Assembly: GCA_023512255.1 (NCBI GenBank)
Contig: JAILZY010000020.1
Span: 1-52,500, forward strand
Origin: a bacterium
GTDB lineage: Bacteria > SZUA-182 > DTGQ01
DNA length: 52,500 nt
Direction of reading: 5' to 3'
A program made the translations under genes and the position numbers. Shown here piece by piece: positions 1 through 52,500 of this stretch. The notes under the pieces are model-generated. The model had not been told where the DNA came from. It ran no database searches and worked only from the letters and a program-made list of their open reading frames with translations. Every line of letters begins with the position of its first letter. Within the stretch, counting starts at the first letter, position 1.

Positions 1-2
1 AT

Positions 3-77
3 ACTATTGTCTTTTACCTCAATACCCTTACCCTGCGGCTTATCTCCTCCTCCTAATTTAAACATGGGGAACATCTG
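3..77. repeat. Left copy of the window-end inverted repeat
   Basis: Bases 3-77 are the reverse complement of bases 52426-52500 with a single mismatch (position 9). The match stops after GGGGAACATCTG. A dispersed repeat at both ends, in inverted orientation, is what a contig looks like when assembly breaks at a repeat. It could also be a real pair of flanking inverted repeats. The GGGGAACATCTG core also occurs near 1517 and 27720 inside other repeat copies. Confidence 0.9.
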
Positions 78-81
78 CTTG

Positions 82-177
82 AAAGGCTTATAACTTGACA
101 TAATGACGCAGCCAGGGACAAGTGAAATCATTATCCTGGCCAGAGGAGGTTATAACTCATTATGGTTGGTCGCTTAT
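82..177 (+). repeat. Dispersed repeat family M2, copy A (left end lost)
   Basis: This segment matches the 3' two-thirds of the element at 9635-9771. Both share a core beginning CTTGACATAATGACG and ending near ATTATGGTTGG. Copy A keeps the right terminus but its left terminal repeat has been replaced by the window-end repeat. Both copies lie 80-150 bp upstream of a plus-strand gene for an exported protein and in the same orientation, so they could carry leader or promoter functions. That is inference from two copies only. Confidence 0.75.
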
Positions 178-254
178 TTAGCATTTAGCATTTTTGGAAA
201 GGTGGGATAGCTAGAAAAAGGTTAGATAGATAATTAGAAAGGTGGGAGAGAGTT

Positions 255-1010
255 ATGATTAGTCGAACAGCAAGTTATGTTATTTCAAGTTATGTTATTT
301 TAAGTTTTAGTTTATTGGCTTTTGCTCTTGCGATTATACTGATGTCGCCAGCCAGTCGGGCAGATGACAACATCTGCGACTTATGCGATAAGTCCAGCAT
401 CCAGATTGGTTTTGGAAGCAGCAGCCAGTCGCATGAAATATGGTATAATTTAACTTCCGTTTTCAGGCTCGGTAATCAGTTTATGATCCATACGGATAAT
501 CCCTGGGATAAACCCGACAGACCCGATATTGTCATCTATGCCTCCTTTGAATCCCAGCAAAAGGTCAAGCTCAGCCCAGAATATGGCTCCTGTGCCTGTG
601 AGAATCAGGGATATCGAGCCAAACTCTCGGTCTCGGTCTTCAATCTTGGTGTTGACAAGGATGTAGCTGAGCTGGCCGCCAAATTGAAAGCCGATCGGGT
701 ACCTACCAAATTGTGGCAAGATATGATGGGACCGTATGTCTATCGAATTAATATCCTTGCTCCTGATTATGGTCAGTATGCCACCAGTTTACTTAGCCTG
801 ACCACAGCGGCCAGCTATGCTATCGGCAGGGCTTGGGTTGACCACTATCGGATGGATGACACCGAGCGGGCAAGAATCTGCAACTATGTGGGGAGCGTAA
901 AGCAGCCAAACCCGGATGTGGAAGAATCTGAGGCTAAAAAGCAGGGGATATCGCCATTGGCCGCCAGGGGATATGGGCAGACCTCGCCTCTTATGGCTTT
1001 GATTAAATAA
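255..1010 (+). CDS. Hypothetical exported protein (251 aa)
   Basis: I do not recognise a family. Residues 8-30 are strongly hydrophobic and are followed by SPASRADD, which looks like a Sec signal peptide cleaved near residue 36, so the mature part should be periplasmic or outside. The mature N-terminus has a CDLC pair (41-44) and there is a CAC pair mid-protein; these could form disulfides or bind metal. The remainder is mixed alpha/beta with a charged C-terminal third. The ATG follows a purine-rich GGTGGGAGAG stretch. The signal-peptide coding DNA holds an exact 15-bp tandem duplication (271-285 and 286-300), which makes SYVISSYVI. It stands alone, with repeat M2 upstream and a repeat-rich gap downstream. 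Confidence 0.75.
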   Translation: MISRTASYVISSYVILSFSLLAFALAIILMSPASRADDNICDLCDKSSIQIGFGSSSQSHEIWYNLTSVFRLGNQFMIHTDNPWDKPDRPDIVIYASFESQQKVKLSPEYGSCACENQGYRAKLSVSVFNLGVDKDVAELAAKLKADRVPTKLWQDMMGPYVYRINILAPDYGQYATSLLSLTTAASYAIGRAWVDHYRMDDTERARICNYVGSVKQPNPDVEESEAKKQGISPLAARGYGQTSPLMALIK

Positions 1011-1679
1011 GTCTTGATGAGGTGAGTTTTGATGAGATAGTGATAAAATTAGATTATGAGATAGTGATAAAACGAGATTAGATGAAAATAAAAATTATTA
1101 AATCGACGAAAATTAGATGAAAGCATACGGCGAGCCTAAAAGGGCATCCGGCGGAAAAGATCTTCCCCCCGGATGCCCACATGCTCGGCATAGGAGCCAC
1201 GGCTGCCGACTTCAGCACTCCTCCCTTTTGTCCCCCGGACAACCAGAAGATGCTTCATCTGGAATGACGGGGCTTCGACCTGCTAAACTTCGCCCCCTGG
1301 ACGACCACATGCTCGGACCGCTAAATAGAAGAGCTTAAATTCTCGCCGTAAACCTCTCCGCCTGAATCTCTCCTTGCAACCCTTATTTTAGGAACATCTG
1401 CCTCGTGGCCGAGCGAGGAGGATAAGCTACAGTCAGCAACCCTTGCCCCCTTATGTGGGAATATCCCTTGACGGAGGCGAATGACCACCCCTTCAAAGAA
1501 CCCTTCCCCCTTATGTGGGAACATCTGGTAGAATCAATAACAGGTTTGGTAGAATCAATAACAGGTTGTGAAACAAGCTCTCTTGGTGTATCCTAGGGAT
1601 ATTCGCAGTGGGATATTCGCAGTAGGTTAATTAAGGGCAGGTTGCAATGTGGGGGGGAAAAGAGAAGAGGTAATTTATA
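1011..1679. other. Repeat-rich intergenic region without a convincing gene
   Basis: I see no supportable gene. The stretch is built of short duplications. A GATGAGATAGTGATAAAA unit occurs twice (about 1030-1070). The segments at 1376-1400, 1435-1463 and 1499-1527 are related and share CAACCCTT followed by GGAACATCTG or GGAATATC. A 20-bp unit repeats at 1526-1545 and 1547-1566, and GGGATATTCGCAGT repeats back to back at 1596-1623. Open frames here have no ribosome binding site and no family resemblance. Confidence 0.7.
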
Positions 1680-2718
1680 ATGATAACTATGCCGACCGGA
1701 TTCAAATCCGATCATCTGCTCCGCCTGCCAGCCAGCAGGCGCTCAGGGCCAGAGGGAGACACGGTGATCACCACCTTTAATACCGAAAACCTCCTGTATC
1801 TGCCTGACAACAATCCGGCCAGGCCGGGAGATAATAGGAATTTTTTTACCCCTGAGCGGATTGAAACTAAATTGACCAAGCTGGCTCTGGCTATTCGGCT
1901 GGAGCTCAGGCGGCCTGAGATCATGATCCTCCAGGAGGTCGGTGGGATCGGTATCTTACAGGAGCTTGGAAGAAGGGTTAATGCTGTCTCAGGGAGCAAT
2001 TACGTAGCCACTTCATTCAAGACAAGTGATCGGCGAGGTCTTGAGGTTGGCTTTCTGTGGGATTCCTCACGGGTCGAGCTGCTTGAGGCAGCTCAGCTCT
2101 CTGGCCCCGAGGTTGAGGCAGCCTTTGGCCCTTCAAGCCCAAGCCCTGGTCGGGAGCCGATAGTAGGTGTCTTCAAAATTCGCGGTCAGCGGATAACCAT
2201 TATTGGCAATCACTTCAAGAGTATGCTGGGAAATGAGGCATTTGCTGGCTTGCTTGACGACGACTTATCAGCCCGGATCACCGAAGCCCAGCGTAAAGAC
2301 CAGGCTCGGGCGGTTCGCCGATTTGTAAATTCTCTCCTAGATCATGATCCTGAGGCCTTGGTTATGGTGGCTGGCGATTTCAATGATACGCAATTCGGCC
2401 AGCGAAATGAAAATGAAGAGGCTGACTATCCCCTGGCCATTCTCGAGGGCAGGGGAGGTGCCGCTCACTGACCTCATAACCCTAAAAACAGATGCTGAAA
2501 GCGAATTCACCTTTATCCACAATGAGACTGCGGCCCAGATGCTCGACCATATTCTGGTCAGCCCAGGTCTGCTCAAGCTTTTCGTGGCTGTAGATATCCT
2601 GCATTTCAATGCCGGATTTCCCCCCGAGCTGAGTGATGACCCACATACTACCCGACGCTCCTCAGACCACGACCCTGTAGAGGGGCGGTTCAACTTTCAG
2701 AGCAGACGGCGAGGATAA
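1680..2718 (+). pseudogene. Endonuclease/exonuclease/phosphatase-family protein, frameshifted
   Basis: The reading frame has the ordered motifs of the EEP (DNase I/exonuclease III-like) superfamily, Mg-dependent enzymes that cut phosphodiester or phosphate ester bonds. They are TFNTENLLY, the metal-binding Glu in LQEVGG, NHFKS and AGDFNDTQ in the first frame, then MLDHILVS and SDHDPVEG in the +1 frame. The first frame ends at 2471 with nonsense residues after LEGRG. Removing one G from the run at about 2451-2455 joins it to GEVPLTDL and restores one protein of about 345 residues. No signal peptide is visible. The change is either a real frameshift or a consensus error in a G run. The 3' end lies inside a tandem duplication, so the last 20 codons occur again downstream. 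Confidence 0.8.
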
Positions 2719-2990
2719 TTTTATCCTATTAGAGGATAATTTTTAGAGGATAATTTATCCCCTATTATCTTTTGCCGGAAAGATAGCTGTGGAAGACCTC
2801 AACCGCTCTTTGGACGCCATCTTCTCAGACCACGACCCTGTAGAGGGGCGGTTCAACTTTCAGAGCAGACGGGCGAGGATAATTTTATCCTAAATTAGAG
2901 GATAATTTTTAGAGGATAATTTATCTCCTATTATCTTTTGCCGGAAAGATAGCTGTGGAAGGCCTCAACCGCTCTTTGGACGCCATCTTC
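2661..2990. repeat. Tandem duplication of about 165 bp covering two convergent gene ends
   Basis: Bases 2661-2823 recur at 2824-2990 with a few single-base indels and substitutions. Each unit holds the last ~20 codons of the EEP gene on the plus strand and the last ~19 codons of the glycosyltransferase gene on the minus strand. The intact genes use the outer portions, leaving an orphan 3' fragment of each gene in the middle. Within the unit, GAGGATAATTTT is itself repeated. Confidence 0.9.
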
Positions 2991-4220
2991 GGCCCGGATT
3001 TTCCGGCCAAGGGCCTCGGCCCGCTCCCGCATCAGCCGATTGCTGGTGGCGATGCGGATCGCCTCAGCCAGTCTTTCCACTGAGAGCCTGCGGTAGGGAA
3101 TAGGCTTTGGCCCAATCCCAAGGGCAGCTACCCGCTGTCCCCAGAAGGGTTGATCAGCCATAGCCGGAGTAATGATCGAGGGAACCCCGGCCCGAAGGCC
3201 TGCGGCCACTGTGCCTGCACCGCCATGATGGACTACGGCGGCCATTCGCGGAAAGAGCCAGTCGTGTGGGCTGGCCTCGATTCTGATTACCTCCCTCGGC
3301 AAATCAGCCTCACCTAGCCCTGTCCAGCCGGATTGCAGGACGCCCCGCTGCCCGCATCGAGCCAAGGCTTCGAGAGCTACTCTAGTTACTGACTCTGCCT
3401 GGCGGTCGATCATACTGCCAAAACCGATATAGACCGGCGGCGGCCCATCGGCCAAAAAATCTGCAAGCTGCGGCGAAGGCTGCCATCCGGAGGCGGCAGA
3501 GTCGAGCAGCCAATAGCCGGTAACATAGATCCACGGAGGCCAGTCAGGCGGCTTTGGAACCACCAGGGGGCTGTAACCATAGAGGCAGGGGAGGGGCTTT
3601 TTAAGCCGGCTGTAAGGGCTGATCAGGCCAAGTGGCGGCAAATTTAAGGTTTCCTGCCGCCATTGATTAAACTCTTGCCGAAAGAGCTGCCAGAAGAGCT
3701 GCTCAAACAGGATGTGGCTCAGCCAATTGAAGCTAGCCCCCAGCCTAAGACCTGCTGGCATAAGCAGGCTGGGAAAGGCTCGGGTACGGCTCTGCGGCTG
3801 AAGCGGAGCCATAAAGCATGGGATATTGAGCCGCTCGGCAATATGATAGCCGGCTTTGGCTGTCGGAGAAAAGATAATCGCTTCTGCTCCCTGGCATACC
3901 TGCCAGCAATCGTTCAGCAGCCGCTTTATACGCAGGCGCAAGTTCCTGATAAAGGGATGGAAATTGCAGGCCAGGAGCCGGGTAAAATGCAGGGGATTGC
4001 GGATAGTTTCAAGCCTAGCCTGCCCCCCCTCACCGGCAAATACCTCCCGCGGGTCGCCTCCCACTACTGCCGAGGACAGGCCATGATACCTGACCAGGGC
4101 CTGATATGCGGCCTGAGTGGCGATCAAAACCTCATGGCCGGCTGCTTGCAGCCCACGGCCCAGGGCGATGTAGGGCAGGACATCGCCCTGGGAGCCAACC
4201 GTTAGAATAATAATCCGCAT
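2931..4220 (-). CDS. GT1-family glycosyltransferase (UDP-glucosyltransferase / MGT type)
   Basis: This 429-aa protein resembles GT1 enzymes that move a sugar from a nucleotide sugar to a lipid or small molecule (sterol glucosyltransferase, rhamnosyltransferase and macrolide glycosyltransferase relatives). The N-terminus MRIIILTVGSQGDVLPYIAL is the typical GSRGDV-like opening of the acceptor domain. The C-terminal HHGGAGTVAAGLRAGVP with a downstream DQPFWGQRV is the donor-binding signature. GFGSMID marks the start of the second Rossmann fold. I chose the ATG at 4220 because GAGAGGGAG lies just upstream; the longer frame runs into a palindromic repeat. The enzyme is likely cytoplasmic. Its neighbours do not reveal the acceptor. 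The 3' end is part of the tandem duplication. Confidence 0.88.
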   Translation of the reverse strand: MRIIILTVGSQGDVLPYIALGRGLQAAGHEVLIATQAAYQALVRYHGLSSAVVGGDPREVFAGEGGQARLETIRNPLHFTRLLACNFHPFIRNLRLRIKRLLNDCWQVCQGAEAIIFSPTAKAGYHIAERLNIPCFMAPLQPQSRTRAFPSLLMPAGLRLGASFNWLSHILFEQLFWQLFRQEFNQWRQETLNLPPLGLISPYSRLKKPLPCLYGYSPLVVPKPPDWPPWIYVTGYWLLDSAASGWQPSPQLADFLADGPPPVYIGFGSMIDRQAESVTRVALEALARCGQRGVLQSGWTGLGEADLPREVIRIEASPHDWLFPRMAAVVHHGGAGTVAAGLRAGVPSIITPAMADQPFWGQRVAALGIGPKPIPYRRLSVERLAEAIRIATSNRLMRERAEALGRKIRAEDGVQRAVEAFHSYLSGKR

Positions 4221-4247
4221 ACTCCCTCTCTCTTCCCCCCGCTGGAG

Positions 4248-4284
4248 AATTGTAGGGGCGAATACAAGATTCGCCCCTACAATT
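4248..4284. repeat. Perfect 16-bp palindrome of the GTAGGGGCGAAT type
   Basis: Two perfect 16-bp arms (4248-4263 and 4269-4284) flank a 5-base loop. The core TGTAGGGGCGAAT resembles short palindromic intergenic repeats seen in many bacterial genomes. It lies just upstream of the glycosyltransferase start, so it would sit in that gene's leader. Confidence 0.8.
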
Positions 4285-4418
4285 ACCCTTTTTCCCATGC
4301 TGGGGACTTACCCTCTCCCTGGTAAATATTGTCGATCCTTTACTTTTTTCGGCTGTCGGATGGCGAATCAATGACCTATTGGCTTATTATTGATGTAATT
4401 TTTATGTAATTTCAATGC

Positions 4419-4537
4419 TTAGTGGCTCTATCGCTAATAAAATGTGCAAGCTGCGGCGGCACAAGGTCCGCACCTGGACGTAGGGGAGTAAAACCCACCC
4501 ATACCTTGTGTTACGCACTTGGCGAAAAGACCACTTA
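4419..4537 (+). mobile_element. MITE-like element M1, copy 1
   Basis: The left terminus TTAGTGGCTCTATCGCTAA (4419-4437) is inverted-complementary to the right terminus TTGGCGAAAAGACCACTTA (4519-4537) with a few mismatches. Inside is a GTGTTACGCACTT block found in all copies of the family (also 4535-4686, 30618-30771, 34415-34549). It has no coding capacity. Its last bases, TTA, are shared with the first bases of copy 2. Confidence 0.82.
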
Positions 4538-4686
4538 GTGGTTCTTCCGCTAACAAAGTGCACAAGCTACGGCGGACCCCCAAGGGCCGCCCCTGGACAT
4601 AGAGGTGGGGGTAAAACCCACCCCTACCTTGTGTTACGCACTTTTGGCTGCCCACTTGTGTTACGCACTTGGCGAGGAAATCGCTT
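4535..4686 (+). mobile_element. MITE-like element M1, copy 2, with a duplicated right end
   Basis: It starts with TTAGTGGTTCTTCCGCTAA at 4535 and continues directly from copy 1. The right-end motif GTGTTACGCACTT occurs twice (about 4631-4644 and 4659-4671), each time followed by a degraded terminus, so the right end seems to have been duplicated. It lies in the divergent spacer between the glycosyltransferase and pilA. Confidence 0.75.
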
Positions 4687-4733
4687 AGACTGGGCTGCGA
4701 AAAAGGAATCTAAAAAAAGAGTGAGAAAAGAGG

Positions 4734-4868
4734 TTGACAATTTTTGTCAAACCGCATACCCCTTAATTGTCAATAGCGGTTTTCAGCTTGATTTTTCAAG
4801 CGATGATCGCTGCCCTTTGGCCGCGATCTCATTTTGCTTTCTTTTGTCTTGGTGACAAAAATTGTTAA
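4734..4868. repeat. Spaced inverted repeat TTGACAATTTTTGTC
   Basis: Bases 4734-4748 and 4854-4868 are inverted copies (14 of 15 match) about 105 bp apart. The left arm begins with TTGACA, a -35-like hexamer, but no convincing -10 follows at 16-18 bp. It could be a further small element or a pair of regulator sites; the sequence does not decide. Confidence 0.5.
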
Positions 4869-5081
4869 TTATCTTCGGGGGAAAAAAACCGGAAGGCCCT
4901 TTTGACTAAGGCATAAGATATTGAAAAATAAAATAATTATGGCTAAGCCATCCGCAGATGGCACAGACCTTGCTCTTCTAAAAGGGCGTAAACAGCATCG
5001 AGTGAGAAAGCAACCCTAAAGACTCTTCGAAAAAAAAGAGGGGGTGTTGTGATCCGGTGGCAAAACCAAGATGCGCTGGGG

Positions 5082-5251
5082 AAGGCTAAGACCCAAGAAT
5101 TAACCTTAAGCCTGTAAGGTTAAGACCCAAGAATCAATCTCAAGCCTGTAAGGCTAAGACTCAAGTAAGGCTAAGACTCAAGAATTAACCTCAAGCCCGA
5201 TGAGGTGAGCCCGACGAGATAAGCCCGATGAGGTGAGCCCGATGAGATGAG
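5082..5251. repeat. Two adjoining degenerate tandem arrays upstream of pilA
   Basis: A unit of about 34 bp beginning AAGGCTAAGACTCAAG occurs four times (5082, 5116, 5150 truncated to 17 bp, 5167). A 14-bp unit ATGAGGTGAGCCCG follows four times (5200-5251). There is no spacer/repeat alternation, so this is not CRISPR. The arrays lie 250-400 bp upstream of pilA, in what may be its long untranslated leader. The whole pilA upstream region from 4869 holds no gene that I can support. Confidence 0.8.
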
Positions 5252-5496
5252 TATAAGGGTGAGGAAGAAGAAAGAGCGGAGCGGCAGGAGGACAGACTCC
5301 GAGCTTAACCAAGCTTCAAACGGGTTGAGAGGGAGAAGCGCCCCAGTGCGGTGCGGCTACAGAGTGTGTAAGGTGGCAGAAGTAGGGTGATTTGCAATAA
5401 GTAGGGCGATTTGCGAACTAAGGGAAAGCGAAGCAGCCGGTTGTGTTTTTAGTTCACTCTAACTTTTTAACCCCTTATGAATAAGGAGGCACCACC

Positions 5497-5952
5497 ATGT
5501 TGAGGAATCTGAATAATCAAAAAGGTTTCACCATGATCGAGCTGATGATCGTCGTAGCCATTATTGGTATTTTGTCAGCCATTGCTATCCCAAACTTCTT
5601 GAATTTTAGGATGAAAGCCAAGACCTCAGAAGCTAAATCTAATCTCGGCGCCATTAGAAGCTGTGAGGAGGCCTACCATGCAGAACATGAAACATATAAA
5701 GCGACAACGGCCTCTCCGGAAAGTGTGCCCGGCAGGACACCCGTAGCCTGGGAGGATAAGGGTGGTTTTAGCGACATCGGCTTTAGGCCGACTGGGCAGG
5801 TGTACTACCAATATGAAGTCTCCGTGGCTAGTGCGACCGCTTTCGAGGCTACAGCCAAGGGTGACCTCGATGGGGATAGTACTACCGCTACCTACAAAAT
5901 AACTGAGTCCAACAATATTGAAGGACCGCTTGAAGGAGCTAATGTGTTTTAA
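5497..5952 (+). CDS. pilA: Type IV major pilin PilA
   Basis: This is the precursor of the type IV pilus subunit, 151 aa. The short basic leader ends KG at residue 10. It is followed by [24 protein letters not shown] (split here only as the family's standard N-terminal helix): phenylalanine at +1 and the essential glutamate at +5, so a PilD-type peptidase should cut after Gly10 and methylate the new N-terminus. The globular domain ends with GDLDGDS, common in pilins of this group. It is longer than the ~60-residue conductive pilins of Geobacter, so conductivity should not be assumed. The ATG is preceded by AAGGAGG. A strong terminator follows, making it a monocistronic unit. A prepilin peptidase is encoded at 30847; no pilus assembly ATPase lies in the window. 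Confidence 0.95.
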
Positions 5953-5996
5953 CTCTTCCGCTGCACACAGCCTGTTAGCTTAACTGTCTAAATCCA

Positions 5997-6040
5997 CCCA
6001 CCTGTCCGGAAGATTCCCCCCGGACAGGTGGGGTTTTGTT
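5997..6040 (+). terminator. Rho-independent terminator after pilA
   Basis: A perfect 13-bp GC-rich stem (CCCACCTGTCCGG at 5997-6009 with its complement at 6020-6032) is followed by GTTTTGTT. It separates the abundant pilin message from the genes downstream. Confidence 0.92.
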
Positions 6041-6121
6041 CTCTGTCTGTCGGCGTCTTATGGGATATTCTTGCGGCCAACTTTTCTAACCACGAGTCAA
6101 CTTTTCTAACCACGAGCTGCG

Positions 6122-8044
6122 ATGTTCTTTTTGGTTCAGGTTGATCGATATAATCTGGCTCGATATCTTCTCATTCTGTTGCTGGCTGTGGCTCCGCTTG
6201 GCTGTGGTGGGACAGGGCATTTTTCGCTCATGATCATCGAGCTTCTGATTGCGGCCGCGTTTTTGGCCTTCTGGCTGGCTAACTTGTCCCGGCAGCCCAA
6301 AATCCATGCCTCACGCCTCGATCTTTTCTTATTCCTCTTCCTGGTCATGGTCTTTATCTCTTTTGCTCGAGCGCCGGCAAAGCATGATGCCCTGGCCGGG
6401 CTGCTGCTGATTTTAGGCTGTCTGGCTGTCTATTATCTGACGCTGTTTAACTTCAGCCGCTCAGCTATTCGCGGACCAGCCATTGTTCTGATTCTGTCAG
6501 CCTGTCTGCAAGGGGTGGTCGGCCTTTTCCAGTCCAGGCTTCTTGGAATTGAGCAGGCTACAGGAACATTCTCAAATCCTAGCTTTTATGCCAGCTTTCT
6601 GGTGGCTATCTTTCCCCTTGCCCTGGGAGAGTTTCTGATTTCTAGGAGTAATCCGCTCTGGTATCTGGTCAATACCCTGATTCTGGTTGGCATCTTAGTC
6701 AGCAGATCGCTGGCCGGAGCCCTGATTTTGGTGCTCATCAGCCTGTTTCTGATCTGTTTTTTCAGGCAAAAAAAGCTATTTGTAGGCTTTCTTCTGCTGG
6801 CGGCAGCCCTGGCCATAGGGCCGAATTCAGTGAGAGAAAAGCTCTTTCCGCCTGAAGAAGCCAAACTCTATGCCCGTACTCGAATCTCCATCGTGAAGAG
6901 TGCTCTAGCCATGATCCGGGATCACTGGCCGATGGGAGTCGGCCTTGGGCAATATCGGTATCTGTCTACAGCCTACAGTTTTCCGGTCGAAGGAGCCTTA
7001 GCCCGCTACGCTAAGGTAGGGGCCTGTGCCCACAATGAATACCTGCAGCTTGGGGCTGAGATCGGCCTGTTTGGCCTTGGGCTGGTGCTTTTAGCCATAG
7101 TCTGGTTTTTCTTTGATGCTGCGGCTCAAATTAAGATTCAGCGGTTTTTGAGCCCAGTCAATAAGAGAAGTCAAGTTCTTATCCTAGCCGCAATTTTGGC
7201 CGCACTCCTCTATGCCCTGGTGGATTTTAGTCTCCATGTTCCGGCTAATGCCCTACTTTTGGCTACTCTGGCCGCACTTTTCCGCACCCTGGATGAGCGG
7301 CCGGCAAAAGGAAGTTTATGCTTCATCAGCCGAAACTTATATCAGGCTCCCATTGCTCTCATTCTCCTAGGGTACACTATGGCCAGTGTCAGGCCGTTTG
7401 TCGGCTACTATTTTTTCCGCAAGGTCAAGCCTGAGCAAAAGACGGCCCAGAATATTAATTTTCTTAAGAAAGCCGTGGCTGTTGATCCCCTGTGTGCCGG
7501 ATATCACAGCGCACTGGCCTGGGCTTACTTGTCGAAATATGGAGAATCGAGAAACATTATCTGGCTGCTCAAGGGGGTGCATCAGGCCGAGACAGCCGAA
7601 AAACTCAATCCGAATGATTATCAGTTTCCCCGAACTCTTGGCGATGGCTACTATAATCTCTACTGCTCCGTATTAAAAGACTCAAGCTATCTTATTTATG
7701 CAAGTGAAGAATATCTGAAGGCTGTGCGGCTGGCTCCCTATGACTATCGGCTCTACAGCCGCCTGTCGTCAATAGCATACCTTCAGGGAAGACTTAGCCA
7801 GGCTCTTTGGTACATGAGCAAGGCTGTCTGGCTTGAGCCAAATTATCTAAAAGGGCGCTATCAGCTGGCTTCGATCAAAAAGAAGCTAGGGGATCGGACC
7901 GGAGCAGCCAAAGAATATGAAAAGATCAGGCAAATCAGCGACCAGCATTTAGAAGATAAGGTAACTTCAGAATATGAAGCCGAGTTGATCGACTTTGACT
8001 ACTCCTGGCTTGATTTTGATTCAATGGATAAGGAAGCTATATAG
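6122..8044 (+). CDS. O-antigen ligase/polymerase-family (Wzy_C) membrane protein with TPR tail
   Basis: About ten hydrophobic segments fill residues 1-430, with the family's key periplasmic loop around AHNEYLQLGAEIGLFG near residue 305. This identifies the Wzy_C/RfaL/PglL superfamily, enzymes that transfer or polymerise lipid-linked glycans on the outer face of the inner membrane. Residues 450-620 form TPR-like helix pairs (YHSALAWAYL, YRLYSRLSSIAYLQG, GRYQLASIKKKLG), probably periplasmic. Members next to pilin genes can be pilin O-oligosaccharyltransferases, so glycan transfer to PilA is a reasonable but unproven role. The start has no clear ribosome site, and a 20-bp tandem repeat (TCAACTTTTCTAACCACGAG twice) lies immediately upstream. 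Confidence 0.85.
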   Translation: MFFLVQVDRYNLARYLLILLLAVAPLGCGGTGHFSLMIIELLIAAAFLAFWLANLSRQPKIHASRLDLFLFLFLVMVFISFARAPAKHDALAGLLLILGCLAVYYLTLFNFSRSAIRGPAIVLILSACLQGVVGLFQSRLLGIEQATGTFSNPSFYASFLVAIFPLALGEFLISRSNPLWYLVNTLILVGILVSRSLAGALILVLISLFLICFFRQKKLFVGFLLLAAALAIGPNSVREKLFPPEEAKLYARTRISIVKSALAMIRDHWPMGVGLGQYRYLSTAYSFPVEGALARYAKVGACAHNEYLQLGAEIGLFGLGLVLLAIVWFFFDAAAQIKIQRFLSPVNKRSQVLILAAILAALLYALVDFSLHVPANALLLATLAALFRTLDERPAKGSLCFISRNLYQAPIALILLGYTMASVRPFVGYYFFRKVKPEQKTAQNINFLKKAVAVDPLCAGYHSALAWAYLSKYGESRNIIWLLKGVHQAETAEKLNPNDYQFPRTLGDGYYNLYCSVLKDSSYLIYASEEYLKAVRLAPYDYRLYSRLSSIAYLQGRLSQALWYMSKAVWLEPNYLKGRYQLASIKKKLGDRTGAAKEYEKIRQISDQHLEDKVTSEYEAELIDFDYSWLDFDSMDKEAI

Positions 8045-8056
8045 GAGCCGTATAGT

Positions 8057-8279
8057 TAGTGTCTGTCCGAAAAAATGACTTTTGGGATTACACCTATAAT
8101 GAGCAAAATCAAATATATAGGTAACAGACACATATATATAAGTGAACAGAAACTCGTTAAAAATCGGATGAAATAGATGAAAAATTAATAATTATTTCAA
8201 ATGGTTACGAACTCTTACCTGTAATAATACTAATTAACATAATATTGTCAATAAGTTAGTCAATTTCGGACAGACACTA
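8057..8279. mobile_element. MITE-like element M4 with 16-bp perfect terminal repeats
   Basis: TAGTGTCTGTCCGAAA (8057-8072) is repeated in inverted orientation at 8264-8279. The next bases (TGACT) also match imperfectly, and the 223-bp AT-rich interior has no gene. The flanks are near-identical direct repeats (TATATAGGAGCC at 8038 and 8282), so the element sits between two copies of the 3' end of the preceding gene. It was probably mobilised by a transposase encoded elsewhere. Confidence 0.85.
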
Positions 8280-8282
8280 GTT

Positions 8283-8485
8283 ATATAGGAGCCATATAGT
8301 TTAGTCCATATAATTAGATAGAGAGAAGCTATAGAGAGGGCCGTATGAGAGAGGCCGTATGAAAATAGAGATAAGCCGTATGAAAAAGCAAGATAATCGA
8401 TAAATAAGATAATCAATAACTTAATAGATAAACCAAGATTAGGATAACAGATAAGATAATCAATAAGATAAGATAATCAATTAAT
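8283..8485. repeat. Degenerate tandem repeats between the Wzy_C and TPR genes
   Basis: Units built on GAGAGGCCGTATGA (three copies, 8333-8385) are followed by units built on AGATAATCAATAAG (four or five copies, 8390-8480). They run up to the AGGAGG ribosome site of the next gene. No gene is visible here. Confidence 0.7.
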
Positions 8486-8499
8486 AGGAGGTCTTTTCT

Positions 8500-9228
8500 A
8501 TGTACCAGCAAGTGGGGCATCGGCAAATGGCCTTATCAGTGAGCTTGAAAATCGCCTTCTTGATGGTGCTAACCGCGGCGGCTGCTTTTTCCATCTATCA
8601 GGTTCAAAGGAGGATTGAGACTATCTCGCCCTCGAATAGCCCTGAAAACTTGCTCTATCTTCCTTCGGGAAAATACTTAAAGCCGCTGGTGCTCGGCTTT
8701 AATCAGGTGGCGGCTGACCTTCTCTGGCTTAAGGTGATCGGCTACTTTGGCGACCATTACTTGACAGACAAAAACTACCAGTGGCTGTATCATATTCTCG
8801 ATTTAACCACTACCTTAGACCCTTATTTTCGGCTTCCTTATGAATTTGGCGGCATCGTTCTCAGTTTAGAAAAAGGAGATATCGACCAAAGTAACGCCTT
8901 GCTGAGGAAGGGGATCAAGTACCATCCCACCTACTGGCGACTGCCTTTTTACCTAGGATTTAATTACTTTTTTTACCTAAAAGACCCAGCGACCGCGGCT
9001 GGCTATATTTCTAGGGCGGCCTCACTGCCTGACCATCCCCCTTATCTCCCCAAGCTGGCCGCAAGCCTCTATGCCTCGGCCGGGGACAAGGAGATGGCTG
9101 TTGAGTTTCTCCTGCAAGTTTACTTAACTAGCGAAGACCCCTGGCTAAAGGAAAATATCTTACAAAAGATTTCAGACCTCCAGCAGGGCAAGCTTCCTAA
9201 AAGCTTGGAGAAGATTTTGAGGAATTGA
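8500..9228 (+). CDS. Membrane-anchored TPR protein of the pilus/envelope type
   Basis: This 242-aa protein has one N-terminal membrane helix (residues 12-32) and then helical TPR-like repeats (GIKYHPTYWRLPFYLGFNY, AGYISRAASLP, LAASLYASAGDKEMAVEFL). The segment NLLYLPSGKYLKPLVLGFNQ followed by ADLLWLKVIGYFGDHY is typical of proteins found next to pilin and exosortase-like genes in Deltaproteobacteria. It is probably anchored in the inner membrane with a periplasmic domain acting as a scaffold, perhaps for the glycosyltransfer protein upstream. AGGAGG lies 8 bases before the ATG. The last 16 coding bases, including the stop, are repeated immediately after the gene. Confidence 0.8.
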   Translation: MYQQVGHRQMALSVSLKIAFLMVLTAAAAFSIYQVQRRIETISPSNSPENLLYLPSGKYLKPLVLGFNQVAADLLWLKVIGYFGDHYLTDKNYQWLYHILDLTTTLDPYFRLPYEFGGIVLSLEKGDIDQSNALLRKGIKYHPTYWRLPFYLGFNYFFYLKDPATAAGYISRAASLPDHPPYLPKLAASLYASAGDKEMAVEFLLQVYLTSEDPWLKENILQKISDLQQGKLPKSLEKILRN

Positions 9229-9339
9229 AGATTTTGAGGAATTAAAATTAAAATTGATACCAAAATTGAGATACCAAAATTGAGACATTGATTTATTTTC
9301 TTGCCTGAAAATTAATTTTACAGTAATATTTTAACTGAT

Positions 9340-9634
9340 CTTTTGAAGCTGGCCTATTCCCCGCCCCTTTGTCCATAGGTAACCCGGGGAGTGTCAGCAC
9401 TGCTGCTACGCGGCCCGGATGGCTCCCCGCCCCTTCGCTCATAGGTAACCCGAACAGTACAGAGAGGTGGATATTATCGGGCAAGTCTCAAGAGACCTTT
9501 CGCCTATAGGTAAGTGGAAGAGGTAAGTGGAGGCCTACAATCTGAAAATTGCCGGGGGGTGAACCCCTGAAAAATTGCTGGGGGTGAACCCCACGAGACC
9601 GTTCGCCTATAGGTAAGCGCCCGATCATAAAGGT
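9340..9634. repeat. Cluster of short direct repeats (TATAGGTAA and GGGTGAACCCC types)
   Basis: A unit of about 25-38 bp containing CGC(C/T)NATAGGTAA occurs four times (around 9375, 9440, 9498, 9602). A TGAAAATTGC-GGGGGTGAACCCC unit occurs twice (around 9542 and 9568). An extra copy of the M2 left terminus is at 9613-9634. The short frame on the minus strand is a product of the repeats and is not supported as a gene. Confidence 0.7.
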
Positions 9635-9771
9635 TTAAGTGCCCGACCATAAAGGTTTATAGCTTGACATAATGACGTAACGTACCACGGACAAGGGAAA
9701 TAATTATCCTAGCCAGGATGTTATAACTCATTTCAGGATGTATAACTCATTCATTATGGTTGGGCGCTTAA
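9635..9771 (+). mobile_element. MITE-like element M2, copy B (complete)
   Basis: The termini TTAAGTGCCCGACCATAA (9635-9652) and, inverted, 9754-9771 match at 16 of 18 positions. The interior shares its core with 82-177. In this copy a small internal segment (AGGATGTATAACTCATT) is duplicated. It has no coding capacity. Confidence 0.8.
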
Positions 9772-9921
9772 CTCAAAAGACAGATGCTAGGTGCTTTATA
9801 TACACCAGGATGAATGATATTGAAATCCAGGATGGATAATATAAATGGATAATATAATATATGGATAATATTTTTAATCACTTATTTCTTAATCCAAATA
9901 CTTGTTAAGGAGGTCATCATC

Positions 9922-11760
9922 ATGAAAAGCAAGCCTAGGACAAGGTTCACTAGTTTCATTCCGCTGCTTTTGGTGATCGCTGTAAGCCTATGTTCCCTTT
10001 TGGCGGGCTGTGCGGCCAAAACCTATCAGGATAAAGCTAAGTCTAAGATGAGTAGCCAGAATGTCAGCCCTATGCCGCCGGAGGAGGAAAAAGAGCAAGC
10101 TGCCGCGGCCAGCAAGCCGCAAGCTGCTGTTGAAGAGGTTAATGGTCTTATGCTTAGCGATCAGTCCTGCTCAGCAGCCGGAGAGGAGGTAACCTTCACC
10201 ATTTTGATCAATAATGCTCCCAATGCTGCCAGCGCCTTGGGCTTTGAGATTACCTATGATGGGGATATCCTGGAATATAAGGGGATAACTAGAGGAGAGC
10301 TGGTCCAGAGATTTGATATGTTCGATGCTGGCCAAAGTGGTAACAATACCTTGCGGGTTGGCGGGGTAATAGCTCAAGGTGAGATTGCCAAGGGGGCATC
10401 CGGTGCCTTAGCCGAGCTTACCTTTAGCCTAAAGCAGTGCCGCTCAACCTCTCTAACCCTGACCAATCTGGCCGATGACTTTGCAGGCTGGCCGGTGCGC
10501 TCTGGTCGGCTTATCAGTAGCCAAGATAGCAGCGACAGCAGCAGCCAGGATGAGGGGGAAAAAGAGGGCCAAGCTGGGGAAAAAGAGGGCCAAGCTCAGC
10601 CCACCGAAGGCACTGAGCAGCCAGGCGAAGAAGCCGCTGTAAGTGCTGAGCGGCAAAAGGCTAGAGGACCGCTTTCTCAACCTTCGGCTGGTGCAAAAGA
10701 GCCTGCCGCCTCGGATGAAGATCGCAATCTTTCCACCTCCCCTGCGGCTCAAAATGAATATACGGCCAAGACAGCCGAAGACACTGGCCTAGAGAGTGCT
10801 TCAGAAAGCCTTGGGCAGGATGGATCAAGAGAGGATCAGCCAACAGGGCAGGCCGCTTGGCGACTTTCTGCCGCTGGGGTGAATGAGAGTGGGAAAAACA
10901 ATCAGAGTGTCCTTATCTATTCCCAAAAACTCTATTCGTCAAAAGAGACGCAAAGTAGTAACGCCGGGGAGGCTTCTCTCGATTCTGGCGGAGCCAGCCA
11001 GGGTCTGGCTGGGAAAACAGAGCAGGACAGTCAGAGCACTACCCTAGCCCAAAAGACAGCCTCAGCTAGCAATGCCGAAGTGAAAAGCCAGGCTGGATCT
11101 ACTTCATTTTCTAATTCATCTTCATGGCCGAGCCTGCGGACCGATCAGGCTAATGCCTCACCTTCCTTTGCCCAGCAGCAGCAGCAGTCGATGGGCACTT
11201 CTTCTGCTCAGCCAGCCCAAGCTCAGGGCGCTAACCCTTCTGAGGGGAAGGGTGTTTCTTCTTCTGATAATACGGTTTCTAATGATTCGGCGAACTCTTC
11301 TTCCTCTTCCTCTGCTCAGGGGCAGGATGCTGCCACCTCTAGCCAGGCTCAAAATATTGGTGGTTCACTGCTGATAGATAGCCTCTCCTGTACCGGTGAT
11401 GGTGAGGAGGTAACCTTTTCGGTCTTGGCAAGGGATGTAGTCAATAAGGTGGCTACCTTTGGGTTTGAGGTCGGTTTTAATGGGAATGTCCTTAAATATG
11501 AGGGATTCACTAGGGGTGATTTAACTCAAGGGTTTACCATGTTCGATGTCAATCAGCCCGAAGCTGGCAAACTCAGGGTAGCGGGGCTTGACATCGGCAA
11601 CGGCATTGGCCCTGGAGCAAGTGGCCCGATTGTGAACCTGACCTTTAGGGTGAATACTTGCACCTCAACCAGCCTGCATATTAGCAATTTGGCTGATGAT
11701 GTCAGAGGCTGGCAGGTTCAGAGCGGGCAGCTTGAGTCTTCTCCTGGTGCCGAAAATTGA
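9922..11760 (+). CDS. Lipoprotein with two cohesin domains
   Basis: This 612-aa protein has a lipoprotein signal (hydrophobic residues 14-30, lipobox LLAGC). It has two domains of about 120 residues at the ends (about 75-195 and 485-605), joined by a Ser/Gln/Glu/Ala-rich linker of some 290 residues. Both domains read SC...GEEVTF...FGFE(I/V)...LKYEGFTRG...GASG...LTF...C...L.NLADD, the nine-strand cohesin pattern, and each keeps a Cys pair that could form a disulfide. Cohesins bind dockerin modules in cellulosomes but also occur in non-cellulolytic bacteria and archaea with unknown partners. Here the protein would be anchored in a membrane by its lipid and hold two receptors apart. AGGAGG precedes the ATG. 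The 3' end is tandemly duplicated after the stop. Confidence 0.88.
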   Translation: MKSKPRTRFTSFIPLLLVIAVSLCSLLAGCAAKTYQDKAKSKMSSQNVSPMPPEEEKEQAAAASKPQAAVEEVNGLMLSDQSCSAAGEEVTFTILINNAPNAASALGFEITYDGDILEYKGITRGELVQRFDMFDAGQSGNNTLRVGGVIAQGEIAKGASGALAELTFSLKQCRSTSLTLTNLADDFAGWPVRSGRLISSQDSSDSSSQDEGEKEGQAGEKEGQAQPTEGTEQPGEEAAVSAERQKARGPLSQPSAGAKEPAASDEDRNLSTSPAAQNEYTAKTAEDTGLESASESLGQDGSREDQPTGQAAWRLSAAGVNESGKNNQSVLIYSQKLYSSKETQSSNAGEASLDSGGASQGLAGKTEQDSQSTTLAQKTASASNAEVKSQAGSTSFSNSSSWPSLRTDQANASPSFAQQQQQSMGTSSAQPAQAQGANPSEGKGVSSSDNTVSNDSANSSSSSSAQGQDAATSSQAQNIGGSLLIDSLSCTGDGEEVTFSVLARDVVNKVATFGFEVGFNGNVLKYEGFTRGDLTQGFTMFDVNQPEAGKLRVAGLDIGNGIGPGASGPIVNLTFRVNTCTSTSLHISNLADDVRGWQVQSGQLESSPGAEN

Positions 11761-11921
11761 TGTGCATGGAGCAAGTGGCCCGATTGTGAATCTGACCTTT
11801 AGGGTGAATACTTGCACCTCAACCAGCCTGCATATTAGCAATTTGGCTGATAATGTCAGAGGCTGGCAGGTTCAGAGCGGGCAGCTTGAGTCTTCTCATG
11901 GTGCCGAAAATTGATGTGCGA
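11614..11921 (+). repeat. 154-bp tandem duplication of the cohesin gene 3' end
   Basis: Bases 11614-11767, which include the last ~48 codons and stop of the cohesin gene, are repeated at 11768-11921 with only a few substitutions. The second copy follows the stop codon and has no start signal, so it is a pseudo-fragment of the second cohesin domain. A smaller echo of GAAAATTGATG follows at about 11931. Confidence 0.95.
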
Positions 11922-12003
11922 AATGTGCAGAAAATTGATGATGCGAAATCAGCACAAGGTGCGAATTAGCATAAGGCTTAAATTTGCGGCTGTGGCAAGA
12001 AAA

Positions 12004-12097
12004 GGCTCATCCTCTAATTTTACCTTATGATTTCTTCCGGTAAGAGTGATGGCATACTGAAATTTACCCTACTTTTCACTGGAAATGGACATGAGCG
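12004..12097. mobile_element. MITE-like element M6, copy 1
   Basis: This copy shares AATTTTACCTT, GGCATACTGAAATT and ATGGACATGAGCG with the element at 31710-31831. The left terminus is reduced to GGCTCAT. It lies between two convergent genes, as does the other copy. Confidence 0.7.
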
Positions 12098-12132
12098 TTT
12101 TGCCTTCGTTTTACCTTCATGGAAATAGGTTT

Positions 12133-12567
12133 TTAGAGGCTGGATCGTACCCAGCCGATCAGGCTGTTTAGGTCCGTAGCTCCAGCGCGGCGGGCAATTT
12201 CCTGCCCACCCTTGAATATGACCAGGGTCGGAATACCTTGAATTCCATACTGTATGGCCATTGATCGCTCCTCTTCGGTGTTGAGCTTAGCCAGCCTTAC
12301 CTGTGGCTCTAACTGAGCGGCAGCCTGCTCAAAAACAGGGGCCATCATTCGACACGGTCCGCACCAGGGGGCCCAAAAATCTACCACCACTGGTATGTCG
12401 CTATGATCAATGTGATGCGCAAAGTTGGCACTGGTCAGCACCATCGGATGAGCATCAAATAGGGACTGTTTACAATGACCACACCTTGGCCCATCGTTGA
12501 GCCGAGCGGCAGGCACACGGTTTGTGGTATCACAATGCGGGCAGACAATACGTAGCGAATCATCCAT
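12133..12567 (-). CDS. trxC: Thioredoxin 2 (zinc-finger thioredoxin)
   Basis: This 144-aa protein has the layout of TrxC, a cytoplasmic disulfide reductase. An N-terminal zinc ribbon (CPHC near residue 10 and CGHC near 29) is followed by a thioredoxin fold with the active site WAPWCGPCRMM and the cis-proline loop GIQGIPTLVIFKGG. I start it at 12567 because GGAGG lies 7 bases upstream and the zinc ribbon begins immediately after; an upstream in-frame ATG adds nine residues without support. It is transcribed alone, convergent with the cohesin gene and divergent from the ECF operon. Confidence 0.95.
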   Translation of the reverse strand: MDDSLRIVCPHCDTTNRVPAARLNDGPRCGHCKQSLFDAHPMVLTSANFAHHIDHSDIPVVVDFWAPWCGPCRMMAPVFEQAAAQLEPQVRLAKLNTEEERSMAIQYGIQGIPTLVIFKGGQEIARRAGATDLNSLIGWVRSSL

Positions 12568-12866
12568 AAGTTGGCCTCCAAGAAAATAAGACAAGAAAAT
12601 AAAATATATTTATTATTTTGTATTTATTATCCTGCACCATCAACACTCTTTTTATTTGTCAAAGGTGTCTGAGAAAATATTGAACAATTCCATTACTTTT
12701 ATACTCATTTTGCCACAGTCCTTGAATCTTTGTCTCTCATATCTCTTTTTTTTCTCATATCTATATCGAATCTCTATTAATCGAATCTCTATTGCCCTTA
12801 GAATTAAATATTTCATAAATTTTTTTAATCTTAGCAATAAGATAATTTACCTGTCAAGAAATATCG

Positions 12867-12956
12867 CCACTTTCCAGATGTTTCCCAGGTAAAAAACCAA
12901 TAGTTGAAAGTGGGAGATACGATCGAGAAAAGCCTCTCTTTCATCCTGGAAAGTGG
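12867..12956 (-). mobile_element. MITE-like element M5, copy 1
   Basis: Perfect 11-bp terminal inverted repeats (CCACTTTCCAG at 12867-12877, complement at 12946-12956) bound 90 bp. The reverse complement is about 80% identical to 27648-27735. Both copies lie in a spacer between divergent transcription units. The rest of the 12568-13087 gap is AT-rich with short tandem repeats (CGAATCTCTATT twice) and holds no gene. Confidence 0.8.
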
Positions 12957-13087
12957 AAAATGAGAAAAGCCCCTCTACTGTAGCCCGGTCAAGATCGTAC
13001 TATAATTGGACATAAATAGAGAACATCTGACCACTTTCCTCTCTCAGGTAGGCTTTGGTTTGTGCTACAATTTCCCTTAACCTTGAT

Positions 13088-13116
13088 GGAACTTTTTTCC
13101 GCTTTCGAGTGTCTAA
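13088..13116 (+). promoter_or_regulatory. ECF-sigma promoter in front of the stress operon
   Basis: GGAACTT (13088-13094) is followed after 16 bases by GTCTAA (13111-13116), a close match to the RpoE-like ECF consensus (GGAACTT, 15-16 bp, GTCTAA or TCTGA). It lies 112 bp upstream of the sigma factor start, so the operon is probably autoregulated. The leader between is made of short repeats of AGGAAGATCAGAGC type. Confidence 0.75.
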
Positions 13117-13228
13117 GTCCAGAGCAAGGAAGAGCCAGCGCGCCAGGAAGATCAGAGCGCCAGGAAGAGCCAGAGGAGCAATGAAGAGACAGCACGGCAA
13201 GGAAGGAAGATCAGAGCAGTAAGGAAGC

Positions 13229-13861
13229 ATGTGGCTAAATTTTAAGCTGGAGGAGCAATTGAAAGAGATTCCCAAGCATATTCTATTGCGGGCATCTTTG
13301 GGTGATGCAGAGGCTTTTGAGATTATCTATCAGCTTGCCTCTGGGTTTGTCTACAGCATAGCCTTGCGAATAACGAACAATCCTGAGGATGCCCAAGATG
13401 TTACTCAAGATGTATTTATAAAAATATATAAAAATTTAAAAAATTTTAAATTTTTTTCATCTTTTAAAACTTGGGTCTACAGGATTACGGTCAATACGGC
13501 TTTAAACGCCTGCCGGGAGATAAGCAGGCAGATCAGCCAAAGAGCCGATCACGATTCCCTTGCCAGCCACCAAGGGGAGGGTGATTCGATGATGGAAATA
13601 GCCGCTGAGAGAGCTGATCATGAGAGGTTGATTATGGATTTGCTGGCAGTACTTAATCCTGACCAGCGGGCCTGTATTGTACTGCGGGAGATCGAGGGAT
13701 TGAATTATCGAGAAATATCTGAGGTGTTGAACATTAATATCAACACGGTACGCTCAAGGCTCAAGAGAGCGCGAGAGGCTCTTTTAGCTTACCGGAAAAG
13801 TGAGGTGATGAAAGATGAATTGCCAAAAGATACAGCAGTTGCTGTTAGCAGATTACCCTGA
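13229..13861 (+). CDS. ECF-family RNA polymerase sigma factor
   Basis: This 210-aa protein has sigma region 2 (residues 20-90, with DAEAFEIIYQ, NPEDAQDVTQDVFIKIYKNL and FKTWVYRITVNTALN) and sigma region 4 (about 135-190, LNPDQRACIVLREIEGLNYREIS and NTVRSRLKRAREAL). Regions 1.1 and 3 are missing, as in ECF sigmas. It should direct polymerase to GGAACTT/GTCTAA-type promoters, including its own upstream. AAGGA lies just before the ATG. Its end overlaps the anti-sigma gene by 47 bases in another frame, implying translational coupling. The C-terminal ELPKDTA coding DNA reappears in the NodT gene. Confidence 0.94.
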   Translation: MWLNFKLEEQLKEIPKHILLRASLGDAEAFEIIYQLASGFVYSIALRITNNPEDAQDVTQDVFIKIYKNLKNFKFFSSFKTWVYRITVNTALNACREISRQISQRADHDSLASHQGEGDSMMEIAAERADHERLIMDLLAVLNPDQRACIVLREIEGLNYREISEVLNININTVRSRLKRAREALLAYRKSEVMKDELPKDTAVAVSRLP

Positions 13862-14357
13862 CGGTGAAGTGAGTGAGAGAATAAAACATGAAGTTGAAGG
13901 GCATTTGGACCTTTGCTGTGCATGCCGGCAATTTGAGCGGGCTGTGCAGGATGCAGCCATTCGGCCATTTAAACAAGCCCGCAGGATCAGGCCGCCTGAT
14001 GAGGTTTGGAATAAGCTCAAGGAGGCCATAGCTTCAGAAGAGCAGGCTGCGGGAGCTGGTTTTTTGGCTAACATATGGGATGTTGTGCAGAGTATCTTTT
14101 CTAACCCAAAACTTGCTTTTACCATACTGATCATGGCCATAGCATCTTTGGCGATCATGGTCATTGCAATGGATGTGCACCTGAATAATCAAAGAGTCGT
14201 CAAAAACAGCGCCCACATAGAGCAGCCGATTAGGCAGGTAAAATATCTTTCAGAGATAATTGGGGTATCAGAATACCCTTCAGATGATGAGCCTTCAGAT
14301 GATAAGTATGATAGCCATGATGGATATGGTACCGCCATTGAAGAATATTTTTTATAA
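13815..14357 (+). CDS. Anti-sigma factor with zinc-binding ZAS domain and one membrane helix
   Basis: This 180-aa protein starts with a ZAS-like domain: MNCQKI, then HEVEGHLDLCCAC, which contains the H-x3-C-x2-C zinc signature. This domain usually holds the cognate ECF sigma inactive. A hydrophobic helix at about residues 97-117 (LAFTILIMAIASLAIMVIAM) anchors it in the inner membrane. A periplasmic tail with an acidic repeated segment (SDDEPSDDKYDSHDGYG) follows and may sense envelope damage. It overlaps the sigma gene, which fits a sigma/anti-sigma pair. Confidence 0.9.
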   Translation: MNCQKIQQLLLADYPDGEVSERIKHEVEGHLDLCCACRQFERAVQDAAIRPFKQARRIRPPDEVWNKLKEAIASEEQAAGAGFLANIWDVVQSIFSNPKLAFTILIMAIASLAIMVIAMDVHLNNQRVVKNSAHIEQPIRQVKYLSEIIGVSEYPSDDEPSDDKYDSHDGYGTAIEEYFL

Positions 14358-14395
14358 ACCTTTTCACTGAAAATGGATAAAATGGATATAGCGCA

Positions 14396-14932
14396 ATGAA
14401 TAAGGGAAAAGAAGAGATAACAGTAGAGATAACAGGGATGAAACCACTAGGCATGATTCTGATCAGTGTTCTGCTTATAATAAGCCTCACCACTGGGCCT
14501 ATTTTGGCCGGGACAGCAGTAGCCGCAGCCGCGGCAGTATCCTGTAGCCAGCAGGATGAGATTAGAGCTGAGAAAAGAGAATGCAATATGTTAGAGATTT
14601 TTAAACAGCTAAACTTAAGCCCTGAGCAGGACAGACAACTTAAGGAGCATCGTAGCAAACATCAGAGACAGAAAGATGAGCTTGAGAGGCGGATTTGGGC
14701 CAAGAAGAGAGAGCTAAAACAGGAGCTACAAAAAGCTGATCTTGACCTTGAGAGAATTAATCGACTGCATTCTGAATTCAAGACCTTGCTTGGAGAGCGG
14801 GAGGATCAGAGGCTTGAGGCGATCCTTGAGGTAAGAAAAATTTTAACCCCACGTCAGCTCGAAAGATTTTTGCAGCTTATCGGCAAGGATTATCATGGCT
14901 CGGCTGGGAAAGAGGAACGCGAGCGTGAATAA
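14396..14932 (+). CDS. Spy/CpxP-like periplasmic protein
   Basis: This 178-aa protein has an N-terminal signal sequence (hydrophobic residues 16-45) and an otherwise helical, highly charged mature part. The segments LNLSPEQDRQLKEH and LTPRQLERFLQL match the paired LTxxQ motifs of the Spy/CpxP/heavy-metal-resistance family, cradle-shaped chaperones or stress sensors of the periplasm. Between sigma/anti-sigma and efflux genes it probably acts as a stress-sensing or chaperone component. No clear Shine-Dalgarno precedes the ATG at 14396; the ATG at 14438 is a possible alternative. A fragment like the inner part of repeat M6 (TTTTCACTGAAAATGGA) lies just upstream. Confidence 0.82.
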   Translation: MNKGKEEITVEITGMKPLGMILISVLLIISLTTGPILAGTAVAAAAAVSCSQQDEIRAEKRECNMLEIFKQLNLSPEQDRQLKEHRSKHQRQKDELERRIWAKKRELKQELQKADLDLERINRLHSEFKTLLGEREDQRLEAILEVRKILTPRQLERFLQLIGKDYHGSAGKEERERE

Positions 14933-16601
14933 TTACATGATTGTGGCTTTGGCAGCCATGATAGCTCATCTTGAGCAGGGGGCTTGTGAAATAAGAATCG
15001 AAAAGAAAGCCAACCATGCGATAACTCCTTTGGAGCAGAGGGCTTATGATTGCAGACTGCTGGCTATCATTTGCCTGATCAGCGGGTTATTGTTTGGGCT
15101 GCTAGGTTGGAGTGGCTGTGCCCATGTCGGACCAGATTATGTGCCGCCCAATCCTGCGCTGCCCGCAAAGTGGAGGGCTGAGCTATCGGGCGGTCTGACC
15201 GCATCCTCCCTTGATCCGCAGGCGATGGCTGGCTGGTGGGCTAGGCTGAATGATCCGGTACTGAGTAGCCTGATGGGTCGTGCTGTAAGTGGAAATCTTG
15301 AGCTTCGCCGCAGCCAGGCCAGGCTGCTTGAGGCCAGGGCGCGGCGGGGCATTAGTCGATCAGATCGTTTTCCAGAGCTTAGGGCAAGTGGCTCAGCCGC
15401 GGCAAGCCGCACCAGGGGGCGGCAGAGTAACCTCTTTGAGGCTGGATTCGATGCTGGCTGGGAGCTTGATCTTTTTGGTGGGGTGCAGCGCTCGATCGAA
15501 GCGGCAGAGGCAGAAGCAGAAGCCAGCCAGGAGGAGCTTTGGGATGTTTTGGTGAGCCTTACTGCCGAAGTTGCTCTAAACTATGTTGAGGTCCGCCTGC
15601 TTCAGAGCAGGCTGGCGATAGCCGAGGAGAGTCTGAAAGCACAGGAGGAGACTTATCAGCTCATACTTTGGCGATCTGAGGCAGGCCTGGCAAGTGATCT
15701 TGAGGTAGAGGAGGCTAAATCTAATCTTGAAGAAAGCCGCAGCCTTATCCCCTCACTCAGGACCAGTCTCGATCAGACCCTAAACCGGCTTGCTCTGCTG
15801 TTGGGTAAAAATCCTGGCTCGCTTAACGAAGAGCTATCATCGCCTGCGCCTATTCCAATAGCGCCGCCCGAGGTCGCTATCGGAGTGCCTGCCGAGGTCT
15901 TGCACCGCGTTCCTGCTGTCCGCAAGGCAGAGCGCCAGCTAGCGGCTCAGACCGCTAGGGTAGGGGTGGCTGAATCGGAGCGATACCCTAAATTCAGCTT
16001 AAGCGGCTCAATTGGGCTTGAGTCGGCTGCCTTCACTGATCTGCTCACCCCGGCAGCCAGACAGATTCTCAGGATCGGCCAAAAATTTTCTTGGCCCCTG
16101 TTTGATGCAGGCCGTATTCGGCAAAATGTAGAGGTCCAAAATTGCCTTCGTGAGCAGGCCGTGATCGCCTACCAGCAGGCAATCCTAACCGCCCTCAAGG
16201 ATGTAGAGGATGCCCTGGTTGCCTTTGCCCAAGAGCAGGTGAGGCGCCAGCATCTTGTTGAAGCCTCGCAGGCGGCCCGGCGGGCCGAAGAGCTTGCCAG
16301 AAGCCGCTACCTTTGCGGCCTGATTGATTTTCAGACCGTGCTGGATACCCAAAGGTCATGGCTATCCCTCAAGAATCAGTTAGCTATCAGTGATAGTGAG
16401 GTAGTCTGCAATCTGATCCGGCTCTACAAGGCTCTTGGAGGGGGCTGGACCAATTATTCGACTGAGGCTGCGCCACACTTCCTGGGAGCGAATGAATTGC
16501 CAAAAGATACAGCAGGTGCTTTTAGCGCATCTTCCTCAACTCCCTGGGAGCGAATAGGGATGAGACTGAATGGGGAGAAGGTGAATGGGAAAGAAAAATG
16601 A
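14895..16601 (+). CDS. NodT/TolC-family outer-membrane efflux lipoprotein
   Basis: The protein forms the outer-membrane channel of a tripartite pump. A lipobox (LLGWSGC) is followed by AHVGPDYVPPNPALPAKW, the standard opening of NodT-type lipoproteins. Two long OEP coiled-coil halves follow (LRRSQARLLEARARRG... and VRKAERQLAAQTARVG...). The lipobox lies about 75 residues from the annotated start, unusually far. A TTG at 15030 would give a normal-length signal peptide, and the extra N-terminus contains a duplicated LEQGA/LEQRA segment. The gene overlaps the Spy-like gene by 38 bases. Its last ~40 codons carry an insertion that copies the sigma gene end, so the C-terminus is atypical. Confidence 0.9.
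   Translation: MARLGKRNASVNNYMIVALAAMIAHLEQGACEIRIEKKANHAITPLEQRAYDCRLLAIICLISGLLFGLLGWSGCAHVGPDYVPPNPALPAKWRAELSGGLTASSLDPQAMAGWWARLNDPVLSSLMGRAVSGNLELRRSQARLLEARARRGISRSDRFPELRASGSAAASRTRGRQSNLFEAGFDAGWELDLFGGVQRSIEAAEAEAEASQEELWDVLVSLTAEVALNYVEVRLLQSRLAIAEESLKAQEETYQLILWRSEAGLASDLEVEEAKSNLEESRSLIPSLRTSLDQTLNRLALLLGKNPGSLNEELSSPAPIPIAPPEVAIGVPAEVLHRVPAVRKAERQLAAQTARVGVAESERYPKFSLSGSIGLESAAFTDLLTPAARQILRIGQKFSWPLFDAGRIRQNVEVQNCLREQAVIAYQQAILTALKDVEDALVAFAQEQVRRQHLVEASQAARRAEELARSRYLCGLIDFQTVLDTQRSWLSLKNQLAISDSEVVCNLIRLYKALGGGWTNYSTEAAPHFLGANELPKDTAGAFSASSSTPWERIGMRLNGEKVNGKEK
16481..16555 (+). repeat. Insertion copied from the sigma/anti-sigma junction, flanked by 13-bp direct repeats
   Basis: Bases 16492-16515 are identical over 24 bp to 13815-13838 (start of the anti-sigma gene within the sigma gene), and the similarity continues imperfectly for about 12 more. 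The segment is bracketed by CCTGGGAGCGAAT at 16481-16493 and 16543-16555. It keeps the sigma reading frame, so the efflux protein ends with a borrowed ELPKDTA peptide. It looks like a templated insertion 2.7 kb from its source. Confidence 0.85.
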
Positions 16602-16632
16602 GCAATTCGATGTAGAGGAGCAATGAAATTAG

Positions 16633-17970
16633 ATGAAATCAAAGGAAGACCAAAAGGCTGATTCGACACTAGAGGATTTGAGGTTAGAGATTGAAGAAAA
16701 TCTTGGGCTTGGTGCATCTTACCGCCAGCGAAGGCGCCTCAAAGTTGGACTGCTTGTTGTTCTCTGTCTGGTGGCAGCTTATGCCCTCTTGGTTATGATT
16801 AGAAATGGGGCGGACAAGGCTCATTCAATGCACTACAAGACCCAGCAAGCCCAGCGAGGCGATCTGACTGTAACCGTTACCGCCACCGGCACCCTTGAGC
16901 CCACCAACCAGGTGGAGGTGGGAAGCGAGCTTTCCGGCATTGTTAAGAGTGTCGAGGTCGATTATAATGACCGGGTGGTGGTTGGGCAGCCTCTGGCCTG
17001 GCTTGATACGGAAAAGCTAAAAGCGCGTGTCGTTCAGGGCAAAGCCAGCCTGCAATTAGCCGAAGCCAGAGTCTTGCAGGCTCAGGCCACGTTAGCCGAA
17101 GCTAGCACCAAGCTAGAGCGGCTCAGGCAGCTCTATCAGTTGAGCAATCAAAAAGTGCCTGCTCAGCATGAGCTTGACGCAGCCGAGGCAGCCTTAAAGC
17201 GAGCTGAGGCTGATGAGGCTAGCTCCAGGGCTCAGGTCTCTGAGGCCAGAGCAGAGCTTGAAGTCTACCAGACCGAGCTTTCCAAAGCAGCCATCCGCTC
17301 CCCAATCAATGGCCTGGTTCTGAAACGGAATGTCGAGCCTGGTCAGACTGTGGCTGCCTCCCTCCAGGCTCCAGTGCTCTTTGTCCTGGCCGAGGATCTT
17401 GCCCAGATGGAGCTTCGGGTGGATGTGGATGAAGCCGATGTTGGCCAGGTGAAGGAAGGCCAGGAAGCTATCTTTACGGTGGATGCTTTCCCCGGTCGGA
17501 AGTTTCCAGCCCGTGTGGCCAAGGTGCATTATGCTGCCAAGACAGTCAACGGAGTCGTAACCTACGAAACCATCCTGAAAGTCAATAATCAAGATCTTTC
17601 CCTTAGGCCAGGTATGACGGCTACGGCTGAGATAATTGTCAGCCGGATCAAAAACGCTCTCCTGGTGCCAAATGCTGCCTTGCGGTTTGATTATGAGGCT
17701 CTGCTGGAGAATCAAAAACAGCCGAAAGAGAGCCCGAATTTGCTGACCATGCTCTTGCCACGGCCTGGAGCGAGAAGGCCAGCCTCGGTCAGGCAGAAGA
17801 AGCCTTCGGTTAGCAGTCATCAGCGCCTGGTCTGGGCACTTAGTGGTGGAAAGCCTGTAGCTATACCGCTGACCATCGGCCTGTCAGATGGCCAGATGAC
17901 TGAAGTGAAGGCTGGTGAGATCCAGCCGGGGCTTCCGCTGCTGGTTGATGTGGTGAGGCCAGGCCAATGA
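16633..17970 (+). CDS. macA: MacA-like periplasmic adaptor (membrane fusion protein)
   Basis: This 445-aa protein has one membrane helix (about residues 38-58). A lipoyl-like half motif (GTLEPTNQVEVGSELSGIV), a long alpha-hairpin (about 125-215, QLAEARVLQAQATLAEASTKL) and the second lipoyl half (IRSPINGLVLKRNVEPGQTV) follow, then beta-barrel and membrane-proximal domains. This order is that of HlyD/MacA adaptors, which link an inner-membrane ABC transporter to a TolC channel. The C-terminal region holds a 50-residue proline/lysine-rich insertion near residues 355-395. Its stop overlaps the next start by four bases (ATGA), so the operon is tightly coupled. Confidence 0.93.
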   Translation: MKSKEDQKADSTLEDLRLEIEENLGLGASYRQRRRLKVGLLVVLCLVAAYALLVMIRNGADKAHSMHYKTQQAQRGDLTVTVTATGTLEPTNQVEVGSELSGIVKSVEVDYNDRVVVGQPLAWLDTEKLKARVVQGKASLQLAEARVLQAQATLAEASTKLERLRQLYQLSNQKVPAQHELDAAEAALKRAEADEASSRAQVSEARAELEVYQTELSKAAIRSPINGLVLKRNVEPGQTVAASLQAPVLFVLAEDLAQMELRVDVDEADVGQVKEGQEAIFTVDAFPGRKFPARVAKVHYAAKTVNGVVTYETILKVNNQDLSLRPGMTATAEIIVSRIKNALLVPNAALRFDYEALLENQKQPKESPNLLTMLLPRPGARRPASVRQKKPSVSSHQRLVWALSGGKPVAIPLTIGLSDGQMTEVKAGEIQPGLPLLVDVVRPGQ

Positions 17971-18674
17971 AGACAAACAGGGCAAATCCGCTGCGGCCTC
18001 TGATTGAGTTTAAGCAGGTAACCAGGGTCTATGGCAGTAAGCAGGCGGCTGTCTGGGCTTTGGCTGGGATTGATCTTCAGATTTATAGGGGGGATTTTGT
18101 GGCTATTATGGGGCCGAGTGGGTCGGGAAAATCAACCTGCATGAATATCCTGGGATGCCTGGATAGGCCAACCACTGGAAGTTATCTTTTTCATGGCCTT
18201 GAGGTGGGCGCTCTGTCCAGAGATCAGCAAGCCCTTTTGCGGCGGCACTACCTTGGATTTGTGTTTCAGGGGTTTAATCTTTTGAACCGCACCTCAGCCC
18301 TTGAGAACGTAGAACTGCCGCTAATCTACCGCCGCATTTCTGCCAAGGAGCGTCGCAGACGAAGCCAATGGGCCCTTGAATTGGTAGGGCTGCGAGGCTG
18401 GGAACGGCATACGCCGAGTGAGCTTTCCGGCGGGCAGCAGCAGCGAGTGGCTATAGCTCGGGCTATGGTTACTAACCCGCTCGTGTTGCTGGCGGATGAG
18501 CCTACTGGCAATCTCGATACTGCTCGAAGCCAGCAGATCATGGAGCTGCTTTGCACCCTTAACCGGGAACGCGGGTTGACTATTGTCATGGTAACTCATG
18601 AGCCGGATATAGCGGCTTATGCCCAGCGGATCATTCGCTTTCGTGATGGTCTGATCGAGGCTGATGGCCATTAG
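17967..18674 (+). CDS. macB: MacB-type ABC transporter ATP-binding protein
   Basis: This 235-aa protein is a complete ATPase of the LolD/MacB family. It has Walker [10 protein letters not shown], the Q-loop FVFQGFNLL, signature LSGGQQQR, Walker [10 protein letters not shown] with D-loop NLD, and switch histidine MVTHEPD. It should power export of a substrate from the periplasm or inner membrane through MacA and the NodT channel, by mechanotransmission rather than classical transport. In E. coli MacB the ATPase and permease are fused; here they are separate, as in many Gram-negative and Gram-positive homologues. Confidence 0.95.
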
Positions 18675-18693
18675 ACTGAGGAGGGAAGTGCTT

Positions 18694-19905
18694 ATGATAT
18701 GGGAGGCAATTCTTCTTGCCCTGCGGGAGATCCGCCGCAATGTCTTGCGCTCATCGCTGACTATCTTGGGTATTGTCATTGGGGTAGCCGCAGTGATCAC
18801 TATGGTTACCTTGGGAAAAGGGGCCACTCTCCAGGTAACTTCTGACATTGCCAAACTCGGCAGTAACATGCTTCAGGTTAGGCCAGGACAGGGTTTTCGA
18901 GGGCCTGGGGGAACTCGGTCAACCTCTCCACCTCTCGATCCCAAGGATGCCGAAGCTATCGCCAATGAAATCTCTGGCGTGGTAGCCGTAGCTCCGACAG
19001 CCTCACAGAACCTTCAGGCTATTTTCGGTAATGAAAATTGGTCAACCACGGTTACTGGCACGAATAATGCCTATTTTCAGGTGCGCAACTGGCCGCTTAA
19101 AGCTGGCCGCAAGTTCACGGATGCTGAGTTATCCGCAGGGGCCTCGGTCTGTATCCTTGGCTCTACTGTATGCCAAGAGCTTTTTGGCGGCCAAGATCCT
19201 CTAGGAGCGCTGATCAGATTAAGGAAACTTTCCTGTAAGGTCATTGGTGTCCTTGAGTCCAAGGGACAGTCTAGCTTCGGGATGGATCAGGATGATGTCG
19301 TGCTTGTGCCGCTTCGTACCTTTCAGCGGCGCATTGCCGGATGTCAGGATATCAGCGCTATTTTCCTTTCGGTCAAGGAGGGCTTTTCAACCGAAAAGGT
19401 ACGGCTTGAGATTGAGCGCCTGATGCGGGAGCGGCGGCGTATCCAGCCAGGGAGCGAGGATGATTTCCATGTCAGGGATATGCAGGAGCTGGTGAGTACG
19501 CTGACTGGAACGACCAGGCTGCTCACTGCGCTGCTTGCGGCTGTGGCCGCGGTGAGTTTGCTGGTCGGAGGAGTTGGGATCATGAACATTATGTTGGTAT
19601 CTGCTACCGAAAGAACGCGGGAGATCGGCATCCGGCTGGCCATCGGAGCCCGGGAGCGGGAGGTGCTGATCCAGTTTTTAGTTGAAGCTGTGGTTTTGTC
19701 ACTTCTTGGCGGCCTGGCCGGGATCGCCTTTGGGCTTGGTACGGCTGCTTTTGGCAGTCGGCTTCTCCATGTGCCCTTTGTGTTTGATCCGGCAATTACC
19801 CTAATCGCCTTTTTATTTTCAGGAGCTGTGGGCATACTCTTTGGCTTTTTCCCTGCACGTCGAGCAGCGAGTCTAAATCCTATTGACGCGCTCAGGCACG
19901 AGTAG
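18694..19905 (+). CDS. MacB-type ABC transporter permease
   Basis: This 403-aa protein has the MacB/FtsX topology. A first membrane helix (SSLTILGIVIGVAAVITMVTLG) is followed by a large periplasmic MacB_PCD domain (about 50-250) and three C-terminal helices with GGVGIMNIMLVSATERTREIG, the hallmark of the family. I start at 18694 because AGGAGGGAAG lies just before this ATG; an in-frame ATG at 18664 overlapping the ATPase would add ten residues. It ends the ECF operon; a short imperfect hairpin begins at its stop codon, without a T tract. Confidence 0.93.
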   Translation: MIWEAILLALREIRRNVLRSSLTILGIVIGVAAVITMVTLGKGATLQVTSDIAKLGSNMLQVRPGQGFRGPGGTRSTSPPLDPKDAEAIANEISGVVAVAPTASQNLQAIFGNENWSTTVTGTNNAYFQVRNWPLKAGRKFTDAELSAGASVCILGSTVCQELFGGQDPLGALIRLRKLSCKVIGVLESKGQSSFGMDQDDVVLVPLRTFQRRIAGCQDISAIFLSVKEGFSTEKVRLEIERLMRERRRIQPGSEDDFHVRDMQELVSTLTGTTRLLTALLAAVAAVSLLVGGVGIMNIMLVSATERTREIGIRLAIGAREREVLIQFLVEAVVLSLLGGLAGIAFGLGTAAFGSRLLHVPFVFDPAITLIAFLFSGAVGILFGFFPARRAASLNPIDALRHE

Positions 19906-20329
19906 GGAAAAGTTCTCTTCTCTACTATGGTAAATAATTTCCCGCCTACCCCTGACTTATGCTTTTGCACTTTTTCTTCCAAGCCCTTGAGATTTTACTG
20001 GATTTGCTATTAGGGGTAAGTTTCAAGGAGATTTCAAGGCGTTAAGAAATTTCTGCAAAACTTTATCCATTATAATTTCTGGTAATATTTCCTGGAATTT
20101 AGCTTTGACCAATCCACAAAAAAATCTACCATAGTCTGGAATTTTTCGTAGCTTATTTTAAGTTATCCCGCCGATTTATTTCCATAAATTATGTATCTAA
20201 CTTTTATATTAGCTATAGAGACCTACGCTGAATCAGAAATCGAAAAGTTTTTATAGATTCAATAAGTGTGGCTAGAGATGATTTTTACTTGGTTAGAATG
20301 TGGAAAATATTACCGGAGAACCTAATATT
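19906..20329. other. Intergenic region without recognised features
   Basis: It is AT-rich and has no credible open frame. A TTTTGCACTTTTTC segment near 19963 resembles the terminus of element M7 at 29273, but no partner terminus is seen. Promoters for the following glycosyltransferase are likely here but I cannot place one. Confidence 0.5.
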
Positions 20330-21550
20330 ATGAAGATCTTGCAAGTTTGTCATAACATTCAGTCATCTGGCGGTAAAGATTGGGTTGCTGAGGCGGATAA
20401 GCGGCTGCTCAAAAAGAATGGCCACCGGATAATTCACCTTGGGCATGAAAATAGAAGAGCAGTCAACGTTAGCGGTTATCCAGCTTCGTACCCTGCTCAA
20501 CTTCACAGAGAGCAATCATCTTCTATTGTTCAACTGATCCAAAAGCATCGTCCTAATCTGGTTCATATCTATAATACAATATCAACAGGCTACTCTCAGC
20601 TCTCCGTAACCTGTCAAAAATTGGGGCTGCCGATTATCCATAATCTGTATCGGTATGAAGCATTGTGTCCTAAATCAAGTTTTTTTTACTCCAATAAACT
20701 GTGTATTTCATGTATGAAACAATTTATGTTGAAACATGATGAACAGCAAAGGTGCTGTCGAGATAATCAAAATCAGATAACAGATATAAGAAAAATGATC
20801 AGGGATTATTGGGATCAAAAGGCTTGTCATGGAAGTGTTGACTATTATCTGGTTCCAACTGAATTTTTCAGAGAAAAACTGATCGAGTATGGTTTTCCAA
20901 ATCACAAGGTAGTGGTGAAGCCTCATTTCAGCAGCGATGAGACTATCTTGCCCACAGGCCGACAAGGAGAAGATTATGCCCTGTTTATTGGTAAACTTAC
21001 CGAAGATAGTGGAATCAGGACTCTGCTGAGCGCCTGGTCCTCACTTCCTGGCATTCCTTTGAAAATTCTCGGTGATGGCCCTCTCAGGCAGGAGGTTGAG
21101 GCTGCCTGCTCAAGATATCGAAATATCAAATTCTTGGGCTGGCAGTCAAAGGCTGAATGCACCTATCATTTGGCCCGTGCGCTACTGCTTGTTTTTCCAA
21201 AAGAATCTCACGAGGTTTTCCCATCCACCATTATCAGAGCTTATGCATATGGGGTGGCGGTGATTGCCAGTGATCTGGAAGGAATGGAGCAGTTTGTAAT
21301 AGATGGAGTCAGCGGCTGTCTGTTCCCACCGGCTGATGCTAAAGCGCTGGCGGAAAAGGCCTTATGGCTATGGGAAAATCGTGATATTTTAACCTCTATT
21401 AGAGAGGGGGCCAGGGTTGAATATGAGGAGAAATATAGCGAGGAAAAGAACTACCAGCTGCTCATGAGCATCTACCAAGATGCCTTATCTCAAAAGAAGC
21501 GGGCAGCGGCAAAGCACACCAGTAATCTTTACCATCTGCAAAGCCTGTGA
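20330..21550 (+). CDS. GT4-family glycosyltransferase
   Basis: This 406-aa protein has the GT-B fold. The N-terminus ILQVCHNIQSSGGKDWV is the acceptor domain with the early glycine-rich loop. C-terminal LFIGKLTEDSGIRTLLSAW, IKFLGWQ, VFPKESHEVFPSTIIRAYAYGVAVIASDLEG is the GT4 donor-binding region with the E-x7-E-like pattern. Members add sugars to lipid-linked glycans in cell-surface polysaccharide synthesis. A Cys-rich insertion near residues 105-150 (CPKSSFFYSNKLCISCMKQ...RCCRDN) is seen in some family members and may bind metal. I use the ATG at 20330 (GGAGAA 9 bases upstream), not the GTG at 20300. It stands alone, followed by short tandem repeats of GGCAGGCATTACAT type. Confidence 0.9.
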   Translation: MKILQVCHNIQSSGGKDWVAEADKRLLKKNGHRIIHLGHENRRAVNVSGYPASYPAQLHREQSSSIVQLIQKHRPNLVHIYNTISTGYSQLSVTCQKLGLPIIHNLYRYEALCPKSSFFYSNKLCISCMKQFMLKHDEQQRCCRDNQNQITDIRKMIRDYWDQKACHGSVDYYLVPTEFFREKLIEYGFPNHKVVVKPHFSSDETILPTGRQGEDYALFIGKLTEDSGIRTLLSAWSSLPGIPLKILGDGPLRQEVEAACSRYRNIKFLGWQSKAECTYHLARALLLVFPKESHEVFPSTIIRAYAYGVAVIASDLEGMEQFVIDGVSGCLFPPADAKALAEKALWLWENRDILTSIREGARVEYEEKYSEEKNYQLLMSIYQDALSQKKRAAAKHTSNLYHLQSL

Positions 21551-21643
21551 GCAATCAGCTCTTTACAGGCAGGCACTACTAGTTACAGGCAGGCATTACA
21601 TCAGGCATTACATTACATGTACATGGTTTATGGCTTTGGTTTT

Positions 21644-22249
21644 CTACAGGAGAATCAAACCGACCTGGAGGAGTCCGATAATGAAGCCGAGGACTCCTCC
21701 ATAGATTTCAATAGCCCTTAATTCCCTTGATGATATTTCCAGAATAATCTGTTCTAATTTTTCTAACTCAAAAGACCTGATGCGATCGGTTACCAAAGTC
21801 TGCATATCGAGATGTTCCTCAAGGCCAGTGGCAAATCTCTCGGCCAGATCAGGTAGCATGAGAATCATTTCAGAAACAATGGCTGCTTTGATTTTGGCCT
21901 TGGTCTCCGGGCCGATAAAGGCTGAGATCATTGGGTTGAGAGAAAGGAGCTTTCGATCGATCACCTCTTGCACCTTCTCATCCAGGAGTTGTTTTAAGGA
22001 TTCTACAACCTGAATGGATTTGAGACTATTAGCGATATCGGCATGGGAGACGAGATGATTTTAAACTGTTTTTCCAATACTTATGGCCAGTTCTTCTCTT
22101 CGTTTTGGCACCAATCCCTGGATTTTTAAAGGTCCCAGCCCAAGTGGCTGATATGGATGAAAGATCATCCGCACGGCTAGATAATTGGTAAACCAGCCGA
22201 TGAGAGCGCTAATAAAAGGAATAGAGACAATTTTGAGCACTCCGTGCAC
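21644..22249 (-). pseudogene. DUF445-family membrane protein interrupted by one in-frame TAA
   Basis: Two fragments in the same frame join across a single TAA at 22061-22063. The N-terminal part contains ALIGWFTNYLAVRMIFHPYQP with a GLVPKRREELA loop; the C-terminal part has amphipathic helices and a final membrane segment (IYGGVLGFIIGLLQVGLILL). Together they give the ordinary ~200-residue DUF445 (YheB-like) layout, with a membrane helix at each end. The residues between the fragments (NHLVSHADIANSLKSIQVVE) are good family sequence, so only the stop codon is wrong; GAA to TAA would explain it. The start is GTG after GGGGGAAG. Function of the family is unknown. It is either a recent nonsense mutation or a sequencing error. 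Confidence 0.85.
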
Positions 22250-22736
22250 AGAAACTTCCCCCTCTTTTTTCCTGACGTTACCTGATTTTTAGCCAAAAGA
22301 GATAATTACTCCATTATACCGAATAATTGCCGAGAGCGAAACGATTTTTTCATGACCTCATCGTGGAGAAAGAATTTCCCCCCTATTTCTTTCCTAACGT
22401 TTTAGCGGAAAAGGTCTTTTAAGGGAGCCCTATACCAGAGAATGCAGGATTGATGAGGAGAAAATTTATGGCATAAGAAATATTTTTTATACTCTTGCAA
22501 GGGTTTTGCGCTCGCTGCCTGCTGTCTGATTGATTTGGTTTCATTTTTATCCTCCTTGCGATGGGTTATATTTTGCGGCTTTTGAGACTATTTTTGAGTT
22601 AAGTTCCTTTGTTCGGTGGCTTAATTCTGGTATTGATTTTGCTAATATTTAAGGGCAAGAGAAATTTTAGGTTTTAAGTCTTCTTAAATTTGTGGTTACG
22701 GTGTCTGCCAAGGTTAATGTATGAGGAGAGTGCACG
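22250..22736. other. Intergenic region between divergent DUF445 and cytochrome genes
   Basis: No gene is supported. It contains CTAACGTT and CTGACGTTA near-repeats about 130 bp apart (22272 and 22396), each after a pyrimidine run (CCCCTCTTTTTTCC and CCCCCCTATTTC). I looked for a GEMM cyclic-di-GMP riboswitch, common before cytochromes in Geobacter, and did not find its conserved blocks. Confidence 0.5.
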
Positions 22737-23150
22737 ATGGGTGGTAGGGGAAGAAATTGGTTATGGACGATATTGTGGTTAGTGATCATTGGTCTGGGAG
22801 TGGCCAGTAGTGCGAGAGGGCAGGATCTGCCGGCACAGATTTTTATCAACAATGAAGTTTATAGTACAGATATATATGAGGGAGTTAAATTTGACCATAG
22901 TGGCCATGCTATAAATCTTTCTATTGCCTGTAAGGTCTGTCATCATGAGTGGAAGCAGAAGGAAACCAAAACTCCGGGCAAGTGCATTGATTGTCATGCA
23001 GGAAAAGATGCAGAGGGAATTCCTCTTCGAGATGCTTATATGAATACATGCAGAGGATGTCACAGTAATTTAAAGCTTGAGGGAAAGCCAGCGGGACCTA
23101 CCCGTTGCGATGAATGTCATCCGAAAAAGAAGCGTATTAGAAGTAATTGA
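22737..23150 (+). CDS. Small tetrahaem cytochrome c (class III / c7-like)
   Basis: This 137-aa precursor has a signal peptide (hydrophobic residues 9-27, cleavage near ARG-QD) and four CxxCH haem sites: CKVCH, CIDCH, CRGCH and CDECH. FDHSGHA supplies histidines early and CHHEW follows the first site, as in cytochrome c3/c7 proteins where histidines serve as distal ligands. It is a soluble periplasmic electron shuttle, probably moving electrons between dehydrogenases and membrane or outer-surface cytochromes. GAGGAG precedes the ATG. A diguanylate cyclase gene follows 41 bp later on the same strand, so the two may be co-transcribed. Confidence 0.92.
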   Translation: MGGRGRNWLWTILWLVIIGLGVASSARGQDLPAQIFINNEVYSTDIYEGVKFDHSGHAINLSIACKVCHHEWKQKETKTPGKCIDCHAGKDAEGIPLRDAYMNTCRGCHSNLKLEGKPAGPTRCDECHPKKKRIRSN

Positions 23151-23191
23151 CACTGATCTATTGATTTATTTGATCTTATGGAGACTCTTGA

Positions 23192-23911
23192 ATGAGCAGT
23201 TTGGAAATAGAGGTAAGTAAGCAACAGAGCGAAAATTCTTTCCCTCTTCGGGTTTTCGACTACCAGCAATTATTGATCAAGTATTTGAATTACGTTGTCT
23301 TGAACAATGAGTTGATGAAGGTCAATAATGAGCTAAATACATTGATTAAGAAACTGAAGAGACAATGCTCTCGGGATGGCCAGACCGGTTTGTATAACTA
23401 CCGCTATCTTCGTCAGAGGCTGAACATTGAGTTCAAGCGAGCCAGAAGGTATCAGGAACCCTTAACCTGCATCATGCTCGATATTGATCATTTTAAATCG
23501 ATTAATGATACCTACGGTCATCGGTTTGGTGATTTTGTACTCAGGAAATTAGGCTATATGCTGCGCCATCCTCTGCGCGAGACAGATATTGTGGCTCGCT
23601 ATGGAGGAGATGAATTCGGCATTATCGTTCCTAACACCGGCTACCATGGGGCCTTTATTATTGCTCAGAAGATCCACGAGCGAATAACTGGCTACGACTT
23701 TCGATATAATGGCATATGCACTAATATTACTGTCAGTCTTGGTCTTGCCTCTCTCCCTGATGATCAGGTTCTATCCCCGGGCCAGCTCATAGATTTTGCT
23801 GACAAAGCCCTATATCAGGTGAAAAAGAATGGGGGGAATGCAATCTTAGGCTTTCAGGATATTGGAAAGTTTCCAGAATGCGGACCAATTATGGCTTTTA
23901 GCCGAAGGTGA
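23192..23911 (+). CDS. Diguanylate cyclase (GGDEF)
   Basis: This 239-aa soluble protein has a C-terminal GGDEF domain (about residues 70-230) with DGQTGLYNYRYL at its start, the metal-binding segment MLDIDHFKSINDTYGHRFGD, and an intact RYGGDEF active site. An RETD inhibitory I-site lies five residues before GGDEF, so product feedback is expected. The first ~70 residues are a leucine/asparagine-rich coiled coil (NELMKVNNELNTLIKKL), with no signal peptide or sensor domain. It makes cyclic di-GMP, which usually promotes pili, matrix and attachment. It follows the tetrahaem cytochrome gene closely. Confidence 0.94.
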   Translation: MSSLEIEVSKQQSENSFPLRVFDYQQLLIKYLNYVVLNNELMKVNNELNTLIKKLKRQCSRDGQTGLYNYRYLRQRLNIEFKRARRYQEPLTCIMLDIDHFKSINDTYGHRFGDFVLRKLGYMLRHPLRETDIVARYGGDEFGIIVPNTGYHGAFIIAQKIHERITGYDFRYNGICTNITVSLGLASLPDDQVLSPGQLIDFADKALYQVKKNGGNAILGFQDIGKFPECGPIMAFSRR

Positions 23912-24003
23912 ACTTAAAACTTAATAAAATCAAAAGCAAAGCTTGTCCCCTGCAAGGCTATGGTTAAGATAGGTGCAGTTACACAGGTAGAGATATACTC
24001 TGC

Positions 24004-24306
24004 TCACTGCTTGGCTTCACGCAGTTTGCTCATAACTACTTCAGCTCGGGTATAGTATTTTTTTTCAGCATTGCAGGCCCTACAGCAAGGCACCACGTTC
24101 CCTTTATTACTCCTGCCGCCGCGAGCTAAGGGGACGATGTGATCCATGGTCAGCTCATGCGGTGGAAATTTTTTTTGACAGTAGTAGCAGACCCCAGCGG
24201 CTATCTTGTTTTTCCACCACTGTGATTTTCGAAGCTGTCTGGCTTTACTCTTTTCCCTGGCTATGTGCCGCGGATCTTTTTCAATCTGAATCCATTCACT
24301 ATTCAT
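24004..24306 (-). CDS. HNH endonuclease-family protein
   Basis: This 100-aa protein has a zinc-stabilised HNH module. Its parts are CYYC (about residues 40-43), LTMDHIVPLARGGRSNKGNVVPCCRACNAEKK with the catalytic DH, the central asparagine, and the second Cys pair CRAC. The N-terminus is basic and helical. Such stand-alone HNH proteins occur as housekeeping nucleases or remnants of restriction and phage systems; no other defence or phage gene is nearby. It is the likely upstream partner of the minus-strand flippase-like gene, 38 bp away. Confidence 0.9.
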   Translation of the reverse strand: MNSEWIQIEKDPRHIAREKSKARQLRKSQWWKNKIAAGVCYYCQKKFPPHELTMDHIVPLARGGRSNKGNVVPCCRACNAEKKYYTRAEVVMSKLREAKQ

Positions 24307-24343
24307 AAAACCCTTATACTTCCTTATCCTACACCTTACTTAT

Positions 24344-25345
24344 TTATCCTACGCCTTTTATTTGGCTCAAAATCGCTTCCTCAGCCGTAGGTTGGTGAGA
24401 GTTTTTTTTAACCAGCAGATAAAAAGGAAGCCCAACCAGGCCCCAGAAGATCGATACCAGGTGAAGCACGGCCATGATTTCTCCTCCTAGGGGAGAGCCC
24501 ACCTGGTTATAAAGGTATTCAAAGGCAGCCTCTCCCACCCCAAGGCCGGCTGGAGCAATGGGCATGGCACTGGCTATAAGACCAAGCGGAGTGATCACCC
24601 CGTAGAAGCGCCAGGAGAGATTGGAGCCGATTATTCTCCCGACGATCAAGCTTGAGACAATGATGGTCGTATGCACCATAGCAGAAAGGAAGAGTGAAAA
24701 ATAGATGGTGGATTGATGATCTCGATAGACCCTCACAGCCTGGTAGATTCCGAGAAATATATTCCAAAAGAGCCGTCCGGAGGATTTTCCAAGCCAGGTG
24801 TTAAGGAAGGAAATCGGCAGATTCAACAGCAGAATCAAGCCCGCCGAGGCTGCCATAAAGACAGTGAGAACAGAGCAGCTGAATGTTCTAATAAGTGGGC
24901 TCCCGCTGAGACTGATAGCCGGATGAGTCAACACTGATATCCCTCCTACTAGAAGCAGCCCCAACCCCCCCAGAACCCGATCGACGAGTACCGTACTGAT
25001 GGTGGCCATCTTCTTGTTAGGATAGATGGAAGCCAGGTAGTAGCATTTGACCAGATCACCACCAGTAGCCCCCGGCAGGCAAAGATTAAAAAACAGGCCG
25101 ATGAAATTAAGGGCTAATGTTTTTCCAAAGGTTATGGTTACCCCTTGGGCAATAAGTAGTAGATACCATCGAAGGGAGGTGAGGGCTACAAGGAGCCCCC
25201 ACATGATGATGACCAGAGAAAACCACCACGGATGGCTCATAACTCTGCCTACCGAGCGCAGGTTAAGGCCGCCGCTTGAAATCAGATATAGGATCAACCC
25301 GGCTGCCAGAGCGATTTTGAGTGCCGTTAATATATTTTTTTTCAC
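24344..25345 (-). CDS. Flippase-like integral membrane protein (LPG synthase TM / UPF0104 family)
   Basis: The protein has about eight membrane helices and the family's conserved features: LALNFIGLFFNLCLPGATGGDLVKCYYL, a DRVLGGLGLL segment, and GLIASAMPIAPAGLGVGEAAFEYLY. The family (PF03706) includes the flippase part of lysyl-phosphatidylglycerol synthase and many lone proteins thought to move lipids or lipid-linked glycans. The longest frame begins with an ATG at 25411, but the first 20 or so residues would be encoded by repeat element M3. GTG at 25345, with AGGTGA six bases upstream, fits family N-termini better; GTG at 25354 is also possible. Confidence 0.85.
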   Translation of the reverse strand: MKKNILTALKIALAAGLILYLISSGGLNLRSVGRVMSHPWWFSLVIIMWGLLVALTSLRWYLLLIAQGVTITFGKTLALNFIGLFFNLCLPGATGGDLVKCYYLASIYPNKKMATISTVLVDRVLGGLGLLLVGGISVLTHPAISLSGSPLIRTFSCSVLTVFMAASAGLILLLNLPISFLNTWLGKSSGRLFWNIFLGIYQAVRVYRDHQSTIYFSLFLSAMVHTTIIVSSLIVGRIIGSNLSWRFYGVITPLGLIASAMPIAPAGLGVGEAAFEYLYNQVGSPLGGEIMAVLHLVSIFWGLVGLPFYLLVKKNSHQPTAEEAILSQIKGVG

Positions 25346-25360
25346 TTTATTCACCTGGAT

Positions 25361-25463
25361 CCAGAGCGAACACCTGAAAAGCTTTATATTCCAAAATGTT
25401 AACTCACACATTTTGTAAAGGTTAACTGATTGATTTTAAAATACAATCAAGCATTCGCTCTGG
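25361..25463 (+). mobile_element. MITE-like element M3, copy 1
   Basis: The terminal repeats CCAGAGCGAA (25361-25370) and TTCGCTCTGG (25454-25463) are perfect. The 103-bp interior matches 25612-25714 at about 90%. It directly abuts the start of the flippase-like gene and supplies its upstream sequence. Confidence 0.88.
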
Positions 25464-25611
25464 CATAAGGTTCATAGAAGGCTTTTTAGGCATTAATTTT
25501 TGCCGCTTATGATTATAAAACCATTTTACCCTATTCCTTTTCCCTGTCAATCGTCAATATGCAAATTTTCCCTTTTCGTTTCTTTTCTCTCTAGGCTGCT
25601 TCAACCTAAAT

Positions 25612-25714
25612 CCAGAGCAAACACCTGAAAAGCTTTATATTCCAGAATGTTAATTCACACATTTTGTGAAAGTTAACTGATTGATTTTAAAATGCAATCA
25701 AGCATTCGCTCTAG
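25612..25714 (+). mobile_element. MITE-like element M3, copy 2
   Basis: This is the second copy of the 103-bp element, in the same orientation, with slightly decayed ends. It lies between two copies of CTCTAGGCTGCTTCAA (25589-25604 and 25709-25724). The remainder of the 25464-25955 gap contains no gene that I can support. Confidence 0.85.
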
Positions 25715-25955
25715 GCTGCTTCAAGCGAAGAGCTAACCTTTTGTAACATTCGTAAGGAAAAAGTTTAAGAAAGAGTTTTCGGCTTGCCGAATGAGCGGAA
25801 GAATGATACCATTTTCAATCAAGTCCTCAAATTAAGACATACTGAAAAACAGTATTTTGCCATATAGAAATCACCGAGATCAGGGGAATAGTCTTAGGTA
25901 CTGATTAATCAACCCGAAACATCTCTCATAAGCGAAATAAGGAGGTAATAAGCTC

Positions 25956-27026
25956 GTGCGACAGGAATCTTTTGATTTTTTAAAAAGGCTGCTTGACGCT
26001 CCAAGCCCATCTGGGTTTGAGGCGCCAGCAGTGCGGGTTTATCGGGAATATATCCAATCCTATGCTGATACTGTAACCATTGATGTTATGGGTAATGCTT
26101 CAGCAACACTCTCAGGAGAAACCTCTACTCCTCGGATTATGCTGTGCGGACATTGTGATGAAATCGGCTTTATGGTGCAGTATATCGACGATCAGGGATT
26201 TTTATACTTTTCAACCATTGGCGGGATCGACCTCCACCTGGTTCCAGGCCACAAGGTTATGATTCATACCTCAGGAGGAGCGGTCCCTGGGATTATTGGA
26301 AAGAAACCGATCCATCTTATGGAGGATGAGGAGCGGAAAAAAGTCGCCAAGATCATTGACCTGTATATCGATATCGGAGCCAAGGATAAAAAGGAGGCTG
26401 AGGAAACGGTTCGGATTGGAGATCCGATTACGGTGGATGTGAGTCTGGAGAGGTTGAAGAATGATCTTATCTGCGCGAGAGGACTTGATGATAAGGCGGG
26501 TGCCTTTGTAGTGGCGGAAACACTGCGACTGCTCAAGGAGGAGGGGAAGCCTTTTTGCGGCCAGGTGATTGCTGTGGCCACGGTTCAGGAAGAGGTTGGC
26601 CTCCGCGGGGCCACAACCAGTGCCTATCGGCATCAGCCGGATGTGGGTATTGCTGTAGATGTAGGATTTGCTACTGATCAGCCTGGGATTGAGAAGAAAA
26701 AGGTGGGTGATTTTTCCCTTGGCAAAGGACCGATTATCTCCCGTGGGGCCAATATCAATCCTGTAGTCTTCGATCTTCTGATCCGCTCAGCCAAAGAAGG
26801 AGATATCCCTTATCAGATAGAGGCGGCTCCGCGCTCTACCGGCACTGATGCCAATGTCTTACAACTTTCCAGGGGCGGAGTGGCTGCCGCTCTCGTCAGT
26901 GTTCCTTGTCGCTACATGCATACTCCGGTTGAGGTAGTTTCCCTAAAAGACCTTGAGGATTCTGCCCGTCTGCTAGCTGCGTTTATTCGGAATTTATCGG
27001 CTGAGGTCTCCTTCATACCGGTATAA
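25956..27026 (+). CDS. M42-family metallo-aminopeptidase
   Basis: This 356-aa protein belongs to the M42 (glutamyl aminopeptidase/deblocking aminopeptidase, TET-like) family, cytoplasmic dodecamers that trim peptides. Metal and catalytic residues appear in order: LCGHCDEIGF (His ligand), GLDDKAGAF (bridging Asp), VQEEVGLRGA (catalytic Glu pair), AVDVGFATDQPG (Asp) and VPCRYMHTPVE (His). The PDZ-like insertion sits between, as usual. The start is GTG at 25956, ten bases after GGAGGT. The stop region is echoed downstream: CCGGTATAAC occurs again 25 bp later. It is transcribed alone. Confidence 0.95.
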   Translation: MRQESFDFLKRLLDAPSPSGFEAPAVRVYREYIQSYADTVTIDVMGNASATLSGETSTPRIMLCGHCDEIGFMVQYIDDQGFLYFSTIGGIDLHLVPGHKVMIHTSGGAVPGIIGKKPIHLMEDEERKKVAKIIDLYIDIGAKDKKEAEETVRIGDPITVDVSLERLKNDLICARGLDDKAGAFVVAETLRLLKEEGKPFCGQVIAVATVQEEVGLRGATTSAYRHQPDVGIAVDVGFATDQPGIEKKKVGDFSLGKGPIISRGANINPVVFDLLIRSAKEGDIPYQIEAAPRSTGTDANVLQLSRGGVAAALVSVPCRYMHTPVEVVSLKDLEDSARLLAAFIRNLSAEVSFIPV

Positions 27027-27091
27027 CCAGAAAAAGACATTCCGGTATAACTAATTGAGGATCGCCCCAAAGGGAAGATGAAGAGGCATGA

Positions 27092-27415
27092 TCAGGCACT
27101 TTGCCGCTTTAGAAGCACGATGGTTGCTCCCCAGGAGCCTGACTGCGGAGGAGCTAGAGAGAAGGAGTGCACCAGGGGATTAGCTCGGAGAAGGTGATGA
27201 ACCTTCTCTCTTAGCCTTCCAGTTCCCTTGCCGTGTATGAGGCGAACCTGGTAAATTCCTCTCTCTCGGCAGGCTTCAAGATAGTCCTGGAGTAGATCGG
27301 GAATTTCGCTTGGGCGGAAGGTGTGAAGATCAAGATAATCCTCAATAGGGATTTCGACGGGAATTTCACCTGGCTCGGCGAATTCATCCGGTTTTGAGCT
27401 TTTGTCCTCTGACAT
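27092..27415 (-). CDS. Smr-domain protein
   Basis: This 107-aa protein consists of a short acidic, proline-rich N-terminus and a single Smr domain. The domain has LDLHTFRPSEIPDLLQDYL, VRLIHGKGTGRLREKV with the conserved HGKG-TG motif, and a final GSWGATIVLL. Smr domains (from MutS2 C-termini) are nucleases on RNA or branched DNA; MutS2/SmrB forms act in ribosome collision rescue. The role of stand-alone short forms is less clear. It is convergent with the M42 peptidase. Confidence 0.92.
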   Translation of the reverse strand: MSEDKSSKPDEFAEPGEIPVEIPIEDYLDLHTFRPSEIPDLLQDYLEACRERGIYQVRLIHGKGTGRLREKVHHLLRANPLVHSFSLAPPQSGSWGATIVLLKRQSA

Positions 27416-27647
27416 GGTTGCTGGCCTGATATTATTGAGTATGATATTATTGATATAATGAATTGCGGGCTATATTTATAAATATTATATATTATATAAT
27501 ACACCTTCAGTTAACTTACCCTTCAATCATTATACCGTATATCCACCAGGCCAGCCAAGAGCTTTCGGGGAAAAAAGATGTTCCCCAACTATGTTTGATC
27601 CTAGTATGATCTTAACTGGCCTACAATAGAGTGTAGTTTCTAATCTT

Positions 27648-27735
27648 CCACTTTCTAGGGTAAAAGAGCGGTTTTTCTATCTTGCGTCTCCCACTTTTAC
27701 CTATTGATTTTTTACCTGGGGAACATCTGGGGGTA
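27648..27735 (+). mobile_element. MITE-like element M5, copy 2
   Basis: This segment is about 80% identical to the reverse complement of 12867-12956. The left terminus CCACTTTCTAG is recognisable and the right terminus has decayed. It holds the CCTGGGGAACATCTGG string whose core also ends the window. It lies between divergent units, Smr on the minus strand and the tRNA on the plus strand, and directly precedes the tRNA promoter. Confidence 0.78.
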
Positions 27736-27746
27736 AAAATGACCTC

Positions 27747-27775
27747 TTGACATCTGATCAGTTTTAGTGTATCTT
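27747..27775 (+). promoter_or_regulatory. Sigma-70-type promoter of the initiator tRNA
   Basis: TTGACA (27747-27752), a 17-base spacer and TATCTT (27770-27775) lie 28 bases before the first tRNA base. The consensus -35 and ideal spacing fit a strong housekeeping promoter. Confidence 0.78.
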
Positions 27776-27803
27776 ACACTTGATCCTTAGATCGAGGACA
27801 TGA

Positions 27804-27880
<77 letters not shown>

Positions 27881-27891
27881 ATAATTACTCC

Positions 27892-27927
27892 TGCTGTATA
27901 ACAGTTTTTGTTATACAGCATTTTTTT
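27892..27927 (+). terminator. Rho-independent terminator after tRNA-fMet
   Basis: TGCTGTATAACA (27892-27903) pairs perfectly with TGTTATACAGCA (27909-27920), followed by seven T. It isolates the tRNA from the aconitase-family genes. Confidence 0.93.
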
Positions 27928-27982
27928 ATTTTGACTCACCTTATGAACTTTTTGAACCCTGACGAAAGGATGTACTTAACCT

Positions 27983-29239
27983 ATGTCTATGACCATAGCC
28001 GAAAAGATCTTAAGTGAAAAGAGCGGCTGTGAGGCTAGGAGTGGTCGGATCGTTATTTGCAATATCTCCTGGGCCATTGCTCAGGATGGAACCGGCCCGC
28101 TTGCCATTCGGCGGCTCCAGGAGGCAGGGCTTGCCAAGGTCTTTGATCCGAAAAGGGTTATCTTCTTTATTGATCATGCGGCCCCAAGCCCTCGTAAGGA
28201 ACTATCGAACGCTCATCTTCAGATCAGGTCTTTTGCTAAGGAAACCGGAGCTAGGGTTTCTGATATTCAGGAGGGGGTCTGTCATCAGCGAATGGTTGAA
28301 GAGTTTGTCAGCCCGGGAGATCTTTTGATCGGAGCCGACTCTCACACCTGCACCTCTGGTGCTTTGGGTGCTTTCTCTACCGGTATGGGCTCTACCGATG
28401 TGGCCATCGGCATGGCTCTTGGCAAGGTCTGGCTCAAGGTCCCTCCAACCATCAGAATTGAAGTTCGGGGAGATTTCCGGCCCGGCGTGTATGCTAAGGA
28501 TTTGATCCTCTCTGTAATCGGACAGCTTACTGCAGATGGCGCCACCTATAAGGCTCTGGAATTTGGCGGCCCGACCATCTCAGCCATGAGCATGTCAGAC
28601 CGCTTTACCCTCTGCAACATGGCAGTTGAGGCTGGAGCCAAAACAGGCCTGATAGCTACTGATGAGATTACCCGTGAGTATCTGGTAAAGCAGGGTAGGG
28701 GAGAGCAGTTTCGAGAAATTGCCCCTGACCCTGATGCCGAATACGAACAGGTGTTGACCATTCAGGCCGAGGAGATCGAACCCATGATCGCTCTTCCCCA
28801 TACAGTGGATAATGTTCAGCCTGTCCAGAAGGTTGCCGGAACTAAGATTCAGCAGGTCTTTATCGGCACCTGCACCAACGGACGGCTGGAGGATCTTGAG
28901 ATTGCAGCCAGGATTCTCGACGGTCAGCAGGTTGCACCCAACGTGCGGCTGATTATAACTCCTGCCTCACGGGCTATTTACCTGAAGGCCATACAGCAGG
29001 GGATCATTGAAAAGCTTATCCGGGCTGGAGCAGTCGTAACCGCTACCGGCTGCGGCCCATGTGTTGGCATCCATCAAGGGATCCTTGGCGATGGTGAGGT
29101 CTGCCTAAGCACCCAAAATCGCAACTTCCTGGGTAGAATGGGCAATCCAGAAGGGTCTATATACCTATCCTCGCCAGCTACGGCTGCTTATTCAGCTTTA
29201 AAGGGTGAGATCGCCGATCCAAGAGAGATAATGAAATAA
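27983..29239 (+). CDS. leuC: 3-isopropylmalate/homoaconitate dehydratase-family large subunit
   Basis: This 418-aa protein is an aconitase-family large subunit that holds a [4Fe-4S] cluster. The ligands are in SHTCTSGALGAFSTGMGSTD and TGCGPCVGIHQG, with GEVCLSTQNRNFLGRMGN after. The length matches the two-subunit LeuC-type enzymes shared by bacteria and archaea, not the longer E. coli LeuC. The usual reaction is isomerisation of 2- to 3-isopropylmalate in leucine synthesis; relatives act on homoaconitate, citramalate-derived acids or dimethylmalate. No other leucine gene is nearby, so the substrate is uncertain. The small subunit follows after 190 bp containing element M7. A repeat of AGAGATAATGAAATA spans the stop codon. 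Confidence 0.9.
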   Translation: MSMTIAEKILSEKSGCEARSGRIVICNISWAIAQDGTGPLAIRRLQEAGLAKVFDPKRVIFFIDHAAPSPRKELSNAHLQIRSFAKETGARVSDIQEGVCHQRMVEEFVSPGDLLIGADSHTCTSGALGAFSTGMGSTDVAIGMALGKVWLKVPPTIRIEVRGDFRPGVYAKDLILSVIGQLTADGATYKALEFGGPTISAMSMSDRFTLCNMAVEAGAKTGLIATDEITREYLVKQGRGEQFREIAPDPDAEYEQVLTIQAEEIEPMIALPHTVDNVQPVQKVAGTKIQQVFIGTCTNGRLEDLEIAARILDGQQVAPNVRLIITPASRAIYLKAIQQGIIEKLIRAGAVVTATGCGPCVGIHQGILGDGEVCLSTQNRNFLGRMGNPEGSIYLSSPATAAYSALKGEIADPREIMK

Positions 29240-29272
29240 AGAGATAATGAAATAGTCAAATTAAAATAGCCA

Positions 29273-29378
29273 CTTGCACTTTTGCGGAAAATCTCTCCCT
29301 GCCTTGAAATTCTTGAAAGTTATCTTTCATACCAAACCCGATAAAATCGAGGGGGGCGGAGAAAAAGTGCAAAAGTAT
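29273..29378. mobile_element. Small MITE-like element M7 with 10-bp flanking direct repeats
   Basis: CTTGCACTTTT near the left end is inverted-complementary to AAAAGTGCAAAAG near the right end. The 106-bp segment is bracketed by AAAATAGCCA at 29263-29272 and 29379-29388, which looks like a target-site duplication. It separates the large and small dehydratase genes. Confidence 0.65.
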
Positions 29379-29431
29379 AAAATAGCCAGAGAGCCGAAAG
29401 AAAATAACCTTACCTGGAGGGTTTAACTCTC

Positions 29432-29929
29432 ATGATCTTAGAAGGACGTGCTAAGAAATTTGGAGATAACATCAGTACGGATCTGATCGCTCCCGGCAGG
29501 CTCTTTCACCTTCGCAACAACCTGCCGGAGTTGGCCAAACATCTCCTGGAAGATGCTGAGCCAAATTTCTCTGAGAAGATTCAAAAAGGAGACTTTATTG
29601 TCGCTGGGCGGAATTTTGGCCTTGGTTCAAGCCGCGAACATGCTCCGGCCATCATTAAAATTGCCGGCATTGGAGCGGTCTTGGCCCAATCTGTGGCCCG
29701 TATTTTCTTCCGAAACGCCATAAACATCGGGCTCCCCGTCTTTGAATGCGATACCAGCCAAATTGAGGCTGAGGATCACCTGCGGATAAATGTTTTGCAG
29801 GGAACCGTAGAAAACCTCACCAAGGGGATATCCTTGCCGTTTCATCCACTGCCGCAGATTATGGTTGATATCCTAAATGATGGAGGCCTTATGCCCCACA
29901 TCCAAAAATATGGCGGATTTAATCTTTAG
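29432..29929 (+). CDS. leuD: 3-isopropylmalate/homoaconitate dehydratase-family small subunit
   Basis: This 165-aa protein is the swivel domain that completes the active site of the large subunit encoded upstream. Family motifs are FGDNISTDLIAPGR at the start, IVAGRNFGLGSSREHAP (substrate-binding SRE) and ARIFFRNAINIGLPVFE. The substrate-selecting loop after PGR reads LFHLRN. In this family a YLRT-like loop goes with homoaconitate and a YLVY/YLVM-like loop with isopropylmalate, so this intermediate form does not settle specificity. GGAGG precedes the ATG by 12 bases. Confidence 0.9.
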   Translation: MILEGRAKKFGDNISTDLIAPGRLFHLRNNLPELAKHLLEDAEPNFSEKIQKGDFIVAGRNFGLGSSREHAPAIIKIAGIGAVLAQSVARIFFRNAINIGLPVFECDTSQIEAEDHLRINVLQGTVENLTKGISLPFHPLPQIMVDILNDGGLMPHIQKYGGFNL

Positions 29930-30135
29930 TCATGTAAACACTAACCCTGCTGGTGAGTAAACGAATCTTGGGGACAGAAAATAATGACCAAGAAAGCAAG
30001 GAATCTAGTAGGAAAGCAGGAAATCAGGTTCAGCAGGAAATAATGAAATAATGAATGAATATAGAATATAAATTATTTCTTTAAATTATTTCTTCGCATA
30101 GCCCCACGCGATACGGATTTTAGCCACACATACGG

Positions 30136-30621
30136 ATGAATTTCATGAATACGGCAGTGTGCAGCAAACTCAAGCTTTGGATTGCCACTGGCTTTGGCCT
30201 TGGCTACTTACCTTTTGTGCCTGGAACGGTTGGTAGCTTGGGTGGGGTAGTGCTTTTTTGGCTCTTTCATCCTCTCACCTGGTATCTGTATCTTCTATTC
30301 ATAGCTAGCCTCTTTTTCCTGGGCATCTGGGCGGCTGATTGGGCTGAGGTCGTATTTCAAGAAAAAGACAGCAACTATATAGTGATTGATGAAATCGTCG
30401 GATTTTTGATAGCGGCCTTTTTAATACCTTGGAGTGGGCTGTGGATGATCGCCGCCTTTATTCTGTTTCGAATCTTTGATATTATAAAGCCCTTCCCCGC
30501 GGGCAGAGCCGAGAGGCTGCGGGGTGGGCTTGGGATCATGCTGGATGATGTCGGAGCTGGGATCTACGCTAACCTGGTCCTTCAGGGAATGCGAGTGTGG
30601 CTGTGTGGCCCAAGGATTTAG
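30136..30621 (+). CDS. pgpA: Phosphatidylglycerophosphatase A
   Basis: This 161-aa membrane protein removes phosphate from phosphatidylglycerophosphate to make phosphatidylglycerol. It has the PgpA landmarks GFGLGYLPFVPGTVGSLGG at the N-terminus, NYIVIDEIVGFL, ILFRIFDIIKPFP and GIMLDDVGAGIYANL, with three or four membrane helices. The start has no strong ribosome site; a second ATG three codons in is possible. The TAG stop lies inside the left terminus of M1 copy 3, so the element sets the C-terminus (LCGPRI). Confidence 0.95.
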   Translation: MNFMNTAVCSKLKLWIATGFGLGYLPFVPGTVGSLGGVVLFWLFHPLTWYLYLLFIASLFFLGIWAADWAEVVFQEKDSNYIVIDEIVGFLIAAFLIPWSGLWMIAAFILFRIFDIIKPFPAGRAERLRGGLGIMLDDVGAGIYANLVLQGMRVWLCGPRI

Positions 30622-30771
30622 TGGTTTTTTCGCTAAGTGCGTAACACGAGTGCGCAGCGGATCAATTAGGCTATCAATTGTAGGGACAGATGTAGGGGCA
30701 GACCTTGTGTCTAGGGACAGACCTTGTGTCCGCCCCCAGCTTGCGCACTTTGTTAGCGAAAATACCATTTA
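30618..30771 (-). mobile_element. MITE-like element M1, copy 3
   Basis: The termini TTAGTGGTTTTTTCGCTAA (30618-30636) and TTAGCGAAAATACCATTTA (30753-30771) are inverted partners with several mismatches. Inside, GTGCGTAACACGAGTGCGCAG and GACCTTGTGTC blocks match copy 4 in the opposite orientation. An AGGGACAGACCTTGTGT segment is tandemly repeated. It provides the pgpA stop codon. Confidence 0.85.
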
Positions 30772-30846
30772 GTCTCTTGCTATATTTATTTCTTTTCTAC
30801 TATATTAGGATAACTCATATATAGAATAACTCAAGGTTTGGTAATT

Positions 30847-31647
30847 ATGCAATTTTTCAGCCAGCCGACCGCTATTTTGGCTGCAGTCTTTTTTCTCTTT
30901 GGGACCTGCATCGGAAGTTTTCTGAATGTCTGCATCTTTCGCCTCCCTCGGCATGAGTCAATTATCTTTCCAGCCTCTCACTGTCTGAGCTGTGGCACTA
31001 AATTGAAGCCTATTGATAATGTGCCGATCATCAGTTTCCTTCTCTTGAGGGGAAGGTGCCGCTCGTGTCAGGCCAAGATCTCCTGGCAGTATCCCTTGGT
31101 TGAGCTAGCCACTGGGATTTTGTTTTCCTTAGCTTTTATCCGCTTTGGCTGGCAGTGGCACAGGCTTTTGGTTGCTCTTATTCTGATTCCAGCCAGCCTA
31201 GTAGTTTCGGTTATTGATTTTAGGATACAGATTATTCCGAACGTCATCTCTCTGCCTGGAATTGTGCTTGGTCTGGCAGTAAGCCTTCTGCCAGGCTCTT
31301 CGGTAACCTTTTGGAATGCCCTCTCAGGCATGATGCTCGGAGGAGGACTCTTTTACCTGGTGGCAGTAGTAAGCGCGGCGCTGTTAGGAAAAGAAGGAAT
31401 GGGAGGCGGGGACATAAAGCTTATAGCCATGTTCGGTGCTTTTCTTGGCTGGCAAAGATGCCTGCTGACTATCTTTATTGGTGTTTTCTTGGGATCAGCG
31501 ATTGGGATCATCTTGATACTGCTTGGCCGCAAAGACCGCAAAGACCCTATTCCCTTCGGGCCCATGTTGTGCATTGGCGCTTTGGTCAGCCTTTTTTATG
31601 GTCAGGAGCTGATTAGGCAATATCTTCAGTTCACCATTAACATCTAA
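30847..31647 (+). CDS. pilD: Prepilin peptidase / N-methyltransferase PilD
   Basis: This 266-aa inner-membrane aspartic protease of family A24 cleaves and N-methylates type IV prepilins such as the PilA encoded at 5497. An N-terminal methylation domain (FGTCIGSFLNVCIFRLPR) is followed by the paired zinc Cys motifs CLSC and CRSC, then six membrane helices. The catalytic aspartates are in VIDFRIQIIPN and GGGDIKLIAMFGAFLGW. I place the start at ATG 30847 (AAGG 10 bases upstream) instead of a TTG three codons earlier. Its last bases are echoed: ATTAACATCTAACCTCT occurs twice around the stop. Confidence 0.95.
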   Translation: MQFFSQPTAILAAVFFLFGTCIGSFLNVCIFRLPRHESIIFPASHCLSCGTKLKPIDNVPIISFLLLRGRCRSCQAKISWQYPLVELATGILFSLAFIRFGWQWHRLLVALILIPASLVVSVIDFRIQIIPNVISLPGIVLGLAVSLLPGSSVTFWNALSGMMLGGGLFYLVAVVSAALLGKEGMGGGDIKLIAMFGAFLGWQRCLLTIFIGVFLGSAIGIILILLGRKDRKDPIPFGPMLCIGALVSLFYGQELIRQYLQFTINI

Positions 31648-31709
31648 CCTCTCAGCATTAACATCTAACCTCTACTGCTTGAGCACTCAGTCCTATATAA
31701 CCTATCTAC

Positions 31710-31831
31710 GCTCATGGCCATCATTCGTGAACACCGGAATCCTAGTAATTTTACCTTCTGGATTTCTGATTTCGCGGGAACGACGGCATACTGAAATTAC
31801 CTGGCTTTCCACTGAAAAATGGACATGAGCG
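31710..31831. mobile_element. MITE-like element M6, copy 2 (complete)
   Basis: CGCTCATGGCCAT (31710-31722) is inverted at 31819-31831 with one mismatch, bounding 122 bp. It shares several blocks with 12004-12097. It lies between the convergent pilD and queA genes, so it could also serve as a two-way transcription end. Confidence 0.8.
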
Positions 31832-31912
31832 ACTATCTAAACCAGGGCTATATAAAGCGCAGGGAGGCACCGGCTGTGGGTGGTTCATCGACTCTGTGGG
31901 TGATTTGGGTGA

Positions 31913-32941
31913 TTATAGAATTAGCATGGCGTCTCCATAGCTATAAAACCTATACTTCCTAGCTATGGCCTGCTGGTATGCTTCCATAATAAAGTCGCGG
32001 CCTGCGAACGCGGCCACAAGCATCAGCAGGGTAGATTTTGGCAGGTGAAAGTTAGTGATCAGACCGTCCACCATCCGCATCGTGAACCCGGGGTAGATAA
32101 ACAGGTTGGTCCACCCCCGGAGAGGCAGGTTGGGATTTTGCCCCAAGGATTCTAAAACCCTGACTGAGGTTGTGCCGCAGGCTATAATTCTGGCGCCCCG
32201 CTTTTTAGTTTCGTTAATCTTGTCTAGTGTCTCTGGCGGAATTTCATAGTATTCAGCCTCCATCTTGTGGTCTTCGATCACCTCAGTCTTGACCGGCTGA
32301 AAGGTCCCAAGCCCTACGTGCAGGGTTACAAAGGCGATCTGCACTCCCTGATCTCGAATTTTATCCAGGAGAGAATCGGTAAAGTGCAGACCGGCTGTTG
32401 GTGCGGCTACAGCTCCCTTTTGCCTAGCAAATACCGTCTGGTAGCGCTGCCGGTCCTCATTGGTCGGGGAGCGGAAATGTTTGATATATGGAGGAAGGGG
32501 GACCTGACCGTACTCTTCGAGAGCCTGCTCAACACCCATCTGCCCTGAAAAGGCGGCAATACAGCGGCCCTGGTCCTTTTTTTCCACTACTTGCCCGATT
32601 AGGGCTCCTTGGGCTATCAGGAAGGGCTCATTTAGCCTGATGCCTCCCCGAATGAGCACTTCCCAGAGCTGATTGTCGGCCGCTGTGGGGCGCAGGAAAA
32701 AAATTTCCAGCTTGCCGCCAGTTTGCTTTTGCCCGATAAGCCGACAGGGAATGACCTTGGTATCATTGAGCACCAAAAGGTCATGGGGATGCAGATATTC
32801 GCATATAGCAGAAAATATCCGATGCTCAATTGTCCGGCTCTTGCGGTCAAGTACCATTAGCCGGGAGGTATCTCTCCTCGGCAAGGGATACTGAGCGATT
32901 CTCTCAGGTGGAAGCTCGTAATAAAAATCAGAAAGCTGCAT
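31913..32941 (-). CDS. queA: tRNA preQ1-34 S-adenosylmethionine ribosyltransferase-isomerase QueA
   Basis: This 342-aa enzyme transfers and rearranges the ribosyl group of SAM onto preQ1 in tRNA, making epoxyqueuosine. It has the family opening QLSDFYYELPPERIAQYP, DRLMVLDR-like SRLMVLDRKS, AVAAPTAGLHFT, VTLHVGLGTFQPV and TNFHLPKSTLLMLVAAFAG. The start is ATG 32941; an upstream TTG at 32977 overlapping queH is less likely. It follows queH by 28 bases, and QueH acts on the QueA product, so the pair forms a small queuosine operon. Confidence 0.96.
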   Translation of the reverse strand: MQLSDFYYELPPERIAQYPLPRRDTSRLMVLDRKSRTIEHRIFSAICEYLHPHDLLVLNDTKVIPCRLIGQKQTGGKLEIFFLRPTAADNQLWEVLIRGGIRLNEPFLIAQGALIGQVVEKKDQGRCIAAFSGQMGVEQALEEYGQVPLPPYIKHFRSPTNEDRQRYQTVFARQKGAVAAPTAGLHFTDSLLDKIRDQGVQIAFVTLHVGLGTFQPVKTEVIEDHKMEAEYYEIPPETLDKINETKKRGARIIACGTTSVRVLESLGQNPNLPLRGWTNLFIYPGFTMRMVDGLITNFHLPKSTLLMLVAAFAGRDFIMEAYQQAIARKYRFYSYGDAMLIL

Positions 32942-32969
32942 GAAATTGGTTTTCTCCTCATTTTCCGCC

Positions 32970-33557
32970 TCAGGCAACTTTCGTCTCCATCGGCGGGCAA
33001 TGGGCAGTTTTCCCTTCTGTCAGCGGATGGCAGTAGCGCTCTTTTTCACTGTAGATGCAGCCACAGTACTGCTGTCTATACAAGCCGAATTCTTTCGATT
33101 GCAGGATGCCCTCCTTCCATCCTTGACGAAAATCCCGATAGTAGAAGGGCACTCCGTAGCGCTCTCCTATCTCGGCCCCGATTCGGGCCACAGCCTCGTG
33201 GTTTTGAAATTTGCTGTACAGCAGGGTGGAGGTAAAGGAGTCGAATCTTCCCCTGGCGGCAACTTTTGCGGCTGCCTCAAGCCGCAGATGATAACAGACA
33301 AGACACCTACTACTTTTACTTTCACGAAATACCACCTCTCGCAGGAAATCTTCAAGGAGGTATTCATCCCGATAAATCATGCGAATGTTTTTCGCTGAGC
33401 TCCACTGCTGGACAGTCCCCAGCCTTCGCTGATATTCCTGATATGGGTGAATGTTAGGATTGAAAAAAAAGCCAGCTATTTCATGCTCTTCCTGAAGCAG
33501 CACTATTGAGGGATAGACAAAGCAGGGTGCGCAACAGACATGAACTAGGATTTTCAT
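32970..33557 (-). CDS. queH: Epoxyqueuosine reductase QueH
   Basis: This 195-aa protein is the oxygen-independent alternative to QueG and reduces epoxyqueuosine to queuosine in tRNA. The metal and iron-sulfur ligands typical of QueH are visible: VHVCCAPC at residues 6-11, CLVCYHLRLE mid-protein and YCGCIYSE near the C-terminus. NPNIHPYQEYQRR and FTSTLLYSKFQNHE are further family motifs. It lies directly upstream of queA. Confidence 0.95.
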   Translation of the reverse strand: MKILVHVCCAPCFVYPSIVLLQEEHEIAGFFFNPNIHPYQEYQRRLGTVQQWSSAKNIRMIYRDEYLLEDFLREVVFRESKSSRCLVCYHLRLEAAAKVAARGRFDSFTSTLLYSKFQNHEAVARIGAEIGERYGVPFYYRDFRQGWKEGILQSKEFGLYRQQYCGCIYSEKERYCHPLTEGKTAHCPPMETKVA

Positions 33558-33808
33558 GCTCTAAGAATACCTCAAAAATTTGATTTTTCCCCTTAAAGCC
33601 GCAATAATAAATCTTATTTTAACCGATTATGGCCTAATTTTACAACAATAAAATAAGCATTCGGGCTGATGAAATCTCACTCTATTTGCCTTTTGATCTA
33701 CCTCATCTCTTGAGAGGGCTCTTGCCTTTTCAGTTCAACTTCGATATCTTTTACCTTGCAGTGTTTTTTGAGTATATTTATTTGAGTATATTTATTTTTA
33801 TTGTGTAA

Positions 33809-33844
33809 TTAGTCCTCTCGCCCACTTGGCGAGAAAACCATTAA
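33809..33844. repeat. Internally deleted M1 remnant
   Basis: TTAGTCCTCTCGCC and GGCGAGAAAACCATTAA, both recognisable M1 termini, face each other across five bases. The remnant precedes tandem copies of CTATTAGAAAAC upstream of the DUF1805 gene. The intergenic stretch 33558-33808 shows nothing else. Confidence 0.6.
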
Positions 33845-33933
33845 CTATTATGCTATTAGAAAACTATGCTATTAGAAAACCATTAACTATTAATGCTATT
33901 ATTGAAATAGAGTGGCAGGAAGAGGAGCAGAGT

Positions 33934-34224
33934 ATGGAAATTCAAGATATTGATATTGAAGGGCATAAGCTGAAAGGAGCAAAAATTCCGACTGGTAATA
34001 CGGTCATTTTGATCATTGAAGCCCCGATAGGGTTTTTGGGCTGTGGCTATTTTGATCTTGAGATAGCTGATCGGGTCAAGGATGTGGCCGCTGTGGTTAC
34101 CGGGGTCAAGACCTTTGATGATCTGCTGAATAAGCCTGTACAAAAAGTCAGCCAGGCCGCCAAGGAGCGAGGGATCAGCGTAGGGTGTTCAGGCCTTGAG
34201 GCTCTTCGGAAAATGCTGGGCTGA
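33934..34224 (+). CDS. DUF1805 (YunC-family) protein
   Basis: This 96-aa protein has the entire DUF1805 pattern: GHKLKGAKIPTGNTVILII, FLGCGYFDLEIADR, AAVVTGVKTFDDLLNKPV and GISVGCSGLEALRKMLG. The family is common in anaerobes and Firmicutes; biochemical function is unknown. I start at ATG 33934, where AGGAAGAGGAG lies just upstream and the family N-terminus begins. A longer frame from 33826 would translate repeat remnants. It is followed by tandem TTATCCTTATA repeats and M1 copy 4. Confidence 0.9.
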   Translation: MEIQDIDIEGHKLKGAKIPTGNTVILIIEAPIGFLGCGYFDLEIADRVKDVAAVVTGVKTFDDLLNKPVQKVSQAAKERGISVGCSGLEALRKMLG

Positions 34225-34414
34225 GAGAGGCGGGGCTTATCCTTATAGCTTATCCTGCTTATCCTTATATTTATGTTGCCTTCGCTCTTATATATCAGAC
34301 ACCATAAACCCTATATCAGAACAACCATAAACCATCGAAGGGGCTATTAGGGTTATGTCTCTCAATGGGAGCTAATAAATAAGAGCGATTGCCTTTATAT
34401 CTATGTTGCCTGAT

Positions 34415-34549
34415 TAAGTGGTTCTTTCGCTAATAAAGCGCGCAAGCTGGGAGCGGGCAAAAGGTCTGCCCCTACATCTGTCCCTACAATTGATAGCCTA
34501 ATTGATTCGCTGCGCACTCGTGTTACGCATTTAGCGAAAGAACCACTTA
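34415..34549 (+). mobile_element. MITE-like element M1, copy 4 (best preserved)
   Basis: The 19-bp terminal repeats TAAGTGGTTCTTTCGCTAA (34415-34433) and 34531-34549 are perfect inverted copies. The interior shares GTGTTACGCA and CAATTGATAGCCTAATTGAT blocks with copy 3 in the opposite orientation. TA at both edges may be the target. It lies between the convergent DUF1805 and methyltransferase genes. Confidence 0.92.
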
Positions 34550-34558
34550 TATACCCGA

Positions 34559-35167
34559 TCAGTGGACGATTAACGGCGGAAGGTGCAGATGAGGCAAGAT
34601 GCGGGGGTAGACTACCTGTCCCAAAAGCATGATAGCTAGAATGGCTCCGACAAATCCTAGAATACACTGTTTTTCTTTCCTGATGCCCCTTGTCCAGAAG
34701 GTGGCTCCTTTTTCCTCCTCCTCTCTTAACGCTGTCCTGTAGCTGAAAGGATTAGGAATAAGTCGGGGAACACGTTGGTAGTATCTGGCCCAGGCTTCGG
34801 GAAATTTATCTTTTAAATTTTTTTCCTCCCGAAAAATAACCGGATAATAAACCAGGAGAAAGAAAATAAGGGTGCAGACAAGAAGAATAGGTCTTTGCAC
34901 AGCCAGACAGAAGCCGATAGCCATAATCAGACTCCCAAGGTAGAGCGGGTTTCTGGTATAGCGATACGGGCCGCTGGTACATAAAGTTACATTTTTTTGA
35001 ATATGACTAGAGGCCCAGATTCTGATCGCAAGACCTAGAGAAGCTATTCCAATCCCTATCCACCAGATCCCCTTTGTACAGGAGAGAAGAACGATAGCTC
35101 CTAGTGCCCAGCCTAAAAAAAATCTTAGCCTATCTCTCCATCTTATTTGTCTTGTTGGAGTTGACAC
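34559..35167 (-). CDS. Isoprenylcysteine carboxyl methyltransferase (ICMT/PEMT)-like membrane protein
   Basis: This 202-aa protein has four or five membrane helices. The SAM-binding core is GPYRYTRNPLYLGSLIMAIGF followed by YYPVIFREEKNLKDKFPEAWARYYQRVPRLIP (given in shortened form: EEKNL...FPEAW...YYQRVPR), which is the ICMT/phospholipid N-methyltransferase signature. A final membrane segment (CILGFVGAILAIMLLGQV) is extra. Bacterial members methylate varied lipids or small molecules; the substrate here cannot be told. The start is GTG at 35167 after AAGGAG. Confidence 0.88.
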   Translation of the reverse strand: MSTPTRQIRWRDRLRFFLGWALGAIVLLSCTKGIWWIGIGIASLGLAIRIWASSHIQKNVTLCTSGPYRYTRNPLYLGSLIMAIGFCLAVQRPILLVCTLIFFLLVYYPVIFREEKNLKDKFPEAWARYYQRVPRLIPNPFSYRTALREEEEKGATFWTRGIRKEKQCILGFVGAILAIMLLGQVVYPRILPHLHLPPLIVH

Positions 35168-35448
35168 AAGCTCCTTACCTAAAATTCTACCTTAAGCAGG
35201 CTCTTTAGTTGTTCGAAAGTGAGAATGATTTTATGTTTCTCAGCATATCTTGAAGAGCCACTCACTGTCAATACCCTATTTTCAGGGGAAGATGTTATGT
35301 TTTCCCCTGGGCGATTATCCTGCCATCTCCTTCTTCGATGGGGGGTGAGCCCTTTCCTCTCAGCAGAAGGAGGGCTCATCCTCCCTTATCGCTCTATGTC
35401 AAAGAAAGGGAAAGAGAACATCAGGCTATAGATCAAAAGATTTTCTTC

Positions 35449-37077
35449 TTATGGCGAACCTATGGTGGATAGCTTCCCGTTGCTTTCAAGTTTAATGAGG
35501 TAAAAATCGCCATTTCCCCCAGCAGTAAACCTTGTGCCAGCGACTATATAGCCGCCATCTAAGGTCTGGGCAATGGACCTTGCCTCCTCATCCTCAGCGC
35601 TACCAAAGGTCTGCTCCCAAACGATCGATCCACTATCAGCGAGCTTGACGATGTAAAAGTCACGGCCTCCTGTGCCAGATGAAAGCGTATATCCAGCCAA
35701 AATATAGCCGCCGCCGACAATTTCCTGGACCGAGGCAGCCTCCTCATCATCGCTTCTTCCGAAAGACCTTTCCCAAACCACATCGCCAAACTTATTGAGC
35801 TTGACTACATAGCAGTCATAATCAAAATTATCCATATCGCTTGTGTATCCGGCAGCGACATAGCCTCCATCAGCCGTCTGCCGAACGGATTTAATCTCTG
35901 TGTAGCCGTCTCCTTCCAAAATTTTTGACCACTCCTCTTGGCCATTAGAAGAAAGTTTTACTAGATAACCATAAAGATTTTCGAAATCATAGCAATAAGT
36001 GTAGCCAGCAACAATGTAGCCGCCATCTTTGGTCTGATGTATGGATTGGGCCTCTTCATAGCCACCGGAGCAATCATAGGTTTTTTGCCACTCAAGCTCA
36101 CCATTTCTATTAAGCTTGACCAGATAAAAATCTCGCTCACCCCACTCATAATTTTCCATATACCCGGCGGCAATATAGCCATCATCAGCCGTCTGCTGGA
36201 TAGAGCGGACCTCTTCGTCACAGTTGGCTTCGAAAGCCAGGGTTTGCTCCCACTCAAGCTCGCCGCTTTCTTTGAGTTTGACGATATAGAAGTCTCTACT
36301 CCCATCTTCAGCGTCGGTCGAGCCACCGACAATGTAGCCGCCATCTTTGGTCTGCTGAATCGAGTAAGCCTCTCCATCATTATTTATGCCAAGGAGCTTG
36401 TCCCACTCCTTAACACCCATGCGGTTAAGCTTTAACACATAGCCATAGATATCGCTGGTAGCCGTTGAGCCGGCCACAATGTAGCCGCCATCTTTGGTCT
36501 GCTGGACAGAGAAAGCGCTATCATCACCCAATTTATTAAAGGTTTTTTCCCAGGGAATAGGGGTCTGCCCGGAAGAGCCAGTGGTGATGGTAATCTGAAC
36601 ACTTGCCGTTTGGGTATTTCCACTACTGTCTTTGGCCGTCAAGGTTATGGTGTGGTCTCCGGCTGACAGCGTAGTGGTGGTGAGGAAATAGCCGCTTCCA
36701 AGCTGTCCATCCCGCGATGATCTCCAGATGAGTGAGCTTCCCGGCAGATTGCCATCTTCAGGATCCGCTGCCCAACCGCTTAAGGATACTGGACTTCCCT
36801 GGTTAAAGGTTTGATTATTCGAGGGAGAAAGAATGCTCACTGAGGGTAGACCCATATTTACTCCGCCTCCGCTATGCTCTCCACTGCTTCCGCTATTTTC
36901 ACCCTGGGCAGTATCTTGGCTGCTACTTCCACCACTACTTCCTCCCCCACCACCATTGCAGCCCGACAAAGATATGGTAGCGGTGATGAGTATCAGACAA
37001 AAAATCCCTAACCACAGAGACTGGATAATAATGCCTACTTTCCTTGATTTTACTTCTCTCGACCTTCCCCTCATCAT
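35449..37077 (-). CDS. Lipoprotein with an Ig/PKD-like domain and seven-repeat beta-propeller
   Basis: This 542-aa protein has a lipoprotein signal (SLSGC near residue 40) and a Gly/Ser-rich linker. A PKD/Ig-like domain (about 75-170, SILSPSNNQTFNQGSPVSL...ITLTAKDSSG) follows, then seven repeats of about 54 residues, each containing S(I/V)QQT-DGGYI-AG(S/Y)T and ending with (W/E)-x-(K/Q)-T. Seven such repeats suggest a seven-bladed propeller. It is likely exposed on the outer membrane and may bind a surface ligand; the family is widespread in environmental deltaproteobacteria with no defined function. GGAG precedes the ATG. It is the last gene of the minus-strand block. Confidence 0.85.
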   Translation of the reverse strand: MMRGRSREVKSRKVGIIIQSLWLGIFCLILITATISLSGCNGGGGGSSGGSSSQDTAQGENSGSSGEHSGGGVNMGLPSVSILSPSNNQTFNQGSPVSLSGWAADPEDGNLPGSSLIWRSSRDGQLGSGYFLTTTTLSAGDHTITLTAKDSSGNTQTASVQITITTGSSGQTPIPWEKTFNKLGDDSAFSVQQTKDGGYIVAGSTATSDIYGYVLKLNRMGVKEWDKLLGINNDGEAYSIQQTKDGGYIVGGSTDAEDGSRDFYIVKLKESGELEWEQTLAFEANCDEEVRSIQQTADDGYIAAGYMENYEWGERDFYLVKLNRNGELEWQKTYDCSGGYEEAQSIHQTKDGGYIVAGYTYCYDFENLYGYLVKLSSNGQEEWSKILEGDGYTEIKSVRQTADGGYVAAGYTSDMDNFDYDCYVVKLNKFGDVVWERSFGRSDDEEAASVQEIVGGGYILAGYTLSSGTGGRDFYIVKLADSGSIVWEQTFGSAEDEEARSIAQTLDGGYIVAGTRFTAGGNGDFYLIKLESNGKLSTIGSP

Positions 37078-37169
37078 ATAAGCTCCAACTAGTTAAAATT
37101 ATTAATTATATGCCAGTAATTAAAATAGTTAATTATAGTAATTAAAAATTAAAATAGTAATTAAAATAG

Positions 37170-38807
37170 TTAGTTATATGACAGCATGGTTATTTTGCCG
37201 TAACGCTGCTTTTCCTCTTCAACCCGCTGCATGGTCAGCTTCATTTTGATAGCCTGCCGTACCTTATCGAATGGCTTGATCTCACCGCCTTTTTTGTCTA
37301 CCAGCTTGATAATTTCATAACCTTCCCCTGTTTTGATTACCCCGCTTAACTCACCGATATTTAGGGCAAAAGCAGCTTTTTCCAAGGCAGGGTCCTTTTC
37401 TCCCCTGCCAAACCAGCCGATCTCCCCACCCTTTGAAGCCGAAGGGTGAATGGATTTTTTCATGGCCAGATCAGCAAAAGAAGCCCCTTTTTGAAGCTCT
37501 GAAAGCAGGTTCTTGGCCTCGGTCTCTGTTTTCACTACAATTGATTTAACCCGAACCTTGAGTGGTATTTGAAACTCCTCGGGATGAGACTGATAGAAAT
37601 CCTCAATATCCTGATCGCTGATTTTGATCCGATCAAAGATATAGCTCTTTTGGAAGGCGGTTGACAGAATTTGATCTTTTCCCCTCTCGATCTCGGCTGC
37701 CACCTCAGGATCGTGCTCAAGGTGTACCTTTCGAGCTGCTCTTGAAAAGACCTTGGTTTCCACAAAGTAATGGGCCCATTTCTCACGGAGAATATTTTTT
37801 TCTTTTTCTGAGGAAACCCGGCTCATGATCGAAGACAAGATCTGCTCTGGTATCTTCTCCTCACCTATGCTGGCCAAAAGAGGCTCACCCGCAGGATAAA
37901 AAACTACCTTTGCCTCCTGATAATGCTTTTGAATTAGCTCGGTTTTCTTTTGCCAAAATAGCCTTGCCCGGATGCTGCTCTTGGCCTCATCGAATGGTAC
38001 TTCTCTTTGGCCTCTTCTATCCAGAAGTCTCATAATTTGATACTCTTTTCCAATTTTGATGATGTTGCTTAGCTTTCCAGGCTCAAGGGAAAAGGCTGCC
38101 TGCTCAAGCTCCTGATTAATTCTGCCTCTGATCAGCCAATCATGTTTTCCACCCTGTTTCCAGCAGCGGCAGATGGATTTTTGCCTGGCTAAATCCTCAA
38201 GACGAGCCCCTTTTTTTAAAGCATCGAGAAGCTCTTGGGCCCGCTCCAGGCTCTGGGTTACCAAATGCTCGATCAGGACACTTTCCGGAATAACGAATTG
38301 ATCCTTATGCTCAAGATAATACCTTTTCACCTCCTCTGCTGAGGGCTCTGCCTCCTGATCGATATACTTGATGATGTAGAGGCGGGCCAGGGTCTCATCA
38401 GTCATTTTGTTAATCTCATCCATTATCACTTGGCTTTTATCTAAGCCTACTTTTTTTGCCTGGCGGGAGAAGAGCTTGGCCTCTAATAAATTGCGCGCTA
38501 CCTTATCTCTAAGCTCATCTCGCCTTCGCTTTGGCAGCTTATCGAGAGCGGCCTCAAGCTCATCCCCAGTAAGTTCAAGATCACCCAGCCTGGCCACTAT
38601 TGCGCTTTTACCGCTAACGCGGCTGCGGGCTGCGGGCGCTCCTGCTTCCCCATGATCTTTCTTCTGGCCACAACCAATGAAAAGCGCCCCCGCTATGCCA
38701 AGCCAACATAAGAGCCAGAATACTCCGTGAGTTTGAAGCCTCCTTGAAAAGAGCTTGAGAATGACTGTTTTTTCCTGTGCAGAAAGTTTTAGTGAATTTG
38801 CGCTCAT
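37170..38807 (-). CDS. Lipoprotein with two parvulin peptidyl-prolyl isomerase domains (SurA/PrsA-like)
   Basis: This 545-aa protein has a lipoprotein signal (LFIGC about residue 46). An N-terminal SurA-like helical region (LDKLPKRRRDELRDKVARNLL) is followed by two PpiC/parvulin domains. The first is around residues 185-275 (LIEHLVTQSLERAQELLDAL...GGKHDWLIRGRI) and the second around 410-515 (VKSIVVKTETEAKNLLSEL...SKGGEIGWFGRGE). The first domain has lost some of the GGxLG consensus and carries an extra CRC, so it may be a binding module only. Such periplasmic chaperones help fold exported or outer-membrane proteins. It follows the octahaem cytochrome gene and may assist maturation of the cytochromes encoded around it. 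Confidence 0.9.
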   Translation of the reverse strand: MSANSLKLSAQEKTVILKLFSRRLQTHGVFWLLCWLGIAGALFIGCGQKKDHGEAGAPAARSRVSGKSAIVARLGDLELTGDELEAALDKLPKRRRDELRDKVARNLLEAKLFSRQAKKVGLDKSQVIMDEINKMTDETLARLYIIKYIDQEAEPSAEEVKRYYLEHKDQFVIPESVLIEHLVTQSLERAQELLDALKKGARLEDLARQKSICRCWKQGGKHDWLIRGRINQELEQAAFSLEPGKLSNIIKIGKEYQIMRLLDRRGQREVPFDEAKSSIRARLFWQKKTELIQKHYQEAKVVFYPAGEPLLASIGEEKIPEQILSSIMSRVSSEKEKNILREKWAHYFVETKVFSRAARKVHLEHDPEVAAEIERGKDQILSTAFQKSYIFDRIKISDQDIEDFYQSHPEEFQIPLKVRVKSIVVKTETEAKNLLSELQKGASFADLAMKKSIHPSASKGGEIGWFGRGEKDPALEKAAFALNIGELSGVIKTGEGYEIIKLVDKKGGEIKPFDKVRQAIKMKLTMQRVEEEKQRYGKITMLSYN

Positions 38808-39169
38808 TCTGGCTTTTACCCCCCTCTTATAATTTTTTTCTGATAACTTTTCTGACCTTCTAAAAATCTCTTTAGCTCATCACTTTTCATCGCCGCAGAG
38901 CCGGGTATAGCGCGCAAGCGCAGCGCCCGGCAGCAGTGCGCGGTCAGGCATTAAGATGCTAGCAAGTTTACTTGGGCTGTGATCAAGCCTTTCAAAACAA
39001 AGCCAAGGCCCCCTTATCCTGCTTTTTCCCACCCTTTTATCCTGCCTCCTCCTCAAATAGACAGAAGAGAGAGGGGGAGTTTAAGCCTCCCTCCTCTCTC
39101 TTTCCTATACTTCAAGCTAGTACTTCACGTGTCTTTGCCTTCTTACTACTTTACCCCTCCTTTCGCTCT
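38808..39169. other. Gap between the octahaem cytochrome and the parvulin gene
   Basis: No gene is supported. A short GC-rich palindrome (GCCGGG at 38900-38905, CCCGGC at 38926-38931, with GCGC repeats between) could form a hairpin, but no T tract follows on the minus strand. The gap suggests the parvulin gene has its own promoter. Confidence 0.5.
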
Positions 39170-41266
39170 CTATGGCAGCGGCACCAGAATCTTTATCTTC
39201 TGATAATTGCTCTTGGCATTGCCAACGATTTCAGACCAGCTGCCGTTAGTCTTGCCTTTTTCCACCCACAGGTATTTGTACTGGCCAGTCCACTCAGGGG
39301 GCAGCCCAGTCAACCTTACCTTGATCATGGTGTTGCTCCAGCTCTTGACATTGCTCAGCACGGTCCCCTTGCCAAGGTCAGGATGCGTTGCCTCTCCCAG
39401 CGAACCAATGCGCACCTCACCGCTTCCCTGGGGATAGCCGAAGTTGATACCATAGATAGTTACCAGGTTATTGTGATCAATTCTGGTAGGTGTAATCCGG
39501 TAAATGTTCGGAGTGTTGATCAGATCGAAATAGAGCGGATCAGAGGAGACCACTTGCAGAATGGTATCGCCGGAGTCAAAAGTCCCATTTCCATTTTTAT
39601 CACCGAAGTAGATGAACTTCATCGACAAAGACCACTTGCCTAGAGCAAGCCCCGTACCCTTAGCCAAGGTAGGCTCACTGCCGCTGTCCTGGACAAAATT
39701 TCGCTCTGGATTAAGTCGATCTTTGAAGAAGTCGTAGAATCTGACCTCAAAGCTCTTCTCGGTCCAGTTGCGGTAGTTCAGAGCTGTGTAGGTACCTTGT
39801 GAGGCTGAAAAATCCACCAGAGAATACACACCGTGATATCCATCATCGAAGATCTTTGTTCGGCTGGTGCCAAAGCTGCCGACATCAGGATCACACAGCG
39901 ATACCTTTATCCAGGTGCCGCATGGTCCCTCTTTCGGATCTATCTTGATGCAGAGAGCATCGCAGCTTGCCTCAAGGGTAAAGACTCTCTGGTTGCTCTC
40001 ACCAGTCGGGGTTACCACTCGGACATTATAGTTTCCAGGAGCAAGGAGCTCCCAGCAGGGAATCTCAAACTCGATCAGGGTATCTGTCCAGGCATGGATA
40101 GGCATATCGATCCACTCGGTGCCGGTATTCAACTGAACCTTGTAGCCTTTTGCCTTCTCCTCACCGAAGTAGGCTCCTCGTAAGGTTACAATAGCGCCGC
40201 AGCAGCCATGACTTGGCTGAATGCCATCCGCGGAATTGTCAATAACTGGAACCTGCGGCGGTGGCGGTGGCGGAAGAAGAGGTACATTATCGCCATGGCA
40301 ACCAAAGCATTGCTCATCAGCCGAAAAGCCAGGCTGAACTTGAGGAGCATATGAGGGGCTATCCCATGTCCGGTAGCGGATCGGATCAAGATCCGCAGGA
40401 TCGCTGTTGCCCGCTACGTGGAAGCCGACCGCCTCCCAGCCATTGGTATTCTTGACATGGGGGCCGATTCGGTGGAGAGTGCCTATGCTGTGGCAGATCT
40501 CGCAATAGCGAATAAGCTGCCGATTGTAAGGATCCCAAGAGGGGCTTTGGGGGTTTTGAGAATGACAGCGGTAGCACTCCGAGGCTACATTGCCCAAAAA
40601 GCCCATGTGATGGGTCTGGTAGTTGCCAACAATCGGCTTTCCATATTCATAGAACCCCATGAATTCGCCCTTATCATTAACATGATTATAGGTTGATGGA
40701 TGTCCAGGGTTTTGTGGATCTTCCGTAATCGAGGCCACCTGTTCCCAATGGCAGTTTTCACAGGAGAATGGGCTAGGAGTAACCACCGAGGGCGGATACA
40801 TGTTAAAATCCCTGATTGGGGTGATTGGCTCGATCAGACTCGGATCATGGCAGGTAACGCAGTTTCCTGAGCCTGACATGTCGGTATTATGGTGCCAACC
40901 GTTGGTATCAAGGTCCCACTGGCTGTGGCAGCCGCCGGTGGTGCAGTCCCGGGTTATGGCCACGCCGCTTGGCAAATCTGGATTGACCTCATGACAGACG
41001 ATGCACTTGCGCTCGTTGACCACGGTGGGTGTGGCATGGTGTCGGTCAGCCAGGCTGCTGCCGTGGCAGGATCGGCAATCACTTTCAGTCAGGTTCTCAT
41101 AGAGGGTATCATAGATGCCGATTTCCTGAGGCACATAGTCCATAAGCGGCCGTGGGCGATTGTAATTTAAATTAATAGCCCACAAAACACCCAAGGTGCC
41201 GAAAATCAAGAGCATGGCTAGGGCAAAACTCAAAAAAAGCTTACTCTTCTTTATGATGCGCTTCAT
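39170..41266 (-). CDS. Octahaem cytochrome c with IPT/TIG domains
   Basis: This 698-aa protein begins with a signal/anchor helix (residues 10-30). It has eight haem sites in residues 64-325: CRSCH, CIVCH, one CX4CH (CTTGGCH), CVTCH, CENCH, CYRCH, CEICH and CFGCH. After a polyproline linker come beta-sandwich domains of IPT/TIG type (GAIVTLRGAYFG..., and PNIYRITPTRIDHNNLVTIYG...WSNTMIKV). A Ca-loop-like FGDKNGNGTFDSGD lies between them. It starts 19 bases after formate dehydrogenase beta and so belongs to the same operon, in the position where a membrane cytochrome b subunit would be expected. I infer that it takes electrons from the beta subunit and passes them outward. AGGAGGGAAG precedes the ATG. 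Confidence 0.93.
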   Translation of the reverse strand: MKRIIKKSKLFLSFALAMLLIFGTLGVLWAINLNYNRPRPLMDYVPQEIGIYDTLYENLTESDCRSCHGSSLADRHHATPTVVNERKCIVCHEVNPDLPSGVAITRDCTTGGCHSQWDLDTNGWHHNTDMSGSGNCVTCHDPSLIEPITPIRDFNMYPPSVVTPSPFSCENCHWEQVASITEDPQNPGHPSTYNHVNDKGEFMGFYEYGKPIVGNYQTHHMGFLGNVASECYRCHSQNPQSPSWDPYNRQLIRYCEICHSIGTLHRIGPHVKNTNGWEAVGFHVAGNSDPADLDPIRYRTWDSPSYAPQVQPGFSADEQCFGCHGDNVPLLPPPPPPQVPVIDNSADGIQPSHGCCGAIVTLRGAYFGEEKAKGYKVQLNTGTEWIDMPIHAWTDTLIEFEIPCWELLAPGNYNVRVVTPTGESNQRVFTLEASCDALCIKIDPKEGPCGTWIKVSLCDPDVGSFGTSRTKIFDDGYHGVYSLVDFSASQGTYTALNYRNWTEKSFEVRFYDFFKDRLNPERNFVQDSGSEPTLAKGTGLALGKWSLSMKFIYFGDKNGNGTFDSGDTILQVVSSDPLYFDLINTPNIYRITPTRIDHNNLVTIYGINFGYPQGSGEVRIGSLGEATHPDLGKGTVLSNVKSWSNTMIKVRLTGLPPEWTGQYKYLWVEKGKTNGSWSEIVGNAKSNYQKIKILVPLP

Positions 41267-41285
41267 GATCTTCTTCCCTCCTTTC

Positions 41286-42044
41286 CTAATATTTGGCGCT
41301 CTTGGGCGGCAAAGAGTAAAAGCCAGGCTTTCGGGTTAAGATCGAGATTACCCGAAGCCCTCCAAACGGGCCGGTATCGCCATAGACATTTACCTCAGGG
41401 AATTTGGCTCTCACTTTGGGATCTGCTACCCTGGCTGTGGCCAAGGCGATTATGTCGCTGCGGTCTCCGTACTTTAGCGCTCCGGCAGGACAGGTTGATA
41501 CGCAGGCTGGGGCCAGCTCAGGACCAATCAGCCAGCTTGAAGCAGTAGGATTACCCGAAACAGGATCTTTGCGGAGCGTATTCGGATACGAGTATCCTCG
41601 CCTGCTGATGCAAGCATTGCATTTCCAGACTGACTGACCATTTGATTTTGGAACCCCAAACGGGCATCCAGCTATGCAGGCATTACAATTGGCCGCTTGG
41701 CAGATACCCTGGTTAATCTGAACAAAGCCGTCAGTGTCTTGGTAGATAGCCTTATACAGGGTATCACACACCTTCTTGCATCTAGGATTCAGGCAATGCA
41801 TGCAGCCATACTTCAAGAATTGCCAGTTGCCGTAGGCATCAACATCAGCTCCTCTTCGGCCGCTCCAGAAAAACTTGACCAGGGTGAAGGTAATGCTGGA
41901 CAGATCCTTTGGGTTCTGATAACCAGGACCACCGAAAAAGGAGGTGTTTTCTGCCGGAAGATCATTCCAATTCTTGCAAGCCACCTGACAACCACGGCAG
42001 GCAGTACATTTGGTCGTGTCGATTAAAATTGCTTTATCTCCCAT
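41286..42044 (-). CDS. Formate dehydrogenase beta subunit, four [4Fe-4S] clusters
   Basis: This 252-aa ferredoxin-like subunit carries four Cys-rich cluster motifs: CTACRGCQVAC, CMHCLNPRCKKVC, CQAANCNACIAGC with CPFG, and CNACISR with CVSTCPAG. The order is that of FdnH/HybA-type subunits, which wire the catalytic subunit to the next carrier. The C-terminus ends YSLPPKSAKY without the membrane helix found in E. coli FdnH, so it is a soluble periplasmic subunit, presumably exported with the Tat-carrying alpha subunit. AAGGAGG precedes the ATG. It is 14 bases downstream of the alpha gene. Confidence 0.94.
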   Translation of the reverse strand: MGDKAILIDTTKCTACRGCQVACKNWNDLPAENTSFFGGPGYQNPKDLSSITFTLVKFFWSGRRGADVDAYGNWQFLKYGCMHCLNPRCKKVCDTLYKAIYQDTDGFVQINQGICQAANCNACIAGCPFGVPKSNGQSVWKCNACISRRGYSYPNTLRKDPVSGNPTASSWLIGPELAPACVSTCPAGALKYGDRSDIIALATARVADPKVRAKFPEVNVYGDTGPFGGLRVISILTRKPGFYSLPPKSAKY

Positions 42045-42058
42045 CTCAGATCACCTCC

Positions 42059-45000
42059 TTACAGCTTCTCAATCCTACAGAGAAAAGCCTTATATTCAGG
42101 AATTCGGGTATTGGCATCGCCCACATGAGGGGTCAGCCTATTGGCGCTGTGGCCAGTCTTGATGCCTTTATAACCCCAGTGCCACCATATACCGACCTCA
42201 TGTCTCGTCTCACCGAAGATCCTGAAGGTCTTGAACCGGTTAGTTACTAGAGCCCGGGCATTCATATACCCCCTCATGGTCTCAATCCTTACCCAGTCGC
42301 CGTTATTGATCCCTTTGCTCCTGGCTAACTCCATGCTCATTTCTACCACCACATCCGGCATAAGCTCACACAGCCAGGGCAGATGCCGTGTGGCTGCTCC
42401 TGCCTGCCAGTGCTCGCTGACCCGATAGGTAGTGCCGATGATAGGATAATTCCTTGGATCACCAACCTTGTTTGGCTCGTAGATCTTGATGCAGGGATTA
42501 ATTAGTTGACTATGGCCTGCTCCGTAAGGAACGGGATTTTTGCCCCGATGTCCAATCGGCGTATCCAGGGGTTCATAGTGCTCAGGATATGGACCTTCAG
42601 CCATGCCCATACCGTGCAGCCTGGCGTGGCCTTCATTTCTCATAATGAAGGGGCTGCGCTCGCTGTGGCCATCGTATCCGTGCGGGTTAGCCACACCATC
42701 GTGGACATCGCCCACCCAGGCAGATTCATTCCACCAGATGACCGGATGATGCTGATCTGCCGGTGTGTCGCTAACTCCACCCCATCCGCAGGGTAAGAGA
42801 GATGCACCATTGTAGATAATTCTCCGATTGACCGGCCAGGCCCAGGACCACTGAGAATAGATAGGAGCCATACCAGGTGCCTGGGTATTGATCCGCCTCT
42901 TGGAGAGATTAGTGCCAAGACTTGGATACATACCACAATAGATCCAGCAGGCAGATGAGGTCCTTCCATCAGGTTGCAAATCAGCAAACTTAGCCACCGG
43001 TGTCAAATCAGACGCTTTGAGGCCGTTGATTTCAAGATCGAGCAGATCTGCCGAAGGATCATCCGTGCCGTACCAGCCGCTGCCCAGGGTTAGATGGGTC
43101 ATCCCATAGTCATTGGCTCCAGCAGCCTTGCAGGCATCGAAGATTCGGTTGATCATCTTGATCTCATGCTCAGCATCTCCAGGTGGCTCAACTGCCTTGT
43201 ACCTAAACTGGGCCCAGCGGGAGCTGTTAACCACATGCCCATCTTTCTCCATATGAGCGGCCGCGGGCAGCAGGAACACCTCGGTCTGGATAGCGGCCAT
43301 CTGCTCGCTGGTCAGAGGCTCTCCTGTGGTGCTGTAGCGCCAGAAGCTTGCGGTCTCATTCTCCCACAGTTCTGAGATAACCAGCCAGTCAAGCTTTCGC
43401 AAGGCCTCCCGCTCTCTGATTGAGTTTGGCCCACCTACGGCAGGATTGGTTCCAAAGGCAATCAGCCCCTTGATTGTCCCAGCCAGCATATCCTCAAAGA
43501 TCTGAATATGAGAGCAGTGGCCTGGGATCTTGGGTATCCAGTCATAGACGGCCTGAAGTTGTTCTGGTGTAGCTGGATCATTTGAAGTTGGGCTCCCCAG
43601 GGCATTCCACCAGTAGCACTTCATGAGACTGACGATGTACTTTGGAAAATTCTTCCACCAGTTAAGCTCATTCTGATGCGCTGTAAAGGGTGTACATCGC
43701 TTGATATAACTTGCCGGCTGCAAGGGATGCCCAGGCTCGCCAATGAGCGTATCTGTGCGGTCAAAATATGCATCTCCAGGTATAGTGGCATCTGGCTGGG
43801 CAAGGTATCCTGGCAGGATATGGAACAGCAGGCCATGATCTGTTGAGCCCTGAACATTTGATTCACCACGCTGGGCATTGATTCCACCCCCTGACTTTCC
43901 CATATTCCCCAGGAGAATCTGCAGGGTAGAATAGGCCCGAACGTTTTGCACACCCACTGTATGCTGGGTTGTCCCCATAGCATAGAGGATCGTACCTGCC
44001 TTGTCTGATTGTCCGGTAATGGAAAATAGCTCGCAGATATCATCGTAGACCAAAGGGTCTGCTCCGGTGAGGTTTATAACCGTATTTTTATCATAGCGGG
44101 CATAGTGGAGTAGCACATGCTCCCACACGGTCCTCTGATTGGCCACATTCGGCCCAAGATCAGTGGTGTTCAAAAGGCCAACCTCAAGCAGATGCTGCCT
44201 GAATTTGCCAATATAATACTGGCTTGCAGGATCAAGGCTTAAGGTATCCTTGCTGAATCCGCACGAAGTGCCGCAGGAGCAATTTCCCGATGCATCCCAA
44301 AAATCTGTGGCGATATTTACCGCCTTGAAGGCCTTGGGATGGCTGGACACAAAGGTGGCATAATTCCAGGATGATTTATCGTATTTTCCGATCTGGCCAA
44401 GAGTTGGCACAGGCTGGCTGGCATCGGGAATAAAGCCTGAGAATTTCCCATCTCCTGTTTCAGCCGGACCCTTAAAGTTTTCATTGACCAGAAAACCTGC
44501 TGTGCTGTAGTTTAGCACATACGGCTGATCGTACTTTTTGTTTTGAATGACATAGTTGATCATTCCATTGACAAAGGCGATGTCTGTCCCTGAGCGCATC
44601 TTGCAGTACATCTGCCGACCATTCCAGATCGAGGCCTTCGAAGCGCTTCGAGTATAGCGCGGATCAACTACGATCAGCTTGGCTCCATTGCCATCTGGCC
44701 CAGTGTTTCCATATTTATTTTCTAAGGCATAGGTGATGTGCTTGAAGGCCATAGGATGATTTTCTGCCGGATTGGCCCCGATAATCAAAATCACGTCGCT
44801 AGTGCCGATATCAGTCCATGTATTGGTCATGGCCCCTCTGCCGAACGACTCTCCCAGAGCCGATACTGTCGAGGAGTGTCAGAGGCGGGCCTGATGATCA
44901 ATATATACCAGCCCAAGGCCGGTAAAGAATTTGCGCAGCAGGTAGCATTCCTCACTGTCGTGGGCTGCCCCACCTAGACCGGCAATGGCTCTGGTGCGGT

Positions 45001-45508
45001 TTACGGTCATGCCGTTGCTGTCTGTTGTTTCCCAACTACTGGCACGGGTTTGGGCAATTCTTTGGCCTATCAGGGGAAGAGCCTCCTCCCAGCTCATGAT
45101 CGTCCATTTGTCATCTCCAGGGGCACGATACAAGACCCTAGCCAGCCGCTTATCCGCAGGCCAGGAGTCAATCCTTGCCCCGATGGGATAGTAGGTGTCC
45201 AATTCTTCTTGGCTAAGGATCTGGGTAGAAATCTGCCGCGTGGCTACCCCCTTGCTGCAGAGAGCACCCTCATTGACCGGGTGAGTCGGATCTCCCTCAA
45301 CATTGATCACTGTACCACCACTTGCAGTTACAATGATCCCACAGCCGCAGCCGCAGAAGCAGCAGATGGAGGTGGTCTCGGTCCCCTCTTTCAATCCTAT
45401 ATCTGCCAGCGCCTGGGGAATCTTTACCCAGTTGAGCAGAGAGCTAGAAAGCAGGAAAGCCGTTGCTCCTCCAGAAAACTTTAAGAAACTTCTCCTGGTT
45501 ACATCCAT
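42059..45508 (-). CDS. fdnG: Formate dehydrogenase alpha subunit, selenocysteine-containing, Tat-exported
   Basis: The catalytic subunit (1149 aa) oxidises formate to CO2 at a bis-MGD Mo or W centre. It has a Tat signal RRSFLKFSGG and a [4Fe-4S] motif CCFCGCGCG with a later CSKG. The active-site codon is TGA at 44879-44881 in DHQARL-U-H, aligned with the Sec of E. coli FdnG (DHQAR-x-U-H). The frame continues unchanged after it (HSSTVSALGESFGRGAMTN), so the TGA is read as Sec210 and is not a stop. Later motifs include DVILIIGANPAENHP and GTNPAVGGPNS. Expression needs SelA/B/C/D, not seen in this window. AAGGAG lies nine bases before the ATG. Gene order: fdhE, alpha, beta, octahaem cytochrome. 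Confidence 0.96.
44846..44881 (-). promoter_or_regulatory. UGA selenocysteine codon and candidate bacterial SECIS hairpin
   Basis: Directly after the UGA codon, CGAC (44871-44868, read on the minus strand) can pair with GTCG (44849-44846), enclosing GGCTCTGG as a possible apical loop. Distance and size fit a bacterial SECIS element, which recruits SelB. The hairpin is weak by eye and its exact fold is inferred. Confidence 0.65.
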
Positions 45509-45735
45509 TTCTCATTACTCCTTCTTCTCTCCGAGAACCTCACAATAACCTAAACTTACATAACCTCATACCCGCCGTTGCATCTATTTTCACGTATACT
45601 TGCTACTCTTTGGGATTGCTCCAAAAAAGTCATCCCCGCTTTCGATCACCTCCTTGCAGGATACTTATTTTGCGCCACTTATTTCGCGCCCTTCCTCCAA
45701 GCAAACTCAAATCTTGATCTTGGCGCTTTGTCTCT

Positions 45736-46689
45736 TTAGTGCCAATGATCATGTTTTTCAAAATCAGTGGGGAAAGCCTCCCCTTGCTGGCCCCCTGCTG
45801 TCCCCCCAAGGAGAGATAGAGGCAGATACCCTCTTTCATGGGCCAGGAGATCAAAGTACAGGGTGGCTATATCCTCGATAGCCAGATCAATCGTGGCTGG
45901 CGCCTGATTCATTTTCCGCTCATCAACACACTTGATGTAGCGCTTGCAGCTATCACAGACATAAAGCCGGTAGGGACTTGATTCATGATAGTAGAAAAAT
46001 TTGAGATTTTTTTGCTCTTCACTGTTGCAGAACGGGCATTTTACCCGATCAAATTTCCACTCTACCGCGCAAAGCGAGCAGCGCAATAGCCGCATTCCAT
46101 CTTCGGCGCGAATTTTGGCCATAAAGGGTGTGCCGCCGCAAGCAGGACAGTAATTTTTCCACCAGGGATAGTCAGCTAGAAGATCTTTTACCTCTGCGGC
46201 TGCCAGCTCAAAGAGAGGCCGGGCCAGGGTAAGGGCGATAAATTCCAGGGTATTGACTTCAAGCTCAGACCTCTGGCTAACTCTCAAGAGATAATCAGGG
46301 TCAGGGGAGAGGGTTTTGCAGATTAATTCTTCCAGATCGAGCCGATCGGCTCCTTCAGATCGAATCAAAGCCTCCATACGGGCTGAGGCTGAGTGCCCAT
46401 ATTTTTTCAGGATGCTAGAGACTTCCATAAAATGATCTCTAAGAGGCTCGATCCTGATCTTCATCTGATCGAAGCTGATCAGAGGCTCTCCCTGAGAGAG
46501 CATCTCTTGCACCCGGCTATAGGCTGGAGGGGTGTAAATCTTCTCTTCCACCAGGCGATCTTTGGCTTGGTAGTGGGCCTGGAAGATACATTCCAGAAAA
46601 TCAATATGGGTTTTCGGAAGATACTCCAGAGTTCTCAAACGCTCAAAATCTTCATGACACCGCGACGGCAGCTCAAAACCATGATTCAT
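45736..46689 (-). CDS. fdhE: Formate dehydrogenase accessory protein FdhE
   Basis: This 317-aa protein matches FdhE, a cytoplasmic factor needed for maturation or quality control of Tat-exported formate dehydrogenases. The C-terminal half has the paired zinc/rubredoxin-like Cys motifs CPACGG, CSLC, CPFC and CDSC. The N-terminal half is helical (FLECIFQAHYQAK, MRLLRCSLCAVEW at the junction). It precedes the alpha gene by 227 bases on the same strand, as expected of its partner. AAGGG lies six bases before the ATG. The C-terminus ends with a short Gly/Gln-rich tail. Confidence 0.93.
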   Translation of the reverse strand: MNHGFELPSRCHEDFERLRTLEYLPKTHIDFLECIFQAHYQAKDRLVEEKIYTPPAYSRVQEMLSQGEPLISFDQMKIRIEPLRDHFMEVSSILKKYGHSASARMEALIRSEGADRLDLEELICKTLSPDPDYLLRVSQRSELEVNTLEFIALTLARPLFELAAAEVKDLLADYPWWKNYCPACGGTPFMAKIRAEDGMRLLRCSLCAVEWKFDRVKCPFCNSEEQKNLKFFYYHESSPYRLYVCDSCKRYIKCVDERKMNQAPATIDLAIEDIATLYFDLLAHERGYLPLSLLGGTAGGQQGEAFPTDFEKHDHWH

Positions 46690-47418
46690 ATTTTTCCCTT
46701 CTTTCTATAAATTTAAGGCCTTGTCTCTCTTTTTTTGAGTGTTCAAAATCAATACCACCCTTCCTGGCCTGACAACCTCCTGGCATCTTTATGGATCATG
46801 TTGATTTTCTATCCTCTGGGAATTTGAGATGAACTTAAAAAAATCATATAATTTACGTTTTTATACTTATATTTTATGCATATTTTTGAGTTTATTCTCC
46901 CGGTTTGATAGAATCCAATAAAGTCAAATAGATATAACTGCGACTTACCTATCTTTAGGCTAGTCTAATTTTCTGCTGCTGGGGGATAATCAGAAAATTC
47001 TATAAGATGATTTAATTATCTTGAGCCGACTTGACGAAAAGCTGCCTCTTGAGAGACTTATCCTGCTTGGCGACATAACGATAGCATCCCTGTTTATTAC
47101 TTTCCTTAATAAGCATAATTTATACCTTCCTGTCTTCCTGACCCACATTTCTGGCCTTGCACTTTTTGTGATTAGCTTGAAATATCAATGAAATATCCAT
47201 TCAAAAATATTTGACCGCTGGTTGAATATATTCTCTTTAACTTTGAGCGCAAGAAACTTGAGTGCAAGAAACCGTGTTGGTTAATAAGTCTATCAAGTGG
47301 CTGCCCAAGGGGTTTTTTAAGGCTTGTTAGGGGAAAATTGTAGATGGGATAAATTATGGGGCTAAGTTCAGGAGAGATAATCTATAGGAAATGAGGAAGG
47401 GTGAATTAACAAATTGTG
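46690..47418. other. AT-rich upstream region of the formate dehydrogenase block
   Basis: No open frame with a ribosome site or family resemblance is present in this stretch. The promoter of fdhE and the fdh operon should lie in it, but I see no clear sigma-54 (GG-N10-GC) or sigma-70 pair on the minus strand. Small duplications occur (GCAAGAAAC twice near 47250-47272). Confidence 0.5.
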
Positions 47419-47530
47419 AGTTTATCTTTACAATTTATTAAAATTTGTAAGATATACTATACAATTGTGAAGTATACTATACAATATAGAAGCATACCTT
47501 ACACTACGGTAAGTAATCTTTACACACTCT
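47419..47530. promoter_or_regulatory. Array of 20-21 bp direct repeats, possible operator array
   Basis: Four consecutive units start AAG and share a TAC-TATACAAT-like core: 47449-47469, 47470-47489, 47490-47510, 47511-47530. A fifth related unit at 47419-47439 is set so that it forms an inverted repeat with the first (TATCTTTACAAATT-like against AATTTGTAAGATA). A spacing of two DNA helical turns is typical of regulator binding arrays. It lies in the 1.2-kb gap between the 15-haem cytochrome and fdhE. Confidence 0.6.
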
Positions 47531-47683
47531 AACCAGGGTTTTAAATAAAAACAAAATCATCTCTATGTTGAGATTTTTCCAGATAAGTAAAAGATATTGT
47601 TATTCATTACATTTTGTTGCAGGTTGCAACTATATCCACATTCACTGACCGGTGATAAATGGGAAAAAGTCGAATGTTTTCCA

Positions 47684-47763
47684 CCTCCCCCCTCCCGATA
47701 AGAGGGGTGATGGGGGATGTTTTTTACTCACCCCTCATCTGTAGTCTCCCATCAAGGGGGAGG
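47684..47763. repeat. Imperfect inverted repeat near the 15-haem cytochrome 3' end
   Basis: CCTCCCCCCTC at 47684 and GGGGGAGG ending at 47763 form outer arms. A perfect 9-bp inner stem is GAGGGGTGA (47702-47710) with TCACCCCTC (47728-47736). It might act as a transcription end for the cytochrome gene, but has no T tract. From 47765 to 47880 short direct repeats of (A)CGAG(A)GG-CCTCCACC type continue. Confidence 0.55.
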
Positions 47764-47907
47764 AAAGTATGAGAAGTCCTCCACACTATGAGGGTCCTCC
47801 TTTTGCGGCCTCGCCGACGAGGCATAACATACGAGGGCCCTCCACCCTACGAGAGGTCCTCCACCAAGGATGGGAAACATCCGGGAAAAAGTTAAATAGA
47901 ATAAGGC

Positions 47908-50900
47908 TTACTGCCCTACCTCTAACGATACAAGCGCCTGATCCTGCTTTCCGGTATCATCCTGGGTGGTTATCAGCAGTTGGTAGTCTCCAGAAGATAC
48001 CCCTGACTGAATAGTCAGCATAAAGCTGTAAATATGGTCATTAGCCAGCAAATCCCCATGAGTTCCATCATCATACATCATCTGGCATGCATTGTCTGGC
48101 AGGATAGGGCTAAGATCAATGGTAGTTGAAGTCAGGTTATTATCCGTATCAAAAACATAGGCGGTGATCAGAGTGCTTTGGCCAACTGCTATTGACTGCG
48201 GCTGGGCCTTAGCTCCAGAGATTGCCGGAGCGGATGAAACCTTGGGCACAATGCTTGGGTGAGCATAGAAGATCTGATCATGGCAGCCGACACAGCTATG
48301 ATTATAAATAATATTGTTAGGCTTGGCCATATGGCCGCCGACGCTCTCGCTGCGGCTTGCACTTTCACTGCGCCTTGATTTGCGATAGTAGTGGAAATTG
48401 GCGCCATAGTGGGTTGAAATGCTGCTCTTTGACCATGTTCCCTGAAATTCGGCCTGAAGGTTATCAATAATAATCACTGATCCGTCAGCCACAGACTGGA
48501 ATTTCACTGCATCAGCAATAACATAGCTGAGAGCGTCTCGGGGTGGAGTTTTGTTGCTGCTGACCGTATCCTGGATATCTTCTGAGGTCAGCTCGACATA
48601 GCCAGAGGTTCCCTGCTCGAAGGAGAAGGTCCCAAGCTCGTTCCAGACAATTGGGCTCTTGCCAGCATTTTCACGCTGATTCTTATAGATAACGGTTTCG
48701 CCGTCAGCATGGACAATCTTAAACTTAGCATGAGATGAGTTTAAACTAGGATCAATGCCCTTGATATCAGACCAGGTAGCAAAGACCTTATATTGCCCCG
48801 GCGATGGCAAATCAGGAATCCACCTGCAAGAGCCTGCCTCATCTCGAACCAGCCAGCCAAAATCAAAGGAAGGCACAAAACTTTGCGTTCCTGGTGGGCT
48901 GATCAACTCACCATGCCGAATCATGGCCGGCGAGGGTGAGCCGTGGACATTGTGGCAGGTTGTGCAGGTTGCGGCTGCATCACCGATGCCGTCAAAATCA
49001 GAATCGCAATAATTTCTGACGTTCAGCGAAAGATGCCAATAGTGTTCGTTTCGCCAGGTGCCGAAATTTGTACCAAAAGGTGGATTCCGATGCCACTGTC
49101 CCTGTCCCTGGCTATGCCCAAGCAATTCATATTTATTATGACAGCTTAGGCAGAGGGCAAAATCCTGCCACGATTTGGTCGGATCAGGAATAGCAGGTGG
49201 TGTGTTTCTAATTCTCAAAGCAGGCCCACCATCGATCATCCTTAGGCGATATCCTGCTTGGTAGTTATTCAGGGAGGCCTGATAGGTTCGTGGCTCATGG
49301 TCTATATGCTTCGTGGAAGGATCATGGCAGTCAGTGCACAGGACCAGATTATGTTTGCCATGTCCGGTCTTATAATAGCCATAAGGAGTGGCTGCACGCT
49401 CATTGCCGATCACTGCCGGAGCATCTATTCCTGAGCCATCGGCCCGGCTTTCGGCCGGAATCTCATCGTGGCATCCAGCGCACCACTTTTCTTTACCTGC
49501 TCTCAGCCTATTATTTTGATAGACACCGCTTGCCCAGTTATTTTTAGCCCCAATGACTGGATTATCTACCCCGTCATATGTTCCCTCAGGGCTGTGGCAA
49601 GGATCGCAGACTCTGGTTTCAGCCAATGGTTTATTATCGGCAAAGAGCATAACATGGGGATTCTCCTCACTGCCTGCATGGCAATCCCAGCATCCAAGGG
49701 ATGGAGATGGGCCCCGCTCAGCCCCAAGGTGGGTGTGGTGGCTTGGATGGGACTGAACATACTGACTGTGGCAATCCCGGCAGGTGTCGACCGGAGTTCG
49801 ATGGTAGCTGACCTGGTCATTATGGCACATATTGCACATATTATTTTTAGTTACCGAACCAGGCCCAGGGCCATAGAACTGAGTACACCCACCGCTACTT
49901 TGCCTGACATCGAAAAGATTATAGTCCATTTTCCCAGCCGCGTTTAGATAGCGAAAGTTAAACATAGGGGCCTTCTCAGCGCTGCTGCCCGCTGGACTAG
50001 CCAGCTCCCCATGCCTGGTCATGGCTGGTGAGGGCGAGCCGTGAACATTATGACAGGCCGGACAGCTCTGCGGTGAGTCAGCCACTCCATCCCAGTCAGA
50101 ATCCCAATCCTTGGTGTTTCCGCAGTAGCCTCTTCCCTGCAGGTGGCGAAGATGCTCATTTTTAACCTTGCCGTTTTCATCGACATGATCCTCATTGCGA
50201 AAATTCGTAGCCAGAGGATCCTGATGAAAGCTGCCCGAGCCATAGGCATCGCCAAGAAGCTTATATTTATCATGGCAGGAAAAACATAGGGCAAAGTCAT
50301 TGTCGGTCATAGGACTTTCTCCACTATTGCAGCCTACCCGCGGAATCTCCAGGGGCAGAACCATCTGCCCGTCCACCTCTACGCTCTTTAGGCGATAGCC
50401 GCTTTGGTAGTTATTCTGGCTGGCGCAGTAGGTCCTGGCCTGGCCATCAATGTGGACACTGGCCAGATCATGACACCGATCGCAGCCGATCTTGTGGCCG
50501 CTAATGTAATATCCATACTGAATATCCTTTTTGAACTCAAACTCACGTAGGTAATTGACTGGCAGTGGACCTCCACTTACCTTGACCAGTTTGAGATAGC
50601 GAACCGAAATGAATTTATCCAATCTAACCTCATTCCATCCTGCCTCAGATCCTATTTTCCAGGTAGGAGAAGCATATGTCTTAGTTCCAAGGAGGAGCTT
50701 GATAGTGCAGGATGAAGGATCGTCTCCGCCAAAGAGGTTCCAGTGGGTTTCAGTAGTTGAACCTACAAAAAGCCTGATATGGGAAATATCAGTAGACTGA
50801 CCAAGATCAAAGATAATGAATGACCCACTTGTGCCGACTGTCCCTGTATCAAGGTTATGATCCAGCAGATTCACAGCGCCCTGAATATTAGAGGAAACAA

Positions 50901-51369
50901 CGAGAGCAGGGCTCTGCCAGCCTCCAGACAGGGATTTTCCGGCAATGTTTGGCGCGGGCGTGTTATTAATTATGCAACTTCCGTCATCATGGCAGCCAAC
51001 ACACCACTTCTCTTTGCCCGGCTTTAAATGATCCCCCACATATACCCCTCCACTCTTCCAGTTGGCTTTGGCTCCGATGAGCGGATCATTCACTCCGTCA
51101 AATTGCCCCTGTGGGCTGTGGCATTGGTCACATAAGGTGGTTGTGGCCAGAGGCTTACCATCCTTGAAATACCCAGGGTAGGGATTGTCGTGGCAATAAT
51201 CACAGGAAAGATGAGGTCCCTTAGGGCTATTTTGATGTGTTTGGGCTGGGCCAGACTCCTGGCCCCCTGCTTTTTCCCCCCCTGTAATCAATAAGAAACA
51301 AAGCATGCCGAGAACCGCTATTGTTCCTAATCCTTGATAACACCACTTCTTGAACCTTTGCTCACCCAT
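47908..51369 (-). CDS. Large modular cytochrome c with 15 haem sites, discoidin-like and golvesin-like domains
   Basis: This 1153-aa protein has a signal peptide (hydrophobic residues 14-30). I count fifteen CxxCH sites: CDYCH, CDQCH, CVGCH, CDRCH, CFSCH, CPACH, CNMCH, CRDCH, CWDCH, CDPCH, CAGCH, CTDCH, CLSCH, CTTCH and CVGCH. Two modules are homologous (CD-CHSP-G-DGV-P-IGAK-NW and GKEKWC-GCHD in both). The first holds an inserted discoidin/F5-8C-like domain at about residues 150-285 (VNLLDHNLDTG...IIFDLGQSTDISHIRLF...VRYLKLVKVSG). After haem 14 comes a golvesin-like region (WIPDLPSPGQYKVFATWSD, IADAVKF, IIIDNLQAEFQGTW). The C-terminus is a beta-sandwich (MMYDDGTHGDLLANDHIYSF). It is probably extracellular or outer-membrane attached and binds a solid or glycan surface. 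AAGGAG precedes the ATG. Confidence 0.92.
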   Translation of the reverse strand: MGEQRFKKWCYQGLGTIAVLGMLCFLLITGGEKAGGQESGPAQTHQNSPKGPHLSCDYCHDNPYPGYFKDGKPLATTTLCDQCHSPQGQFDGVNDPLIGAKANWKSGGVYVGDHLKPGKEKWCVGCHDDGSCIINNTPAPNIAGKSLSGGWQSPALVVSSNIQGAVNLLDHNLDTGTVGTSGSFIIFDLGQSTDISHIRLFVGSTTETHWNLFGGDDPSSCTIKLLLGTKTYASPTWKIGSEAGWNEVRLDKFISVRYLKLVKVSGGPLPVNYLREFEFKKDIQYGYYISGHKIGCDRCHDLASVHIDGQARTYCASQNNYQSGYRLKSVEVDGQMVLPLEIPRVGCNSGESPMTDNDFALCFSCHDKYKLLGDAYGSGSFHQDPLATNFRNEDHVDENGKVKNEHLRHLQGRGYCGNTKDWDSDWDGVADSPQSCPACHNVHGSPSPAMTRHGELASPAGSSAEKAPMFNFRYLNAAGKMDYNLFDVRQSSGGCTQFYGPGPGSVTKNNMCNMCHNDQVSYHRTPVDTCRDCHSQYVQSHPSHHTHLGAERGPSPSLGCWDCHAGSEENPHVMLFADNKPLAETRVCDPCHSPEGTYDGVDNPVIGAKNNWASGVYQNNRLRAGKEKWCAGCHDEIPAESRADGSGIDAPAVIGNERAATPYGYYKTGHGKHNLVLCTDCHDPSTKHIDHEPRTYQASLNNYQAGYRLRMIDGGPALRIRNTPPAIPDPTKSWQDFALCLSCHNKYELLGHSQGQGQWHRNPPFGTNFGTWRNEHYWHLSLNVRNYCDSDFDGIGDAAATCTTCHNVHGSPSPAMIRHGELISPPGTQSFVPSFDFGWLVRDEAGSCRWIPDLPSPGQYKVFATWSDIKGIDPSLNSSHAKFKIVHADGETVIYKNQRENAGKSPIVWNELGTFSFEQGTSGYVELTSEDIQDTVSSNKTPPRDALSYVIADAVKFQSVADGSVIIIDNLQAEFQGTWSKSSISTHYGANFHYYRKSRRSESASRSESVGGHMAKPNNIIYNHSCVGCHDQIFYAHPSIVPKVSSAPAISGAKAQPQSIAVGQSTLITAYVFDTDNNLTSTTIDLSPILPDNACQMMYDDGTHGDLLANDHIYSFMLTIQSGVSSGDYQLLITTQDDTGKQDQALVSLEVGQ

Positions 51370-51460
51370 CGACCGTATTCTCCTTAACCTGGATATTTCA
51401 TCTATATTTCATTAATTATTAATTTATAGATTTTATTTATATTTCATTAAATTAATGATA

Positions 51461-52369
51461 TCATTCCTCTCGATTGGCTTCATCGCCGCTGACCGGCAGA
51501 TAATTATTCCCCGCTTGATAGAAATTGCCAGCAGCATTGCTGCCAGCCCTATTTCTGATGGCATAGCTATAGTCAGGGTTCAAATACAGTCCATAGCCAC
51601 CATTATTCCTCATTCTATTCCCCTCGATCCGGCATTTGTCGATCGTCCATATACCATGAGCACTGTTTGATTCAGCGATGCATCCGCTGACAGTAGATGA
51701 GCTAACACGCAGACCGCTGGAGCCGTTTGAACGAGCCTTTGAGTTTATGATCGTTGAGGAGGTGGCCAAAAAGCCGTCTGATCCGTTGAACTCAGCCTGA
51801 CAATTGATGATGAGAGATGATTCAGCTTCAAGACCATAGGAGCTATTAGAGCAGACCCTGACATTTTTAATCTGATGATTTCTGCCGGATAGTTTGATGC
51901 CGGAAAAAAAACCACGGACTGTTCCATTTATGATTTCGACATTCTCTCCTTGAGATACTAGGATACCAATGCCGCTTCCCGCGCTTTGAGGGCCGCTGAT
52001 AGTATGGCCATTCAGATCGAGGGTAACATCGCTTGCCCTAATCTCAATGGCATTCGCCTTGAGAAGATAGGAGGAGGTCCCGGCATCAGCATTGAGGTTG
52101 ATATTGTCAGTCAAGATATAGTGTCCTGGCTGATCGATAACGATGGGGAAGGTGGTTGATGGGCTAGGGCTAATTTCAGCCTGTCCCTCAGCTACGGATA
52201 GAAAAGTAGGATATGTACCGCTGCCTGCGGCAGGCGAAGATTGGCTAGTTTCACCTTTTCCTCCCTGCTCATCGGCAGAAAAAAGCCCACAAGCAGGAAG
52301 GGCCAAAGCAACAAGAGCCACCAGCCATACGGTCAGCAAGACCGATTGAATGTTCCTTTTGGTTTTCAT
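51461..52369 (-). CDS. Lipoprotein with a right-handed parallel beta-helix
   Basis: This 302-aa protein has a signal peptide ending ALPACG, probably a lipobox with Cys27. It then has the Gly/Asn/Ser-rich repeats of the beta-helix (pectate-lyase-like, NosD) fold: GHYILTDNINLNAD, EIRASDVTLDLNGHTISG, VEIINGTVRGFFSGIKLSG, and later INSKARSNGSSGLRVSSST. No catalytic residues of polysaccharide lyases are evident. It is likely surface-exposed and may bind glycans or act structurally. GAGGAG lies 11 bases before the ATG. It is 91 bp upstream of the 15-haem cytochrome on the same strand and may share its transcript. Confidence 0.88.
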   Translation of the reverse strand: MKTKRNIQSVLLTVWLVALVALALPACGLFSADEQGGKGETSQSSPAAGSGTYPTFLSVAEGQAEISPSPSTTFPIVIDQPGHYILTDNINLNADAGTSSYLLKANAIEIRASDVTLDLNGHTISGPQSAGSGIGILVSQGENVEIINGTVRGFFSGIKLSGRNHQIKNVRVCSNSSYGLEAESSLIINCQAEFNGSDGFLATSSTIINSKARSNGSSGLRVSSSTVSGCIAESNSAHGIWTIDKCRIEGNRMRNNGGYGLYLNPDYSYAIRNRAGSNAAGNFYQAGNNYLPVSGDEANREE

Positions 52370-52425
52370 ACCGGTTAATTCTCCTCGAAAATGGTTATGG
52401 GTTAAAATTTTTGATGAGCACCTGC

Positions 52426-52500
52426 CAGATGTTCCCCATGTTTAAATTAGGAGGAGGAGATAAGCCGCAGGGTAAGGGTATTGAGGTAAAAGATAATAGT
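52426..52500. repeat. Right copy of the window-end inverted repeat
   Basis: This segment is the reverse complement of bases 3-77 with one mismatch. It lies upstream of the beta-helix lipoprotein gene. Confidence 0.9.

Follow-up and report, generated by a model that had tools for sequence, protein, structure and literature searches.

How an extracellular cytochrome keeps its place, whether between cells, within a matrix or at a surface, is not settled in the study of direct interspecies electron transfer. The gene described here lies in a window (the whole stretch of DNA analysed, 52,500 nucleotides) from an uncultured bacterium and encodes a 15-haem cytochrome with additional domains on the same chain. 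We have asked what these domains are, where they sit with respect to the haems, and what they might be for.

Table 1 Features of the 15-haem cytochrome gene and its upstream neighbour (positions in the window)
Feature	Position	Strand	Basis
15-haem cytochrome gene	47908..51369	-	1153 aa and stop, 15 CXXCH; reading of the open reading frame
N-terminal hydrophobic segment, residues 1-36	51262..51369	-	read from sequence
Module 1, haems 1-7, residues 45-520	49810..51237	-	CXXCH register across 33 relatives; six extra His that are conserved
Discoidin/CBM32-type domain, haem 3/4 loop of module 1, residues 143-281	50527..50943	-	homologues, PDB profile, AlphaFold2/Foldseek
Linker haem 8, CRDCH, residues 530-534	49768..49782	-	motif position; outside both module registers
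Module 2, haems 9-15, residues 547-1035	48265..49731	-	homology to module 1; haem 15 aligned with haem 7 via relatives
Golvesin domain, haem 14/15 loop, residues about 828-960 (Pfam match 846-958)	48490..48888	-	PF25275
Predicted C-terminal beta-sandwich with choice-of-anchor X motif, residues 1045-1153	47911..48237	-	NF041940
Upstream lipoprotein, parallel-beta-helix-like repeats	51461..52369	-	lipobox LPAC; weak NosD match

Haem sites and modules

A single unbroken reading frame on the minus strand, from 51369 to 47908, spans the whole stretch, and the plus strand of 47908-51369 is stop-rich throughout. The CXXCH motifs start at residues 56, 80, 123, 296, 362, 436, 512, 530, 560, 588, 630, 678, 740, 802 and 1026; 1000 shuffles of the protein gave on average 0.07 such motifs and at most 2. 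Full-length homologues with 74-75% identity occur in the same genus. The N-terminal segment is a probable Sec signal peptide, and reading of the N-terminal sequence revealed no canonical lipobox. A phmmer search of the PDB with the whole protein gave no match, and no relatives were found on viral contigs.

Residues 36-545 share homology with residues 540-850 (E 7e-45 and 1e-26). An earlier note on this DNA had described a 15-haem protein containing two homologous multihaem modules, and the motif count and this comparison bear out both points. The register of CXXCH motifs is kept across 33 relatives. The module core consists of six CXXCH and six extra histidines (45, 292, 306, 406, 409 and 443), the latter conserved in practically all relatives covering those positions. 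The several CXXCH motifs are thus accompanied by candidate distal ligands, as is looked for in a multihaem c-type cytochrome. Since each core has six motifs and six conserved extra histidines, the haems are predicted to be bis-histidine ligated and the chain to be unbroken.

In module 1 a seventh haem comes after the six-haem core. Direct comparison of haem 15 with haem 7 is weak (E 5e-5), and the haem that follows the golvesin domain in three relatives (L037, L041 and L055) matches haem 7 with E-values of 4e-13, 5e-12 and 2e-8, respectively. Aligned through these relatives, haem 15 corresponds to haem 7, giving a layout of 7 + 1 + 7 haems. An AlphaFold2 model of module 1, built from 33 sequences and without haems, has moderate confidence in the haem core (mean pLDDT 65); a model of the entire protein from one sequence (pLDDT 31) was set aside. 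A profile of the core found only marginal matches in the PDB, with octahaem nitrite reductase at E 0.0035.

Domains inserted between the haems

The motifs of haems 3 and 4 start 173 residues apart. Most relatives have 35-82 residues there, and the occurrence of the same core with this shorter spacing, in place of 170-181 residues, in many bacterial relatives indicates that the additional segments are insertions and not linkers. As a single sequence the window copy of the insert has no match to PF00754 (F5_F8_type_C) in Pfam, but this family is matched by 19 of 24 homologous copies (E up to 0.1; best 4.7e-9), and in L036 the domain that occupies this slot scores 46.7 bits against a cut-off of 28.2. 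Searched against the PDB, a profile of the homologous copies retrieves CBM32 modules, with that of the alginate lyase AlyQ at E 1e-11. In the module 1 model the insert has pLDDT mostly 69-90 and the beta-sandwich fold expected of the discoidin family; Foldseek places CBM32 modules at the top of its matches (5xnr, 7d29, 7d2a; E 1e-6), with TM-scores of 0.73-0.74 when normalised by the target, an isolated CBM32 module. The fold is the same as that of AlyQ CBM32 (7d29, 7d2a), but the two share only 18% identity and AlyQ's module sits in an alginate lyase. The single-sequence Pfam search also gave Ntox22 below its cut-off (E 0.04-0.05), which we rejected as a chance match because the homologous copies match F5_F8_type_C.

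The second insert matches PF25275 (Golvesin_C) well above threshold (E 1.9e-15; 57.6 bits, cut-off 31.6), although it has diverged further than the other golvesin copy in the genome. A profile of 15 golvesin copies finds one strong chain only in the PDB, residues 927-1039 of 6f2p, a Paenibacillus xanthan lyase (E 3.9e-34). Its C-terminal domain is of the same family, but the cytochrome's copy is set between two haem sites and, unlike that in 6f2p, has no polysaccharide-active partner domain. Bacterial lectins are reported to have a domain of like annotation, for which a xanthan lyase and Dictyostelium golvesin were the two characterised members (PMC9166713). As haem 15 corresponds to haem 7, the golvesin domain is itself a loop insertion. 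The region after haem 15 appears from its sequence to be a beta-sandwich; it matches NCBIfam choice_anch_X (NF041940) just above the cut-off (26 bits versus 25) and is conserved in five relatives (including L037, L041, L055 and L073).

The domain identifications of the earlier note were therefore right, since the segments match families and are not ordinary linkers: the discoidin-like domain between haems 3 and 4 and the C-terminal beta-sandwich are as described, and the golvesin domain, described as following haem 14, is more exactly a loop insertion between haems 14 and 15. The overall anatomy of the protein is well supported.

Relatives of the module

Most relatives have the core without any insert. 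A discoidin domain fills the haem 3/4 slot in L036, L037, L039, L040, L082 and others, and a golvesin domain does so in L041 and in module 2 of L037 and L082; elsewhere the slot is empty. Golvesin occupies the haem 6/7 slot in the 15-haem cytochrome, L037, L041 and L055. In the genome of the 15-haem cytochrome, neither the discoidin profile nor Golvesin_C has a match outside multihaem cytochromes. The C-terminal parts of L074, L075 and L081 show a further arrangement, with golvesin nested within discoidin.

A maximum-likelihood tree of 51 cores was calculated without the inserts. In it the ten cores that bear discoidin group in a single clade (support 96/89; a single change in 96% of bootstrap trees) and the three that bear golvesin in another (99/92). 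The discoidin clade covers the small phylum of the source bacterium, bacteria labelled Deltaproteobacteria and two alkane-oxidising archaea. The core has at least a partial match in all nine genomes sampled from the phylum, with strong matches only in the order of the source bacterium. The wide spread of the core in bacteria suggests that transfer was from bacteria to archaea.

Two archaeal genes, L036:9183-11788 and L037:9183-11806, are 93.2% identical over 2627 bp of DNA, then switch abruptly to unrelated C-termini, and their flanks are unrelated. The pair is apparently mosaic and the product of recent transfer between archaeal lineages. Mis-binning is an unlikely source of the near-identical copies, because mcrBAG is present on the Syntrophoarchaeum contig, which otherwise has little in common with the GoM-Arc1 genome. 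On that contig (Ca. Syntrophoarchaeum, L036:282-14263) the discoidin-bearing gene, of 16 haems, is found about 5 kb downstream from the mcrB-mcrA-mcrG operon, and 6-haem and 5-haem genes separate the two. A non-coding element of ~94 bp at L036:4155-4248, which has no Rfam match, is present in about ten copies in the L037 genome.

Genomic setting

The lipoprotein gene lies 91 bp upstream of the cytochrome gene on the same strand. The sister species (G001) retains this pair in duplicate: each of its two tandem copies of the cytochrome gene has a lipoprotein gene of the same beta-helix type ahead of it (the pair occurs twice in L073). Downstream, 46690-47907 is 1.2 kb without a gene and with short degenerate repeats; at this place the sister genome carries a two-haem fragment of 401 aa. 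At 42059-45508 there is a formate dehydrogenase alpha subunit gene interrupted once, by an in-frame TGA where selenocysteine is expected (DHQARLUHSS), which reads through when TGA is taken as U; the gene for FdhE of formate dehydrogenase is also near. Beside the formate dehydrogenase genes, 39170-41266 encodes a multihaem cytochrome with a TIG domain, possibly the electron-accepting subunit of the enzyme.

Farther off in the window a cohesin-domain protein is encoded at 9922-11760, and with the genome's dockerin domains, of which there are at least 19, it makes up an adhesion-type repertoire. Cohesin and dockerin parts have been counted among the adhesion factors of syntrophic partners (PMC10553843). 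Identity of the organism as a sulfate reducer was considered and rejected, no dsrA being found in a genome estimated to be 97% complete. The MtrB/PioB porin (TIGR03509, PF11854) had no match in the genome in a search whose controls matched weakly or not at all. The same genome has a cluster of 26-, 21- and 8-haem cytochromes (L077:1102-11074), the 26-haem protein bearing the same core module; similar clusters occur in related genomes, and in a genome of the same order a 49-haem cytochrome of 2611 residues adjoins a 26-haem one (L060:11545-19377).

Comparison with known cytochromes

Multihaem cytochromes with accessory surface domains are already known, and the 15-haem protein is a variant of that kind. 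In outer-surface decahaem cytochromes of the MtrC/OmcA type, which are extracellular, beta domains alternate with multihaem domains. Two relatives have distant, sub-threshold matches to Mtrc-MtrF_II-IV; the OmcA/MtrC decahaem family (TIGR03507) is not among the NCBIfam matches of the 15-haem cytochrome, and its beta domains are instead CBM32-type and golvesin folds inside loops. ANME MHC-A, B and C, from methane-oxidising archaea, are likewise large cytochromes joined to surface domains, in their case S-layer, peptidase M6-like and pectin-lyase-like (PMC9012536). A Pfam scan found none of these three domains in the 15-haem cytochrome, S-layer being sought at E up to 10, and it has no S-layer domain with linker haem, the criterion for ANME MHC-A/B. 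OetF of syntrophic sulfate reducers combines a cytochrome with fibronectin domains, for which matrix contact or partner recognition has been proposed (PMC10553843); both proteins have adhesion-type domains, but by description the binding folds differ. The planctomycete-specific PSCyt cytochromes carry CBM or F5_F8_type_C domains (PMC5615132) and so, like the 15-haem protein, join a c-type cytochrome and a discoidin-type domain in one chain. However, the haems here come in heptahaem modules, and a Pfam scan found no PSCyt1-3 domains.

In the literature library searched, no paper combined 'golvesin' and 'multiheme cytochrome', or 'discoidin' and 'multiheme', in agreement with the earlier note's statement that it knew of no characterised cytochrome with this domain order. 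The order itself is not unique: it recurs in the two tandem copies of the sister species, and archaea have arrangements much like it.

Proposed function and alternatives

We propose, with a probability of about 0.6, that the protein is secreted and serves as an electron conduit outside the cell, fastened to polysaccharide or to glycosylated surfaces. The two tandem heptahaem modules and the linker haem would form the conduit, passing electrons along the tethered protein. Whole CBM32-type and golvesin folds, set into the haem 3/4 loop of module 1 and the haem 6/7 loop of module 2, would lie outside the cell and hold the conduit on a polysaccharide or glycosylated surface protein, be it the cell's own matrix or a neighbouring cell's coat. 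A beta-sandwich of extracellular type would close the chain, the adjacent lipoprotein gene may supply anchoring, and exchange of the inserted domains could retarget the same conduit. We infer carbohydrate or surface binding from folds typical of sugar-binding modules, those of AlyQ CBM32 and the xanthan lyase C-terminal domain. The mcrBAG setting of the archaeal copy, alkane oxidation with extracellular electron disposal, was counted in favour of the conduit, as were the cohesin and dockerin domains of the genome and the confinement of its discoidin-profile and Golvesin_C matches to multihaem cytochromes. On the other side stand the MtrB/PioB porin search, which gave no match but had weak controls, the moderate confidence of the haem core model and the divergence of the golvesin copy.

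The inserts might instead be structural spacers or protein-protein interfaces that space the haem groups or link copies of the protein into a filament, with no sugar bound. In MtrC-type cytochromes beta-barrel domains separate the pentahaem domains, and the sub-threshold matches to MtrC/MtrF domains II-IV in two relatives fit with this; discoidin folds also serve as protein interfaces, and APC10 and XRCC1 are among the Foldseek matches. However, the top matches by both fold and profile are carbohydrate-binding modules of polysaccharide-active enzymes, most relatives manage with a core lacking the insert, and different folds of sugar-binding type recur in the same slots. We consider a purely structural role unlikely, though worth keeping in mind.

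Anchoring to a mineral surface for metal respiration, a positioning that the earlier note had also suggested, seems improbable, as neither fold points to mineral binding and the sequence gives no support. The failure to find dsrA does make an extracellular or metal acceptor plausible, and another extracellular cytochrome, PgcA, binds Fe(III) oxide (PMC5732950); PgcA is, however, thought to use PTX repeats, and none were noticed in the 15-haem cytochrome. We give very little weight to the idea that the protein is a polysaccharide oxidoreductase, in which the sugar-binding domains bring the substrate and its electrons enter the haem chain. The PSCyt proteins have a similar combination of domains, and a role in carbohydrate metabolism has been suggested for them (PMC5615132), but Pfam and NCBIfam scans found no catalytic domain anywhere in the 15-haem protein, and haems with ligation of six-coordinate type are the sole predicted cofactors.

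The heptahaem module may be a portable chassis with fixed loop slots and interchangeable sugar-binding domains, exchanged between bacteria and alkane-oxidising archaea with recombination at its C-terminus, by which consortium partners would retarget the same wire to different coats or matrices. We offer this wider picture tentatively and with the odds against it. The candidate holding parts belong to the haem-bearing chain, lie in particular loops and differ among relatives while the core stays constant, and their role is thereby open to test. The close archaeal copies, one of them near mcrBAG, connect the heptahaem module to anaerobic alkane oxidation. Together, the architecture and the archaeal relatives suggest a way to fasten a biological wire to a coated surface.
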